From Eubacteriales bacterium (lineage in GTDB: Bacteria > Bacillota > Clostridia > Saccharofermentanales > DTU023): a stretch of DNA of 45,336 nt. A program made the position numbers and the translations under genes. Shown piece by piece: positions 1-45,336 of this stretch; within the stretch, counting starts at the first letter, position 1, and every line of letters begins with the position of its first letter. The notes under the pieces are model-generated. The model saw only the letters and a list, made by a program, of their open reading frames with translations. It did no database searches and was not told the origin of the DNA. Location: NCBI GenBank assembly GCA_030537595.1, contig JAUNVR010000005.1, positions 1 through 45,336 of the forward strand. Direction: 5' to 3'.

Positions 1-75
1 TGGCGTCCCCGACAGGAATCGAACCTGTGTCTACAGCTCCGGAGGCTGTCACCCTATCCACTAGACCACGGGGAC
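1..75 (-). tRNA. tRNA-Arg (anticodon CCG)
   Basis: Read on the minus strand this is a complete cloverleaf: a 7-bp acceptor stem GTCCCCG/CGGGGAC, a TTCGATT T-loop region, an anticodon arm ACAGC/GCTGT, and the 7-base loop CTCCGGA that puts CCG at positions 34-36 (reads codon CGG). The 3' CCA is encoded and lies exactly at the window edge (bases 3-1). A TATAAT promoter sits about 45 bases upstream. Confidence 0.96.
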
Positions 76-82
76 GTATTTT

Positions 83-105
83 GGCCGCGGCTGATGCCGG
101 CGGCC
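83..105 (-). other. GC-rich hairpin in the tRNA-Arg(CCG) leader
   Basis: GGCCGC pairs with GCGGCC, and an inner GGC/GCC stem closes a 4-base loop with one bulged base. It lies between the proposed transcription start near 114 and the tRNA 5' end at 75. There is no T-run on either strand, so it does not look like an intrinsic terminator. It may act in pre-tRNA processing, but that is only a guess. Confidence 0.5.
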
Positions 106-120
106 GAATTGGCATTTAGT

Positions 121-150
121 ATTATACTCTAAACTTTGCTGTCTTGTCTT
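121..150 (-). promoter_or_regulatory. Probable promoter of tRNA-Arg(CCG)
   Basis: On the minus strand a perfect -10 TATAAT (126-121) follows a weaker -35 AAGACA (150-145) at an 18-base spacing. The predicted start near 114 gives a short leader before the tRNA. Confidence 0.5.
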
Positions 151-199
151 GCTAATTTTTTGCCAGCGAAAAGTTGCTGAGTGGCCACTATCTAAGATT

Positions 200-1099
200 C
201 TAGCGGCGTCTGCGTTTTTCTTGCTGGCTGTAGTAAGCCGCTTCTTCACGGGCAGCTTTACGGTTTTTAATGCTGATTACCACACGAATTAAGATTAAGG
301 TGATTGCGAGAACGGCGGCGATAATTGCGGCAATAATATAGAGTTTATTATTGACGGTGCCTTCCGCGTTTTCTGCCAGTTTTTCTTCGAGGGCTTTATC
401 CTCAGGGCTGACTTCGGGCTTTATCTCTTTAGCGAAGTTAATGCTTTCTTTTGCGGCATCGCCCTTATCGAGGCGAATTTTTAATTCGGCATTCGCTGGG
501 ACATCGTTATTTGCGCTCGGAATTGCAACGTTCTGCAATTCTGCTCCGGGATTGGTGTTAACTGTATTGACATAGGGGTCCATAGCGACCGAGTCTTTTG
601 TCGGAATAAGGACATAGGTGTTGCCTTGGCTTTCGACACTAAACTGGAAGCCGGTTGCAGGTAGATTGAAGTTGACCTCCGAGGTGCCAGGTGGCATTTC
701 ATAATTACTTTGCCAATTATTGGCAGCAGTCATGATCAGACTGGTGGCGTAGAGTACATTGTTATTTGGCACAATGATGACGTCTACTTCAGCTGGGATT
801 TCCGCAGCATCAATGCCACTCCAATCAATTTTAACCACAGTGATGATGCCTTGCACCGGAGCTTCGGGAGAACCTGCGCTGTCAGGATCTTCGACGACTT
901 GATTGTCATCTTGGTCCAGCGGTTCCTCGGACTCATCATCCGGTAAAACTATGGGTTCATCCGCATCTTCTGCATGGACGATATGCGCTGCGCGCAGGTC
1001 AAAAGTCAGTCCGAATGTGACCCCGCAAAATAGGAGCAGGGCAAGTGAAAGACTGAGAGTTTTTTTGAAAAATGGTTGGCAAGCTTGTGTTTCTAGCAT
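200..1099 (-). CDS. Secreted membrane-anchored protein with a Cna-B-like domain
   Basis: This 299-residue protein has an N-terminal signal sequence (basic FFKK followed by a Leu-rich core, residues about 10-35). A very acidic Asp/Glu/Pro linker follows (about 44-80). Next is a beta-rich stretch (about 84-180) whose pattern (ITVVKIDW, a central AANNW, then LPATGFQFSVES and NTYVLIPT) resembles Cna-B-type surface repeats. A single hydrophobic helix (about 252-272) precedes a basic tail ending in RRRR. It is probably a type I surface protein held by the C-terminal helix; no LPXTG motif follows the pattern needed for sortase. The ATG has a good site, GGAGG, 7 bases upstream. Function unknown. The neighbouring plus-strand gene pair is divergent and need not be related. 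Confidence 0.7.
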   Translation of the reverse strand: MLETQACQPFFKKTLSLSLALLLFCGVTFGLTFDLRAAHIVHAEDADEPIVLPDDESEEPLDQDDNQVVEDPDSAGSPEAPVQGIITVVKIDWSGIDAAEIPAEVDVIIVPNNNVLYATSLIMTAANNWQSNYEMPPGTSEVNFNLPATGFQFSVESQGNTYVLIPTKDSVAMDPYVNTVNTNPGAELQNVAIPSANNDVPANAELKIRLDKGDAAKESINFAKEIKPEVSPEDKALEEKLAENAEGTVNNKLYIIAAIIAAVLAITLILIRVVISIKNRKAAREEAAYYSQQEKRRRR

Positions 1100-1199
1100 G
1101 CGTTTCCTCCATTCCGGGCCGTAACAGAGCCCCTTATGAGCTCAATGCCAATCATTATAACGACTTCGCGCTCTTTCGTCTATGACAGTGAGGTTACTT

Positions 1200-1228
1200 T
1201 TGAGAGTTCGAGCTGACTCTGCTATACT
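1200..1228 (+). promoter_or_regulatory. Probable promoter of the two-component system operon
   Basis: TTGAGA (1200-1205), a 17-base spacer, then TATACT (1223-1228). It lies about 80 bases before the response regulator start codon and fits a vegetative sigma-70/SigA promoter. The 1100-1307 gap also carries upstream signals for the divergent surface protein, which I could not resolve. Confidence 0.5.
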
Positions 1229-1307
1229 TTTACTTGAAATAACTCGGCTGATGACCTCTATTTTGCCATAGGTAATCGTAGCCAAATTATACAGGGGAGA
1301 GGTTGTT

Positions 1308-2015
1308 ATGAGCGATCGTATTCTGGTTGTAGACGATGAAGCCAATATCGTCGATATATTACAAGCTAATTTGGAGCGCGAGGGCTATTCGGTAATTGTT
1401 GCCTATGACGGGCATACCGCCCTCAAACTCGGCTTGGAAGAAAATCCCGACCTCATCCTGCTCGACTGCATGTTACCGGGCTTGGATGGCTTTGATGTCT
1501 GTCAGAAACTGCGCCAGGAGCGCAAGTTGATGCCGATAATCATGTTGACTGCAAAGAGTGAAGAAATTGATAAGGTGCTCGGACTAGAGCTGGGTGCCGA
1601 TGATTATATGACTAAGCCTTTTAGCGTCCGTGAAGTACTGGCGCGAGTGAAGGCGCAGCTCCGGCGCAACCGCTTTGCCGATGAGCAAGAAAGTGGAGGC
1701 CAGAAGCGCCTACGCTTTGGCGAGCTGATGATTGATGAAGAGGCCTACACCGTCACTTATGACGGGGTCGAGATTCCGCTGACCTTACGCGAATTTGAGC
1801 TGGTGCTGTTTTTGGCCCGGCATGCGGGACAGGTTTTTTCACGCGAAGTCTTATTAGAAAAAGTTTGGGGCTATGACTACTACGGCGATGTACGAACCGT
1901 CGATGTAACGGTCCGCAGAACGCGTGAAAAGCTCGAGCCAGATCAGGATAAATATCGTTACTTACTAACTAAAAGAGGCGTAGGCTATTATTTTAATCGA
2001 GATTTAATGGCTTAA
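1308..2015 (+). CDS. walR: OmpR/PhoB-family response regulator, WalR-like
   Basis: At 235 residues it has the standard two-domain layout. The receiver domain (1-120) shows the acidic pair D9-D10, phospho-acceptor D53 in LILLDCMLP, T81 and K103 in the TKPF motif. A winged-helix DNA-binding domain (about 133-232) has the OmpR-type signatures LTLREFELVLFLARH and VWGYDYYGDVRTVDVTVRRTR. The receiver, with IIMLTAKSEEIDKVLGLE followed by GADDY, reads like WalR/VicR, the essential regulator of cell-wall turnover in Bacillota. The ATG follows GGGGAGAGG. The kinase gene lies 20 bases downstream and murA follows it, which fits an envelope role. PhoP/PhoB-type regulators share the fold, so the exact ortholog is an inference. 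Confidence 0.85.
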   Translation: MSDRILVVDDEANIVDILQANLEREGYSVIVAYDGHTALKLGLEENPDLILLDCMLPGLDGFDVCQKLRQERKLMPIIMLTAKSEEIDKVLGLELGADDYMTKPFSVREVLARVKAQLRRNRFADEQESGGQKRLRFGELMIDEEAYTVTYDGVEIPLTLREFELVLFLARHAGQVFSREVLLEKVWGYDYYGDVRTVDVTVRRTREKLEPDQDKYRYLLTKRGVGYYFNRDLMA

Positions 2016-2035
2016 TTTAGCTTCGAGGTTTTAGG

Positions 2036-3394
2036 ATGCCGACTCTAGTCTGGATAATTTTAGCTGCAGTTTTTACTGCAATTTTAACCTGGGCCGGGGC
2101 TCAGGCCCAGTTCAAAGCTACGCGCCGTCAAATGGCGCGTAAGTTACGTCGGGCGGAAGCTGAGGTGCGGGTCAATACTTCTGAAGCTGAACGCATCCTG
2201 GGCTCAATCGAGCTCGGGGTTATTGCTTACAATACAGAAGGACGTCTAGTCACAGCGAATCGGGCGGCTAGAATTTTAATTCCCCGTCCGCCAAAGACCT
2301 TCCGCGATTTTCTCGAAGCCTACGGGCAGGATGCTGCCTTTCGCTCCTCAGTCTTCCTCGGCTCACCCTTAGCTGTAACAGTTTACCGCCGCGAGAATCT
2401 TTGTCTCCGCCTTCAGGTGCAGACCCGCGGGGTGGGAGCCGGAGGCGCAAATCGGCTGGTTTTAATCCAGGATTTTAGCCGTCAAGATAAAGAAGAGAGA
2501 ATGCGTAAAGAGTTTGTTGCCAATGTCTCGCATGAATTAAAAACACCTTTAACGACAATTAAAACTTACTCAGAATCCTTGATCGACTGGGGCCTGGCAG
2601 AAAAGAGCGAGGAAGCGCAGCGCAAGGATTTACAGAGAATCTACGATGACTCAATCAGGATGGAGAAGTTAATCTCAGACCTGCTCCTGCTTTCGAGCCT
2701 CGATGCTCGAGGCTTTCACACCACTGTCGAGCAAGGCGACCCAGCTTGGCTGATTCGCCAGACCTGTGAACGGATGCAGTATCAGGCTGAGGAAAAGCAG
2801 ATCGAGCTCAGCTGCCAAATTATGAATAATATTCCGGCTGTCTACCTCGATCGAGCTGCGCTAGAGCGCATACTTACTAACCTGGTTTCAAATGCGCTAA
2901 AGTACAGTCCGGAAAAGAGCAAGGTAGCCGTCTATGTCGGTGCGGTACGTGAAGAGGTCTACTTTAAGGTCAAGGATCAGGGCTTCGGCATTCCGGCAGA
3001 AGATCAGGCCCATATTTTTGACCGTTTCTTCAGAGTTGACCAGACTGGATCCCGGCAGCATGGGGGAACCGGCTTAGGTCTTTCAATTGTCAAAGAGTTG
3101 GTTGAATTACATCGTGCGAGAATCGATCTGAACTCAGTTCTAGGTCAGGGTACGGAGTTTACAGTCATGATGCCAACGGCAAAAAAGGTGCTTCGGGAAA
3201 CCCTTCACGCCTTAATTGAGAACGAAGCTCAGCAGGATATTATTACTGCAGCTGCGGCAGAGGACTTGTCTGCGCTTGCTAGACAGCTTGGCATTGTGGC
3301 AAAATGGACATCTATGACTAGTAGTGAAAAGCAAGCCTTGGAGACGATTATCAATGCCGACTCCGAGGCTGAACTGCTGTCCGCGCAAGCTTAA
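2036..3394 (+). CDS. walK: Membrane sensor histidine kinase, WalK/PhoR-like
   Basis: This 452-residue kinase has one N-terminal membrane helix (about 3-22) and almost no extracellular part, like the single-pass WalK of streptococci. A coiled coil (about 28-50) and a PAS-like domain (about 51-145) follow. The dimerisation/phospho-acceptor domain has H166 in FVANVSHELKTPLTT. The ATPase domain has an N-box (NLVSNALKYS), G1 (DQGFGI), F-box (FDRFFRVD) and G2 (GGTGLGLSIV). It phosphorylates the regulator encoded just upstream. After the usual end of the catalytic domain there is an extra tail of about 70 residues, rich in Ala and Glu and without a recognised domain. The stimulus must be sensed in the membrane or cytoplasm because no external sensor is present. 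Confidence 0.85.
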   Translation: MPTLVWIILAAVFTAILTWAGAQAQFKATRRQMARKLRRAEAEVRVNTSEAERILGSIELGVIAYNTEGRLVTANRAARILIPRPPKTFRDFLEAYGQDAAFRSSVFLGSPLAVTVYRRENLCLRLQVQTRGVGAGGANRLVLIQDFSRQDKEERMRKEFVANVSHELKTPLTTIKTYSESLIDWGLAEKSEEAQRKDLQRIYDDSIRMEKLISDLLLLSSLDARGFHTTVEQGDPAWLIRQTCERMQYQAEEKQIELSCQIMNNIPAVYLDRAALERILTNLVSNALKYSPEKSKVAVYVGAVREEVYFKVKDQGFGIPAEDQAHIFDRFFRVDQTGSRQHGGTGLGLSIVKELVELHRARIDLNSVLGQGTEFTVMMPTAKKVLRETLHALIENEAQQDIITAAAAEDLSALARQLGIVAKWTSMTSSEKQALETIINADSEAELLSAQA

Positions 3395-3409
3395 GTAGGA
3401 GGTATTTAA

Positions 3410-4681
3410 GTGTCCAGATATCGGATTAATGGAGGCCGGCGCCTCAGTGGTCGGGTGACGATCAGCGGTTCTAAGAATGCCGCACTCGGAGTCCTGGCTG
3501 CTGCGATGGCGGTTGACGGTCCCTCCGTAATTGAAAATGTACCGCGAGTTTCGGACATTGACATACTCCTGGACATCTTTGCCCTGTTAGGAGCAAAGGT
3601 CGAGTGGCAGAGCCACGATACCGTACGGATTGACCCCACCACAGTTAGCAACCACGAGGCGATGATGGAAGAAGTCCATCAACTGCGTGGCTCATATTAT
3701 CTCTTAGGTGCATTTCTCGGTCGCTTTGGCCGGGTGCGGCAGCTATTGCCGGGTGGTTGTGACTTCGGTTCACGGCCGATTGACCTGCACTTAAAGGGCT
3801 TTGCCGCCCTCGGGGCTAGTGAGCAACAGATCAGCGACGGCGTGATTGACCTCCAGTGTCCCCAGCGCTTAAAGGGTGCATCAATTTTTCTCAATGTAGT
3901 CTCTGTTGGAGCGACAATTAATATTATGTTGGCCGCCGTCCATGCGGAGGGCGTGACAGTCATCGATAACGCGGCGAAAGAACCGCATATTGTTGACGTG
4001 GCCAACTTTTTAAATGCGATGGGTGCAGAAGTTCGGGGAGCGGGAACAGATGTGATTAAAATCACTGGTCGCCCGGTCTTGCCGGCAAATAAGACCTACG
4101 CAATTATCCCCGACCAGATTGAAGCCGGAACTTTTATGATGATGGCACCTTTGACCAGAGGTGATATTACAGTTGAAAATCTGATCCCCACTCACATGGA
4201 GCCCCTGAGTAATAAATTAATTGACATGGGCTGTCTGGTTGAGGAAGGTGATGACAGTATCAGGGTGGCCTTGATGGAGCATGATAAGCTCACAGCGACC
4301 ACTTTCAGAACCATGCCTTACCCCGGTTATCCGACGGACTTACAGCCCCAGACAGTCGCCTTATTATGTGCGGCCGAAGGCTCTGGCCGAGTGATTGAGA
4401 ATGTCTGGGAAAACCGCTTTCAGTACATCGATGATTTAAAATTGATGGGTGCGAATATTATGACTTCAGGCCGCCTGGCAATTATCCAGGGCGGACTGCG
4501 CCTCCAGGGTGCGAAGGTACCTTGTCGAGATTTGAGAGCCGGAGCAGCCATGGTCATGGCGGCCTTGGCAGCTGAGGGGGAGACCATAGTCGAAGGGATT
4601 GAGACAATTCAGCGCGGCTATGAAAACTTCGTCCCTAAGCTGCGTGGCCTAGGTGCAGAAATTGAGGAAATTGAGGCATGA
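3410..4681 (+). CDS. murA: UDP-N-acetylglucosamine 1-carboxyvinyltransferase
   Basis: It catalyses the first committed step of peptidoglycan synthesis, transfer of enolpyruvate from PEP to UDP-GlcNAc in the cytoplasm. The 423 residues match the family. Visible landmarks are K22-N23 in the SGSKNAAL motif, the substrate-binding RGSYYLLG, and the catalytic cysteine C117 in LPGGCDFGSRPIDLHL, the residue attacked by fosfomycin. The start is GTG at 3410 behind TAGGAGGT, 15 bases after the kinase stop, so it is probably cotranscribed with the two-component genes. The stop overlaps the next start as ATGA, suggesting translational coupling to pth. Many Bacillota carry two paralogs (MurA/MurZ); which one this is cannot be decided here. 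Confidence 0.95.
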   Translation: MSRYRINGGRRLSGRVTISGSKNAALGVLAAAMAVDGPSVIENVPRVSDIDILLDIFALLGAKVEWQSHDTVRIDPTTVSNHEAMMEEVHQLRGSYYLLGAFLGRFGRVRQLLPGGCDFGSRPIDLHLKGFAALGASEQQISDGVIDLQCPQRLKGASIFLNVVSVGATINIMLAAVHAEGVTVIDNAAKEPHIVDVANFLNAMGAEVRGAGTDVIKITGRPVLPANKTYAIIPDQIEAGTFMMMAPLTRGDITVENLIPTHMEPLSNKLIDMGCLVEEGDDSIRVALMEHDKLTATTFRTMPYPGYPTDLQPQTVALLCAAEGSGRVIENVWENRFQYIDDLKLMGANIMTSGRLAIIQGGLRLQGAKVPCRDLRAGAAMVMAALAAEGETIVEGIETIQRGYENFVPKLRGLGAEIEEIEA

Positions 4682-5262
4682 GTTTAAGCCGTCCGAAATT
4701 AGTAGTCGGCTTAGGTAATCCCGGGGAAAAATATGCCCGGAACTGGCACAACTTAGGTTATATGGTGCTGGATATCCTTGCCGAGCGACACAAGCTCAAA
4801 CTAAATCGGATTCGCTTTAAAGGCTATAGCGATAATTTTAACTTAGGGGGGCAGAGAGTGATTTTATTGAAGCCCACCTGCTTTATGAATAATTCGGGGG
4901 AGAGCGTGCGCGCAGCCCTCGATTTTTATGCTTTAGAGCCCGAGGATGTAATTGTTGTCTACGATGATATTGACTTAGACTTCGGCACAATTAGGATTAG
5001 AGGGCGGGGTGGAGCGGCTCATCACAATGGGATGAAATCTGTGATTGCCCACCTCGGGACAGAAGAATTTACTAGAGTTAAGCTTGGTTTCGGACCTCAA
5101 GACAGGAGCCGGGATATCGTCGCCCAGGTCCTCGCGAATATCCCGAAAGAGCAGCAAAAAGCATGTTTTGAAATCCTCTTACGGGCTGCAGATGCGGTTG
5201 AAATGATTATTAAAGATGGGCTATTTGCTGCGCAAAGTAAGTTAAACGGCCCGGTTAAATGA
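4678..5262 (+). CDS. pth: Peptidyl-tRNA hydrolase
   Basis: It releases peptides from prematurely dissociated peptidyl-tRNAs so that the tRNA can be reused. The 194 residues are the normal length. The active-site set is present: N14 in GLGNPG, catalytic H24 in ARNWHNLGY, N71 in CFMNNSGE, and D96 in VVYDDIDLDFG. The glycine-rich RIRGRGGAAHHNGMKS loop is also typical. It overlaps murA upstream and mfd downstream by four bases (ATGA) each. The pth-mfd neighbourhood is also found in Bacillus. Confidence 0.96.
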   Translation: MSLSRPKLVVGLGNPGEKYARNWHNLGYMVLDILAERHKLKLNRIRFKGYSDNFNLGGQRVILLKPTCFMNNSGESVRAALDFYALEPEDVIVVYDDIDLDFGTIRIRGRGGAAHHNGMKSVIAHLGTEEFTRVKLGFGPQDRSRDIVAQVLANIPKEQQKACFEILLRAADAVEMIIKDGLFAAQSKLNGPVK

Positions 5263-8200
5263 GAGCAGGAAATTTACTTGAAAGACTGAGTCAAAAGCGC
5301 CAGATCAAAGAGGCGTTAGAAGCCCTAAGGCCTGAGCGCAAGGGGGCGGATTTTCCGCGCCTGAATCTCTATGGCTTACCCGATCAGGCCAAGCCCTTAA
5401 TTGCTGCAGCTCTAGCCTTGGCTTTAGATCAGAAAAAACCAGCTGTTTTATTAGTTCCAGATGAATTGGCGGCCAGAAATTACAGCGCTGTGCTCAGCGA
5501 ATTAGTCGAAAAAGCACCCCTAAATATTCTCCCCTTGCCCCTCGATTTAACTGCTGCAGAAGCGCGTTCACGTGAGGGCGAATTGGAGCTTTTGGCACAG
5601 ATTGCTGAGCTTCCGGACTTAAATTATTCTGCTGTAATTGTCACAGCTGATGCCCTAGCTGATGACCTACCTGCCCCAGAGTCAATTCGTCAGAAGTCCT
5701 TAAAGCTAAAGCTGGGCGAGGACTGGGCCAGCGAGCTCTTGAATGCTGAGTTAACAGAGCTCGCCTATGAGCGGGTCGAAGAAGTCGATGCCGCTGGTCA
5801 ATATGCCCAGCGCGGTGACGTCATCGATATTGCAGTTGCGACTGAAAGCGGAAATTATAAAATCTACCGGCTGAGTCTATTCGACACTGAGATTGATAGC
5901 CTAAGGCTAGTCGATATCGATAGTCAGCGCTCCTTAGAGAATCTAAAGGAAATCACGATACCACCAGCCCGCGTTTTACTTTTAACTGAGGCCGAGCGAA
6001 GCCTCCTGATTGAACAGATACCCCAGGAACTTAAGGCCTACCAGAGCGAAGTTCTCAAGGGCGGAGGTCAGCCCAAGCACTATGCCAGACTGCAAGAGCA
6101 GGCCTTTCATGATGTCGAGAGATTAAAGACAGGAGCTTACTTTCCTGGGCTGGCGCGCTGGCAATATCTGTTAAAGCGGCCACAGTACAATATTTTAGAT
6201 TTTTGTAAAGAACTGAAATTACCCCTCTTTATTGATGAGCCAAAGCGATTATTCAGGCGCCTCGATGCCCAGGCGGCTGAATGGCAGAACGAGCTGGCAA
6301 GCGGGGTGGAGCATGGTCGCCTCTTACCGGCGGCTGAGGCATTGCGGCCGAGCCGTAAAAGTCTCGGTCGGCAGATTAATGCCTACTCTGAAGCTGCTTG
6401 CATGATTTCGCTCAGCCAACTAGGCGGGAGTTCAGGTCTGCCAGCGGCAAGTTCAATGAATTTAGCAATCCGGGACAGTGACTCCTATGTCCGCCAGCAG
6501 CAAGAAATGTTTGCGGCACTTCAAACGGCTCACGAATCCGGCTATCGGCTGAGCTTATTTGCCGGCAGTGAAAAGGCCAAGCTCGAGCTCGAAAAGGCAG
6601 CCCAAGAGGCGAAGCTAGAAGTAGATATTTCGCCAGCAAAGCTAAGTAGTGGCTTTACCTGGCCCGGGGCAGGGGAACTCATCCTCGGAGTGAAAGAAAT
6701 CTTTGGCCAGGCGGCCAAGCGCAGCCGGCGCAAGCAACAAGTGCCTGGACGTCCGATTGAATTCTTCTCGGACCTGGCTGAGGGCGACTTAGTCGTACAC
6801 GAAGACCATGGAATCGGGCGCTTTTTAGGCTTGGAGACGCTCAGCACCTCGACTGGGAGGAAGGACTATATCACCATTGCCTATGCAGATGATGATCGAC
6901 TCTTCCTGCCCTTAGAAGCGCTGAGCAAGATTCAAAAATACTTAGGTGCCGAGCAGAAGGAGCCAAAGTTGACGAGGCTCGGCGGTGCGGAATGGCAGCG
7001 CCAAAAATCTAGAGCCAGAGAGTCAATCAAGCAACTCGCCTTTGACTTGGTTCAGCTATATGCCAAAAGACGGCAGGCTAAGGGGCATAAGTTTGCCCCG
7101 GACAGTGATTTCGAACGCGATTTTGAAGCTGCCTTCCCCTATACAGAAACTCCGGATCAGCTGCGTGCCATGGCTGAGATTAAGGCGGATATGGAATCCG
7201 AGCGGGTGATGGACCGCCTCCTCTGCGGAGATGTCGGTTTCGGTAAGACGGAGCTTGCATTTAGGGCCTTATTTAAGGCGGTAGTCGATGGTCGGCAGGC
7301 GGCCTTTCTGGCCCCGACCACGGTGCTCGCCCAGCAGCATTTCGAGAAGCTGAAGGAGCGTCTGGGTGAGATTCCCATCCGTTTGGCCTTGCTTTCGCGC
7401 TTTGTGCCTTTGGCCAGGCGGCGTGAGATCTTAAAAGAATTAGAACGTGGTGAGTTGGATTTAGTTGTCGGTACTCATCGCCTGCTTTCAAAGGATGTCA
7501 AATTTGACCGTTTGGGCCTTCTCGTAATCGATGAGGAGCAGCGCTTTGGAGTTGGCCATAAGGAGCAGTTAAAAGAGCAGTATCCAGATATTGATGTGCT
7601 GAGTCTCTCGGCGACGCCAATACCGCGTACTTTACACATGTCACTTGCTGGCATCCGCGATATTTCGGTTCTCGAAAGTGGACCGGATGATCGCCGGCCA
7701 GTCATTACTTACGTTTTAGAATATGAGCAGGATTTGCTTGAAGAGGCTATCTTGCGTGAGATTGGCCGTGGGGGACAGGTTTTCTACCTCTTAAATAATA
7801 TTAAGGCGGTCCAGAAAAAAGCCCAGGAACTCAGTGAATTGATGCCTGGTCTGCGGGTTCGCTATGCCCATGGTCAAATGGCGGAGCGCCAGTTGGAAGA
7901 GGTGATAATGGCCTTTGTCCAACATGAATTTGATCTTCTAGTCTGCACGACAATTATCGAAAATGGGATAGATCTGCCGAATGTTAATACCATGATTGTC
8001 GAGAATGCTGACCGCCTGGGGCTGGCCCAGCTCTACCAGATTAGAGGGCGAGTCGGGCGTTCAGGTCGGCAGGCTTATGCTTATATTACCTACCGGCCGG
8101 ATAAGGTCTTGACTGAAAATGCCGAGAAAAGGCTGGCAGTAATTCGTGATTATACTGAGCTCGGCTCAGGCTTTAAGATTGCTCTACGTGACCTCGAGGT

Positions 8201-8789
8201 GCGTGGGGCCGGGAATCTACTCGGTGGTGAACAGCATGGGCATCTGGCGGCGATTGGCTATGAGCTGTATTGCCGGATGCTCGATGATGAGATTAAGAAT
8301 GTAATGGGTGAAAGCACTGAGTCGAAAGAGGAATTCGATCCGCAGATTGAGTTTAAGCTCGATGCCCTGATCCCAGAAAATTACATTCGAGATTCTGTCC
8401 AGCGGATGGCTATTTATCGGCGGATTATGAAGCTTGCCTCGACAGCTGATTTACTCGACCTTTACGATGAGCTCTTAGACCGTTTCGGCGAGCCGCCGGA
8501 GGCAGTTTTAACCTTATTAGACTTAGCTTATCTAAGACAGCAGGCGATCGAGTATCGGATTGCAGAGATTAAACGCCTACCTGATGAGTTGCGTCTGATT
8601 TTTAGAAATGACAGCAGTCTGCCGATGGCAAAGATTTCCGCCCTACTGGCGACGAAAGAAGCAGAATATCGACTCTTCTTCTCCGCAGCAGCTAGACCCC
8701 AGCTGACTTACCGGCGTGAGTTTAATACGGATAAGGCCGCGCTAAAAGCCTTAAAAGAGCTATTTGCAGCTGCTGACAAGCTTAGCTGA
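5259..8789 (+). CDS. mfd: Transcription-repair coupling factor
   Basis: Mfd is a DNA translocase that removes RNA polymerase stalled at lesions and recruits the UvrABC nucleotide excision machinery. At 1176 residues it is full length. The N-terminal third is the UvrB-like module. The RNA polymerase interaction domain begins near residue 500 (DLAEGDLVVHEDHGIGRF). The RecG-like motor has Walker A GDVGFGKT at 657-664, the DEEQ box at 758-761, SATPIPRTL, and QIRGRVGRSGR. The C-terminal TRCF domain follows (about 1010-1110). The start overlaps pth as ATGA. An intrinsic terminator overlaps the stop codon, so it ends the walR-walK-murA-pth-mfd run. Confidence 0.97.
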   Translation: MRAGNLLERLSQKRQIKEALEALRPERKGADFPRLNLYGLPDQAKPLIAAALALALDQKKPAVLLVPDELAARNYSAVLSELVEKAPLNILPLPLDLTAAEARSREGELELLAQIAELPDLNYSAVIVTADALADDLPAPESIRQKSLKLKLGEDWASELLNAELTELAYERVEEVDAAGQYAQRGDVIDIAVATESGNYKIYRLSLFDTEIDSLRLVDIDSQRSLENLKEITIPPARVLLLTEAERSLLIEQIPQELKAYQSEVLKGGGQPKHYARLQEQAFHDVERLKTGAYFPGLARWQYLLKRPQYNILDFCKELKLPLFIDEPKRLFRRLDAQAAEWQNELASGVEHGRLLPAAEALRPSRKSLGRQINAYSEAACMISLSQLGGSSGLPAASSMNLAIRDSDSYVRQQQEMFAALQTAHESGYRLSLFAGSEKAKLELEKAAQEAKLEVDISPAKLSSGFTWPGAGELILGVKEIFGQAAKRSRRKQQVPGRPIEFFSDLAEGDLVVHEDHGIGRFLGLETLSTSTGRKDYITIAYADDDRLFLPLEALSKIQKYLGAEQKEPKLTRLGGAEWQRQKSRARESIKQLAFDLVQLYAKRRQAKGHKFAPDSDFERDFEAAFPYTETPDQLRAMAEIKADMESERVMDRLLCGDVGFGKTELAFRALFKAVVDGRQAAFLAPTTVLAQQHFEKLKERLGEIPIRLALLSRFVPLARRREILKELERGELDLVVGTHRLLSKDVKFDRLGLLVIDEEQRFGVGHKEQLKEQYPDIDVLSLSATPIPRTLHMSLAGIRDISVLESGPDDRRPVITYVLEYEQDLLEEAILREIGRGGQVFYLLNNIKAVQKKAQELSELMPGLRVRYAHGQMAERQLEEVIMAFVQHEFDLLVCTTIIENGIDLPNVNTMIVENADRLGLAQLYQIRGRVGRSGRQAYAYITYRPDKVLTENAEKRLAVIRDYTELGSGFKIALRDLEVRGAGNLLGGEQHGHLAAIGYELYCRMLDDEIKNVMGESTESKEEFDPQIEFKLDALIPENYIRDSVQRMAIYRRIMKLASTADLLDLYDELLDRFGEPPEAVLTLLDLAYLRQQAIEYRIAEIKRLPDELRLIFRNDSSLPMAKISALLATKEAEYRLFFSAAARPQLTYRREFNTDKAALKALKELFAAADKLS

Positions 8790-8813
8790 GCTTGATTTTC
8801 CCTCGGCTTTTTG
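8784..8813 (+). terminator. Intrinsic terminator after mfd
   Basis: AGCTGAG (8784-8790) pairs with CTCGGCT (8802-8808), with one G-T pair and an 11-base loop, followed by a run of T. The stem begins three bases before the mfd stop codon. Confidence 0.65.
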
Positions 8814-8962
8814 CCAGAATAAGTAGGCCTGAACAGTCTGATTTTAGACGGAATTAACAAATTATTCGAGCACTCAGACCGCGGCTTTCAAGCCCGAGAT
8901 TCGGCCTGAGTTTCTAGAGTTATTTACTTTAATTTCGCGCTTCAAGATTGAGGGCAAGCAGC

Positions 8963-9004
8963 GATGACAGACCGACCCTTAGGGCCGGCAAAATCCCTGT
9001 CGTC
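8963..9004 (+). promoter_or_regulatory. Nested hairpin in the aspartase leader
   Basis: GATGACAG (8963-8970) pairs with CTGTCGTC (8997-9004). Inside it CCG-CCC (8972-8978) pairs with GGG-CGG (8982-8988) around one mismatch and a TTA loop. The structure ends 10 bases before the aspA ribosome-binding site, so it could modulate translation or mRNA stability. It matches no riboswitch class I recognise. Confidence 0.45.
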
Positions 9005-9025
9005 AGCATCATAGATGAGGTAAAA

Positions 9026-10420
9026 ATGAGCAGAAAACGTGTCGAACGCGATAGCGTCGGTGAGTTGGAACTTCCCTTGGACGTCTACTACGGAGTCCAA
9101 AGCCTGAGAGCAAAAATTAATTTTCCCATCACAGGACAAAGCCTAAGAAAAGAACAGATTGAAGGACTCGCACTGATTAAGCAGGCCGCAGCCCAGACCA
9201 ATCTTAAATTTGCTCGCCTGGATCAGAAAAAGGCCGAAGCAATTGAAAAAACTTGCCAAGAAATTCTTGCTGGCAAATTGCACGAAGCCTTTATTACGGA
9301 TCCGATCCAGGGTGGTGCCGGTACTTCCGCAAACATGAATGCGAATGAAGTAATTGCCAATCGTGCTGGTGAATTGTTAGGTGCTGAGCTAGGTAGCTAT
9401 GCAGAAGTTCACCCCAATGACCATGTCAATTTAGGTCAATCAACAAACGACGTTTATCCCACTTCAGGGAAGATAGCTGCCCTGAAACTTTTAGACACAG
9501 CTCTGCCTAAATTAGAAGATTTGGCAAAAGCCCTCGCGCAGAAGGCTGAGGAATTTGACGATGTGATTAAGGTCGGGCGCACCCAATTGCAGGATGCGGT
9601 GCCTATTCGCCTAGGTCAGGAGTTTGCCGCCTATGCCAAGGCTGTCCGGCGTGGCATTGAGCAGATCAAAACTGCTCGAGAAGGTATCTACACGATTAAT
9701 ATGGGTGCAACCGCAATCGGCACTGGGATTACCGCAAGCAAGGAATATCTCGAAGAGATCGTGCCGACTTTGGCCAAATTAAGTGGTTACCCCTTTGTCC
9801 AGGCAGATGATTTAGTTGATGGGACTCAGCATATTGATGTCTTTGTCGACTTGTCTGCAGCCTTGAAACAGTGTTCAATTGCCCTTTCTAAGTGTGCTAA
9901 TGACCTGCGCCTGATGAGCATGGGCCCGCGGGCAGGACTAGGTGAGATTCACCTACCAGCGAGGCAGAATGGTTCTTCAATCATGCCGGGTAAGATTAAT
10001 CCGGTGCTTCCTGAGGTGGTCAGCCAGGTTTGCTATGCAATCTGCGGTAACGATATGACCATCACAATGGCAGCCGAGGGTGGACAGCTCGAGCTGAACC
10101 CCTTTGAACCCGTGCTTTTCTATAAATTATTTGAATCAATTGAGGCCTTGGGTAATGTTGCTGAGACCTTTAGAATTCATTGTGTCGAAGGTATTACTGC
10201 CAACCGTGAGCGCTGTCAGTATCTGTTAGATAATTCATTAGCAACAATTACTGCATTGGCACCAATTATCGGTTACACTCATACTGCAGCAATCGCTGAA
10301 GAAGCAATGGCCAAGGGCGAGACAATTGCCGAGATTTTGGCCGAGCAGAAAGATTTAGAGCATCTGAACTTTGAAGAGATTATGGATGCCAGAAAACTGA
10401 CTGAACCCTTTGCCGACTAG
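9026..10420 (+). CDS. aspA: Aspartate ammonia-lyase (aspartase)
   Basis: It converts L-aspartate reversibly to fumarate and ammonia, feeding amino-acid fermentation or fumarate respiration. The 464-residue product starts at the ATG at 9026, behind GATGAGG; an upstream in-frame ATG at 8948 would add 26 unrelated residues and lies before the leader hairpin. Superfamily motifs include DPIQGGAGTSANMNANE, QSTNDVYPT (139-141 STN) and the signature loop GSSIMPGKINP (316-326) with catalytic S318. Aspartase rather than fumarase is indicated by GRTQLQDAVP (Q187 where class II fumarases have His) and by the N-terminal VERDSVGELELPLDVYYG. It appears monocistronic, between the mfd terminator and hairpins at 10430-10548. 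Confidence 0.9.
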   Translation: MSRKRVERDSVGELELPLDVYYGVQSLRAKINFPITGQSLRKEQIEGLALIKQAAAQTNLKFARLDQKKAEAIEKTCQEILAGKLHEAFITDPIQGGAGTSANMNANEVIANRAGELLGAELGSYAEVHPNDHVNLGQSTNDVYPTSGKIAALKLLDTALPKLEDLAKALAQKAEEFDDVIKVGRTQLQDAVPIRLGQEFAAYAKAVRRGIEQIKTAREGIYTINMGATAIGTGITASKEYLEEIVPTLAKLSGYPFVQADDLVDGTQHIDVFVDLSAALKQCSIALSKCANDLRLMSMGPRAGLGEIHLPARQNGSSIMPGKINPVLPEVVSQVCYAICGNDMTITMAAEGGQLELNPFEPVLFYKLFESIEALGNVAETFRIHCVEGITANRERCQYLLDNSLATITALAPIIGYTHTAAIAEEAMAKGETIAEILAEQKDLEHLNFEEIMDARKLTEPFAD

Positions 10421-10429
10421 GGCGCAGAG

Positions 10430-10447
10430 CCTGCCTTTAAAGGCAGG
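10430..10447. other. Perfect 18-base palindrome after aspA
   Basis: CCTGCCTTT is directly followed by its complement AAAGGCAGG. It starts 10 bases after the aspA stop. There is no T-run, so it may be a 3'-end stabilising hairpin, a weak terminator or an operator. Confidence 0.5.
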
Positions 10448-10527
10448 AGCATAACAGTTTAGAAAATTATGCCCCGGCCAGGTTTCAAGTCGAGCAAAAG
10501 TTTATGTTTCGGATTATTCCGGCGCAC

Positions 10528-10548
10528 TCCGACTGCGCAAAAGTCGGA
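10528..10548 (+). other. Hairpin before the YhaM-like gene
   Basis: TCCGACT (10528-10534) pairs with AGTCGGA (10542-10548) around a 7-base loop. It ends 16 bases before the next start codon and lacks a T-run, so a leader role is more likely than termination. Confidence 0.4.
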
Positions 10549-10564
10549 TTAGAAATGATGCAAG

Positions 10565-11581
10565 ATGGAAATTTTAGACTTGGCTTTGGCCGGGGAAGTT
10601 AATCGCGATTCAAAGGGCTCTGTCTTAATTAATGAAATGCCCGAGATTCGTGTCGGCAAGCGCAATCCTTATATGGTCGGTCATTTTATCAACCAGGGCT
10701 GTAGCGCAGAATTCAAGATTTGGGAAGAAAGAACTTATAAGACTGTCCTCGACAATGGGCCCGGGATTTACGATGTTGAAGTTACCGGCAGTGAGTACAA
10801 TGGCTACTACCTAACGGTGAGAAGGATTCAACCTTGTACTGATCCCAGCCTCGAGCGCAGTGATTTTTTGCCAAGCATTCCGGTCAAACAATTAAATGCG
10901 ATGTGGAAGCTGGCATTTCGTGAGCTCAGAAAACTTGGCTTATCTGAAGAGGCGATTGGCCTAGCGCGGGAGATTGTCAATGATCCTGAGTTAGAAGGTC
11001 GCTACTCTCGGGAAGGGGCGGCGAGCTTCCACCACGACAATCGCATTGGTGGCTTGGCACACCACAGCGCGAAGATGCTGCGTATTTTAGCCGCTGTGAT
11101 TGGCAATTTGCCGCCCTTGAGAAAGAGCATAGACCTACTCTTTTTAGGCGTGGTCTTACATGATATCGGCAAGGTTTTCGAGTATAAGGATTTAGCCATC
11201 TCTGAGTTCTGGTTTTCGAATCACCGGGCCCGGGGAATTGAGTTCCTGGCCAAATATAAGGAGCGCATCTGTAAGCTCTACGATGAGAAGTTCTACCGCC
11301 ATCTCCAGGCCATAATTATCGGACATCACGGTGATTATGGAGACCGCCCGACCACCGTCGCAACCGGGATCATCCACTATATTGATACGCTAGAAAGCCA
11401 GGCCACAGGTCTGGTCGAAAGGCAGATTGAAGGGCGAGAAAATGAGAATATCCGCGTGCCCGACTGGGGTTACCTGGCGCCCGTCGATTTAGCTGGTGAG
11501 CTCTACTCCACTGAGGCAGCCCTATTGGCTGACGAGGAGAGTGAGGAGCGAGCGGAAACCTTAGAAAATGCAGGTCAATAA
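10565..11581 (+). CDS. yhaM: OB-fold/HD-domain 3'-5' exoribonuclease, YhaM-like
   Basis: At 338 residues it shows the YhaM layout: an N-terminal OB-fold-like nucleic-acid-binding part (about 15-90) and an HD phosphohydrolase domain (about 145-300). Metal-ligand candidates are H156-H157, H166-H167 in GGLAHHSAKML, the H199-D200 pair in VVLHDIGKVFEY, and GHHGDYG further on. YhaM enzymes trim RNA 3' ends and are sugar-nonspecific in some species. The ATG at 10565 has only a weak ribosome-binding site (GATGCAAG). The last 14 bases overlap the start of tcdA, so the two are probably coupled. The C-terminal tail is acidic (DEESEERAETLE). Confidence 0.85.
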   Translation: MEILDLALAGEVNRDSKGSVLINEMPEIRVGKRNPYMVGHFINQGCSAEFKIWEERTYKTVLDNGPGIYDVEVTGSEYNGYYLTVRRIQPCTDPSLERSDFLPSIPVKQLNAMWKLAFRELRKLGLSEEAIGLAREIVNDPELEGRYSREGAASFHHDNRIGGLAHHSAKMLRILAAVIGNLPPLRKSIDLLFLGVVLHDIGKVFEYKDLAISEFWFSNHRARGIEFLAKYKERICKLYDEKFYRHLQAIIIGHHGDYGDRPTTVATGIIHYIDTLESQATGLVERQIEGRENENIRVPDWGYLAPVDLAGELYSTEAALLADEESEERAETLENAGQ

Positions 11582-12332
11582 AACTGTGACCGAAATAATA
11601 AAGCCTGAAAGTGAAGCAGTAGAAATTACAGCCGCCTGTGCAGAAGACAGTGCGGCGAGAACGCGTTTACTTTTTGGCGCAGAGGCCCTAGTTCAGCTCG
11701 ATCAGAGCAGGGTTTTAATTGCTGGTCTCGGTGGTGTTGGTGGAGCAGTGCTCGAGGCCTTGGCGCGGGCTGGGATTGGCCACTTATCTATAATTGATAG
11801 CGATAGCTTCGTCCCCTCGAATTTAAATCGTCAGATTCTATCGACGACTAAGACTATAGGACGGCCAAAGGTTGAAGCGGCCAGGGAGCGATTGAAATTA
11901 ATTAATCCCGCCCTGGAGCTTGAGGCGAGAGAACTGAGGCTGAGCCCGGAAAATATCCGGCCAATTCTGGCGGAAAAAGAATATGATTTAGTGATCGACT
12001 GCATCGATGATTTAAGGGCAAAGGCGGCCCTAGTTAAAACTGCTTTAGACTTAGGGATTGAAGTTTTAGTGGCCGGAGGAGCTGGCAATCGGATCCGACC
12101 TGAGGGTCTGCGGGTCGATTATTTAGAAAATGCCTTTAATGATCCTCTATTAAAGGTCTTACGCCGCAATTTAAAAGATTATCCGAGAGAGAAAATACGT
12201 ACAGTCTTTAGTCCACATCCCCCAATAAAAACGAAGTCGAGGACAATTGCCTCATCGCCCTATCTACCCAATATCTTGGGTTTCACCCTAGCTGGTCTGG
12301 CGATTGAAGTGATTTTAGGACTTATCGATTAA
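11568..12332 (+). CDS. tcdA: tRNA threonylcarbamoyladenosine dehydratase (E1-like)
   Basis: TcdA is an ATP-dependent E1/ThiF-fold enzyme that dehydrates and cyclises t6A at tRNA position 37 to ct6A. The 254 residues show RLLFGAEAL near residue 33, the nucleotide-binding GLGGVG at 53-58, NLNRQI in the adenylation region, DCIDDLRAKAALV, and VAGGAGNRIRP. The late block (LRRNLKD, FSPHPP, LGFTLAGLA) matches TcdA/YgdL rather than MoeB or ThiF. The start overlaps the upstream gene by 14 bases. A strong terminator follows 4 bases after the stop. Confidence 0.88.
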   Translation: MQVNKTVTEIIKPESEAVEITAACAEDSAARTRLLFGAEALVQLDQSRVLIAGLGGVGGAVLEALARAGIGHLSIIDSDSFVPSNLNRQILSTTKTIGRPKVEAARERLKLINPALELEARELRLSPENIRPILAEKEYDLVIDCIDDLRAKAALVKTALDLGIEVLVAGGAGNRIRPEGLRVDYLENAFNDPLLKVLRRNLKDYPREKIRTVFSPHPPIKTKSRTIASSPYLPNILGFTLAGLAIEVILGLID

Positions 12333-12335
12333 AAG

Positions 12336-12371
12336 AAAAAACCCTGTAGGCAAGAGCCGACAGGGTTTTTT
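12336..12371. terminator. Bidirectional intrinsic terminator
   Basis: AAAAAACCCTGT (12336-12347) pairs perfectly with ACAGGGTTTTTT (12360-12371), with a small GGC/GCC inner stem in the loop. It has T-runs on both strands and separates the convergent tcdA and pntB genes. Confidence 0.93.
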
Positions 12372-12401
12372 GATAACTTAGTTTAAGGTCTAAGTTAGTT
12401 T

Positions 12402-15400
12402 TTAATCGTTAAGCCCCTTGAGTAAGCTTCTGAGCGTTTCCTTAGCGTCGCCGAGGAGGAGGTAGACCTTTGCACCGGGCTGGTCAGCTTCGCTGTAGAG
12501 GGGGTTTTCGACTCCGGCGTAGCCTGGCTGGCGATCGAAGTTACAGATGATGATCTGCTTAGAATCTGTGACTGAAAGTACCGGCATACCATAAATTGGG
12601 GTACCCTCAGCTGTATTGGCAGCAGGGTTAATTACGTCGTTTGCCCCGATGATAATTGTGACGTCAGTATCCTTGAAACTATCGTTGATACTTTCCATCT
12701 CATGGAGTTTTTCATAGGGGACGTCAACTTCTGCAAGCAGGACGTTCATATGCCCCGGCATTCTGCCGGCAACCGGATGAATTGCAAAGTCAACTGTCTT
12801 GCCTCTGTCCTCCAGTTCATCCATCAATTGTTTGACAATGGGTTGAGCCTGGGAGAGGGCCATACCATAACCTGGGACGATGATGACCCGCTCAGCCGCC
12901 TTCAAGCAGTCCGCGGGATTAGCTGAGCTTTTAGCTTCACTTCTCGCTTCAGAAGCTTCAGGCTGACTGTCTGCGTTCCGATACTGTTCTCTGAGTTCTT
13001 TTAAGCTGTCCTTAGCATCGCCGAGGATCAGTGCGACATGGTCGCCACCAGCTTTAGCCTCGCTATATAAGGGGTTAGGTACACCGGCGTAGCCCGGCTG
13101 CTCGTCAAAGTTACAGATGATGACGTGCTTGGCATTCTCAACTGAGAGCACTGGCATACCGTAGATCGGCGTTCCTTCTGCGGTGTTGGCAGCAGGGTTT
13201 ACAACGTCATTTGCACCGATAATTAAGGCGACGTCAGTCGAGGCAAATTCCCCATCGATCTCTGACATTTCGTGGAGCTTCTCGTAGGGTACGTCGACTT
13301 CCGCGAGTAGGACATTCATGTGCCCCGGCATTCTTCCGGCAACCGGGTGAATTGCAAAGTCGACTTTTTTACCAGCATCTTCGAGCTCGTCCATAAGTTG
13401 CTTAACCATGGGCTGGGCTTGGGATAAGGCCATGCCGTAACCCGGCACGATAATTACGCGCTCGGCGGATTTTAGCCAGGAGCCAGGATTGCTCTGTTTC
13501 TCGCTAGCTTGGGGACTAGCTTGCTGTGGGACCAAGGCGGCGCTGCGGTACTGCTTTTGTAGTTCTTTTAGACTGTCCTTTGCATCGCCTAAAACCAAGG
13601 CGACATGGTCGCCGCCGTCTTTAGCCTCAGTATATAAGGGGTTGGGTACACCGGCGTAGCCCGGCTGCTCGTCAAAGTTACAGATGATGACGTGCTTGGC
13701 ATTCTCAACTGAGAGCACTGGCATACCGTAGATCGGCGTTCCTTCTGCGGTGTTGGCAGCAGGGTTTACAACGTCATTTGCACCGATAATTAAGGCGACG
13801 TCAGTTGAGGCGAATTCCCCATCGATCTCTGACATTTCGTGGAGCTTCTCGTAGGGTACGTCAACTTCTGCGAGTAAGACATTCATGTGCCCTGGCATTC
13901 TTCCGGCGACCGGGTGAATGGCAAAGTCGACCTTTTTCCCGTCGCTTTCGAGCTCGTCCATTAATTGCTTAACAATGGGTTGAGCCTGCGATAAAGCCAT
14001 ACCATAACCCGGGACAATAATTACGCGCTCAGCATCCTTTAACCACTTTCCTGGTAGGTCGACACAGGGCTCTGTGGATTCTGAAACTGCGCTGCTTTGT
14101 CCGGCATTGCGGTACTGCTTTTGCAGCTCTTTTAGAGTTTCTTTCGCATCACCTAGGAGCAGTTGGACATGGTCCTCGCTGGCCTTGGCTTCAGCATATA
14201 GTGGGTTCGCGACTCCGGCGTAGCCTGGCTGCTCGTCGAAGTTACAGATAATGACGTGCTTGGCATTCTCGACTGAGAGCACGGGCATGCCGTAGATTGG
14301 AGTACCTTCTGCGGTATTTGCAGCCGGGTTTACTACGTCATTTGCACCAATGATTAAGGCGACATCAGTTGTCGCGAATTCGTCATTAATTGCATCCATC
14401 TCGAAAAGCTTCTCATAGGGCACATCAACTTCTGCGAGTAGGACATTCATGTGACCCGGCATTCTTCCGGCGACCGGGTGAATGGCAAAGTCGACCTTTT
14501 TCCCGTCGCTTTCGAGCTCGTCCATTAATTGCTTAACAATGGGTTGAGCCTGTGATAAGGCCATACCATAACCCGGGACAATAATTACGCGCTCGGCATC
14601 CTTTAACCAATCGCCAGGTGTAGCCTTAGCGCGAGCTGCCGGCTCAGCGGCTTGGGGAGCAGCCTGGCTAGGAGCCTGGGCTGGAGCGCTAGCGGGACTT
14701 GAGCTTTTGGCCGCTGCCTTAGGCTGGGCCGGGGCGGAAGTCTTGCCGAGTAGGATGTCCATCAGGTGACGATTCATTGAGCGGCACATAATCTGGGTCA
14801 AAAGCAGTCCCGAAGCACCGACAATACCGCCAACTGCTACTAGCAGGAGGTCACCAATTGCCATACCTGCAATCGCTCCAGCGACACCGGAGAAGGAGTT
14901 TAGAAGTGAGATGGTAATCGGCATATCTGCGCCGCCGACGCGGATGGCAAAGATGTAACCAAAGAGGTTACTCATCACTACCGCAAAGATGATTAGAATA
15001 ATTTTTGCCGCTCCAGATTCAAAGCTCGGGAGGAGGAAGGCAAAGACCGAGAGGGCCGAGAGGATTAGGCTCAGACTGGTCCACAGTTGGTGGCGCTTCC
15101 AGACGATGGGGCGCTGGTTCATCAGGCGGTGCAGCTTAGCTGCGGCAACTGCTGAACCTGACCAGGTCAGACCACCGACCATAATCGCCAGACCGGCGGT
15201 AAAGGTCGAGAAGGCATTGAGCTCACCACGCTGGACGGTCAAAGTTAAAATACCGGCGAGCATTGAGGCGAGACCACCAAAGCCGTTTAAGAGTCCGACC
15301 ATCTGGGGCATCTGAATCATTGCGACCTTACGCGAGAGATAGAGGCCACAGACTGTACCGATCAACATGCCAATCCAGAGTTCGTAAACTGTGAAAATCC

Positions 15401-15608
15401 CGAAGTACCAGAGGGTTAAGAGGATAGCTGCGAGCATTGAGCCTGCTCCGAGCAGATTTCCGCTGGCTGCTTTTTCGACCTTTGACATTCTCGAAATGCC
15501 AAGCAAGACGAGTAGCGAAAGAATCGCCGAGATAATGTAGTAAATAATCTGGGTTGAGCCTCCGGAGACTGGCTCAACAAGTAGGAATTGAGGTAAGAAA
15601 TTAAACAT
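12402..15608 (-). CDS. pntB: NAD(P) transhydrogenase beta subunit with four tandem domain III copies
   Basis: PntB forms most of the membrane proton channel (domain II) and the NADP(H)-binding domain III of the proton-translocating transhydrogenase. Typical PntB is about 460 residues with one domain III; this one is 1068. Residues 1-287 are a normal domain II with about nine hydrophobic helices. An Ala/Pro/Ser linker (288-331) follows. Four complete domain III units then occur at about 332-500, 520-689, 709-877 and 899-1064, joined by 19-21-residue Ser/Ala/Glu linkers. Each unit keeps VPGYGMALSQAQP, HPVAGRMPGHMNVLLAE, IIGANDV(V/I)NPAA, PGYAGVxNPLY and LLGDAK-type ends, so all four look able to bind NADP(H). 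Its ATG overlaps the pntA2 stop by one base (TAATG), behind AGGAGG. Confidence 0.95.
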   Translation of the reverse strand: MFNFLPQFLLVEPVSGGSTQIIYYIISAILSLLVLLGISRMSKVEKAASGNLLGAGSMLAAILLTLWYFGIFTVYELWIGMLIGTVCGLYLSRKVAMIQMPQMVGLLNGFGGLASMLAGILTLTVQRGELNAFSTFTAGLAIMVGGLTWSGSAVAAAKLHRLMNQRPIVWKRHQLWTSLSLILSALSVFAFLLPSFESGAAKIILIIFAVVMSNLFGYIFAIRVGGADMPITISLLNSFSGVAGAIAGMAIGDLLLVAVGGIVGASGLLLTQIMCRSMNRHLMDILLGKTSAPAQPKAAAKSSSPASAPAQAPSQAAPQAAEPAARAKATPGDWLKDAERVIIVPGYGMALSQAQPIVKQLMDELESDGKKVDFAIHPVAGRMPGHMNVLLAEVDVPYEKLFEMDAINDEFATTDVALIIGANDVVNPAANTAEGTPIYGMPVLSVENAKHVIICNFDEQPGYAGVANPLYAEAKASEDHVQLLLGDAKETLKELQKQYRNAGQSSAVSESTEPCVDLPGKWLKDAERVIIVPGYGMALSQAQPIVKQLMDELESDGKKVDFAIHPVAGRMPGHMNVLLAEVDVPYEKLHEMSEIDGEFASTDVALIIGANDVVNPAANTAEGTPIYGMPVLSVENAKHVIICNFDEQPGYAGVPNPLYTEAKDGGDHVALVLGDAKDSLKELQKQYRSAALVPQQASPQASEKQSNPGSWLKSAERVIIVPGYGMALSQAQPMVKQLMDELEDAGKKVDFAIHPVAGRMPGHMNVLLAEVDVPYEKLHEMSEIDGEFASTDVALIIGANDVVNPAANTAEGTPIYGMPVLSVENAKHVIICNFDEQPGYAGVPNPLYSEAKAGGDHVALILGDAKDSLKELREQYRNADSQPEASEARSEAKSSANPADCLKAAERVIIVPGYGMALSQAQPIVKQLMDELEDRGKTVDFAIHPVAGRMPGHMNVLLAEVDVPYEKLHEMESINDSFKDTDVTIIIGANDVINPAANTAEGTPIYGMPVLSVTDSKQIIICNFDRQPGYAGVENPLYSEADQPGAKVYLLLGDAKETLRSLLKGLND
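12417..12914 (-). repeat. pntB domain III, copy 4 (most divergent)
   Basis: Residues about 899-1064 of PntB. It differs most from the others: DCLKAAERV at its start, HEMESINDSFKDTDVTI, SVTDSKQIIICNFDRQ and YLLLGDAKETLRSLL at the end. NADP-site motifs are intact. Confidence 0.93.
12978..13484 (-). repeat. pntB domain III, copy 3
   Basis: Residues about 709-877 of PntB. Its central 100 residues are identical to those of copy 2, while its first part (QPMVKQ, EDAGKK) differs. Confidence 0.93.
13542..14051 (-). repeat. pntB domain III, copy 2
   Basis: Residues about 520-689 of PntB. It shares an exact 95-base block with copy 1 and an exact 161-base block (13645-13805) with copy 3 (13078-13238), which makes it a mosaic. 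Confidence 0.93.
14109..14615 (-). repeat. pntB domain III, copy 1
   Basis: Residues about 332-500 of PntB. It has FEMDAINDEFATTD where copies 2-3 have HEMSEIDGEFASTD. A 95-base block, 14458-14552, is identical to 13894-13988 in copy 2. Confidence 0.93.
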
Positions 15609-15907
15609 TATTTTCTACCTCCTTTTTTGTCCGACTTAAACATCCGCAGCATGCGATCTGTGACGCCAAAACCGCCAACTACGTTGAGGGTGGCGAGAAT
15701 AATTGCAATCATGCCGAGGATTTTTGAGCCGAAGTGAGTGGCTGCTGCGGTGGCTGAGAGACAGCCGAGCAGGGTAACGCCAGAAAAGGCGTTCATACCA
15801 CTCATCAGCGGGGTGTGAAGCAGACTGGGAACCTTAGTGATAATGCGGTAACCAATCACAGTTGCGGCGAGGAATACAACGAGAAGTAAACCTTGCGTAA
15901 GTGTCAT
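15608..15907 (-). CDS. pntA2: NAD(P) transhydrogenase alpha subunit 2 (membrane part)
   Basis: This 99-residue protein has three hydrophobic helices and supplies the alpha-subunit contribution to the membrane domain. Splitting alpha into a soluble PntAA and a small membrane PntAB is known from Rhodospirillum and others. Recognisable family text is LHTPLMSGMNAFSG and LGMIAIILATLNVVGGFGVTD. The ATG at 15907 is chosen because GAGGAGG lies 6 bases upstream; an in-frame ATG five codons earlier would overlap that site. The stop shares one base with the pntB start. It lies between pntA1 and pntB in one operon. Confidence 0.93.
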   Translation of the reverse strand: MTLTQGLLLVVFLAATVIGYRIITKVPSLLHTPLMSGMNAFSGVTLLGCLSATAAATHFGSKILGMIAIILATLNVVGGFGVTDRMLRMFKSDKKGGRK

Positions 15908-15994
15908 AGATAACCTCCTCAAAGCGGAAAACGGAGGGCCGGCAAAACCGGGCCTCCGCTCCGTACTTTAGTCTTTAAATCAGATCGGGCAAGG

Positions 15995-17152
15995 CTATAG
16001 TCCCATAGCCTTACGGGCACCCTTGTGCACAACTTCACCGTTATAGGTGGTCAGTGACTTGTCGATGATTTCATCTTCGAGGTCGAGGACGATTTTTCCG
16101 TCTTTAACCAGATAGTTGACGAAGTTGGCGACGTTTTGGGCAAACATCCAGGTTGCACTGGTCGGCAAGAGGCCTGGGATGTTCTTAATCCCAACGAGTG
16201 TGATATTGTGTTTTACTTCGACTGTACCCGCTGGGGTCAGGGCGCAGTTACCACCCTGGTCGATAGAAATATCTACGATGACGGAGCCCGGTTTCATGGA
16301 CTTAACCATTTCCTCTGTTAAGAGTACTGGGGCCTGTTCGCCTGGAACTAAGGCTGAGCAGAAAATAATGTCCATTTCAGGAACGTGCTCAGCGAGGACC
16401 TTGCGCTCTTTCTCGAGGAGCTCAGGGGTCAGTTGCAGGGCATATCCGCCGTCACCGACTGCGGCTTCTTTCGGGATACCGAGGTCGATAATCTTTGCAC
16501 CGAGTGAGCCAGCTTGCTCAGCGGCATCGGGGCGAATATCTGCGGCGTGCACGACTGCTCCCAAACGTTTTGCGGTAGCGATGGCCTGGAGACCACCGAC
16601 TCCGGAACCGATGACCAGGACATTGACTGGTTTAATCATTCCGACAGCAGTAAAGATCTGGGGCATGAAGCGCGGCAGATAGTTACCGGCCAGCATAATT
16701 CCCTTATAACCAGCACAAGTTGACATCGAGGTCAAAGCATCTAGATTCTGAGCTCTGGAAATCCGAGGTACACCGTCGAGGGTCAAAGAGATGACGCCTT
16801 GCTTGGCGAGCATTTTGACCATTTCGTGATTGACAGGGGCGGCCGGGTGGATAAAGGTGATAAGGTATTGCCCTTCACGCATCATCTCGACCTCGTGCTT
16901 ACCCTTAGCTTCATTGAACAGGGGTTCTTTGACCTTTAAAATCAGGTCTGACTTTGCGAATAATTCGGCACAATCATCAATGATTTTCGCACCGGCTTCG
17001 ACATACTGTTCATCGTGATAGAAGGAACCTTCGCCTGCACCCTTCTCGATCAGGACTTCTAATCCTTTATCGACCATCTGTTTTACAGTATCGGGAGAGG
17101 CTGCTACACGTGCCTCAGAAGGCATGATTTCTTTAGGAACTCCAATGACCAT
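15995..17152 (-). CDS. pntA1: NAD(P) transhydrogenase alpha subunit 1 (NAD-binding domain I)
   Basis: This is the soluble NAD(H)-binding domain I, which exchanges hydride with domain III. The 385-residue product begins MVIGVPKEI with the alanine dehydrogenase/PNT N-terminal fold (1-135), then a Rossmann domain with VLVIGSGVGGLQAIATAKRLG and HAADIRPDAAEQ. The C-terminal membrane helices are absent, as expected when PntA2 is separate. The ATG at 17152 is preferred over an in-frame one at 17260 because GGAGGTGA lies just upstream and the promoter at 17189-17217 lies inside the longer frame. With pntA2 and pntB it makes a complete proton-motive-force-linked NADPH/NADH exchanger. Confidence 0.95.
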   Translation of the reverse strand: MVIGVPKEIMPSEARVAASPDTVKQMVDKGLEVLIEKGAGEGSFYHDEQYVEAGAKIIDDCAELFAKSDLILKVKEPLFNEAKGKHEVEMMREGQYLITFIHPAAPVNHEMVKMLAKQGVISLTLDGVPRISRAQNLDALTSMSTCAGYKGIMLAGNYLPRFMPQIFTAVGMIKPVNVLVIGSGVGGLQAIATAKRLGAVVHAADIRPDAAEQAGSLGAKIIDLGIPKEAAVGDGGYALQLTPELLEKERKVLAEHVPEMDIIFCSALVPGEQAPVLLTEEMVKSMKPGSVIVDISIDQGGNCALTPAGTVEVKHNITLVGIKNIPGLLPTSATWMFAQNVANFVNYLVKDGKIVLDLEDEIIDKSLTTYNGEVVHKGARKAMGL

Positions 17153-17188
17153 AGTCACCTCCATGAAAGTGTGTAAAGTACTGTACCG

Positions 17189-17217
17189 ATTGTAACAAAA
17201 AAGGCCATACTTGTGAA
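17189..17217 (-). promoter_or_regulatory. Promoter of the pntA1-pntA2-pntB operon
   Basis: On the minus strand -35 TTCACA (17217-17212), a 17-base spacer and -10 TACAAT (17194-17189). The expected start near 17182 gives a leader of about 30 bases. The rest of the 17153-17432 gap must hold the divergent oxidoreductase promoter, which I could not assign. Confidence 0.7.
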
Positions 17218-17432
17218 GTCTGCTTAAAAGAGAAGCCGATAAAAGATGAGATTTAGACAATAATCATAAAGAAATTGCCCTGATTAAGGTCAAAATGCGA
17301 ATAATCTTGTATATTGTCGAGTCCAGAAGAATTTCTGCTGCGGCTAGGCAAGAGAGATCTCAGTTCTACTTGTGGACAAGATAAGTTTTACTCTTTAGGC
17401 TTAAACTATTAAAGAATTAATAAGGGGTATCA

Positions 17433-18548
17433 ATGAAAGAGTCTAAAAGCTTAGTCAATCAGTCTTTAGCTCAGCCGATTAAAGCTGTGCTATTCGGCTT
17501 GGGTCGAGTTGGGATGCAACATTTAAAGGCCTTGAAGTATCAGGCTAAAAAAGCGCGCTTCGAGCTTGTCGCTGTGGTCGACTTAGCGCCAGATACGGCA
17601 AGGCAGAAACTCGCTGGGTTGGGCTTAAATCCAGCTGTCTACCAGAGCTTTGATGAGTTAATGACAGATTTAGGAGCCGAGCTTTTCCCGCTAGATAAGG
17701 CTCTGCGCCCCCTATTTATCTTTGCGACTCCTTCGGGCCTACACTTTGAACAGGCCAAAATGACGATTCAGGCTGGGGCCCACTTGTTCTTAGAAAAGCC
17801 TGTGGCAATGACGGCAAAGGAAGCCCGTGAGTTAAAAGAGCTTGCAGCAGTAGCTGAAAGCGAGGGAATCCGGACTGCCGTGGGGCATAAGTACAGATAT
17901 CTGCCGCCCTTTGCGGTACTCCTGCCGGAGCTTTTGGCCGGGCAATATGGACGCCCGCTCTTTGCTCAGGTTTCTGTGCGCTGGGGACATGACGCAGCTT
18001 ATTATGCGCCGGCTTGGCGCGGAACGCTGGCGATGGATGGTGGGGCTCTTTTAAACCAGAGTATTCACGGAGTTGATTTGGGGGCCTGGTTACTCGGCGC
18101 GACTGCGATTCGCGACTCTGTCGTCCTCCGCGATAATTTAGTCCACTCAATTGAAGCTGAGGATTTTGGCGCTGGGGTCCTGCGTTTTGATAATGGCAGC
18201 TACTTGGCCCTAGATGGGACGACTGTGAGTTTGCCGCAGCGGCATGAGGCTTCGCTCTATTTACGCTACGAGCAGCTTGAGTTGAGGGCGTCCGTCCTCG
18301 GCAAAAGGGTCCGGCTGTCTATTTTAGATGCGCAGGGTCGGGAGCTGCGGATGGCTTATCTCAAACGATACCTCAGGGAGCTACGTAAGGCTGAGGGTTT
18401 TTCTGGGCTCGGGCTGTTAGCTAATCCCCATGCTCTAATTTACTCGGATCTTTACCGGAGTATTCAAGCTGGAAAAGAAAGTCTTGCCCCACTGGCAGCG
18501 GGGGCTTTGGCCGTGGAAATGACAGCTGGATTAAGCGAGCAGGCATAG
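17433..18548 (+). CDS. Gfo/Idh/MocA-family oxidoreductase
   Basis: The 371-residue protein has an N-terminal Rossmann fold with FGLGRVGMQH (residues about 21-30), VVDLAPD at the end of the second strand, and the family motif FLEKPVAMT (about 115-123). The C-terminal alpha/beta domain carries GHKYRYLPPF and DGGALLNQSIHGVDLGAWLLG, the region that holds the catalytic His in many members. These enzymes oxidise or reduce sugars, inositols or related compounds with NAD(P). The substrate cannot be told from sequence. The ATG follows AAGGGG. It is a single gene, divergent from the transhydrogenase operon and convergent with the CAP lipoprotein gene; no clear terminator is seen at 18549-18612. Confidence 0.85.
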   Translation: MKESKSLVNQSLAQPIKAVLFGLGRVGMQHLKALKYQAKKARFELVAVVDLAPDTARQKLAGLGLNPAVYQSFDELMTDLGAELFPLDKALRPLFIFATPSGLHFEQAKMTIQAGAHLFLEKPVAMTAKEARELKELAAVAESEGIRTAVGHKYRYLPPFAVLLPELLAGQYGRPLFAQVSVRWGHDAAYYAPAWRGTLAMDGGALLNQSIHGVDLGAWLLGATAIRDSVVLRDNLVHSIEAEDFGAGVLRFDNGSYLALDGTTVSLPQRHEASLYLRYEQLELRASVLGKRVRLSILDAQGRELRMAYLKRYLRELRKAEGFSGLGLLANPHALIYSDLYRSIQAGKESLAPLAAGALAVEMTAGLSEQA

Positions 18549-18612
18549 CTTTATGCTGCTTTAGCTTTTATGAGTTTAAATTAATTTCTGAAGTATTTAA
18601 GCGTAGAACTTT

Positions 18613-19683
18613 CTAGTTACCAAAGTTCATAACCACGTACTCACGGTTATCTGTTGGGTCGTAGTAGAGGGCGATGCCGACTCTAGTGTAGGCTGCGCTG
18701 ACCATGGTGCTGTAGTGGGCAGGGGAGTTGATGAAGGCCGTGAAGATCTGCTCGGGGGTCTTTGTTCCGGTGGTGAAAAAGCCGGTATTTTCGGCCAGTC
18801 CAGAATTCGCCCCGTAGACTGAGGCAATCCAGGTGAGCGCAAAGACTCCGCCGTGTGTGTGGCCGGTTGAGTCACCAGTTGCGCGATAGGAGACACCAAC
18901 TTCAGGTGCGCGCACGAGGGCGATTTCCTGCATCACGGCATCATTGACTAGCTGGTGGATGCCCAAGGAGGCTCGGTGCTGGTTCAAAAGGTTGATGATA
19001 GTCATCGCCCCAGCGTAGGTGTCGTGAATGCCGGCTGAGCCCTGGGCTGCAACAGTTCCACTTGATTGATTAGCTTGGTTTTGCTGGGCAATCACGGAAG
19101 CAGCGGCCTGCTGTTGGGCTGCATAGGCGGCGGCAGCTTGGGCTTGGGCAGCAGCAGCGGCCTGTGCCTCGAGTTCGGCTGCGTAAGCTTCGTCATCGGC
19201 TTTGAGACGGGCTCTTTGAATTTCGCTGGACTTAAGCTGCTCGCTCAATTGGAATTTCGCAAATGAGGATAATTTCTGGACTAAGGGGTCCTGATTACCG
19301 ACAATCATGGCAGTTCCAGGCTCAGAGCTGAGGTCGAGTCCAGTGCTGGGATCCTTATCTCCAACCTGGGCCTCAATTAATTGCTCAGGGGCTGTTTCAG
19401 ACTCCTGCTCTTCTGCACTTAGCTCCTCTTCGAGAGCTTCACTTGCGTCGGAATCTTCTTCAGATTCGCTTGCAATTTCCTGATCTGTGGCCGCTTCAGG
19501 GGCTGCGCTGCTTTCAGCAGGTTTGAGCTCAAAGTCCTCGGAATTATCGTCCTTTTGGCCGCAGGCAATTAGCGAGAGGCTAAACATTAGACAAAGCAGA
19601 ATTGCGGTCAATTTTTGGCCGTTAAATCTGGATTTACTAGGATTATTTTTTTGACTATTAAAAGCTCTGTTCTGGTAAGACAT
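18613..19683 (-). CDS. CAP/SCP-domain lipoprotein
   Basis: At 356 residues it has a lipoprotein signal with lipobox LIAC (C41), so it should be anchored on the outer face of the membrane. A long acidic Glu/Asp/Ser segment (about 45-112) follows. Next comes an Ala/Gln-rich helical stretch (about 150-205), and then a C-terminal CAP domain (about 225-356) with INLLNQHRASLGI, HTHGGVFALTW, ENTGFF, FINSPAHYSTMVSAAYTRVG and a final YVVMNFGN. Bacterial CAP proteins are common in Gram-positive envelopes; most have no defined activity. AAAGGAG lies 7 bases before the ATG, and an extended -10 (TGGTAATAT on the minus strand, around 19707-19715) may be its promoter. Confidence 0.88.
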   Translation of the reverse strand: MSYQNRAFNSQKNNPSKSRFNGQKLTAILLCLMFSLSLIACGQKDDNSEDFELKPAESSAAPEAATDQEIASESEEDSDASEALEEELSAEEQESETAPEQLIEAQVGDKDPSTGLDLSSEPGTAMIVGNQDPLVQKLSSFAKFQLSEQLKSSEIQRARLKADDEAYAAELEAQAAAAAQAQAAAAYAAQQQAAASVIAQQNQANQSSGTVAAQGSAGIHDTYAGAMTIINLLNQHRASLGIHQLVNDAVMQEIALVRAPEVGVSYRATGDSTGHTHGGVFALTWIASVYGANSGLAENTGFFTTGTKTPEQIFTAFINSPAHYSTMVSAAYTRVGIALYYDPTDNREYVVMNFGN

Positions 19684-19869
19684 AGGCGCACTCCTTTAAC
19701 ATCAGGATATTACCACAGGAAGGCTGTGCTAGCTAGAGCTGAATTGTAATGATTTAGCGAGCTTATTAATTTATTATCTCTACTTGCCGAGTTCTAATCA
19801 GGCGCTCTAACTCGGCCGGAAGCTTCTATCTTTTTGGCAATTGAGCCTGGCTTTTTTACTGCTCTGATA

Positions 19870-19898
19870 TTGAAGCACTGAGCTGAACAAGGTATGAT
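19870..19898 (+). promoter_or_regulatory. Promoter of tRNA-Arg(CCT)
   Basis: TTGAAG (19870-19875), a 17-base spacer, TATGAT (19893-19898). The start near 19905 lies 9 bases before the mature tRNA 5' end. Confidence 0.75.
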
Positions 19899-19913
19899 GT
19901 TCCAGTAGATAAA

Positions 19914-19990
19914 GGTCCCATAGCTCAGCTGGATAGAGCGTCAGTCTCCTAAACTGCAGGCCGGCGGTTCGAATCCGCCTGGGGCCACCA
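19914..19990 (+). tRNA. tRNA-Arg (anticodon CCT)
   Basis: A 77-base cloverleaf with acceptor GGTCCCA/TGGGGCC (one T-G pair), D-arm GCTC/GAGC, T-arm GGCGG/CCGCC with TTCGAAT, and loop CTCCTAA giving anticodon CCT (codon AGG). CCA is encoded. The first pair of the anticodon stem appears to be a T-C mismatch. It has its own promoter and terminator. Confidence 0.95.
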
Positions 19991-19998
19991 GAACGAAG

Positions 19999-20028
19999 CC
20001 CTAGAGCCTCTGTGCCTCTAGGGTTTTT
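19999..20028 (+). terminator. Intrinsic terminator after tRNA-Arg(CCT)
   Basis: CCCTAGAG (19999-20006) pairs perfectly with CTCTAGGG (20016-20023), followed by TTTTT and a second T-run at 20031. Confidence 0.92.
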
Positions 20029-20042
20029 GCTTTTTCTGGAGA

Positions 20043-20165
20043 TTAAGCATTTTGTGATTTTGTAGTAGTTCTTGTAGTAGTTTCAAAGCTGTTTGAATTC
20101 GCCATTAGCTTAACAGCGTCATCTATCAAATCGTATGTTCTGCCTATATAGTAGTTTAAAGTGAC
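20043..20165 (-). pseudogene. Possible C-terminal remnant of a tyrosine integrase
   Basis: On the minus strand 40 sense codons run to a TAA at 20045-20043, with an in-frame stop immediately upstream. The peptide begins VTLNYYIGRTYDLIDDAVKL and ends in a Thr-rich tail, TTTRTTTKSQNA. The first part resembles the end of phage-type tyrosine recombinases, where VTLN-Y carries the catalytic Tyr and a short helix follows. The place and direction fit an integrase pointing at a tRNA 3' end. Upstream frames are broken by stops and no catalytic R-H-R box is visible. The 346 bases between the tRNA and the next gene hold only this, the tRNA terminator and a short repeat. The identification is tentative. 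Confidence 0.4.
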
Positions 20166-20221
20166 TTATATATAACTATTTTATGACTTGAGTATTAGCC
20201 TGCGTATTATAAAATTGAGAT

Positions 20222-20288
20222 ATCTAAAGTCCTACAGCGGAGAGCATAGGCCTAGCAAGATTAGCTCGATCTAAAAGTCCTAGCGGAG
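20222..20288 (+). repeat. Imperfect direct repeat upstream of the ATC-hydrolase-family gene
   Basis: ATCTAAAGTCCTACAGCGGA (20222-20241) recurs as ATCTAAAAGTCCTAGCGGAG (20269-20288) with small indels, 47 bases apart. A third ATCTAAAG follows near 20301. They could be binding sites for a regulator of the downstream gene. Confidence 0.45.
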
Positions 20289-20336
20289 GGTGAAGATTGG
20301 ATCTAAAGCTGGAAGTAAAGCAAAGGGGGAGGGGGA

Positions 20337-20951
20337 ATGAAGCTCGATAAATATCATAAGATGGGCAACAAGCTTGTGGAAAAGATTTTCCCGCCTGAGC
20401 TAGAGGCCGAGATTAAATTGCGCTTGGCAGAATTAATTAATGAGAATCCCAATGATTCTAAGGCTTTAAGAAGACATAGTTACGCCGTTATTTACCCGAT
20501 GATTGCAGCAGTCCAAGTTAGACAAAAAAAGGGCCTAGAGAAGAGCGAAGCAATCGCTGCAGTCAGTCAGGACTACTTTCAGAAATTTGTGCTCCCGAAT
20601 AAAAAGATAATGCAGAAATTATTAAAGTTCCCCCTGGCCTATAAATTCTTTATTCCAATCTGTAGATTAGCGATGGGGACGCTTTATGGTGAAAAAGCAG
20701 AGTTCGTAAATGATCTGAAAGTAGCTAAAAATAACTCTTATAGCTATGACGTTCTAAAATGCCCTTATCATGAAATCTGCTCACGCTATAATTTAGCAGA
20801 GCTGGTCGATACCTACTGCACGACGGATGATATGGTTTACGGCGATTTACACGAAAAGATTGAATTTAAGCGCAGTAAGACCCTGGGTCGAGGTGACGAG
20901 CTTTGCGATTTTTGCTTTAAGGAAAAGTCTAAGACTTCGGGGTCGAAGTAA
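20337..20951 (+). CDS. L-2-amino-thiazoline-4-carboxylic acid hydrolase family protein
   Basis: The 204-residue protein has a helical first half and a Cys-rich C-terminal part: CPYHEICSRYNL, then YCTTDDMVYGDLH, KRSKTLGRGDELCDFCF. This spacing of cysteines and acidic residues is what I associate with the ATC-hydrolase-like family in Bacillota and related anaerobes. That family name comes from a Pseudomonas cysteine-synthesis enzyme; whether this member has that activity is unknown. The ATG follows AGGGGGAGGGGG, an unusually G-rich site. The gene looks more AT-rich than its neighbours and sits beside a tRNA and a possible integrase tail, so acquisition by transfer is plausible. Confidence 0.6.
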   Translation: MKLDKYHKMGNKLVEKIFPPELEAEIKLRLAELINENPNDSKALRRHSYAVIYPMIAAVQVRQKKGLEKSEAIAAVSQDYFQKFVLPNKKIMQKLLKFPLAYKFFIPICRLAMGTLYGEKAEFVNDLKVAKNNSYSYDVLKCPYHEICSRYNLAELVDTYCTTDDMVYGDLHEKIEFKRSKTLGRGDELCDFCFKEKSKTSGSK

Positions 20952-21061
20952 AGTTTTGAAAATCTCTCTGTTTTGGATTCCCCTAACTACTCTAGCTTTT
21001 TCAGGTAGAATGAAATTTACGTAAGCTAAGCTTGCATGGAAAGTTTAATACTGAGGTGAAT

Positions 21062-22258
21062 ATGTCCTATTATGCCCTGCTGCCCTGTCTTTTCGGAATA
21101 GAAGCAGCTTTAAAAAATGAACTTTTAGACCTAGGCTATTCTAAGTCTGATTTAAGCGTTGATGATGGCCTAGTTAAAGTTAAACTAGGCTCCGATTGGG
21201 TTTCAGAGCTTTTTAAGCTGAACTTAGAGCTGCGCACAGCGGAGCGGGTACGTCTCGAGCTTTTTACAGCAGAGGTCAGTGACTTCGATGCCTACTTTGA
21301 GCTGGTTAAAAGCTTCAATTGGCAAGATTGGATTCGGCCTGGCGAAGCTTTTACGATTAACGGTTCATCCCGAAAATCAAAGCTCTTTGGGGTTCCAGCC
21401 CTCCAGTCGCTTGCCAAGAAAGCGATTGTTGAGAGCTTATTAAAGGCCTGGAATCTTAAGGGGCAGCTGGCAGAGGACAAAAAGATTGGGGAAGTTAGAA
21501 TTAACTTTGCCTTTAATCAAGATCAGCTGAGTTTCAGCCTCGATACCAGTGGTGAAGGGCTACATAAGCGTGGCTATCGCCCATTAAATCACAGTGCCCC
21601 CCTGCGGGAGACCGTTGCGGCGGCCATTCTTTATTATGCTCATTATAAAAATGTAATCCGCTTCAATGAAAAGCTCTACGACCCATTTTGCGGCTCGGGA
21701 ACTTTTTTAGTCGAAGCGGCCTCCATCTTGTCCAATAAGGCCCCTGGCCTAGACCGTAGCTTTGCTATGGAGCGGGCAAACTTTGCCCAGCCTGTAAAAT
21801 TTGCCAGATTGAGAACCCAGGCCAAGCGGCTCTGGCAACCTGAGCTAATTAAGCCCGGCCTGATTAATGGCTCTGACCTTTATGCCTCAATCCTTCAAGA
21901 TGCAGAGCAGAATCTCAGTCGTGCAGGCTTTAAGTCCATGGTCGATTTGCGCCAACGTGATTTCCTGCAATTGACTGCAAAAGGTTTAGATAGCTGGCCG
22001 CAAGGTCCGGGTCTGCTGGTCGCCAACCCACCCTACGGAGAGCGATTAGGCGAGGTCGAAACAGCCCTCGAACTGACTGAAAAACTACTTGCAGTTGGCC
22101 TCGATTCAAAGCTAAATGAGCCCTGGCAGCTAGCCTTTATCCAAGCTGCGGAAGGGGCGGAAGAAATCTGCAAGGCTGCTGACCGTAAACGAAAGCTCTA
22201 TAACGGTTCAATTCAGGTTAAGCTCTACCAGTATTTCAAACACAGTCAAAAGCGCTAA
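21062..22258 (+). CDS. rlmL: THUMP-domain 23S rRNA (guanine-N2) methyltransferase, RlmL/YpsC-like
   Basis: The 398-residue enzyme starts at 21062, behind GAGGTGA; an in-frame ATG ten codons upstream has no site. It has an N-terminal ferredoxin-like/THUMP region (about 1-155). A Rossmann methyltransferase domain follows, with DPFCGSGTFLVEAA (SAM-binding motif I) and the catalytic NPPYGERLG (motif IV, N-P-P-Y), the signature of enzymes that methylate exocyclic amino groups. E. coli RlmKL makes m2G2445; single-domain Bacillota homologs such as YpsC are presumed to do the same. LHKRGYRPLNHSAPLRETVA is a strong family block. Confidence 0.88.
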   Translation: MSYYALLPCLFGIEAALKNELLDLGYSKSDLSVDDGLVKVKLGSDWVSELFKLNLELRTAERVRLELFTAEVSDFDAYFELVKSFNWQDWIRPGEAFTINGSSRKSKLFGVPALQSLAKKAIVESLLKAWNLKGQLAEDKKIGEVRINFAFNQDQLSFSLDTSGEGLHKRGYRPLNHSAPLRETVAAAILYYAHYKNVIRFNEKLYDPFCGSGTFLVEAASILSNKAPGLDRSFAMERANFAQPVKFARLRTQAKRLWQPELIKPGLINGSDLYASILQDAEQNLSRAGFKSMVDLRQRDFLQLTAKGLDSWPQGPGLLVANPPYGERLGEVETALELTEKLLAVGLDSKLNEPWQLAFIQAAEGAEEICKAADRKRKLYNGSIQVKLYQYFKHSQKR

Positions 22259-22460
22259 GTTTAAGCTAAGATCTGCTCTTTAGAATAATTTGCTTTATAC
22301 AGCCCGAAATCCTTAAAAATAGAAGATGAGATGTAATGATGTGTAGCCGGATTAAGGGCTTAGGGGATAGCGCATAAATAAACATCAAGACTAATAATAA
22401 AAAGTAAGCTAAAAGCTGCAAAGGCTGATAAATCGTTAGCGGCGAAAATTTGAAATTAAC

Positions 22461-22571
22461 TTATCAACGTTTCAATTATCTGCAAAAGCCCATATCTAAG
22501 GCTTTGATGATAAAATGTTGATAAGTTTTAGGCTTTGCAACTTATGCACAGTTTTATTAACATTATCAACA
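22461..22571. other. Cluster of DnaA-box-like 9-mers
   Basis: The 395 bases between the rlmL-like gene and the FHA gene contain no ORF with coding character. Five DnaA-box-like sites occur: TTATCAACG (22461-22469), TTATCAACA on the minus strand (22524-22516), TTATGCACA (22542-22550), TTATTAACA (22554-22562) and TTATCAACA (22563-22571). The last three are nearly contiguous and in one direction. TTATGCACA matches the TTATNCACA consensus exactly; the TTATCAACA sites have one mismatch. Flanks are AT-rich. It could be an origin element, a DnaA-titrating site or a DnaA-controlled promoter. Confidence 0.55.
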
Positions 22572-22653
22572 ATAACTGCAGCTTAAATTCACTTTATCTT
22601 TCACCCTTACTGAACTGTATTTCAGATTGTTAAATTTTGATCACAATTCCTTC

Positions 22654-23082
22654 TCAATCAGCCTCAAAATAAAAATTGAGATCTGCGAATTTAAGTAGAC
22701 ATTTGTCCGGCAGCAGGATTTGCTTGCGGCGCTGCAGCCTGCGGCCATTGAGGTAGGTGCCGTTTTTACTGGCGAAATCTTCAATATAGAAATTCCCTGC
22801 ATATTGACACAGACGACAGTGGCGTAGGCAGATGCTGCTTTCGCTTAAAACCAGGTCATTCAACTCAGGGTCACGGCCGATCCAAAACTCCTTGTTAAAG
22901 ACAAAGTAACGGGCTTTAATATAGCCACTTTGGTCGGTTTTAGCGAGGAGGGCGATTCGCCCACCCTCCTCGCCGTCAATCAGAGAATTGGCCTCGCGGT
23001 AGCGGGGATCTTCCAGTTCTTTTAAGCGTAAGCGCAAGGCTGAGTGAAACTTTTTATAGTATTTCTTGGCTTCTTTAATCAT
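22654..23082 (-). CDS. FHA-domain protein of the Tad-like locus
   Basis: The 142-residue protein (start at 23082, overlapping the pilin-like gene by 8 bases) has a charged N-terminal helix and a C-terminal FHA domain. The FHA phosphothreonine-binding motifs are FWIGRDPELNDL (GR), the Ser-rich SESSICLRHCRL (S..H) and DFASKNGTYLNGRRL (NGTYLNG). FHA proteins are frequent members of Tad loci in Clostridia, where they are thought to respond to Ser/Thr phosphorylation. An ATG 10 codons upstream would deepen the overlap. It is the last gene of the minus-strand group; no clear terminator was seen after it. Confidence 0.85.
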   Translation of the reverse strand: MIKEAKKYYKKFHSALRLRLKELEDPRYREANSLIDGEEGGRIALLAKTDQSGYIKARYFVFNKEFWIGRDPELNDLVLSESSICLRHCRLCQYAGNFYIEDFASKNGTYLNGRRLQRRKQILLPDKCLLKFADLNFYFEAD

Positions 23083-23380
23083 AGGTGACCTGGTCGATAA
23101 TTGAGTGGTCAAAGACCTTGGCGATTAAATCCTTGGCGAAATTTGAGATGGCCTCTCTAAAAATCAGGGCAATTGCGATCAAGATGGCAATAATTAGGAC
23201 AATCTCGACTGTCCCCAAGGCCTCAGTTTCGCTTAGCTTTGCCTTTATTTTTGACCTTCTAGGCTGCTCTTCCTTTCTGCCTTGAGTCCAGGCTAAAAGA
23301 TCGTGGAGGCGGATTGTGCTGGCGTGCTTTTGCTTTAGCCTTTCTAGGCTGCGGAAAGATTTTAAAGATTTTTCGTACAT
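23075..23380 (-). CDS. Flp1-like pilin/small Tad membrane protein
   Basis: The 101-residue product begins at the ATG at 23380, which has AAAGGAG 7 bases upstream; a longer frame from 23440 would overlap the TadBC gene. A long basic, soluble N-terminal part (1-65) precedes the pilin-like sequence ALGTVEIVLIIAILIAIALI, with a conserved Glu at the start of the helix, and then a short amphipathic tail. This matches the Flp1-like pilins of Clostridia more than classic short Flp. The leader before the presumed Gly cleavage point is unusually long for a prepilin. No prepilin peptidase gene lies in the window. Confidence 0.7.
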   Translation of the reverse strand: MYEKSLKSFRSLERLKQKHASTIRLHDLLAWTQGRKEEQPRRSKIKAKLSETEALGTVEIVLIIAILIAIALIFREAISNFAKDLIAKVFDHSIIDQVTYD

Positions 23381-23411
23381 GCTGATCTCCTTTTTTTGAC
23401 TGTTTTTCCTT

Positions 23412-24965
23412 TTAAATAGTGATATTGCTAAAACTAGCAATCGCTGGCAGGATGCTGGTCGCTAAAATGACTAGCAAGTCAAGCCCCATTGGAATGACTA
23501 GGGCTAGGTTTTGCCTTTCCAGCTTGGCTCGCATTGCGTTGCGGTAAACCTGCCAACAAGCGTTGGCTTGAAGCTCGAGAATGTCTAAAAGCTCTTTACC
23601 GCCATCGCGGGCGTAACGCACAATTAAGGCCAGCGCAGCGCTAATTTCGCGTGAGGGTAGGTGGCGACTGAGCTCGGCTAGGGCCTGCTCAGCTGGCACG
23701 GAATTTTGAATCCGCCGATTCAGGAGCAGTAGGTCGCGCTCCAAAATGCTATATGTACTCTGATCATCACTTAGGCTCTCAGCCTGCAAAGCAATTGCCT
23801 TATCCAAGGAAAGTCCGCTCTTCAAGAGTATCGACATCAGATTTAGAAAGTCTGGATATTCTAGGCGGTAGCTTTCGTTTTTAACTTTCTTGGCTTCCCA
23901 TAAACGCAAGTCTTGAGCTAGGGGTAAAAGCGGAATAAGAATTAGAAAATGAATTGAGAGCAAGAAGGTTAAACTTAGTCCTAAAGCTAAGGAAATCAGA
24001 GCGTAGTGCAATTTCTGGCGGCAGTAATTTGGCCATGGGTCAGTGGATTCTTCGCTGTAGACAAAGCGCACGGAGGCGGCTAGGTTTAGGCCTAAACCCC
24101 AGGGCAAGAGGCTAAGCAGTAAGTCGGCCCGGCGATAATCTGAATTTTTTAAAGCGTAGCGCTTTAGCTTCGGTGCTTTTAACTTCCTCCGGCGGTAGGG
24201 GTTTTGTCTGGCGATTAAAGCCAAGCTGATGCTTGCAGCAAAGACCGCTAGAAGATAAAGAAAGTTCAAGGCCTGATTGGCATAGGCCAAAGATTTTAGG
24301 CTTTGGCCATAAGAGCCCCGGCCGATGACTGCCGCCATGATAAAGGGGAGGAAAAGCAGGATAAAAGCTTCTGAATTCTTTGCGCTCTGCTCTGCTTGAA
24401 TTTCTTTTTGCGTCGAAATCTCTGCGTTCAGACTGCGGTGACTTTGCCTTACATAGACATCAATGCGGCCACCGAAGTGGTCGAGGAAGGGCAAGACCCG
24501 GACAAAAGAACGTGCTTTAGGGTGATTAAAGTCTGCCTGGAAAAGATCGAGGCTGCGCTCTAAACTGACCTGAGCCTCGAGTGAAGCGCGCAGACGATCG
24601 AGGCAGCGGAAGAATTGGCTTTGCTGGCCAAGCTGTGAGGCCAATCTAGGCGCGGCATTAGTCAGAGCGGCACTTAAGGTTTCCCCAGCAGCGAGTCGGG
24701 CCGAGAGGTACTCTAAAAACATTCTGAACTGCTCCAGCTCCAGATTGCTACTACGATTAGCCTGGATTTTACCCAGGGCCTTTGCCAGCATAACTGTTGC
24801 GAGGAAAATAATTGGCCAGGGGCGATTGTCAAATTGTGGCCAGAGCTCCCAGCTTAAAAGAGCAAGGCCAAAGGCGGGTAGGACAGCCATTAAAAGCTCC
24901 TTGATCCGCTTTAGAGATCTTGGCCTAGGCTTTTTCAGGATTTTAATTTTTGGCTTAGTTTTCAT
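23412..24965 (-). CDS. tadBC: Fused TadB-TadC inner-membrane platform protein
   Basis: The 517-residue protein contains two type II secretion F (T2SSF) domains. The first half (helices near 24-60, cytoplasmic F domain about 77-195, helices near 198-215 and 231-251) corresponds to TadB. The second half (helices near 321-350, F domain about 367-480, final helix near 487-510) corresponds to TadC. The repeated signatures are FRMFLEYLSARLAAGETLSAAL and LNLMSILLKSGLSLDKAI, each cut here to its core. TadB and TadC are normally separate proteins of about 300 residues. The start overlaps tadA by 11 bases. The protein is expected to form the platform moved by the TadA ATPase. Confidence 0.82.
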   Translation of the reverse strand: MKTKPKIKILKKPRPRSLKRIKELLMAVLPAFGLALLSWELWPQFDNRPWPIIFLATVMLAKALGKIQANRSSNLELEQFRMFLEYLSARLAAGETLSAALTNAAPRLASQLGQQSQFFRCLDRLRASLEAQVSLERSLDLFQADFNHPKARSFVRVLPFLDHFGGRIDVYVRQSHRSLNAEISTQKEIQAEQSAKNSEAFILLFLPFIMAAVIGRGSYGQSLKSLAYANQALNFLYLLAVFAASISLALIARQNPYRRRKLKAPKLKRYALKNSDYRRADLLLSLLPWGLGLNLAASVRFVYSEESTDPWPNYCRQKLHYALISLALGLSLTFLLSIHFLILIPLLPLAQDLRLWEAKKVKNESYRLEYPDFLNLMSILLKSGLSLDKAIALQAESLSDDQSTYSILERDLLLLNRRIQNSVPAEQALAELSRHLPSREISAALALIVRYARDGGKELLDILELQANACWQVYRNAMRAKLERQNLALVIPMGLDLLVILATSILPAIASFSNITI

Positions 24966-26106
24966 CTATTAACTCCAAGTCCCCATCAGCTTGACGGTAG
25001 AATACTTTTTTTAACTCGAACTGTTGACCATCGAAACCCTTAATTTGGGCAATTTCGCGGACCACCCGGCGCCCACTGCTTAAGCGTTCGAGGTGGATGA
25101 TCAAATCCAGGGTTGAAGCCAAGAGGCGGCGGATTGCTTCCCAGGGGAGGGAAGAATTCATCAGAATCATTAGGGCCAGTCGGTCGAGCATCTCGAGGCA
25201 GTTATTGCCGTGACCAGTAGACATCGAACCAGGGTGACCGGTGCTCATGGCCTGGATCATCTCGAAGCTTTCCGCGCCACGGACCTCGCCGACAATGATT
25301 CGGTCAGGACGTAACCGCAAAGAGCTTTTGATTAAATCTTCCAGGCTCACCGCTCCCTGACCATCTGGTCCGGCTTGCCTAGCTTCGAGGCGTAAAAGGT
25401 TCGGCAGTCCCTGTAAATCCAACTCAGCAGCATCCTCAATCGTGATGATTCTTTCGTGCGGCGGGATGAGGCCGGAAAGTGCGTTCAAGAAAGTGGTCTT
25501 GCCGCTACCGGTCCCGCCAGAAATAAAAATATTGGCTTTGTTCAGGACTTCTGCTTCGAGGTATTTGGCGGCTTCTGGACTCAAGCTCTTGCGGCGCACC
25601 AGCTCACTTAAAGAAGGGCGAATACCGGTAAAGCGGCGGATGGCTAAACAAGGGCCGGAGGGCGCAGCTGGTGGCAAGACAGCGTGGACCCGGGAACCGT
25701 CGCTTAAACGCATGCCGGCAAGTGGCTTTTGCTCATTGATTAGGCGGTTCGCCCGCCCGAAACTGCGAGTGATAACCTGGGTTAGGTGCTCGCGATCATC
25801 AAAGACCGCAGCCGTTGGCCGAATTTTCCCAGCTTTTTCAATGAAAACAGACTTTGGGCCGTTGACCATAATCTCCGTGACTTCAGGGTCATCAATGTAT
25901 GCTTGGAGGATGTCAAAACCGCGCATCGTATTATAAATTTCTCTGACAAAGCGCTTTTGCGCTTGCAAGCTGAGTTGACGCTGCCTGTTATAGCGGCTGA
26001 CATAGCGGCTGAGAACGGGTAGGAGCTCTGTTGCAGAGGCTTTTTCTAAGCCGGGATTTTCACGTAAGAGCTCGGCGATTAGCTTTTGTCTCGCTTGGTA
26101 GTTCAT
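24955..26106 (-). CDS. tadA: Tad-type secretion ATPase TadA/CpaF
   Basis: At 383 residues this is a GspE-superfamily hexameric ATPase that powers pilus assembly or secretion. Seen are the N-terminal helical part, DDPEVTEIMVNGPKSVFIE, Walker A GGTGSGKTT (197-205), the Asp box IITIEDAAEL, the Walker B region RPDRIIVGEVRGAE, and the His box AMSTGHPGSMSTGHGNN. This subfamily pattern is typical of TadA/CpaF. It overlaps the upstream gene by four bases (ATGA) and the downstream tadBC by 11, so the group is translated as a unit. Confidence 0.93.
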   Translation of the reverse strand: MNYQARQKLIAELLRENPGLEKASATELLPVLSRYVSRYNRQRQLSLQAQKRFVREIYNTMRGFDILQAYIDDPEVTEIMVNGPKSVFIEKAGKIRPTAAVFDDREHLTQVITRSFGRANRLINEQKPLAGMRLSDGSRVHAVLPPAAPSGPCLAIRRFTGIRPSLSELVRRKSLSPEAAKYLEAEVLNKANIFISGGTGSGKTTFLNALSGLIPPHERIITIEDAAELDLQGLPNLLRLEARQAGPDGQGAVSLEDLIKSSLRLRPDRIIVGEVRGAESFEMIQAMSTGHPGSMSTGHGNNCLEMLDRLALMILMNSSLPWEAIRRLLASTLDLIIHLERLSSGRRVVREIAQIKGFDGQQFELKKVFYRQADGDLELIDEN

Positions 26107-26711
26107 GCTTGCAGCCCAGGACTCTCTGCTTTCAAACAGAGCAGCTCAACTTGTGGCGGAACTTCGGCAAAGAGTTTTTGCAAGGCTCGCCGACTCTCCT
26201 TGGCAGCGTAGCCCCTGGTCGCAGGGTCAAAACAAAGGCTGTCACTTAAAGCAGCGGTGATTGCAACTTGCTCCCAACTCAGGCCATCGCAGTCGATAAG
26301 TCCGAAAACAGGCGGCGGATACTCTCTGATTAACTTTGCAAAGTTCTTGATTAATCTTCTTAGGACCTCATTGCTGAGCTGAGTTAAATCATCGACCTGG
26401 CCGCTAATTAGGGGGATAAAAAATCCCTCTTGACTGCGCTTAAAAACTCGGCCGAAGTCAGACTCGGTGCTTTCTGCCCCGACCTCCCAAGCTAATAGCA
26501 GGTCATTTAACTTACTTTCTGTAGCAGCACTCTCGTCCTTTGGCCAAAGGTCAATCCGATAGGTGCTCATTAGTGGCAGATAAAACACGCTGTAGGCTTG
26601 TCTTGCCTTACGGGCTAAAAGCTCCTTGCGATATTGCTTAGCTAAGCTGCCTTCAATTTGGACCAGACATTGTAATTTGCGCTGGGCATTAATTCTCTCT
26701 TGCTCTGGCAT
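26103..26711 (-). CDS. Tad-locus protein, possibly a degenerate TadZ/CpaE-like ATPase
   Basis: I do not firmly recognise this 202-residue protein. It starts at an ATG with AGGAG 7 bases upstream, so its N terminus looks genuine. There is no P-loop and no receiver domain. The middle, FFIPLISGQVDDLTQLSNEV followed by FGLIDCDGLSWEQVAI and then SDSLCF, has the strand-helix rhythm of the MinD/CpaE fold after its switch II region. TadZ/CpaE is normally encoded just before tadA, as here. It may be a nucleotide-free localisation factor. It is the first gene of the minus-strand Tad group and overlaps tadA by four bases. Confidence 0.5.
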   Translation of the reverse strand: MPEQERINAQRKLQCLVQIEGSLAKQYRKELLARKARQAYSVFYLPLMSTYRIDLWPKDESAATESKLNDLLLAWEVGAESTESDFGRVFKRSQEGFFIPLISGQVDDLTQLSNEVLRRLIKNFAKLIREYPPPVFGLIDCDGLSWEQVAITAALSDSLCFDPATRGYAAKESRRALQKLFAEVPPQVELLCLKAESPGLQA

Positions 26712-26815
26712 CGGCTTGCTCCTCTCTTTTTCTCTGGCCTTATTCTGCTTTCCAGAACTCCTCTCACAAGCCTGTATTTACTGTCAAAATCTACTTATTC
26801 CAGCCAAAGTAAGAC

Positions 26816-26841
26816 AAAAAAGCGCCTTGTTTTCTGAGGCG
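26816..26841 (-). terminator. Terminator-like hairpin upstream of the Tad group
   Basis: On the minus strand CGCCTC...AAGGCG forms a 5-6-bp stem followed by C and six T. It lies 105 bases before the first Tad gene. It could attenuate Tad transcription, or stop antisense transcription from the metK side. The stem is short. Confidence 0.35.
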
Positions 26842-26911
26842 AAAAATGATAGCTTCAAGGTGCGCTGTAAGAGCCCTTTAATCTCTATAAACAGCAGATA
26901 GATAATCGAGT

Positions 26912-26958
26912 TCAAGGCAGGCCTTGACTCGCGGGAAGGCCGGGTAGATTACCCGGCC
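26912..26958 (+). promoter_or_regulatory. Two hairpins in the metK leader
   Basis: TCAAGGC/GCCTTGA (26912-26918, 26921-26927) flank only two bases. GGCCGGGTA/TACCCGGCC (26938-26946, 26950-26958) flank GAT. The second ends 10 bases before the metK ribosome-binding site. I do not recognise a known SAM riboswitch. Neither hairpin has a T-run, so translational or stability control is more likely than termination. Confidence 0.5.
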
Positions 26959-26979
26959 GGAATAGATTGGAGAATTAAT

Positions 26980-28179
26980 ATGAAACATTGGCAATGGAGC
27001 TCAGAGTCCGTTACAGAGGGACACCCAGATAAGATTTGCGATCAGATATCTGATGCTATAGTTGATGAATTTATGCGCTTAGATCCTCAGGCTCGAGTTG
27101 CTTGTGAGACCTTGGCCACAACAGGACTAGTTTTAGTTAGCGGCGAAATAAGTTCAAGCGCCTATGTAGATATTCCGAAGATTGTCAGGCAGACAATTAG
27201 AGAAATTGGCTACAACGATTTGAAGCAGGGTTTTGAAGCTGACTCATGCGCAATTTTAACCTCGATTGATGAGCAGTCACCCGACATTAAGGCCGGGGTC
27301 GACAAGGCCTTGGAAAGCAGAAAAGACGGGGTCACCGACTTAGCCCAAGAAGATAGTGCAGAACGGCAAACTGGGGCCGGAGACCAAGGCATGGTTTACG
27401 GTTATGCACGTCGAGATAATGAAGATTTCATGCCCTTGCCAATCCATTTAGCGCACCGCATTTGTGAGCGCTTGGCGGAGCTTCGCAAGGCCGGTGGAAC
27501 CTGTCTCGAACCAGATGGGAAATCCTTGGTCACGGTTGCCTACGAGGGTGAGAAGCCGGTGCATATTGATGCCGTAGTTGTCTCAACCCAGCATACAGCT
27601 GAGGCTGAATATGAGGACTTGCGCAGATTTATCCTGGATCAAGTTCTGGCAGTCGTCTTGCCGGCAGATCTTTATGATGAGCAGACTAAAATCTACATCA
27701 ATCCCTCAGGGCGTTTCGTCGTTGGCGGGCCGCAAGGCGACACTGGTCTAACTGGGCGTAAAATTATTGTCGATAGTTACGGCGCAATTGGGCGTAATGG
27801 CGGCGGTGCTTTCTCGGGCAAGGATCCGACGAAAATTGACCGCTCAGCAGCCTATGCAGCTCGTTATTTAGCCAAAAACGTCGTTGCTGCCGATCTTGCC
27901 AATGTGGCTGAGATTGAACTTTGCTACGCAATTGGTGTGGCTCAACCGATCTCAGTTTCACTGGATTGCAAGGGTAGTGCAAAATATCCTGAAGAGCAGA
28001 TTGTAGAGGAGCTAAGAAAGCTAGTTGACCTCAGCCCAGACGGAATTATTGAACGCTTCAAGCTCAGACGGCCCATTTATAAGCAAGTCGCAGCTTACGG
28101 ACACTTTGGGCGGCCTGACTTAGATTTACCCTGGGAAAAAACAGACCTCGTCAGCGATTTACAAAAAATCTTTAGCTAA
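26980..28179 (+). CDS. metK: S-adenosylmethionine synthetase
   Basis: It makes SAM from methionine and ATP in the cytoplasm. The 399 residues are the usual length. Visible are GHPDK (14-18, with H15 and D17 at the metal/ATP site), the signature GAGDQG (132-137), [13 protein letters not shown] and the glycine-rich phosphate loop [12 protein letters not shown]. The ATG follows TTGGAG. A structured leader lies directly upstream. The next gene, comF, starts 12 bases after the stop, and its ribosome-binding site overlaps the metK stop codon. Confidence 0.97.
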
Positions 28180-28191
28180 GGAGCCAGGCTT

Positions 28192-29007
28192 TTGCTGAAG
28201 GATTTGCTCCTCCAATGTCTCGACCGTGAGATCTGCTTAATTTGCGCTGCGAAAAGTCAAGGCAGTTGGCGGCGGAAGCTCTTAGTTGATCCTTATCCCG
28301 GCTGGAGCCGGGCTCAGGCCTATCCGAGCTCACGGCTGAGCTCTGAAGCTGATTTAAGAGCTCATCTTGAGAGCAATCTCTGCCCCTCTTGCTTGGCGGC
28401 TTGGCCCTTTCGCCTGGCTGCAGAATCTTGTCTAAAAGCCAATGCAGTGCCGGAGGTCTTTGTCCTCTTTCCATATAGAGCTGAGGTCAAAGAAGCATTA
28501 CTCCGCTATAAATTCAGGCTGGAGCGCCGCTGGGCACTGGTCCTAGCTGCCTTGAGCTTAATCGAGCTCAAGCGTTTCGTGCCAGAAGGCGCCTTGCTCT
28601 GCCCGGTCCCAGGCACAAAGCAGCGGAATCGGCAGCGAGGCTTTAATCCGCCGGCTTTAATTGTTGAGCATCTAGTTCAAACTAAGCTCTACCGTTCTGC
28701 GGCCGATTTACTAAGTAGAGAGCTTGAAGGACCCTACCAGCACGAGCTCCCAAATCGTCAGGCTCGCTTGCAGAATATGGAGCGAGGATTGCGTGTTAAC
28801 GCAAGGGCCTTAGCAAAGTATCGGCATGAGAAGATTTACATTGTGGACGATATTGTGACCAGTGGTGCAAGCCTAATTGCAGTCGAGCGTGCTTGCCAGA
28901 GCCAAGGCCTTGAAACAGGCTTGATTGCAATCGCTGGAGGAGCTGATTTCTACTGCTACGAAAGGCTTCGCAGCAGTTGTCACGAGAGCAGCCAGGTTCA
29001 CTTTTAG
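28192..29007 (+). CDS. comF: ComF-family phosphoribosyltransferase-like protein
   Basis: The 271-residue protein starts at TTG (28192), with AAGGAG 8 bases upstream. A Cys-rich N-terminal part (C15-x2-C18 and a later CPSC) fits the zinc finger of the family. The C-terminal PRTase fold has LLCPVPGTKQRNRQRGFNP and the PRPP-binding motif IYIVDDIVTSGASL. ComF proteins support DNA uptake in naturally competent Bacillota by aiding single-strand DNA import. Most genomes carry a homolog whether or not they are competent. It is cotranscribed with metK. Confidence 0.88.
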   Translation: MLKDLLLQCLDREICLICAAKSQGSWRRKLLVDPYPGWSRAQAYPSSRLSSEADLRAHLESNLCPSCLAAWPFRLAAESCLKANAVPEVFVLFPYRAEVKEALLRYKFRLERRWALVLAALSLIELKRFVPEGALLCPVPGTKQRNRQRGFNPPALIVEHLVQTKLYRSAADLLSRELEGPYQHELPNRQARLQNMERGLRVNARALAKYRHEKIYIVDDIVTSGASLIAVERACQSQGLETGLIAIAGGADFYCYERLRSSCHESSQVHF

Positions 29008-29025
29008 GCTCATTTGTAGTATCAT
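28997..29025 (+). promoter_or_regulatory. Promoter of the putative 6S RNA
   Basis: TTCACT (28997-29002), a 17-base spacer, TATCAT (29020-29025). It overlaps the comF 3' end. The predicted start, 7 bases after the -10, is 29032, exactly where the RNA's closing stem begins. Confidence 0.65.
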
Positions 29026-29031
29026 ATGCTT

Positions 29032-29201
29032 GCCTGAAATGTCTGACGTGCTTCGTTTTTGAACCTTCATGACATAAAAGGGAGCTACGGGTTGGCGGAA
29101 TACGACCATGTCCCTCAGGGGGAAAGGTCTAAGACCGACACAGGGCACCCACCTGGCAGAATGCTAGGTGTCAAAAAGAAGCGGGGCATTTTAGGCTTTT
29201 T
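29032..29201 (+). ncRNA. ssrS: 6S RNA (probable)
   Basis: A transcript of about 165-170 bases folds as one long rod. GCCTGAAATG (29032-29041) pairs with CATTTTAGGC (29187-29196), followed by TTTTT. Inside, GCTTC-G-TTTTTGA pairs with TCAAAAA-GAAGC. The 3' side has the small hairpin CACCT...AGGTG within GGCACCCACCT, a pattern I associate with 6S RNAs outside enterobacteria. A promoter points exactly at the 5' end. 6S RNA binds sigma-70-type RNA polymerase and releases it by making a short product RNA. A cysteine T-box leader for cysS was considered and rejected because the T-box sequence is absent. Confidence 0.7.
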
Positions 29202-29221
29202 CTATTCATTAGGAGGCTATA

Positions 29222-30637
29222 ATGCGCGTCTATAACGACTTAACGAGACAGAAAGAAGAGCTGCGTCCGCAGGTTGAAGGTAAGATTCAGATTTATGTTT
29301 GTGGACCAACAGTCTACGATTATTTTCACCTCGGCAATGCGCGACCCTTCGTAGTTTATGATACCTTGCGCCGCTACCTGGAATATCGCGGCTATGAGGT
29401 TGAGTATGTCCAAAACTTCACGGATATTGAAGATAAGATTATTACGCGGGCGAAGGTTGAGGGTATTACACCTAAAGAACTCAGCGAACGGATGATTGTA
29501 GAGTATTTCAAGGATGCCGACGGCTTAAATATTAAGCGGGCAACCGTACATCCTAAAGCGACCGAAACCATTCCCGAAATCATTGACTTAATTTCCGATC
29601 TATTTGACAACGGCTATGCTTACACCAATGACGACGGGGTCTATTTTGATATCGCTAAATTCCCCGATTATGGGAAGCTCTCGCGCCACAGTTTGGAAGA
29701 TTTAGAAGAGGGCGCAAGCCATCGCCTAGCCGAGGATCGGCAGAAGCGCAACCCCTTTGATTTTGTGCTCTGGAAATTCCAGAAAGATGGCGAAGTTTCA
29801 TGGCCATCACCCTGGGGCGACGGACGTCCAGGTTGGCATATTGAGTGCTCGGCGATGAGCCGTAAGCACCTCGGTAAAACCATCGATATTCACTGCGGCG
29901 GACAGGATTTGATCTTCCCCCACCACGAGAATGAGATTGCCCAATCTGAGGCTGCTAATGGCGTGCCTTTTGTCAATTACTGGCTGCACAATGGTTTCAT
30001 CAATGTTGACAATGAGAAAATGGCAAAGTCAGCTGGGAACTTCTTTAGAGTCCGCGACCTAGTAGAAAAATACTCCTACGAGCTATTGCGCTTCTTTATC
30101 CTGCAACCGCATTATCGGATGCCGATTAACTTCTCAGCTGAATTACTAGATGCGGCAGAACATGGCTGGGAAAGAATTAAGACCTGCGTGGCGAACCTAG
30201 ACTTCTTATTAGAGCAAGACGTTGAGGCTGAGGATCAGGAACTGAGTGCGAGCTTGGCTGCGGCAACTGCCGAGGCCCGCGAAAACTTCATCAAAGCGAT
30301 GGATGACGATCTCAATACCGCAGAAGCCTTTGCCGCAATCTTCGAATTGGTGCGTGAGGTCAACACCCTAGTTGCAAAAGGGCAGGTAGGCAAGTCTGAA
30401 CTTAGCGAAGCTCGGGCCATGATTCAGGAATTACTCGGGGTTTTAGGCCTTTCAGCAGCGGTCGAGTCGACCGAGATCTCAGCTGAGGTTTTAGCCAAAC
30501 TCGAGGCTAGACAAAGCGCCAAAGAGGCCAAAAACTGGGCTGAGGCAGATCGCCTGAGAGATGAGATTTTGGCAGCTGGATTCAGGGTTGAAGACACAGC
30601 CCAAGGTCCGAAACTAGTTCCTGTGGAGGCTGAGTAG
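29222..30637 (+). CDS. cysS: Cysteinyl-tRNA synthetase
   Basis: This class I synthetase charges tRNA-Cys. It has 471 residues with the HIGH-type motif HLGN (36-39) and KMAKS (266-270) as the KMSKS loop. The zinc ligands C27, C209, H234 and E238 sit in YVCGPTVYDYFH, GWHIECSAM and FPHHENEIAQSE. AGGAGG lies 6 bases before the ATG. It starts the conserved cysS-mrnC-rlmB-sigH run; the mrnC start shares one base with its stop. Confidence 0.97.
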   Translation: MRVYNDLTRQKEELRPQVEGKIQIYVCGPTVYDYFHLGNARPFVVYDTLRRYLEYRGYEVEYVQNFTDIEDKIITRAKVEGITPKELSERMIVEYFKDADGLNIKRATVHPKATETIPEIIDLISDLFDNGYAYTNDDGVYFDIAKFPDYGKLSRHSLEDLEEGASHRLAEDRQKRNPFDFVLWKFQKDGEVSWPSPWGDGRPGWHIECSAMSRKHLGKTIDIHCGGQDLIFPHHENEIAQSEAANGVPFVNYWLHNGFINVDNEKMAKSAGNFFRVRDLVEKYSYELLRFFILQPHYRMPINFSAELLDAAEHGWERIKTCVANLDFLLEQDVEAEDQELSASLAAATAEARENFIKAMDDDLNTAEAFAAIFELVREVNTLVAKGQVGKSELSEARAMIQELLGVLGLSAAVESTEISAEVLAKLEARQSAKEAKNWAEADRLRDEILAAGFRVEDTAQGPKLVPVEAE

Positions 30638-31044
30638 TGCGGGCTGAAGAATATTCGATTTCAAGCCTGGCCTGGCTAGGTGATGCACTATATGAATTAG
30701 CAATCAGGAAGCGCTTGCTCGAAAGTTCCTTAGCAGCTTCCGGAACCTTACATAAAAAAGCAATTGACTTTGTTGCGGCCCGGGCGCAAGCCCTGGCCTT
30801 AAATTCTTTGCTTCCAGATTTAAATCCAGAGGAACAGACAGTGGTGAGGCGAGCTCGGAACTTTCATACGCCGAGCTTACCGAAGCATCAAAAGCCTGAA
30901 GATTATCGCCTGGCAACAGCCTTAGAAGCCTTGCTGGGTTGGCATGATTTGCGCGGTGAAAATGAGCGCAATGAAGAGCTGATTGAACATTGCTTTAGTT
31001 ATTTACTTGACTACTACCAAGTTGAATCAGGACTGTCCGGATAG
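30637..31044 (+). CDS. mrnC: Mini-ribonuclease III
   Basis: Mini-III is an RNase III catalytic domain without the dsRNA-binding domain; in Bacillus it matures 23S rRNA ends. The 135 residues show the catalytic D16 in LAWLGDALYELAIR and E97 in LATALEALLGW, with the conserved RNFHTPSLPKHQ loop. The start is GTG, overlapping the cysS stop by one base, with GGAGG 7 bases upstream. Confidence 0.93.
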   Translation: MRAEEYSISSLAWLGDALYELAIRKRLLESSLAASGTLHKKAIDFVAARAQALALNSLLPDLNPEEQTVVRRARNFHTPSLPKHQKPEDYRLATALEALLGWHDLRGENERNEELIEHCFSYLLDYYQVESGLSG

Positions 31045-31068
31045 GCGAGGCAGTAGAAAGAAGAGCAG

Positions 31069-32001
31069 ATGAGTAGAGCAGAAGAGAGAAATCAGGAGCC
31101 AAGAAAGCGTCGCCCCCGCAAAGCGCAGGGCGGAGCTCAGCGCAAGCAAGACAATGCTAAGCGTGATTATCGAGCCAGGCGCAGTTCTCAAGAACGCGAG
31201 CGCAGGCCTGAACAAAACCATGATTCAGGCTTTGAAGCCGAGATTATCTGCGGGCGTAATGCAGTCAAGGCAGCGCTCGCTGCAGGTCGGACGATTAACC
31301 GTTTGTATTATTTAGATAGTGGTGACAGCCGCTTATATAAGCTGGTCCAGGCTGCACGTGAGGCCGGGGTGCCGGTCAGTGCTGCAAAGAATGAGCAGTT
31401 AGACAGATTGACTGGAGATTTAACCCACCAGGGGATAATCGCTGAGCCGGCTGCAAAAGATTATGTCGATGCAGAAAGCTATCTAAGTGAGCTCGAAGCA
31501 GCAGGTAAGGATCCTTTTATTCTGATTTTGGCAGAAATCCAAGACGGCCATAATTTAGGCGCAATTTTACGGGTTGCAGATGCTGCTGCGGTCGATTTGG
31601 TCATTATTCCAGAGCGCCGAAGCCAAGGCCTAGATGCCCGAGTTGCCAGAGCCAGCGCTGGAGCGATTGAATTCGTCCCAGTTGCGCGGGTCACGAATTT
31701 GAGCCGCCTGACTCTTGATTTAAAGGATCGGGGCTACTGGATTTACGGCTTAGATGGTGAAGCCAAAGAACGCTATAACGAAGTTTCATACAGGGGCAAG
31801 ATTGCTCTGATTGTTGGGAATGAGGCCCGTGGCATCAACCAGAAACTGCGGGAGCACTGTGATTTTCTGCTCAGCATCCCGATGGCTGGCAGAATTAATT
31901 CCTTAAACGCCTCAGTCGCTTGCGGGATTGTGACTTTTGCCGCGCGGGCCGAGCGAGAAACTGGGCTCGCTAAAGACGAGGCTGAGTTAGAGCAGGTTTA
32001 A
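31069..32001 (+). CDS. rlmB: TrmH/SpoU-family 23S rRNA (guanosine-2'-O-)-methyltransferase
   Basis: The 310-residue protein has a very basic, disordered N-terminal extension of about 55 residues (KRRPRK, ERERRPEQ). A substrate-binding domain beginning at ICGRNAVKAAL follows, then the trefoil-knot SPOUT domain with QDGHNLGAILRVADAAAVD, VGNEARGI and SIPMAGRINSLNASVA. RlmB methylates the ribose of G2251 in E. coli 23S rRNA. Its position after mrnC matches YacO of Bacillus. The Arg/Lys-rich tail may aid RNA binding. Confidence 0.92.
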   Translation: MSRAEERNQEPRKRRPRKAQGGAQRKQDNAKRDYRARRSSQERERRPEQNHDSGFEAEIICGRNAVKAALAAGRTINRLYYLDSGDSRLYKLVQAAREAGVPVSAAKNEQLDRLTGDLTHQGIIAEPAAKDYVDAESYLSELEAAGKDPFILILAEIQDGHNLGAILRVADAAAVDLVIIPERRSQGLDARVARASAGAIEFVPVARVTNLSRLTLDLKDRGYWIYGLDGEAKERYNEVSYRGKIALIVGNEARGINQKLREHCDFLLSIPMAGRINSLNASVACGIVTFAARAERETGLAKDEAELEQV

Positions 32002-32024
32002 CTAGCTAGCTTCCGAGTTTTTAG

Positions 32025-32636
32025 ATGAAAGAGCGAGATCGAGAACTGATTTTACGTTACCGGGCAGGGGATAAAGATGCCCTCGAAGTCCTCTTGGCCT
32101 TGTATAAACCTTTAATCTTGGCTTGCAGTAAAAAGTATTATGTCCCTGGCTTGGCTAGTGAAGACTTACTGCAAGAAGCAATGATTGCGCTCTATCGGGC
32201 TGTCGAGAACTATGATACGGAAGCGGGGCCAGCCTTTGCGGCCTTTGCTGAACGAGTGGTCAATAATCGTCTAATTGACCGTGTTCGCCAGGCGCAAAGG
32301 CAGAGTGATCAGGCCTTTAGAGAAGCTATTTCACTCGAGAGTCCCTGGTCTGAACATAGTGATTTGAGTCCGGAAAAGACTTTGGCCGGAGGCGAGGATC
32401 CGGAAGAGTTAGTGATTCAAGCCGAGGCTCTCCGCTCGCTTTTGGATTTTTTCGAAGCAGAGCTCAGTGCCTATGAGGCCAAGGTTGCAGCGGCGAAGAT
32501 TGATGGCAAGACCTACCGCGAGATTGCCTTGAAACTGGGCGCGAATGAAAAGTCAATTGACGGTGCCTTGCAACGGGTTCGGCGCAAACTGCGTGAACGC
32601 TTGAAGCAGGCTGATGCTGAAAGTAAGATAAAGTAG
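32025..32636 (+). CDS. sigH: RNA polymerase sigma factor, SigH-like
   Basis: The 203-residue protein has region 2 (DALEVLLALYKPLI, DLLQEAMIALYRAVENYD, FAAFAERVVNNRLID) and region 4 at the C terminus (GKTYREIALKLGANEKSIDG and LQRVRRKL). The final SID-ALQRVRRKL element and the place after rlmB match Bacillus SigH, the stationary-phase/competence/sporulation sigma. In Bacillus yacP (rae1) lies between rlmB and sigH and rpmG-secE-nusG follow; here yacP is absent and a lipoprotein gene follows. The target regulon in this organism is unknown. Confidence 0.82.
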   Translation: MKERDRELILRYRAGDKDALEVLLALYKPLILACSKKYYVPGLASEDLLQEAMIALYRAVENYDTEAGPAFAAFAERVVNNRLIDRVRQAQRQSDQAFREAISLESPWSEHSDLSPEKTLAGGEDPEELVIQAEALRSLLDFFEAELSAYEAKVAAAKIDGKTYREIALKLGANEKSIDGALQRVRRKLRERLKQADAESKIK

Positions 32637-32700
32637 GAAGCGGTCGACTTAGTATCGAGTCTAAAAAACTTGAAAGTCCGCGGATTGTGAGTCTAAAAGA

Positions 32701-34017
32701 ATGAAGAAGAGATTTAGATATCAGCATAAGATGGGGCGGATGGCCTTGAAAGCTCTTTGCTCTTGCTTGGTAATTGTCCTTTGCCTAGGTCTTTTTGCCT
32801 GCTCCTCGAGAGGGCAGGGCGTGGCCAAAAATGAACTTTTTCCTTTTAGCTACAATCGTGATGGCAAGCTTAGCTCAGTTTCTTTAGTCCAGGCGATTGT
32901 CGCCGCCTTGAATTCTGACCTACCCGCCCAGCGGATTTATGAGAGCTTTAATGCGAAGCACTTACGCAATCTTTCGGCCGATGAGTTTTGTCGCTATATC
33001 GAGGCCTTACGTCCTCAGAAAAGCATTCGGATTGAGAGCATCGACCGCCTGGGCGAGGAAGCTGAATTTGAATTAAGGCTTGAAATCGACCAGCGGATGC
33101 CTCTTTTAATGGACGGGACAGAGCACTCAATTTTCTTTTATTTAAATTATGTCGATTCTGAGTCCGATCTAGGTCAGATGCTTTTGGCCGTGCAATTAAC
33201 GGACGAAGGCGAGCCTTATCTCGATGGTGATTGGGTGCGCGCGATACTGCGTTTACACGATTTCAGTGAGCTCTATTTCACGGCAATCGATGAGGGCGAT
33301 GAAGCTGCATTAAGCTGGCTTTTAGCCAATGGTAAGCAGGATTTTCGAGAAGGTGATCCCTTTGTCCTAAGTGCCAAGAAGGCGAAGCAGCTGATTCAGT
33401 ATTACAAGCGGAAAATTATTGGTGGCGCTAGTAAAAGTAGCTGCGATTACCTCTTGCCCGGCCGCGCGAAGTTTTCCCAAAAATATCAAATCAATCAGGT
33501 CCTGACTGGGGAAAGACAGCTCGAAATTCGCGAGGAAAAAGGGATTTTAAACATTCACGAGCAGTTGACGGAACCTCTCCGTTCAGTTGATCGCAATCTC
33601 TATGTCCAAGATGAGCGAGTTTTACCGACGACGTATAGTGGGAGCCTCCATTTCTACCGCTCAGAAGAATTGAGCAAAAAGCTAGGTAGTCTCCGCCGCG
33701 TTTACTATGACAATCCGGATAACACGAGAGAATTTAAGGCTGAATATCTAGGCATCTGCTTTACGGTCGATGGTGAATATGACCATAAGAGTAGAACTTG
33801 GTCCGGCGAGATCACCGAAATTGACGTCAGCTCTCCGCGCTTCCGCTTTGGCCCAGATTTAAAGGTGGGCCTATCTGCCTATGATTTCTTTTTAATCTAT
33901 CCCTTTGCGCCGGAGTCGAACTATACGATGGAGTCTTCCTTCCTCAGAGGCACCTTGGCTATGACGGTGCAAATTGAAGACGATAAGATTGTGAGACTGA
34001 TTTGGCAGTATCGTTAA
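32701..34017 (+). CDS. Lipoprotein of unknown function
   Basis: At 438 residues it has a lipoprotein signal with hydrophobic core LVIVLCLGLFAC (lipobox Cys C34), so it is likely exported and membrane-anchored. The mature part is mixed alpha/beta with no domain I recognise. It contains two similar-sized halves joined near residue 235. The start at 32701 has no good ribosome-binding site; in-frame ATGs at residues 11 and 14 are alternatives that still leave a signal sequence. It follows sigH by 64 bases and precedes the tig promoter. It may be cotranscribed with sigH. Confidence 0.7.
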   Translation: MKKRFRYQHKMGRMALKALCSCLVIVLCLGLFACSSRGQGVAKNELFPFSYNRDGKLSSVSLVQAIVAALNSDLPAQRIYESFNAKHLRNLSADEFCRYIEALRPQKSIRIESIDRLGEEAEFELRLEIDQRMPLLMDGTEHSIFFYLNYVDSESDLGQMLLAVQLTDEGEPYLDGDWVRAILRLHDFSELYFTAIDEGDEAALSWLLANGKQDFREGDPFVLSAKKAKQLIQYYKRKIIGGASKSSCDYLLPGRAKFSQKYQINQVLTGERQLEIREEKGILNIHEQLTEPLRSVDRNLYVQDERVLPTTYSGSLHFYRSEELSKKLGSLRRVYYDNPDNTREFKAEYLGICFTVDGEYDHKSRTWSGEITEIDVSSPRFRFGPDLKVGLSAYDFFLIYPFAPESNYTMESSFLRGTLAMTVQIEDDKIVRLIWQYR

Positions 34018-34058
34018 AGCCAAAGATTAGTCACGGTAATTACATAAAAGCGCGCTAA

Positions 34059-34088
34059 TTGGCGGCTCGAAAAGATAAATGCTATACT
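34059..34088 (+). promoter_or_regulatory. Promoter of the tig-clp group
   Basis: TTGGCG (34059-34064), an 18-base spacer, TATACT (34083-34088) with an extended TGC just before it. The start near 34095 leaves a short leader with AGGAGG at 34111-34116. Confidence 0.65.
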
Positions 34089-34121
34089 TCCTTAGATACG
34101 CCTATTTTTCAGGAGGTCAAG

Positions 34122-35486
34122 ATGACACACAGCGTTGAGAAACATGAAGACAATACTCTAACAATTACAGTGGAAATCTCCCCGGAAGAGTTTTCCAAAG
34201 CCCTGGACAAAGCTTTCAAGAAACATCGCAATGAGTTCCAGATTGACGGATTCCGTAAGGGTAAGGCCCCGAAAAACGTCATTTTCAGTCGCTATGGCGA
34301 AGCTATGTTCTACGAAGAAGCACTCGAGCACTCAGTTCCCGATGCCTATCGTGAAGCAGTTGAAAAAGAGGCCATTGAGCCTTATAGCCAACCCCGCTTT
34401 GAGGTCAAGGACTGCAGCTCTAAAGCAGGTGCGACAGTTGAGGCCAAGATTGCGGTCAAGCCAGAAATCGAAGTCAAAGATTACTTTGGCGTTAAAGCCT
34501 ACCGTCCACCGGTCGAGATTTCTGCTGAGCGAATTGAAAACGAATTAAAGGCCAAGCAGAAGCAGCTCGCAAGAATGCTGACTGTTGAAGATGAGCCTGT
34601 TAGCGACGGCGACACAGTTATTATCGACTATGCCGGCTTTGTTGGTGACGATCAATTCCCAGGTGGAACTGCTGAACAGCAAGAGTTGGTAATCGGTTCA
34701 AAGACCTTTATTCCAGGCTTTGAAGAGCAAATTATCGGGGCCAAAAAGGGCTCAGATATTGAGGTTAAAGTCACCTTCCCTGAGGATTATGGACATGAAG
34801 ACCTGGCTGGAAAAGAAGCTATCTTCAAGGTTCACCTGCATGAAATTAAGCGGGAAGAATTGCCGGAAATTGACGACGAATTCATCAAAGATATTGATGA
34901 TGAGTGCGATACAGTAGAAGAGTATAAAGAAAAGATTAAAAAAGATCTCGAGGCGGTAGACCAAGATCAGGCCGATCAGTTCTTTGAAAATGAAATCTTG
35001 CGTCAGATTGTTGAGGGCGTAGCTGCTGAAGTTCCGGCCTTTGCAATTGAAGACGAGGTTGAGAAGATTCTCGAGGAAGAGAATCAAAAGCTCAGCTATT
35101 ATGGCTTGAGCCTAGAGAAATACTTAGAAATTGTTGGTCAGACCCTGGCGGATTTCCGCAAGGATAAGGCTGAGATTGCCAGACGTCGCTTGCTTTCAAC
35201 CCTAGTAGTTGATCAGATTGCAGAGCAGGAGAAGGTCGAGCTGAGCGAGGAAGATTACGAGAGTGAGTTCTCACGCTTGGCCGAAGAATATCAGATGGAA
35301 GTCGCAAAGCTTAAATTGAGCTTTGATAACCAGGATGGCAGAGAGATGTTAAAGCCTGGCATTATCCGTCGTAAAACTATGGAGCTTTTGGTCGAGAAGG
35401 CTGAGCCGACCGATCAGAAACCTGATTTCTTACTCGAAGAGGAAGCTGCCGAAGAGGGTGCTGAAGAAGCGAGCGAAGAAGCTTAA
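34122..35486 (+). CDS. tig: Trigger factor
   Basis: Trigger factor is the ribosome-bound chaperone and peptidyl-prolyl isomerase that meets nascent chains at the exit tunnel. The 454-residue product starts at 34122, with AGGAGG 5 bases upstream; an in-frame ATG at 34059 falls in the promoter. The N-terminal ribosome-binding domain has the signature GFRKGKAPKNVI (G-F-R-x-G-x-x-P). A central FKBP-type domain (about 150-240) has VIDYAGFVGD and FIPGFEEQIIGAKKG. The C-terminal helical arms follow, ending in a Glu/Ala-rich tail. It precedes clpP and clpX as in many bacteria. Confidence 0.96.
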   Translation: MTHSVEKHEDNTLTITVEISPEEFSKALDKAFKKHRNEFQIDGFRKGKAPKNVIFSRYGEAMFYEEALEHSVPDAYREAVEKEAIEPYSQPRFEVKDCSSKAGATVEAKIAVKPEIEVKDYFGVKAYRPPVEISAERIENELKAKQKQLARMLTVEDEPVSDGDTVIIDYAGFVGDDQFPGGTAEQQELVIGSKTFIPGFEEQIIGAKKGSDIEVKVTFPEDYGHEDLAGKEAIFKVHLHEIKREELPEIDDEFIKDIDDECDTVEEYKEKIKKDLEAVDQDQADQFFENEILRQIVEGVAAEVPAFAIEDEVEKILEEENQKLSYYGLSLEKYLEIVGQTLADFRKDKAEIARRRLLSTLVVDQIAEQEKVELSEEDYESEFSRLAEEYQMEVAKLKLSFDNQDGREMLKPGIIRRKTMELLVEKAEPTDQKPDFLLEEEAAEEGAEEASEEA

Positions 35487-35500
35487 ATAGATGCCTAAGG

Positions 35501-35519
35501 GGGCTAGCTGAGCTAGCCC
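35501..35519 (+). other. Perfect hairpin between tig and clpP
   Basis: GGGCTAGC (35501-35508) pairs with GCTAGCCC (35512-35519) around TGA. No T-run follows, so it probably marks mRNA processing or partial attenuation rather than full termination. It matches neither CIRCE nor a CtsR box. Confidence 0.5.
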
Positions 35520-35579
35520 AAAGTGGCAGTTAAAGCTAGCCGGAATGATAGCTGAAAGGATAAATAGGGATATAGTAAA

Positions 35580-36188
35580 GTGGATAGAAAAGATTTACCG
35601 AGAATGAATCTAGTGCCGATGGTTGTCGAACAGACGAATCGCGGTGAAAGATCATATGATATTTACTCACGCCTGTTAAAGGAAAGAATCATTATTTTAA
35701 GTGATGAAGTCAATCATGTGACTGCCAGCTTAGTTACGGCTCAGCTCCTCTTTTTAGAAGCTGAAGACCCGGAAAAAGATATTCAATTTTATATCAACAG
35801 CCCCGGTGGTGAGGTTTCATCAGGCTTAATGATTTACGACACCATGCAGTACATTAAGGCTGACGTGCAAACTATCTGTATGGGTATGGCTGCCTCAATG
35901 GGTGCGGTTCTGCTCGCAGCAGGGACAATTGGTAAGCGCTTTGCATTGCCGAATGCTGAGATTATGATTCACCAACCTTCAGGTGGAGCCCAAGGTCAGG
36001 CGACTGATATTCATATCGCAGCAGAGCATATCCTGCGCAGCCGTCACCGCCTGAATAGAATCCTGGCTGACCGCTGTAAGCAGCCAATTGAGGTAATTGA
36101 ACGCGAAACCGAGCGCGATAATTGGTTGGATGCCAATGAGGCTCTGGAATTCGGGATTATCGACAAGATTATGGAGAAGAGGGACTAA
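35580..36188 (+). CDS. clpP: ATP-dependent Clp protease proteolytic subunit
   Basis: ClpP forms the 14-subunit proteolytic chamber used with ClpX and other unfoldases. The 202 residues carry the triad S106 ([12 protein letters not shown]), H131 ([10 protein letters not shown]) and D180 (ERDNW). The N terminus [20 protein letters not shown] is typical, preceded by eight residues from a GTG start at 35580; GGGA lies about 10 bases upstream. ATG at residue 9 is an alternative start. The stop is one base from the clpX start codon. Confidence 0.95.
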
Positions 36189-36189
36189 G

Positions 36190-37509
36190 ATGCCGGATCA
36201 GCGCAAAAAGTCCGAAATTGCCTGCTCATTTTGCGGCAAGAAAGAATCCGAAGTTGATCGGATGATTGTCGGGCCTGGCGTTTATATTTGCAATGAATGC
36301 GTGATGGCCTGCGACTCGATTCTCGAGAACGATCTTTTTTTCGGCGATGATAGCAGTGATGATTTAACTGAGGCAGCACCGCAGCTGATGAGTCCGCAAG
36401 AGATTCATGAGGCCCTTAACGAGTATGTAATCGGTCAAGAAGATGCGAAGAAGGTTTTAGCAGTTTCAGTTTACAATCACTATAAGAGAGTTTTAGCTGA
36501 ACGCCTACTACCTGAGGCTGATGGAATTGAAGTTGAGCTGCAAAAAACTAACGTTCTACTTTTAGGCCCGACTGGTTCTGGTAAGACACTTTTAGCACAG
36601 ACTTTGGCCCGTCTTTTGGATGTGCCTTTTGCAATTGCCGATGCTACAGCACTGACTGAAGCCGGTTATGTCGGCGAAGATGTGGAAAATATCTTGCTCA
36701 GACTGATTCAGGCTGCCGACTACGATATGGAGCGGGCCGAACGCGGGATTATTTATGTCGATGAGATCGATAAAATTAGCCGGCGCTCAGATAACCCTTC
36801 GATCACTCGGGACGTCAGCGGCGAGGGCGTTCAACAGGCGCTGTTAAAAATTCTGGAGGGCTCAGTTGTGAACGTGCCGCCGCAGGGTGGTAGAAAGCAT
36901 CCCCATCAGGATTTTATTCCAATCGACACGAATCAGATTCTCTTTATTCTCGGCGGGGCCTTTGATGGCCTAGAGAAGATTATCCAAGACCGTGTTGGCA
37001 AGGGCTCGATCGGCTTTGGCGCGAAGCTTGGCAAGTACAACGAAGAGCTCGAAGGCTCACTTTTAGCCAAGGTCTTGCCAGAGGACTTGTTAAAGTTCGG
37101 CCTAATCCCGGAGTTTATCGGGCGAGTGCCGATGATTGTACCTTTAGAGGAATTGGATAAGGAAAGTCTGATTCATATTTTAACCGAACCTAAAAATGCC
37201 TTAATCAAGCAGTACCAAAAATTGCTCGAGTACGATGAATGTGAGCTGAGCTTCACCGATGAAGCCATAGCGACTATTGCGGAACAGGCTCTGGAATTGA
37301 AAACCGGGGCACGTGGTCTGCGTTCAGTACTCGAAAAATTGATGATTGAAATCATGTACGAAGTCCCCTCCAGGGGCAATATCGCAAAGGTTGAAATCAC
37401 CGAGGCGGTAGTGCGTGGTGAGGCAGAAGTAGAATATATTTTAAAGTCTGCAGGGCAGAATAAAGGCTCAAAAAAGGCCAAGACTAAAGAAGTCGAAGCC
37501 GGTGCCTAG
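36190..37509 (+). CDS. clpX: ATP-dependent Clp protease unfoldase subunit
   Basis: ClpX recognises, unfolds and feeds substrates to ClpP. The 439-residue product starts at the ATG at 36190; a frame opening at 36097 lies inside clpP. The N-terminal zinc domain has C12, C15, C34 and C37 ([18 protein letters not shown]). The AAA+ core has Walker [17 protein letters not shown], Walker [11 protein letters not shown], the GYVGEDVE pore loop, and the sensor 2 region [10 protein letters not shown]. The RKH-type loop ([10 protein letters not shown]) is present. A Lys/Glu-rich tail ends the protein. Confidence 0.97.
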
Positions 37510-37524
37510 AGCGGAGTAGGGTGT

Positions 37525-38097
37525 ATGGATCTGGAAAGAATTGAAAAGGCGGTCAGGGAGATCCTGATTGCAATTGGCGAAGACCCCGACCGGGCCGGTC
37601 TCCTCGAGACCCCGGCCAGAGTCGCAAGAATGTACCAGGAAGTCTGTTCAGGTCTTCATAGTGATGTCTGGGAAAAGATTAAAGTCTTTGATGAACCAGG
37701 TAATGACGAGATGATTTTAGTTGGTGAAATACCCTTCTATTCACTTTGTGAGCATCATTTGCTTCCCTTTATTGGTAAGGCCCACGTGATTTATATACCA
37801 CGTAAGGGTCGGATCTTAGGGCTGAGTAAGATTGCTCGAATTGTGGACCATTGCGCACGGCGCCCACAGCTTCAGGAACGTCTGACCTCAGAGGTTGCGG
37901 ATCTAATTATGGAAGCAGTCGACCCCTACGGGGTTGCAGTGGTAATGGAAGCTGAGCATCTTTGCATGACCATGCGTGGCGTTAAGAAGCCAGGTTCACG
38001 GACTGTGACTTCGGCACTGAGAGGCATTTGCCGCAGCAACGAGAAGACGCGCCAGGAAGCTCTGGCCTTAATCGGCCAAAGCCGCAACGGCAGATAA
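37525..38097 (+). CDS. folE: GTP cyclohydrolase I
   Basis: It opens and rearranges GTP to dihydroneopterin triphosphate, the first step of folate synthesis. The 190 residues show [20 protein letters not shown] with zinc ligands C75 and H78, [20 protein letters not shown], and [17 protein letters not shown] with the third ligand C147. It follows clpX by 15 bases and precedes the folB-folK fusion. Confidence 0.96.
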
Positions 38098-38207
38098 GTT
38101 AAGTCGCTAATTGAGCTGGCAGGATTGGCCAGTTTTAAAGTCAAGCTTCAACTGCTTTCGCTCAGGCCAAAGCAGGGCGGGAGCGTGCAGGGATAGTAGG
38201 ATTAAGA

Positions 38208-39080
38208 ATGACTCCAGTAGCTTATAAAGATAGTGACAGAATCGAGATGCGGGGGCTAAAATTCTTTAGCCATATCGGCTATTTCGACTTCGAGCAGGAA
38301 AATGGACAGAATTTTCTAATCGACTTGAGTTATGAGATTGGTCAGCCTCCTGCAACACTGAATGACTGTTTAGAAGACAGTGTAAGTTACGCCGATGTCT
38401 ACACATTCATTGCTGAATTTATGGCTAAGGCCAGGCATCGCTTAATCGAATATGCCGCTTCGGAGCTAATTTCAGAGCTCTTTCAAGCCTTCCCAGCAAT
38501 TCAAGCTATTGAGCTAAGTCTAGCAAAGCCGGAGGCCCCAATTAAGGGCGAGTTCGAGGCGATGGCCTTTACTCTTTATCGCAGGCGCTGGACAGAAATT
38601 GCAATAGGGCTAGGTGGGAATCTCGGGCCGGTGCGCGAGAACCTCGGCCTGGCCGTCCAGCAGCTCTATCAAGATCCGCTCTTTCGCAAGCAACGTGTGT
38701 CATCTATTTATCGCTCCAAGGCCTGGGGCGTAAGGGATCAAGCGGATTTTTTGAATGCGGTTCTCCTAGCAGAAACCAAGCTTAGCCCCTGGGCGCTCCT
38801 CGATTATTTAAAGAGCATCGAAAAAGAGCTCGGTCGCCAAAAGAGCAGGCGTTGGGGTGAGCGTGCGATTGACTTAGATGTCTTAAGCTACGGCGAACTG
38901 AGACTAGAGAGTCCGAAGCTAAGTATTCCCCACCTCAGCATGGAGCAGCGGCCTTTCGTGCTCTTGCCTCTCGCAGAAGTCAAAACTGGCCTAATTCCTA
39001 CTGAACGCCAGCTGGAATGGGTAGGTCTAGAGCTGCTTGACCGCTTCAATAATTTTGAGTGCCAGGTCCGAGTCGAGTGA
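38208..39080 (+). CDS. folBK: Bifunctional dihydroneopterin aldolase/HPPK (FolB-FolK fusion)
   Basis: One 290-residue chain carries two folate enzymes. Residues about 8-127 are FolB (RIEMRGLKFFSHIGYFDFEQ, VSYADVY, LAKPEAPI), which converts dihydroneopterin to hydroxymethyl-dihydropterin. Residues about 130-285 are FolK (IAIGLGGNLGPVRENL, FLNAVLLAET, RRWGERAIDLDVLSYG), which pyrophosphorylates it. Successive steps on one protein may channel substrate. It lies 110 bases after folE. folP (dihydropteroate synthase) is not in the window. Such fusions are known in Bacillota and plants/fungi. Confidence 0.93.
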   Translation: MTPVAYKDSDRIEMRGLKFFSHIGYFDFEQENGQNFLIDLSYEIGQPPATLNDCLEDSVSYADVYTFIAEFMAKARHRLIEYAASELISELFQAFPAIQAIELSLAKPEAPIKGEFEAMAFTLYRRRWTEIAIGLGGNLGPVRENLGLAVQQLYQDPLFRKQRVSSIYRSKAWGVRDQADFLNAVLLAETKLSPWALLDYLKSIEKELGRQKSRRWGERAIDLDVLSYGELRLESPKLSIPHLSMEQRPFVLLPLAEVKTGLIPTERQLEWVGLELLDRFNNFECQVRVE

Positions 39081-39103
39081 GCTGGGGCTAAAGAGGAGTA
39101 AAG

Positions 39104-39733
39104 ATGAGCGAAGAAGTAGAAAAAAAGATTAATAAAACCCAAATCGGAGATGGTCCCCAAAAAGCCGCAGCAAGCGGAGCTAAGGCTAAGTCGGAGCGCG
39201 AGACTAAGTTTGCGCCCAATCGCCAGGGCAAGAAGCGCAATAGAAAGAAAACGCAAAAGCAAGATAATCAAGCTAAGCCCAAAGCTGAGAAAGGCAATTT
39301 CAAGCCTGAGAATAAGCAGCAGAAACGGCGCAATAAGTTTAAAGCTAAGCCTGCTAATAATGAGCAGAAAAACGAGCGCGGAGATAGCAAGAAAAAGAAT
39401 CTGAGCCAAGGAGCTAAGCCAGAGAATAAGGCTGGCGAGAAGCAGCAGGAGCAAGTGAAAAAGTCTCCAAATCAGTCCTTTAAGGCTAAAAACGATAGCG
39501 CTCAAAAATCTCAGGCCAAAGCAGGAAGTAGTAAAAATAATTTCCAGTCTGAAAACAGAAAGAACAAGCGCAGTGATGGGCAAGAGCGAAAGAGCAAGCG
39601 GCTTCTGAGCTTTACAGCCGAGAACATGAGTCTTGCAGAGATGGAAGCTGCGAACCAAGCCTTAGAAGCGGAAATTATCGAAGCCATTGACGATATCAAT
39701 ACCTATCCGGAGAAGGCTGATTTCGGCCTCTAG
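39104..39733 (+). CDS. Lys/Gln/Asn-rich disordered protein
   Basis: I do not recognise this 209-residue protein. From about residue 20 to 165 it is low-complexity, built of Lys, Gln, Asn, Glu, Ala, Ser and Arg with almost no hydrophobics. The last 45 residues look ordered: LLSFTAENMSLAEMEAANQA begins a helix that continues with EIIEAIDDI. A good site (GAGGAG, 7 bases before the ATG) and a 23-base gap from folBK argue for a real gene. High charge suggests RNA or ribosome binding, but this is inference. Confidence 0.65.
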   Translation: MSEEVEKKINKTQIGDGPQKAAASGAKAKSERETKFAPNRQGKKRNRKKTQKQDNQAKPKAEKGNFKPENKQQKRRNKFKAKPANNEQKNERGDSKKKNLSQGAKPENKAGEKQQEQVKKSPNQSFKAKNDSAQKSQAKAGSSKNNFQSENRKNKRSDGQERKSKRLLSFTAENMSLAEMEAANQALEAEIIEAIDDINTYPEKADFGL

Positions 39734-39792
39734 ATAGCCGGACTATCAGCTAGTCCACTTGCTCTTTTAGAGTAATTTTAGAAAGCTAAACT

Positions 39793-41319
39793 ATGATCGA
39801 AAAAAGAGAAGGCGAGGGGGTCTTGGAGCTGGCGCTTGACTATGCCAAAATCCAGGCTCAGGCGCCTTTATTTAAGCGTTTAATCGAAGTTTCAGAGCGT
39901 GATGTAAAGGGTTTTCACATGCCTGGAAATCGCGGCGGCAGGGCCTTTCCTCCCGGCTTCAGGACGGGTTGGTCGAGTCTGGAGACAACAGAGCTCGAGG
40001 CCAGCGGTGATGTCCTGAGTGGAAGTGGCGCAGTCGCTGCTGCTGCGGCTAGGGCGGCAGCTTTTGCCGGCTCGGCAGCAAGCCTATTTATCACCCAGGG
40101 TTCGAGTACTGGCCTAATGACAAGTTTAGCCATCTTACGCCACTTTAGTAAACGTGTCCTGCTGCCAAGAACAGTTCATGCAGCAGTCATTCGCGGCCTG
40201 GCCTTACTGGATATGGAAGCGGTTTTTTTACCGCTCGAAGAGCAGCCAGGCCAGCAGTTGCCGCAAATTGACATTACTAATAGCCTCGCCCTAATTGAAG
40301 AGCAGAAAGGGCCAGTCTGTCTACTCTTAACGCGGCCGGACTATTATGGCAGTGTCGTGGATATAACTGAGCTAGTTAAGGCGCTTCGAAAAAGCGGTGG
40401 TTTACTGGCTGTCGATGAAGCCCACGGGGCGCATCTCAGCCTAGGGGCAGCAGAATTTCCTGCAAGCGCGATTTCAGAAGGGGCGGATATTGTCTGCCAA
40501 AGTGCACATAAGACTCTAGCGGCTTTAGCTCCTGCAGCCTTAATCCAAATTGGGCAGAGGGCAGAGGCCGAGTTTAAACTAACTGAGCTGGCCAGACGAG
40601 AATTGCGCCTTTTCCACTCAACTAGTCCCTCCTTTCCAATCGCCGCCTCAATCGATTGGGCCCGCGCCTACTTAGAGCTCTATGGCCTCGCGCAAGTGGA
40701 GCAGCTGACAGTAGCTTTAACTGATTTTGCCCGCGCTTTGCCCGCAGATCTAAAAGTCTTAAATCCCCGGCTCGGGGCAGGTGAATCTGAGCTTAGAGCC
40801 TTTGACCTCCTCCACCTTTTAATTGAGTTTCCTTATTACGCCACGCCTGCACACTGGTCTAAACTGCTTTTGGAAGCAGGGCTCGAGGCTGAGCTCGTGA
40901 GCTTTAATCAGGCCTTATTCCTTTTGGCCCCGGATAGTTCGCGGGCGGATTTAGCAGAGTTGGCCAAGCGTTTAGCACGCTTTAGTGAAATGGCAAAGCT
41001 GAGAAGGCCTGATCTAGAGAGTCAAACTAAGGCTCAAAAGCTAGCAAAGGAAGTTTTTTCAAGCTACACCGAGCTACCCGAGCGCGGACTTTCCTTGCGC
41101 AGGTCGAGGCTTGAAGGAGAAGTCGAGGTAATAGATCTGGAGGCTGCTAGTGGCCGCATAGTTGCGGATTTAATCGCCCCCTATCCGCCAGGGATTCCCC
41201 TGCTTTGGCCGGGCGAGCGTTTGAGCCCTAGACTACTACGACTAATTAGCCAATGCTTGGACTCAGGTTTAGATCTTTTGGGCATTGATCAGCGGAGTTT
41301 AGCGGTGCTGAAGTCTTAG
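39793..41319 (+). CDS. Orn/Lys/Arg decarboxylase-family PLP enzyme, YaaO-like
   Basis: The 508-residue protein is a fold-type I PLP enzyme. FHMPGNRGGRAFP near residue 41 is the family start. TQGSSTGLMTSLAI binds the cofactor phosphate, VDEAHGAH (207-214) stacks the ring, and K240 in QSAHKTLAALAP forms the Schiff base. A C-terminal domain with APYPPGIPLLWPGE follows. Relatives decarboxylate arginine, lysine or ornithine; the substrate here cannot be assigned. The position before tmk-darA-holB-ricT matches yaaO of Bacillus. Confidence 0.85.
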   Translation: MIEKREGEGVLELALDYAKIQAQAPLFKRLIEVSERDVKGFHMPGNRGGRAFPPGFRTGWSSLETTELEASGDVLSGSGAVAAAAARAAAFAGSAASLFITQGSSTGLMTSLAILRHFSKRVLLPRTVHAAVIRGLALLDMEAVFLPLEEQPGQQLPQIDITNSLALIEEQKGPVCLLLTRPDYYGSVVDITELVKALRKSGGLLAVDEAHGAHLSLGAAEFPASAISEGADIVCQSAHKTLAALAPAALIQIGQRAEAEFKLTELARRELRLFHSTSPSFPIAASIDWARAYLELYGLAQVEQLTVALTDFARALPADLKVLNPRLGAGESELRAFDLLHLLIEFPYYATPAHWSKLLLEAGLEAELVSFNQALFLLAPDSSRADLAELAKRLARFSEMAKLRRPDLESQTKAQKLAKEVFSSYTELPERGLSLRRSRLEGEVEVIDLEAASGRIVADLIAPYPPGIPLLWPGERLSPRLLRLISQCLDSGLDLLGIDQRSLAVLKS

Positions 41320-41346
41320 CTCAAAAGCTTTATTTATTTTTTAATG

Positions 41347-41352
41347 TATAAT
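41347..41352 (+). promoter_or_regulatory. Possible -10 element before tmk
   Basis: A perfect TATAAT lies in an AT-rich gap 55 bases before tmk. No convincing -35 was found at 16-18 bases upstream, so the tmk-darA-holB-ricT run might have its own promoter here or be read through from the decarboxylase gene. Confidence 0.35.
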
Positions 41353-41407
41353 ATAAAGGTAAGTAGCTAAGGATTTAGCTCGCAGGAAAGGATCTTAGTT
41401 TTAGACG

Positions 41408-42115
41408 ATGACTTTGAGCTTTAATGACGAAAAAAATCAGCACTTAGATGAGCTAGCATCTGGGCAGCTGGAGCCTAGGCAGAAAAAAGCCGCTCTCTTT
41501 ATTAGCTTTGAGGGTATTGATGGTTGTGGTAAAACCACACAATTGCAGTATTTGAACCAAGCTTTAAAGGCCGAAGGTTACCAGACTCTTTGTCTACGTG
41601 AACCAGGTGGCACTGCGGTAAGTGAGGAGATTCGCGAGCTGCTTCTAGCGAAAGAAGAGCTGGCAATTGATGCACGAACCGAGCTAATGTTGTTTTTAGC
41701 AGCGCGGAGTCAAATCGTGGTAGAGCAGATTAAGCCTGCACTGGAGGCAGGGGTGATTGTGCTCTGTGACCGCTTTGCAGATTCTACCATGGCCTACCAG
41801 GGCTACGGCAGAGGCTTGGAGCTCAGTGAGATACGTGAGCTGAATAACTTTGCTTGTCGAGGTCTAAGTCCGGATCTGACCCTGCTACTAGATTTATCGA
41901 AAGAGCAGTTTATGGCTCGTCTCAGTAAGCGTGAGGCGAGTGAGAAGAATCGTTTTGACAATGAAAGCGTCGAATTCCTAAGTCGAGTTCACCAGGGTTT
42001 TGCTGAATTAGCAGAGCAGGAACCGGAACGCATTAAAAGGGTTTCGACAGCACGAGATAAAGAGCTGAGCCGGCAAGAGATCTTGAGGCTGGTCATGGCA
42101 AAGCTCAGAACCTAG
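41408..42115 (+). CDS. tmk: Thymidylate kinase
   Basis: It phosphorylates dTMP to dTDP. The P-loop GIDGCGKTT sits at 36-44. REPGGTAVSEEIRELLL and DRFADSTMAYQGYGRGL are the substrate and DRY/H-type motifs. The 235-residue frame has about 28 extra residues before the usual FISFEGIDG start; no later ATG fits before the P-loop, so the extension seems real. The darA start follows 10 bases after the stop. Confidence 0.95.
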   Translation: MTLSFNDEKNQHLDELASGQLEPRQKKAALFISFEGIDGCGKTTQLQYLNQALKAEGYQTLCLREPGGTAVSEEIRELLLAKEELAIDARTELMLFLAARSQIVVEQIKPALEAGVIVLCDRFADSTMAYQGYGRGLELSEIRELNNFACRGLSPDLTLLLDLSKEQFMARLSKREASEKNRFDNESVEFLSRVHQGFAELAEQEPERIKRVSTARDKELSRQEILRLVMAKLRT

Positions 42116-42124
42116 GAGGGATTT

Positions 42125-42454
42125 ATGAAACTGATTTATGCCATCGTGAGTGATGAAGATAGTCCGCGTCTAATGGCTGAGCTTAACCGAGCCGGCTTCA
42201 GAGTGACAAAGCTGAACTCAACAGGCGGCTTCCTGCGCTCGGGCAACACTACCTTAATGATTGTAGTGGAGGACGAGAAGATGGAAGAAGTCATTTCAAT
42301 TATCCGCAAGTACAGTTCCAGCCGTAAGGCCGCAATTAATGCAAACATGGCACCATCAGGGATGTCGGGTTCATTTATTCCCTATCCGGTGGAAGTGCAG
42401 GTCGGCGGTGCGACAATTTTTGCGGTTGAAGTAGAGTATTTCGAGAAGGTCTAA
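42125..42454 (+). CDS. darA: Cyclic di-AMP receptor DarA (PII-like)
   Basis: At 109 residues it matches DarA/PstA, a PII-like trimer that binds c-di-AMP. Visible are MKLIYAIVSDEDSPRLM, LNSTGGFLRSGNTTLMI (nucleotide-binding T-loop base) and a glycine/proline-rich loop before the final strand GGATIFAVEV. It shares one base with holB (TAATG). A diadenylate cyclase would be expected elsewhere in the genome. Confidence 0.95.
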   Translation: MKLIYAIVSDEDSPRLMAELNRAGFRVTKLNSTGGFLRSGNTTLMIVVEDEKMEEVISIIRKYSSSRKAAINANMAPSGMSGSFIPYPVEVQVGGATIFAVEVEYFEKV

Positions 42455-43395
42455 TGACCCTCAAGCAAAATGACGATAGAGCACAGTTCTACCAGCAGCT
42501 AAAAGCGGGAACTGTGCCGCACGCAATCCTGCTTAGCGGAGCTGAGGCTGGCCAAGTCCTAGCAGTAGGCAAGGAATTTGCGGCAGCTTTACTCTGCGCA
42601 GAAGCTAGCTTAGAGGGAGCCTGCGGGTCCTGCTTGAGATGTCAACTCTTTCAGGAGGGCAATCAACCTGATTTCAAGTTTTTAGATAAGGCGGAGGATC
42701 GACTGATCAAAGTTGAGAGAATCCGCAGCGAAGTGATTGCAGATTTATATATCAGTCCGCAGTTTGGTACACGTAAGGTCTACCTAATATGCGCTGATGA
42801 ATTAAATGAACAGGGTCAAAATATTCTCTTAAAGTCTTTGGAAGAGCCGCCGGAGGGTGTGTATTTCATACTCCCCGCAGTGGAAAAAGCCAGACTCTTG
42901 CCGACGGTGCTCTCGCGCCTTGCGGAGTACCACATAATGCCCTCAACCAATGCCTCGGCAGAGCTTACAGGAGCAGGCGATATAGATTTTACTCGCTTGC
43001 GCAATCTCTTCTTTGGCCTCGTCTCCTTCACGCGGGCCGACCTGCTCTTAGAAGGCCTAGATTATCTCTTAGGGGAGCGGGAGAATATCGACAAGTACCT
43101 CCGAGAATTGCAAGATCTTTTACGTGACCTAGCCTTTGCTCTAAGTGATCCTCAATTCTTAGCTGATGACTTAACTGTAATTGACGAGTACGAGCGCACT
43201 AAGGCTCTAGCAAATCGGATGAGGGAGAATTCGGAGACGGCAATTAACTGCCTCAGTGATTCCTTAAAGGCGAGTCTCGAGCTAGAGCAAGCCCTGGCTG
43301 TCAATAGTAGCTTAGAAGTCAGCCTCGGCCAATACTTGCTGGCTTTACGCAGGAACTTGGCAAAGGCCGTGAAAAGTGATGAGATAGATAAGTAA
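42454..43395 (+). CDS. holB: DNA polymerase III delta' subunit
   Basis: It is a clamp-loader subunit. The 313 residues include HAILLSGAEAGQ where motor subunits have a P-loop, so ATP binding is probably lost, as in other delta' proteins. A zinc tetrad C48, C57, C60 and C63 follows, then KVERIRSEVIADLYISPQFG and QGQNILLKSLEEPPEG (the SRC-like region is replaced by LLKSLEEPP). It is joined to darA and ricT by one-base TAATG overlaps. Confidence 0.92.
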   Translation: MTLKQNDDRAQFYQQLKAGTVPHAILLSGAEAGQVLAVGKEFAAALLCAEASLEGACGSCLRCQLFQEGNQPDFKFLDKAEDRLIKVERIRSEVIADLYISPQFGTRKVYLICADELNEQGQNILLKSLEEPPEGVYFILPAVEKARLLPTVLSRLAEYHIMPSTNASAELTGAGDIDFTRLRNLFFGLVSFTRADLLLEGLDYLLGERENIDKYLRELQDLLRDLAFALSDPQFLADDLTVIDEYERTKALANRMRENSETAINCLSDSLKASLELEQALAVNSSLEVSLGQYLLALRRNLAKAVKSDEIDK

Positions 43396-44447
43396 TGAAT
43401 AAGCATGAATTTGATTTAGATAAAGATATAGCTAAAAGTGATTTAAAGCGAGCGGAAAGCTCCGTAATTACTAGCCCGGATTCCACGCCTGAAGAAGACT
43501 CAGGCTCGAGGGATCTGAGCGACGTGGAAGCCGCGATAACAGCAGAGCTCAGGGAAGCTGCTGGAGTTTTCGCGCCGGAGAAAGAGCCGGAAATAGAGGC
43601 AGAGAAAGAGCCCGAGAAAACTGAGCTGGTCAAGGTAGTGCCAGTCCGCCTCTACGGACGCGGGGTGAAGCGCTACTATCTTTTAGCGGAAGAAAAGCTG
43701 CACCGCGATGATTTTGTCCTCGTCGAGTACGAGGAAGAGCCGATTATGGGGCGGGTTGAAAGCGAGCCCTTTGCCCTGCCGCAAGCGGTCTTGCGCGAGG
43801 GCACTACGGCTGTGATTCGGCGGGCTGATGAGGCAGATTTAGCAGCGCACGAAGAGAATATCGCGCGGGAGGTCGAGGCCTTTAAGATTGCCAGCCAAAG
43901 GATTCGCGAGCACAATCTCGAAATGAATTTGGTCGATGTCGAGCTCCTCTGGAACCACAGCCGCCTAGTTTTCTACTTTACAGCTGATGGCCGCGTCGAC
44001 TTCCGGGACTTAGTAAAGGATTTAGCCGCCGTGTTCAAAATGCGCATCGATTTACGCCAAATCGGCGTTCGCGATGAGGCCAAAATGCTCGGGGCACTGG
44101 GTATCTGCGGGCGCGAGCTTTGCTGTAGCTCCTTCCTGCAGAATTTCGAGCCAGTTTCAATTAAGATGGCCAAGCTACAAAACCTCTCAATGAAACCGAG
44201 TAAGATTTCAGGTGCCTGTGGCCGCCTACTCTGCTGCTTAAAATACGAGGAAGAGGCCTATCAGGATTTACGTAAGCGCCTACCTCGTAAGGGCGAGCAC
44301 GTGATGACACCGGCTGGCGAAGGCAGGATTGAGAAATTAGAAATCCTCAAAGAGCGGGTTATTGTTCGCCTGCTACATGACGATGATGCGGATCCCTTAA
44401 ATTACTCCCTGGACGAGGTCGATATAATCAGACGGCCAAAGAAATAA
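43395..44447 (+). CDS. ricT: PSP1-domain protein RicT (YaaT)
   Basis: RicT works with RicA and RicF in a complex that, in Bacillus, binds Fe-S clusters and directs RNase Y-dependent mRNA maturation. The 350 residues begin with an acidic extension of about 75 residues (Glu/Pro-rich). The PSP1 domain follows with the two Cys clusters GICGRELCCSSF and GACGRLLCCLKYEEE. It ends the tmk-darA-holB-ricT run, with a terminator 75 bases later. Confidence 0.93.
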   Translation: MNKHEFDLDKDIAKSDLKRAESSVITSPDSTPEEDSGSRDLSDVEAAITAELREAAGVFAPEKEPEIEAEKEPEKTELVKVVPVRLYGRGVKRYYLLAEEKLHRDDFVLVEYEEEPIMGRVESEPFALPQAVLREGTTAVIRRADEADLAAHEENIAREVEAFKIASQRIREHNLEMNLVDVELLWNHSRLVFYFTADGRVDFRDLVKDLAAVFKMRIDLRQIGVRDEAKMLGALGICGRELCCSSFLQNFEPVSIKMAKLQNLSMKPSKISGACGRLLCCLKYEEEAYQDLRKRLPRKGEHVMTPAGEGRIEKLEILKERVIVRLLHDDDADPLNYSLDEVDIIRRPKK

Positions 44448-44521
44448 CTCGGCATAGTTATACATAGCTAACTAAAAATAGGTTGCATATAGCTAACTGA
44501 ATATATTAGAAGAGATAGGCT

Positions 44522-44547
44522 AAAAGCCCTGATATTAAAGGCTTTTT
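44522..44547 (+). terminator. Intrinsic terminator after ricT
   Basis: AAAAGCC (44522-44528) pairs with GGCTTTT (44540-44546) around an 11-base loop, with the T-run as part of the stem's 3' arm. Confidence 0.6.
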
Positions 44548-44572
44548 AGCGTAGAAAACAGAAGCTGTATAC

Positions 44573-44602
44573 TTGAAATTCCAATGAATAAAATGCTATA
44601 AT
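44573..44602 (+). promoter_or_regulatory. Strong promoter of the ferredoxin gene
   Basis: TTGAAA (44573-44578), an 18-base spacer, TATAAT (44597-44602) with TGC directly before it. The start near 44609 gives a leader of about 64 bases. Confidence 0.8.
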
Positions 44603-44672
44603 TAGCTTGCGTTTAAAGTACTTTAGGAGCAGAGCCTGAAAGCTCTTTTCTGAAGTCAGAAGGAGGAATATT

Positions 44673-44843
44673 ATGGCACACGTAATTGAAGCAAGCTGTA
44701 TTTCATGTGGAACTTGTGAAGGCGAATGTCCGGTAGATGCAATCACCCAAGGTGATACTCAGTATCTGATTTGTGCAGATACCTGCATCGATTGTGGTGC
44801 ATGCGCTGCAGTCTGCCCGGTAGATGCAATTCACGCAGAGTAG
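44673..44843 (+). CDS. 2[4Fe-4S] clostridial-type ferredoxin
   Basis: The 56-residue protein begins MAHVIEASCISCGTC. It has two CxxCxxCxxxCP motifs (CISCGTCEGECPVDAI and CIDCGACAAVCPVDAI), each binding one [4Fe-4S] cluster; the two halves are near repeats. It is a small cytoplasmic electron carrier for pyruvate:ferredoxin oxidoreductase, hydrogenase or Rnf-type enzymes. AGGAGG lies 6 bases before the ATG. A perfect-consensus -10 promoter and a strong terminator make it a single, probably highly expressed gene between ricT and rsmI. Confidence 0.95.
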   Translation: MAHVIEASCISCGTCEGECPVDAITQGDTQYLICADTCIDCGACAAVCPVDAIHAE

Positions 44844-44900
44844 TTTAAAGCACGCAGAATAAGTAAGGATTAAGAGTCAAACTTTGACTCGAATAGCTGA

Positions 44901-44926
44901 AAGAGAGCCACGGCTCTCTTTTTTAT
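44901..44926 (+). terminator. Intrinsic terminator after the ferredoxin gene
   Basis: AAGAGAGC (44901-44908) pairs perfectly with GCTCTCTT (44913-44920) around CACG, followed by TTTTTT. Confidence 0.92.
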
Positions 44927-45043
44927 TTGCTAGAAAAAGCAGTGCAAGCAGGCTTAGCTTAAAGCTAAAGTCGGCATCTAATTAGGGGATTAAATGCTAA
45001 GATAGAAAGAGTCTTCAAAAAAGCAGCACGGAGGTTTCAAGCT

Positions 45044-45336
45044 ATGCTTTCAGGTTTAATCCTCATTCCACTACCAATCGGCAATCCCGGGGACCTCAGT
45101 CCACGAGCGGCTGAGCTATTAACGCAGGTCGATTTAATTCTAGCTGAGGATACCAGAGTAGCCGGCTTGCAATTACAGGAGCTGAAGTCGCGTGCGAGCT
45201 TCCTATCCTACCATGCCCATAATGAACAGCAGAGGAATGCTGAGGTCTTAAAACTACTGCGCCAGGGGAAGTCTGTGGCCCTAGTTTCAGATGCCGGGAT
45301 GCCAGTGATTTCAGACCCAGGCGCCTCCTTAGTCAA
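45044..45336 (+). CDS. rsmI: 16S rRNA 2'-O-ribose C1402 methyltransferase, 5' part
   Basis: The window ends after 97 codons. The visible N-terminal lobe of this tetrapyrrole-methylase-fold enzyme has LILIPLPIGNPGDLSPRA, VDLILAEDTR, FLSYHAHNE and VALVSDAGMPVISDPGASLV, a near-continuous RsmI match. RsmI methylates the ribose of C1402 in the decoding centre. GGAGGT lies 8 bases before the ATG. rsmI also follows ricT (with yabA, yabB and yazA between) in Bacillus; here a ferredoxin gene stands in that place. Confidence 0.95.
   Translation, partial: MLSGLILIPLPIGNPGDLSPRAAELLTQVDLILAEDTRVAGLQLQELKSRASFLSYHAHNEQQRNAEVLKLLRQGKSVALVSDAGMPVISDPGASLV

Follow-up and report, generated by a model that had tools for sequence, protein, structure and literature searches.

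NAD(P) transhydrogenase is the textbook two-site hydride/proton machine, with one domain III (dIII) per protomer. The system nearest to the locus described here is PntAB/NNT (PF02233 with PF12769 and PF05222/PF01262), in the three-subunit form found in Thermus thermophilus and Rhodospirillum rubrum, with which it shares the pntA1-pntA2-pntB order, the domain I/II/III anatomy, a domain I with NAD site and RQD loop, the dIII fold, most dIII motifs and the Asp/Arg pair at the channel mouth. The clade to which the locus belongs differs from PntAB/NNT in having between one and four dIIIs where the latter has a single one, a long Ala/Pro/Ser linker, N-x-D for the KRS motif and an alanine dehydrogenase (AlaDH) tetrad in domain I, and in lacking both known gating histidines. 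Domain I is also homologous to L-alanine dehydrogenase (TIGR00518; M. tuberculosis 2VHW family) and shares with it R15, K75, H96, D270, Q271, N300, M133 and S134; however, that enzyme is soluble and, unlike PntA1, has neither an RQD loop nor a membrane or dIII partner. A further likeness is to the multi-lipoyl-domain E2 of 2-oxoacid dehydrogenase complexes, in which one to several carrier domains, strung in tandem on flexible linkers rich in Ala and Pro, serve shared active sites. This is an analogy without homology, the carrier here being a membrane-anchored nucleotide-binding Rossmann domain.

The window analyzed (the whole stretch of 45,336 nucleotides from an Eubacteriales bacterium) encodes three adjoining genes whose products, domains and operon order are all homologous to proton-translocating NAD(P) transhydrogenase. 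The features are as follows:

12402..15608, minus strand: pntB-like gene, 1068 aa, domain II plus four tandem dIIIs; NCBIfam NF006974, 876.6 bits
14742..15608, minus strand: domain II (membrane part), residues 1-289
14613..14741, minus strand: linker between domain II and dIII copy 1, ~43 aa, Ala/Pro/Ser-rich; pLDDT<50 at residues 291-326
14109..14612, minus strand: dIII copy 1, residues 333-500; NFD codons 14235-14243
13545..14048, minus strand: dIII copy 2, residues 521-688; NFD codons 13671-13679
12978..13481, minus strand: dIII copy 3, residues 710-877; NFD codons 13104-13112
12408..12911, minus strand: dIII copy 4, residues 900-1067, which has diverged most; NFD codons 12534-12542
15608..15922, minus strand: pntA2-like gene (domain II, alpha2 part), PF12769; its end overlaps the pntB start
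15995..17152, minus strand: pntA1-like gene (domain I); retains NAD-ribose Asp205 and the RQD loop; R15, K75, H102 and D298 present
16259..16261, minus strand: PntA1 Asp298 codon (AlaDH Asp270)
16847..16849, minus strand: PntA1 His102 codon (AlaDH His96)
16928..16930, minus strand: PntA1 Lys75 codon (AlaDH Lys75)
17108..17110, minus strand: PntA1 Arg15 codon (AlaDH Arg15)
17189..17217, minus strand: possible operon promoter, TTCACA-17-TACAAT with extended -10, a consensus match only

The possible promoter sits upstream of a ribosome-binding site, GGAGGTGA, and the ATG at 17152. As the first-pass annotation had stated, the expansion is confined to dIII, PntA1 and PntA2 each being single. The pntB-like open reading frame contains no internal stop, and its product matched the Pfam PNTB profile in four stretches (1270.9 bits). 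The four complete dIIIs on flexible linkers that had been described were thereby confirmed, with HMM domains at residues ~333-500, 521-688, 710-877 and 900-1067, a few residues off the earlier numbers. An AlphaFold model showed one fold repeated four times with disordered linkers, and Foldseek matched the predicted structure to 4o9u, 9l76 and 1pno. The linker that follows domain II exceeds the normal length of 14-19 aa (PMC5742237). At the DNA level, the repeats lie in register with spacings of 570, 567 and 564.

Base differences between the copies amounted to 9-28%, the longest exact shared stretch being 161 nt, and a mosaic like that left by gene conversion was observed, in which copies 1 and 2 are alike in the first half and copies 2 and 3 in the second. 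Synonymous divergence (dS) ranged from 0.4 up to saturation, and synonymous sites of copy 4 were at or near saturation against copies 1-3. dN/dS was 0.03-0.08 in all computable pairs; every copy is under strong purifying selection, and the fourfold array is far beyond chance.

We also considered an assembly artefact or a decaying tandem duplication, with just one dIII existing or functioning. Contigs of metagenome-assembled genomes (MAGs) often break within the array (e.g., L024, L027, L047 and L147), which speaks for this reading, and in Merdimmobilis hominis a 4962-N scaffold gap hinted at a very long array; that scaffold repeats its own flank at the gap, so no copy number can be assigned to this species. 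However, the divergence between copies and the occurrence of two, three and four copies in single-contig genomes (G793 and the complete Petrimonas genome AP018040.2, G495, and G800, respectively) rule out misassembly, and selection on each copy and a layout common to many families also speak against decay. For the clade, this highly improbable reading is already contradicted.

Relatives with two, three and four dIIIs were found in many families, and the clade with one to four copies spans Bacillota and Bacteroidota. The earlier statement that no enzyme with this layout had been described stood as far as the literature searched is concerned, where no multi-dIII PntB was found (few subscription papers were covered), but the layout is not unique to this locus. 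Complete N-x-D proteins comprised 54 with a single, 13 with a double, 20 with a triple and five with a quadruple dIII, and the one complete protein of the N-S-S type was triple, whereas all 13 complete canonical K-R-x proteins had a single dIII (multiple dIII in N-type vs. canonical, Fisher p 0.002, kinship between sequences being ignored). In the domain II tree, the N-type was consistent with a single origin (98/99), and in a domain I tree rooted on AlaDH the canonical (99) and N-type (84) enzymes were sister groups. No recurrent partner gene was detected among the neighbours, except within Bacteroidales, where the genes lie near cytochrome bd-like genes.

Copy number itself might be selectively neutral, the array growing and shrinking by recombination without benefit, which would be compatible with any reaction. 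At least 15 switches between single and multiple dIII were counted on the domain II tree, near-identical strains differ (two copies in the complete Petrimonas genome AP018040.2 vs. one in the L052 MAG), and dIII copies cluster by protein in many cases, all of which fit such turnover. Against it, extra copies have lasted to synonymous saturation with low dN/dS and were seen solely in the N-type clade, and we therefore regard neutrality as improbable.

The first-pass annotation had called all four copies motif-intact. GYGMA, HPVAGRMPGHMNVLLAE, GANDVxNPAA, PGYAGV and LGDAK are indeed intact in each of them, but all four read N-F-D in place of KRS, the motif at 424-426 of E. coli PntB in the NADP(H)-binding loop. 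Essentially all members of the clade have N-[F/Y/L/M]-D here; one single-contig genome has N-S-S. Across the aligned dIII copies, 184 carry N-x-D vs. 18 with K-R-x, and N-S-S occurs in one protein; KRS, KRG or KRT was present in every canonical enzyme checked. Positions separating the dIII of the clade from the canonical one include loop D (401, 404) and loop E (424-426, 439), and it is loops D and E, containing the KRS motif, that set specificity for NADP(H) over NAD(H) (PMC9529548). Judged from sequence, the Asp in loop E argues for NAD(H), short of proof; no NAD-specific dIII was found in the literature searches, which again covered few subscription papers.

In the partner subunit, PntA1 carries the AlaDH catalytic tetrad as R15, K75, H102 and D298 (R15, K75, H96 and D270 in AlaDH numbering). 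Within the clade, R15 (71/71), K75 (92/92), H96 (96/96), D270 (98/98) and N300 (98/98) are invariant and match true alanine dehydrogenases. This contrasted with canonical domain I, which has L, G, Q or R at position 75, D at 96 in 10 of 13 sequences and mostly S, E, A or Q at 270 (N, W and Q at the three positions in E. coli). AlaDH activity is abolished when the four residues are replaced (PMC10401832; also PMC4691113). Since R15, K75, H96 and D270 also contact NAD in AlaDH (PMC4691113), the tetrad might be retained just for NAD geometry. PntA1 itself is 32% identical to alanine dehydrogenase, scored 202.5 bits against TIGR00518 (below the cut-off of 391.85) and grouped with PntA, apart from AlaDH, in the tree. 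The NAD(H) site of domain I (GxGxxG, ribose Asp) and the RQD loop are kept, so domain I should still be able to bind NAD(H) and meet dIII. A switch of domain I to NADP was ruled out, the ribose-binding Asp being kept in 98/98 clade PntA1 sequences. In L083, an AlaDH-like domain I is paired with a K-R-T dIII, and the tetrad and the N-x-D loop are therefore not strictly coupled traits. A stand-alone alanine dehydrogenase was missing in 12 of 14 genomes, which is suggestive only, as this enzyme is patchy anyway.

These features bear on whether the locus encodes an ordinary pmf-driven NADH-to-NADP+ transhydrogenase, in which an unorthodox N-x-D loop would bind NADP(H) and the extra dIIIs would raise turnover or take turns. 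Homology, the fold and the conservation of all other dIII motifs are in line with this, as are the intact NAD site and RQD loop, the Asp213/Arg265 pair kept in domain II and the lack of G6PDH in one genome (G000). However, an acidic residue in a near-invariant N-x-D motif replaces KRS/KRG/KRT, the tetrad is kept though unneeded for transhydrogenation, and a genome of the same genus (G001) holds both a canonical KRG enzyme with a single dIII and no tetrad and an N-type enzyme with three dIIIs. We consider this explanation unlikely, albeit a serious contender. Since both sites show NAD-type features, simple hydride transfer from NADH to NADP+ appears doubtful, and the description of the copies as ordinary NADP(H)-binding domains did not hold. 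The suggestions that the copies store NADP(H) or speed up NADPH turnover are likewise doubtful because KRS is missing in all copies and domain I has an AlaDH-type tetrad; alternation of the tethered dIIIs is plausible if they are loaded with NAD(H) instead of NADP(H). In some N-type genomes (G014, G633 and G006), the enzyme may nevertheless supply NADPH, since they have neither G6PDH nor an above-cut-off NfnB/GltA match.

Within the membrane part, the equivalents of Asp213 and Arg265 are kept, the equivalent of E. coli beta His91 is Asn, and the PntA2-like product has Ser where the T. thermophilus enzyme has alpha2 His42. Conserved titratable residues are few and located at the ends of membrane helices or outside them. 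Given this placement and the absent gating histidines, ion coupling of the clade enzyme is uncertain. Loss of the channel histidine was rejected as a clade-specific sign, as KRG enzymes of Bacillota likewise lack it.

Two NAD(H) sites could also operate without an organic substrate, hydride exchange between NADH and NAD+ then acting as a regulated ion leak or redox-responsive gate. The NAD-type features at both sites and the conserved membrane domain would suit such a device; without net chemistry, however, strict conservation over Bacillota and Bacteroidota is hard to explain, and the invariant tetrad is left unaccounted for, which makes exchange a decidedly improbable answer.

The reading we tentatively prefer, at somewhat less than even odds, is that the enzymes of this deep-branching sister lineage of the transhydrogenases are AlaDH-type dehydrogenases, membrane-bound and linked to NAD(H), with tandem dIIIs as tethered hydride carriers. 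NAD(H)-bound domain I would oxidise an amino acid, or reduce a 2-oxoacid plus ammonia, via the R15/K75/H96/D270-type residues. A dIII carrying NAD(H) would dock on domain I via the conserved RQD loop, hydride crossing between the two nicotinamides, and would then swing to domain II, where nucleotide exchange would be linked to the passage of ions, in the manner of ordinary transhydrogenase. The net reaction would be amino acid + NAD+ <-> oxoacid + NH4+ + NADH and would be tied to membrane potential, with energy either conserved in reductive amination or spent on amino acid oxidation. One to four flexibly linked dIIIs would serve as parallel tethered carriers, comparable to the tandem lipoyl domains of 2-oxoacid dehydrogenases, so that several could be engaged in separate steps of the cycle while sharing a single domain I pair and a single channel. 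A bolder version, possible though on balance unlikely, is that this unrecognised ion-translocating, NAD-linked alanine-type dehydrogenase with one to four tethered NAD(H) domains represents the ancestral state of NADPH-making transhydrogenases, which would have arisen as domain I lost its substrate site and dIII acquired the KRS loop.

This large, overlooked clade of repeated-dIII enzymes provides a natural copy-number series in which the swing of dIII between domain I and domain II could be tested. Should the altered loop and the AlaDH tetrad have the meaning suggested here, fermenting anaerobes would possess an undescribed link between amino acid redox chemistry and membrane potential. Further, because family models at present label the clade proteins NAD(P) transhydrogenase, metabolic models crediting them with NADPH production may be wrong.

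ORF and domain analysis confirmed the architecture proposed in the first-pass annotation, in which domain II of the window PntB is followed by four complete copies of the cofactor-holding domain III (dIII). The expansion is indeed limited to dIII, with PntA1 and PntA2 each encoded once at the locus:

12402-15608, reverse strand: PntB homologue of 1068 aa, domain II then four complete dIII copies (sequence and profile analysis)
15608-15922, reverse strand: adjoining pntA2-like gene, its stop overlapped by the pntB-like ATG
15995-17152, reverse strand: pntA1-like gene, preceding the pntA2-like gene, with a ribosome-binding site and a promoter-like site upstream

No second pntB was found in the source genome (1.55 Mb, 35 contigs, 96% complete). 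AlphaFold, run with a 21-sequence alignment, predicted the dIII fold four times, all similar, with pLDDT below 50 in the linkers (residues 291-326, 505-516, 693-704 and 882-895); given a pTM of 0.37, the model does not fix the relative placement of the parts. The top-ranked Foldseek matches were transhydrogenase PntB and dIII entries. The first linker, between domain II and copy 1, comprises about 43 aa rich in Ala, Pro and Ser, compared to the usual 14-19 aa before dIII (PMC5742237). The dIII copies (12402-14612) also weakly matched the Pfam TPP_enzyme_M and NAD-dependent deacylase models, probably because dIII is known to be structurally related to the middle domain of thiamine-diphosphate enzymes. 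A lipoprotein-like CAP-domain protein (PF00188) with a long low-complexity Ala/Gln/Glu-rich stretch lies at 18613-19683.

Synonymous divergence (pS) ranged from 0.30 between copies 2 and 3 to values near or at saturation between copy 4 and the others, while dN/dS was 0.03-0.08 in every computable pair, which indicates that copy 4 is old and all copies are constrained. Copies 1 and 2 are nearly identical over the first 180 nt, and copies 2 and 3 beyond, a mosaic suggestive of gene conversion. Since the longest exact stretch common to copies is 161 nt, short reads could in principle resolve the array; extra identical copies may still exist.

In the family to which the source organism belongs, 30 of 38 genomes had a match, with one to four dIIIs per protein, and similar genes are spread over Bacillota and Bacteroidota, where the check for multi-dIII homologues returned proteins with 2-4 copies. 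Among complete proteins, those of the N-type clade, defined by an N-x-D loop in dIII, carried one (54), two (13), three (20) or four (5) dIIIs, and one N-S-S protein carried three, whereas all 13 canonical K-R-x proteins had a single dIII, canonical controls being few (13-15 sequences). About 50 further canonical-like genes in a neighbouring family have lengths that fit a single dIII, with KRG in all six whose sequence was read. A general assembly artefact is excluded by single-contig genomes with four (G800), three (G495) and two (G793) dIIIs; the complete Petrimonas genome AP018040.2 has two. A Merdimmobilis hominis scaffold (L137, G564:C3:31000-48500; L056) has an array of three or more dIIIs that is interrupted by a 4962-N gap, and a duplicated flank; its true copy number may be larger. 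The domain II tree is compatible with a single origin of the N-type (98*/99*) and implies at least 15 changes between one and several dIIIs, some of them possibly reflecting collapse in MAGs. In a tree of the dIII copies, those of one protein cluster together in many cases, as expected under concerted evolution or repeated expansion. A literature search found no description of a multi-dIII PntB, which is not proof of absence.

The claim that the copies are motif-intact, by contrast, did not hold. When aligned with PntB of E. coli and T. thermophilus, all four have NFD in place of KRS/KRG. In Rossmann folds, NAD(H) preference is usually signalled by an Asn-hydrophobic-Asp pattern that places an acidic residue close to the adenosine ribose, which suggests that N-type dIIIs may prefer NAD(H). 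KRS (PntB K424, R425 and S426) forms part of the NADPH site, and loops D and E determine specificity for NADP(H) over NAD(H) (PMC9529548). The positions best separating 184 N-type from 18 K-R-x dIII copies include 401 and 404 in loop D and 424-426 and 439 in loop E, the 100% N-type conservation at 424 and 426 arising by construction, as the loop defines the group. N-S-S was the only other non-K-R loop seen, in one protein (locus L138 of G495, single contig), whose domain II ends in MNS instead of MNR, losing the Arg265 equivalent; at this locus, an NfnB/GltD-like gene lies downstream (11128-12381).

Both the RQD loop and the Asp that binds the NAD ribose are retained in domain I (PntA1), which should therefore bind NAD(H) and contact dIII. 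Two NAD-type sites by themselves would yield no net chemistry. Comparison with true alanine dehydrogenases (AlaDH) suggests a solution: the N-type PntA1 motifs LKVKEP, TFIHPA and IDQGG resemble LKVKEP, TFLHLA and IDQGG of AlaDH, and the AlaDH catalytic tetrad is invariant (R15 71/71, K75 92/92, H96 96/96, D270 98/98). Mutation of these four residues abolishes AlaDH activity (PMC10401832), and the M. tuberculosis enzyme requires both His96 and Asp270 (PMC4691113). Canonical domain I, in contrast, differs from AlaDH at residue 75 and mostly also at 96 and 270. As canonical (99*) and N-type (84) domains I are sister groups in an AlaDH-rooted tree, the simplest reading is that the N-type retains the ancestral AlaDH-type active site. 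G001, of the same genus as the window source, has both kinds, a KRG enzyme with domain I motifs IQKP/LDPF/VATGG and an N-type enzyme with the complete tetrad. A Dehalococcoidia locus (L083), possibly intermediate between the lineages, combines an AlaDH-like domain I with a K-R-T loop; together with the N-S-S protein, it shows that loop and domain I traits are separable.

The known gating histidines (alpha2 H42 and beta H91) are absent from the window membrane region (14742-15922). Domain II has few conserved titratable residues, and these lie at helix ends or outside helices. KRG-type Bacillota transhydrogenases share these channel features, so that, if ions move, much of the family must move them without alpha2 H42 and beta H91.

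In seven Bacteroidales loci (L037, L043, L044, L050, L052, L055 and L094), the N-type operon is followed, at a distance of about 0.5-1 kb, by cytochrome bd-like genes, named by eye from sequence. In some N-type genomes, neither G6PDH nor NfnB/GltA above the cut-off turned up, and an NADPH-supply role is therefore possible there.

The window enzyme is a transhydrogenase-family variant that departs from two defining sequence features, KRS and a single dIII; of the first-pass interpretation, the four-dIII architecture stands and the intact motifs do not. Judging from residues, as for every functional statement made here, we propose that domain I may carry out an NAD-linked reaction of the AlaDH type and hand the hydride to a tethered dIII, which would swing to domain II, since dIII orientation alternates in ordinary transhydrogenase (PMC5742237). 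Domain II would couple nucleotide exchange to ion movement, and the extra dIIIs could serve as parallel carriers on flexible linkers. In the boldest reading, which we put forward tentatively and regard as possible rather than likely, the N-type enzyme would then be an ion-coupled amino-acid dehydrogenase.

Follow-up and report, generated by a model that had tools for sequence, protein, structure and literature searches.

The interval at positions 22461–22571 of the window (the whole stretch of DNA analysed here, 45,336 nucleotides) is the sole DnaA-box cluster outside oriC in a 1.55 Mb MAG (1,546,611 bases in 35 contigs, with 96% completeness). Its core is a triplet of boxes in a single orientation, with 3 nt between the first and second boxes and 0 nt between the second and third, and this architecture is kept in the gap that follows rlmL in relatives from the same family. 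We consider it reasonably probable that the locus is a chromosomal DnaA-assembly site outside oriC, of the DnaA-box-cluster kind, which restrains initiation. The fixed order and spacing of the boxes, which recur at sites distant from the origin in many Firmicutes, probably denote a dedicated replication brake or sensor rather than an origin.

The box cluster and its chromosomal setting

A first-pass annotation, made from the letters of the window, had described five DnaA-box-like 9-mers, the last three nearly contiguous, in an AT-rich gap of 395 bases, and the boxes, the length of the gap, and its base composition were all as described (Table 1). Its impression that such a density is rare by chance also held. 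TTATNMACA occurs at 65 sites in the whole MAG, four of which fall inside 56 bp at this locus, where the Poisson expectation is 1.4e-7 per genome. The only other such sites <200 bp apart in the MAG are those flanking dnaA on contig C7, and the count of 9-mers that had been proposed as a check revealed no second cluster outside oriC. The locus has several boxes, is non-coding, lies away from oriC, and is denser than chance, as expected of an extra-oriC cluster. Contrary to that annotation, gene direction does change here: the rlmL-like gene and the FHA gene converge, with the 3' ends of both at the gap, and the latter opens a minus-strand block (22654–26711).

Table 1. Features of the box-bearing gap and its two neighbours, in window coordinates
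Feature	Position	Strand	Remarks
RlmL-like rRNA methyltransferase (THUMP + UPF0020), left neighbour	21032..22258	+	
AT-rich non-coding gap	22259..22653		395 bp; GC 0.322 versus 0.49 for the window; between convergent genes
Outlying DnaA-box-like 9-mer TTATCAACG	22461..22469	+	Outside the conserved triplet
GGCTTT motif	22500..22505	+	Spans −42 to −37 relative to box 1, where the order-wide set has GGC.TT
Inverted DnaA box TTATCAACA	22516..22524	−	At −26 from the triplet
Triplet box 1 TTATGCACA	22542..22550	+	Less-used box type in the dialect of family f1
Triplet box 2 TTATTAACA	22554..22562	+	Type preferred in f1; 3 nt past box 1
Triplet box 3 TTATCAACA	22563..22571	+	Preferred type; abuts box 2
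FHA-domain protein, right neighbour	22654..23112	−	In a minus-strand Tad-like secretion block up to 26711

The Tad-like genes (T2SSF and T2SSE) and the FHA protein at 22654–26711 (minus strand) are found near the triplet in f1, even after the loss of rlmL. Elsewhere in the window, positions 12402–15608 (minus strand) encode a PntB-like transhydrogenase subunit of 1068 aa, in which the NADP-binding domain was recognized by eye in four tandem copies and four stretches matched Pfam PNTB. Positions 18613–19683 (minus strand) encode a CAP-domain protein that is secreted and has a long linker rich in Ala and Gln, and a CAP protein also lies close to the triplet in genus g4. The product of 20337–20951 (plus strand) matches Pfam ATC_hydrolase (L-2-amino-thiazoline-4-carboxylic acid hydrolase).

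Dense boxes in AT-rich DNA are what an origin would display, but it is very improbable that the locus is a replication origin, present or former. The dnaA gene lies on the separate contig C7, followed by dnaN, recF, and gyrB (these three named by eye from translations), with a pair of boxes on each side of dnaA. The GC skew of C7 is mostly ≤0 before dnaA and positive after it, whereas on C34, the contig that carries the window, 34 of the 35 bins have a positive skew, all but the short last one. The flip at dnaA on C7, with none on C34, places the cluster within one replication arm, and identity with oriC was rejected on these grounds. The first-pass argument against oriC, drawn in part from the absence of dnaA and dnaN nearby, was therefore sound, and the GC skew check that it had recommended agrees. 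Related genomes have a distant triplet together with boxes flanking dnaA on both sides, and a DnaA-trio run beside the triplet was not clearly seen by eye. In 12 genomes in which both occur on one long contig, the triplets are 127 to 1163 kb from dnaA. This set of 14 triplets, from genomes picked for long contigs, had a median distance from dnaA of 17% of the chromosome length (KS p 0.026 versus uniform). It comprises only triplets with gaps of 3 and 0 nt that share a long contig with dnaA; left out, from one group of 24 genomes, were other spacings and cases with dnaA on another or a short contig. From other genomes examined, G190 and G201 are included and G196 and G200 (dnaA and triplet 235 and 162 kb apart, on contigs <0.6 Mb) are not. 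The resemblance of the triplet to the bipartite, dnaA-flanking oriC lies in the clade's oriC box dialect, which is used at both, whereas the triplet locus has neither a skew change nor an adjacent dnaA or dnaN.

Conservation of the triplet in the order and the phylum

A search with TTATNMACA boxes that tolerated one mismatch detected the triplet in 113 of the order's 188 genomes, and the reversed control gave none. A broader pattern, with box position 3 relaxed to A or T and positions 5 and 6 left unrestricted, identified it in 164 of the 188, with 2 reversed hits in total, and its frequencies by family were 36/38 in f1, 3/12 in f2, 105/115 in f3, and 20/23 in f4. The triplet usually occurs once per genome and frequently twice in f4, where triplets away from rlmL or proA, often second copies, lie next to genes recognized by eye as glmU, groEL, and PTS-like (e.g., L198, L200, L202, and L203). 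An apparent absence from genus g21 (0/23 with the TTATNMACA pattern) was rejected as a pattern artefact, as 8/8 of those examined carry the triplet with TTTTCCACA boxes.

Ungapped identity inside the triplet was 0.95 in genus g2, 0.97 in g5, 0.93 in g6, and 0.99 in g7, and was 0.81 over 10 loci from families f2–f4. For the same four genera and the f2–f4 set, identity in the two adjacent 30-bp blocks was 0.29–0.86, and in the four genera it drops to 0.44–0.59 over the next 30 bp downstream of the triplet. In the window's own genus, represented by two genomes, the triplet and the preceding 30 bp are equally similar (0.67 each), and G001 has a degenerate box 3. The low match rate in f2 and this own-genus identity, no higher than that of the 30 bp before, count against our best explanation; the evidence as a whole supports selection on the geometry of the triplet.

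Upstream of the triplet, an ungapped alignment of 44 loci from across the order contained GGC.TT at −42 to −37 (G at −42 in 38/44 and T at −38 in 41/44), AA at −17/−16, CCTTGTC at −14 to −8, and AG at −2/−1, with GGC.TT and CCTTGTC in fixed register with the triplet. In the window, GGCTTT begins exactly at −42 and the inverted box lies at −26; in the single other genome of the genus, from a sister species, the inverted box at the same −26 is TTATCCACA. TTGTC at −12 to −8 is absent from the window, although it is conserved in the order set, where it is a possible candidate for a Spo0A box.

The neighbours of the triplet are far less constant. Flanking genes were taken from a mechanical ORF caller, and the names rpiB, upp, malQ, glmU, and groEL were assigned to neighbours by eye. 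In f2, f3, and f4, most of the loci examined read rlmL–triplet–proA or are rearranged versions of this order, and in some of them the triplet is inverted with respect to rlmL and proA alike, or rlmL points away. In f1, the FHA/Tad block adjoins the triplet and proA does not. In genus g6, rlmL is missing from 14/14 genomes, and the triplet persists in 13/14, beside different genes. Within the order, the triplet holds its place while its neighbours change, invert, or vanish.

Beyond the order, TTATNMACA-N3-TTATNMACATTATNMACA was found in at least 116 stretches from species-representative genomes, and among those listed, 113 belonged to Bacillota, two to Bacteroidota, and one to no assigned phylum. 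Among these 116 listed matches, dnaA was ≤800 bp away in only four. The recurrent homes, at the same distance, were hpf (29/116) and tsaD (21/116, on its 3' side where this was read), and one of tsaD, hpf, comF, rlmL, or proA was present in 56/116. Of these triplets, 27 overlap an ORF of ≥70 aa, mostly short ORFs. When both gaps were allowed to range from 0 to 12, three boxes were found in 127 of 398 genomes in an even sample of the phylum, and the reversed control gave 2 hits, in one genome. Among the 150 matches listed (from 117 genomes), 94 (from 80 genomes) had the spacing (3,0) out of 169 possible spacings, and the runner-up, (0,3), accounted for 10.

Box dialects and the DnaA recognition helix

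The recognition helix of DnaA contacts the bases of the box. This helix reads NHAT in 11/11 DnaA sequences from f1, KHTT in 5/5 from genus g20, and DHTT or DHST in the others. Near dnaA, position 6 of the box was A in 43 of 54 boxes from six f1 genomes, whereas in nine DH[TS]T genomes it was A in 15 and C in 43 of 65 (Fisher 1.6e-9, uncorrected for shared descent). In g20, TTTTGAACA was the commonest box near dnaA (11/22). The NHAT (f1) and KHTT (g20) variants, with their shifted oriC box consensus, can be seen at dnaA on C7 of the window's genome (G000) and at L209–L218, L258, L261, L267, L270, and L271.

In all three groups (f1, DH[TS]T, and g20), the triplets use the same box variants as the oriC of their own clade, and the two box types are distributed unevenly within the triplet. 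Among the (3,0) matches listed across the phylum, where canonical TTATCCACA dominates, position 6 was A in box 1 in 77/94 and C in boxes 2 and 3 in 184/188. The pattern is mirrored in f1, with C in box 1 in 31/31 and A in boxes 2 and 3 in 57/62; these counts come from 31 of the 36 matching f1 genomes, three g4 genomes, G001, and G008 having been left out. In g20 (75 matches, after two unlike second matches, in G094 and G095, were dropped), G at position 5 never occurred in box 1 (0/75) and occurred in 70/75 each of boxes 2 and 3; the triplets of five g20 genomes (G088, G097, G108, G137, and G140) are built from CC or CA boxes. The counts from the three dialects indicate that the less-used box type almost always comes first. 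The coupling of helix to box type is not absolute, as G010 has the NHAT helix yet TTATCCACA at oriC, and its triplet also contains TTATCCACA; furthermore, the co-variation of helix and boxes rests on about two DnaA changes.

Because the boxes of the triplet track both the oriC boxes of the clade and the helix that reads them, and box 1 is of the less-used type in three dialects, these comparisons point to DnaA as the putative ligand of the triplet. A 9-mer is short, and this one is AT-rich, which might favour a chance array or a repeat unrelated to DnaA, but the probability of either is negligible, given the reversed-pattern controls (0 in 188, 2 in 188, and 2 in 398 genomes) and the co-variation of the triplet boxes with the oriC boxes and the DnaA helix.

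Proposed function and comparison with known systems

In the mechanism that we propose, boxes 2 and 3 would be the anchoring sites for DnaA. Box 1 lies 12 bp upstream, in head-to-tail register, and would be filled only upon DnaA oligomerisation, mainly by ATP-DnaA. If box 1 is filled by oligomerising DnaA, each locus would hold a small DnaA complex and draw active initiator from the free pool, and passage of the fork, by doubling the locus, may help to delay re-initiation. We infer occupancy in the cell, the preference for ATP, and the negative action on initiation. Precedents exist in Bacillus subtilis, for which the sources are cited here as far as their available portions go. The 3' ends of gcp (= tsaD) and ydiF are among the strongest DnaA sites of that species, with a 16-fold preference for ATP over ADP (PMC4447404), and the deletion of six clusters together leads to early initiation (PMC5295017 and PMC13220808, citing Okumura 2012). 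One review, in its available part, describes these clusters as having no significant regulatory role (PMC5295017), and the clusters outside oriC are there regarded mainly as a passive sink for DnaA (PMC13220808, PMC5295017). The limits on re-initiation in Bacillota are thought to be unlike those in Escherichia coli (PMC13220808, PMC5295017, in the same portions). For pure titration affinity alone would suffice, and geometry this strict therefore suggests more than a sink. The B. subtilis clusters, especially gcp/ydiF, resemble the present locus in lying outside oriC, in intergenic DNA of a member of the Bacillota, and in having multiple boxes, and gcp and ydiF also converge. The available portions of the published descriptions, with which our comparison was made by description and not by sequence, give box numbers and no conserved triplet. 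The locus described here differs in its rlmL/FHA home, its one copy, and its altered box dialect.

That a review calls such clusters unimportant, and that a sink needs no strict spacing, make an activity like that of DARS or datA a serious rival, although we rate it as rather unlikely. Under it, the site would be catalytic and would place DnaA protomers for nucleotide exchange (DARS) or hydrolysis (datA), and the fixed spacing and order, which exceed the requirements of a sink, would be accounted for. In E. coli MG1655, with core positions taken from the available text of PMC5742627, the cores of both DARS1 and DARS2 consist of a weaker box, 3 nt, a stronger box, 5 nt, and an inverted box. The first step, from a weaker box across 3 nt to a stronger box, is shared with the triplet, as are the use of three boxes at fixed spacing and a place in intergenic DNA away from oriC. 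The essential datA boxes are unidirectional, and datA, with directional boxes outside oriC, lowers active DnaA (PMC5742627, available text); the inverted box in the window's genus could furthermore serve as an opposed element. However, the DARS cores end in an inverted box after a 5-nt gap, whereas the third box here is direct and abutting, so that by geometry the locus shares the tandem 12-bp step with DARS but is not one of its members. DARS2 requires IHF and Fis (PMC5742627, in its available text), and datA has a requirement of its own, an IHF site between its essential boxes. B. subtilis is said, in the available part of PMC13220808, to be without DARS and datA, with no regulator of the nucleotide state of DnaA known there.

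A DnaA-regulated promoter or operator, comparable with that of B. subtilis sda, would instead have the triplet control a transcript, either that of a neighbouring gene or an unannotated one. Some clusters are places at which DnaA acts as a transcription factor (PMC4447404, available portion), and the triplet lies upstream of hpf, proA, or glmU in some relatives. This reading is nevertheless improbable: both flanking genes end at the gap, so that the triplet is upstream of neither annotated neighbour, and both the neighbours and their relative orientation vary among relatives. An operator for a flanking gene was accordingly rejected, at this locus by gene direction and for the class by the changing neighbours. 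Among the listed matches, 99 had both flanks. The flanks are codirectional in 66 of these (32 on one strand and 34 on the other), diverge in 17, and converge in 16, with no promoter bias apparent. Promoter-like and terminator-like matches showed no excess over chance level, and a terminator or promoter signal was rejected for this reason. An Rfam search returned nothing above the cut-off, and its single sub-threshold match falls inside rlmL, outside the gap, which led us to reject a small or structured RNA at the gap. Of the three candidates put forward in the first-pass annotation, the DnaA-binding control locus is the one that finds support, in conservation and co-variation with DnaA; oriC falls, and the promoter of a flanking gene is unlikely.

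Starting from the DnaA-assembly site that we favour, a wider proposal can be advanced tentatively, as a possibility about which we remain doubtful. The triplet may be a Bacillota-wide, vertically kept element with a grammar of its own, on which a defined DnaA trimer would change or sense nucleotide state as a counterpart of datA and DARS, and which would have moved among tsaD, hpf, and rlmL/proA and been rewritten along with the reading helix. A literature search with four abutting-box strings found no paper, and no description of the conserved triplet was found in the literature searched, the scope of which ended short of Okumura 2012 and subscription papers. The locus, conserved and belonging to a class already known, has a triplet grammar that was not found described in that literature; it is more interesting than first stated, with a function that we infer.

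A single-copy element of strict geometry that has outlasted changes both in its neighbours and in the DnaA that reads it argues for phylum-wide selection of DnaA assembly outside oriC. The triplet offers a precise target to delete, respace, and assay. The NHAT and KHTT helices, with their altered boxes, constitute a natural experiment in which an essential initiator has shifted its sites across the chromosome.
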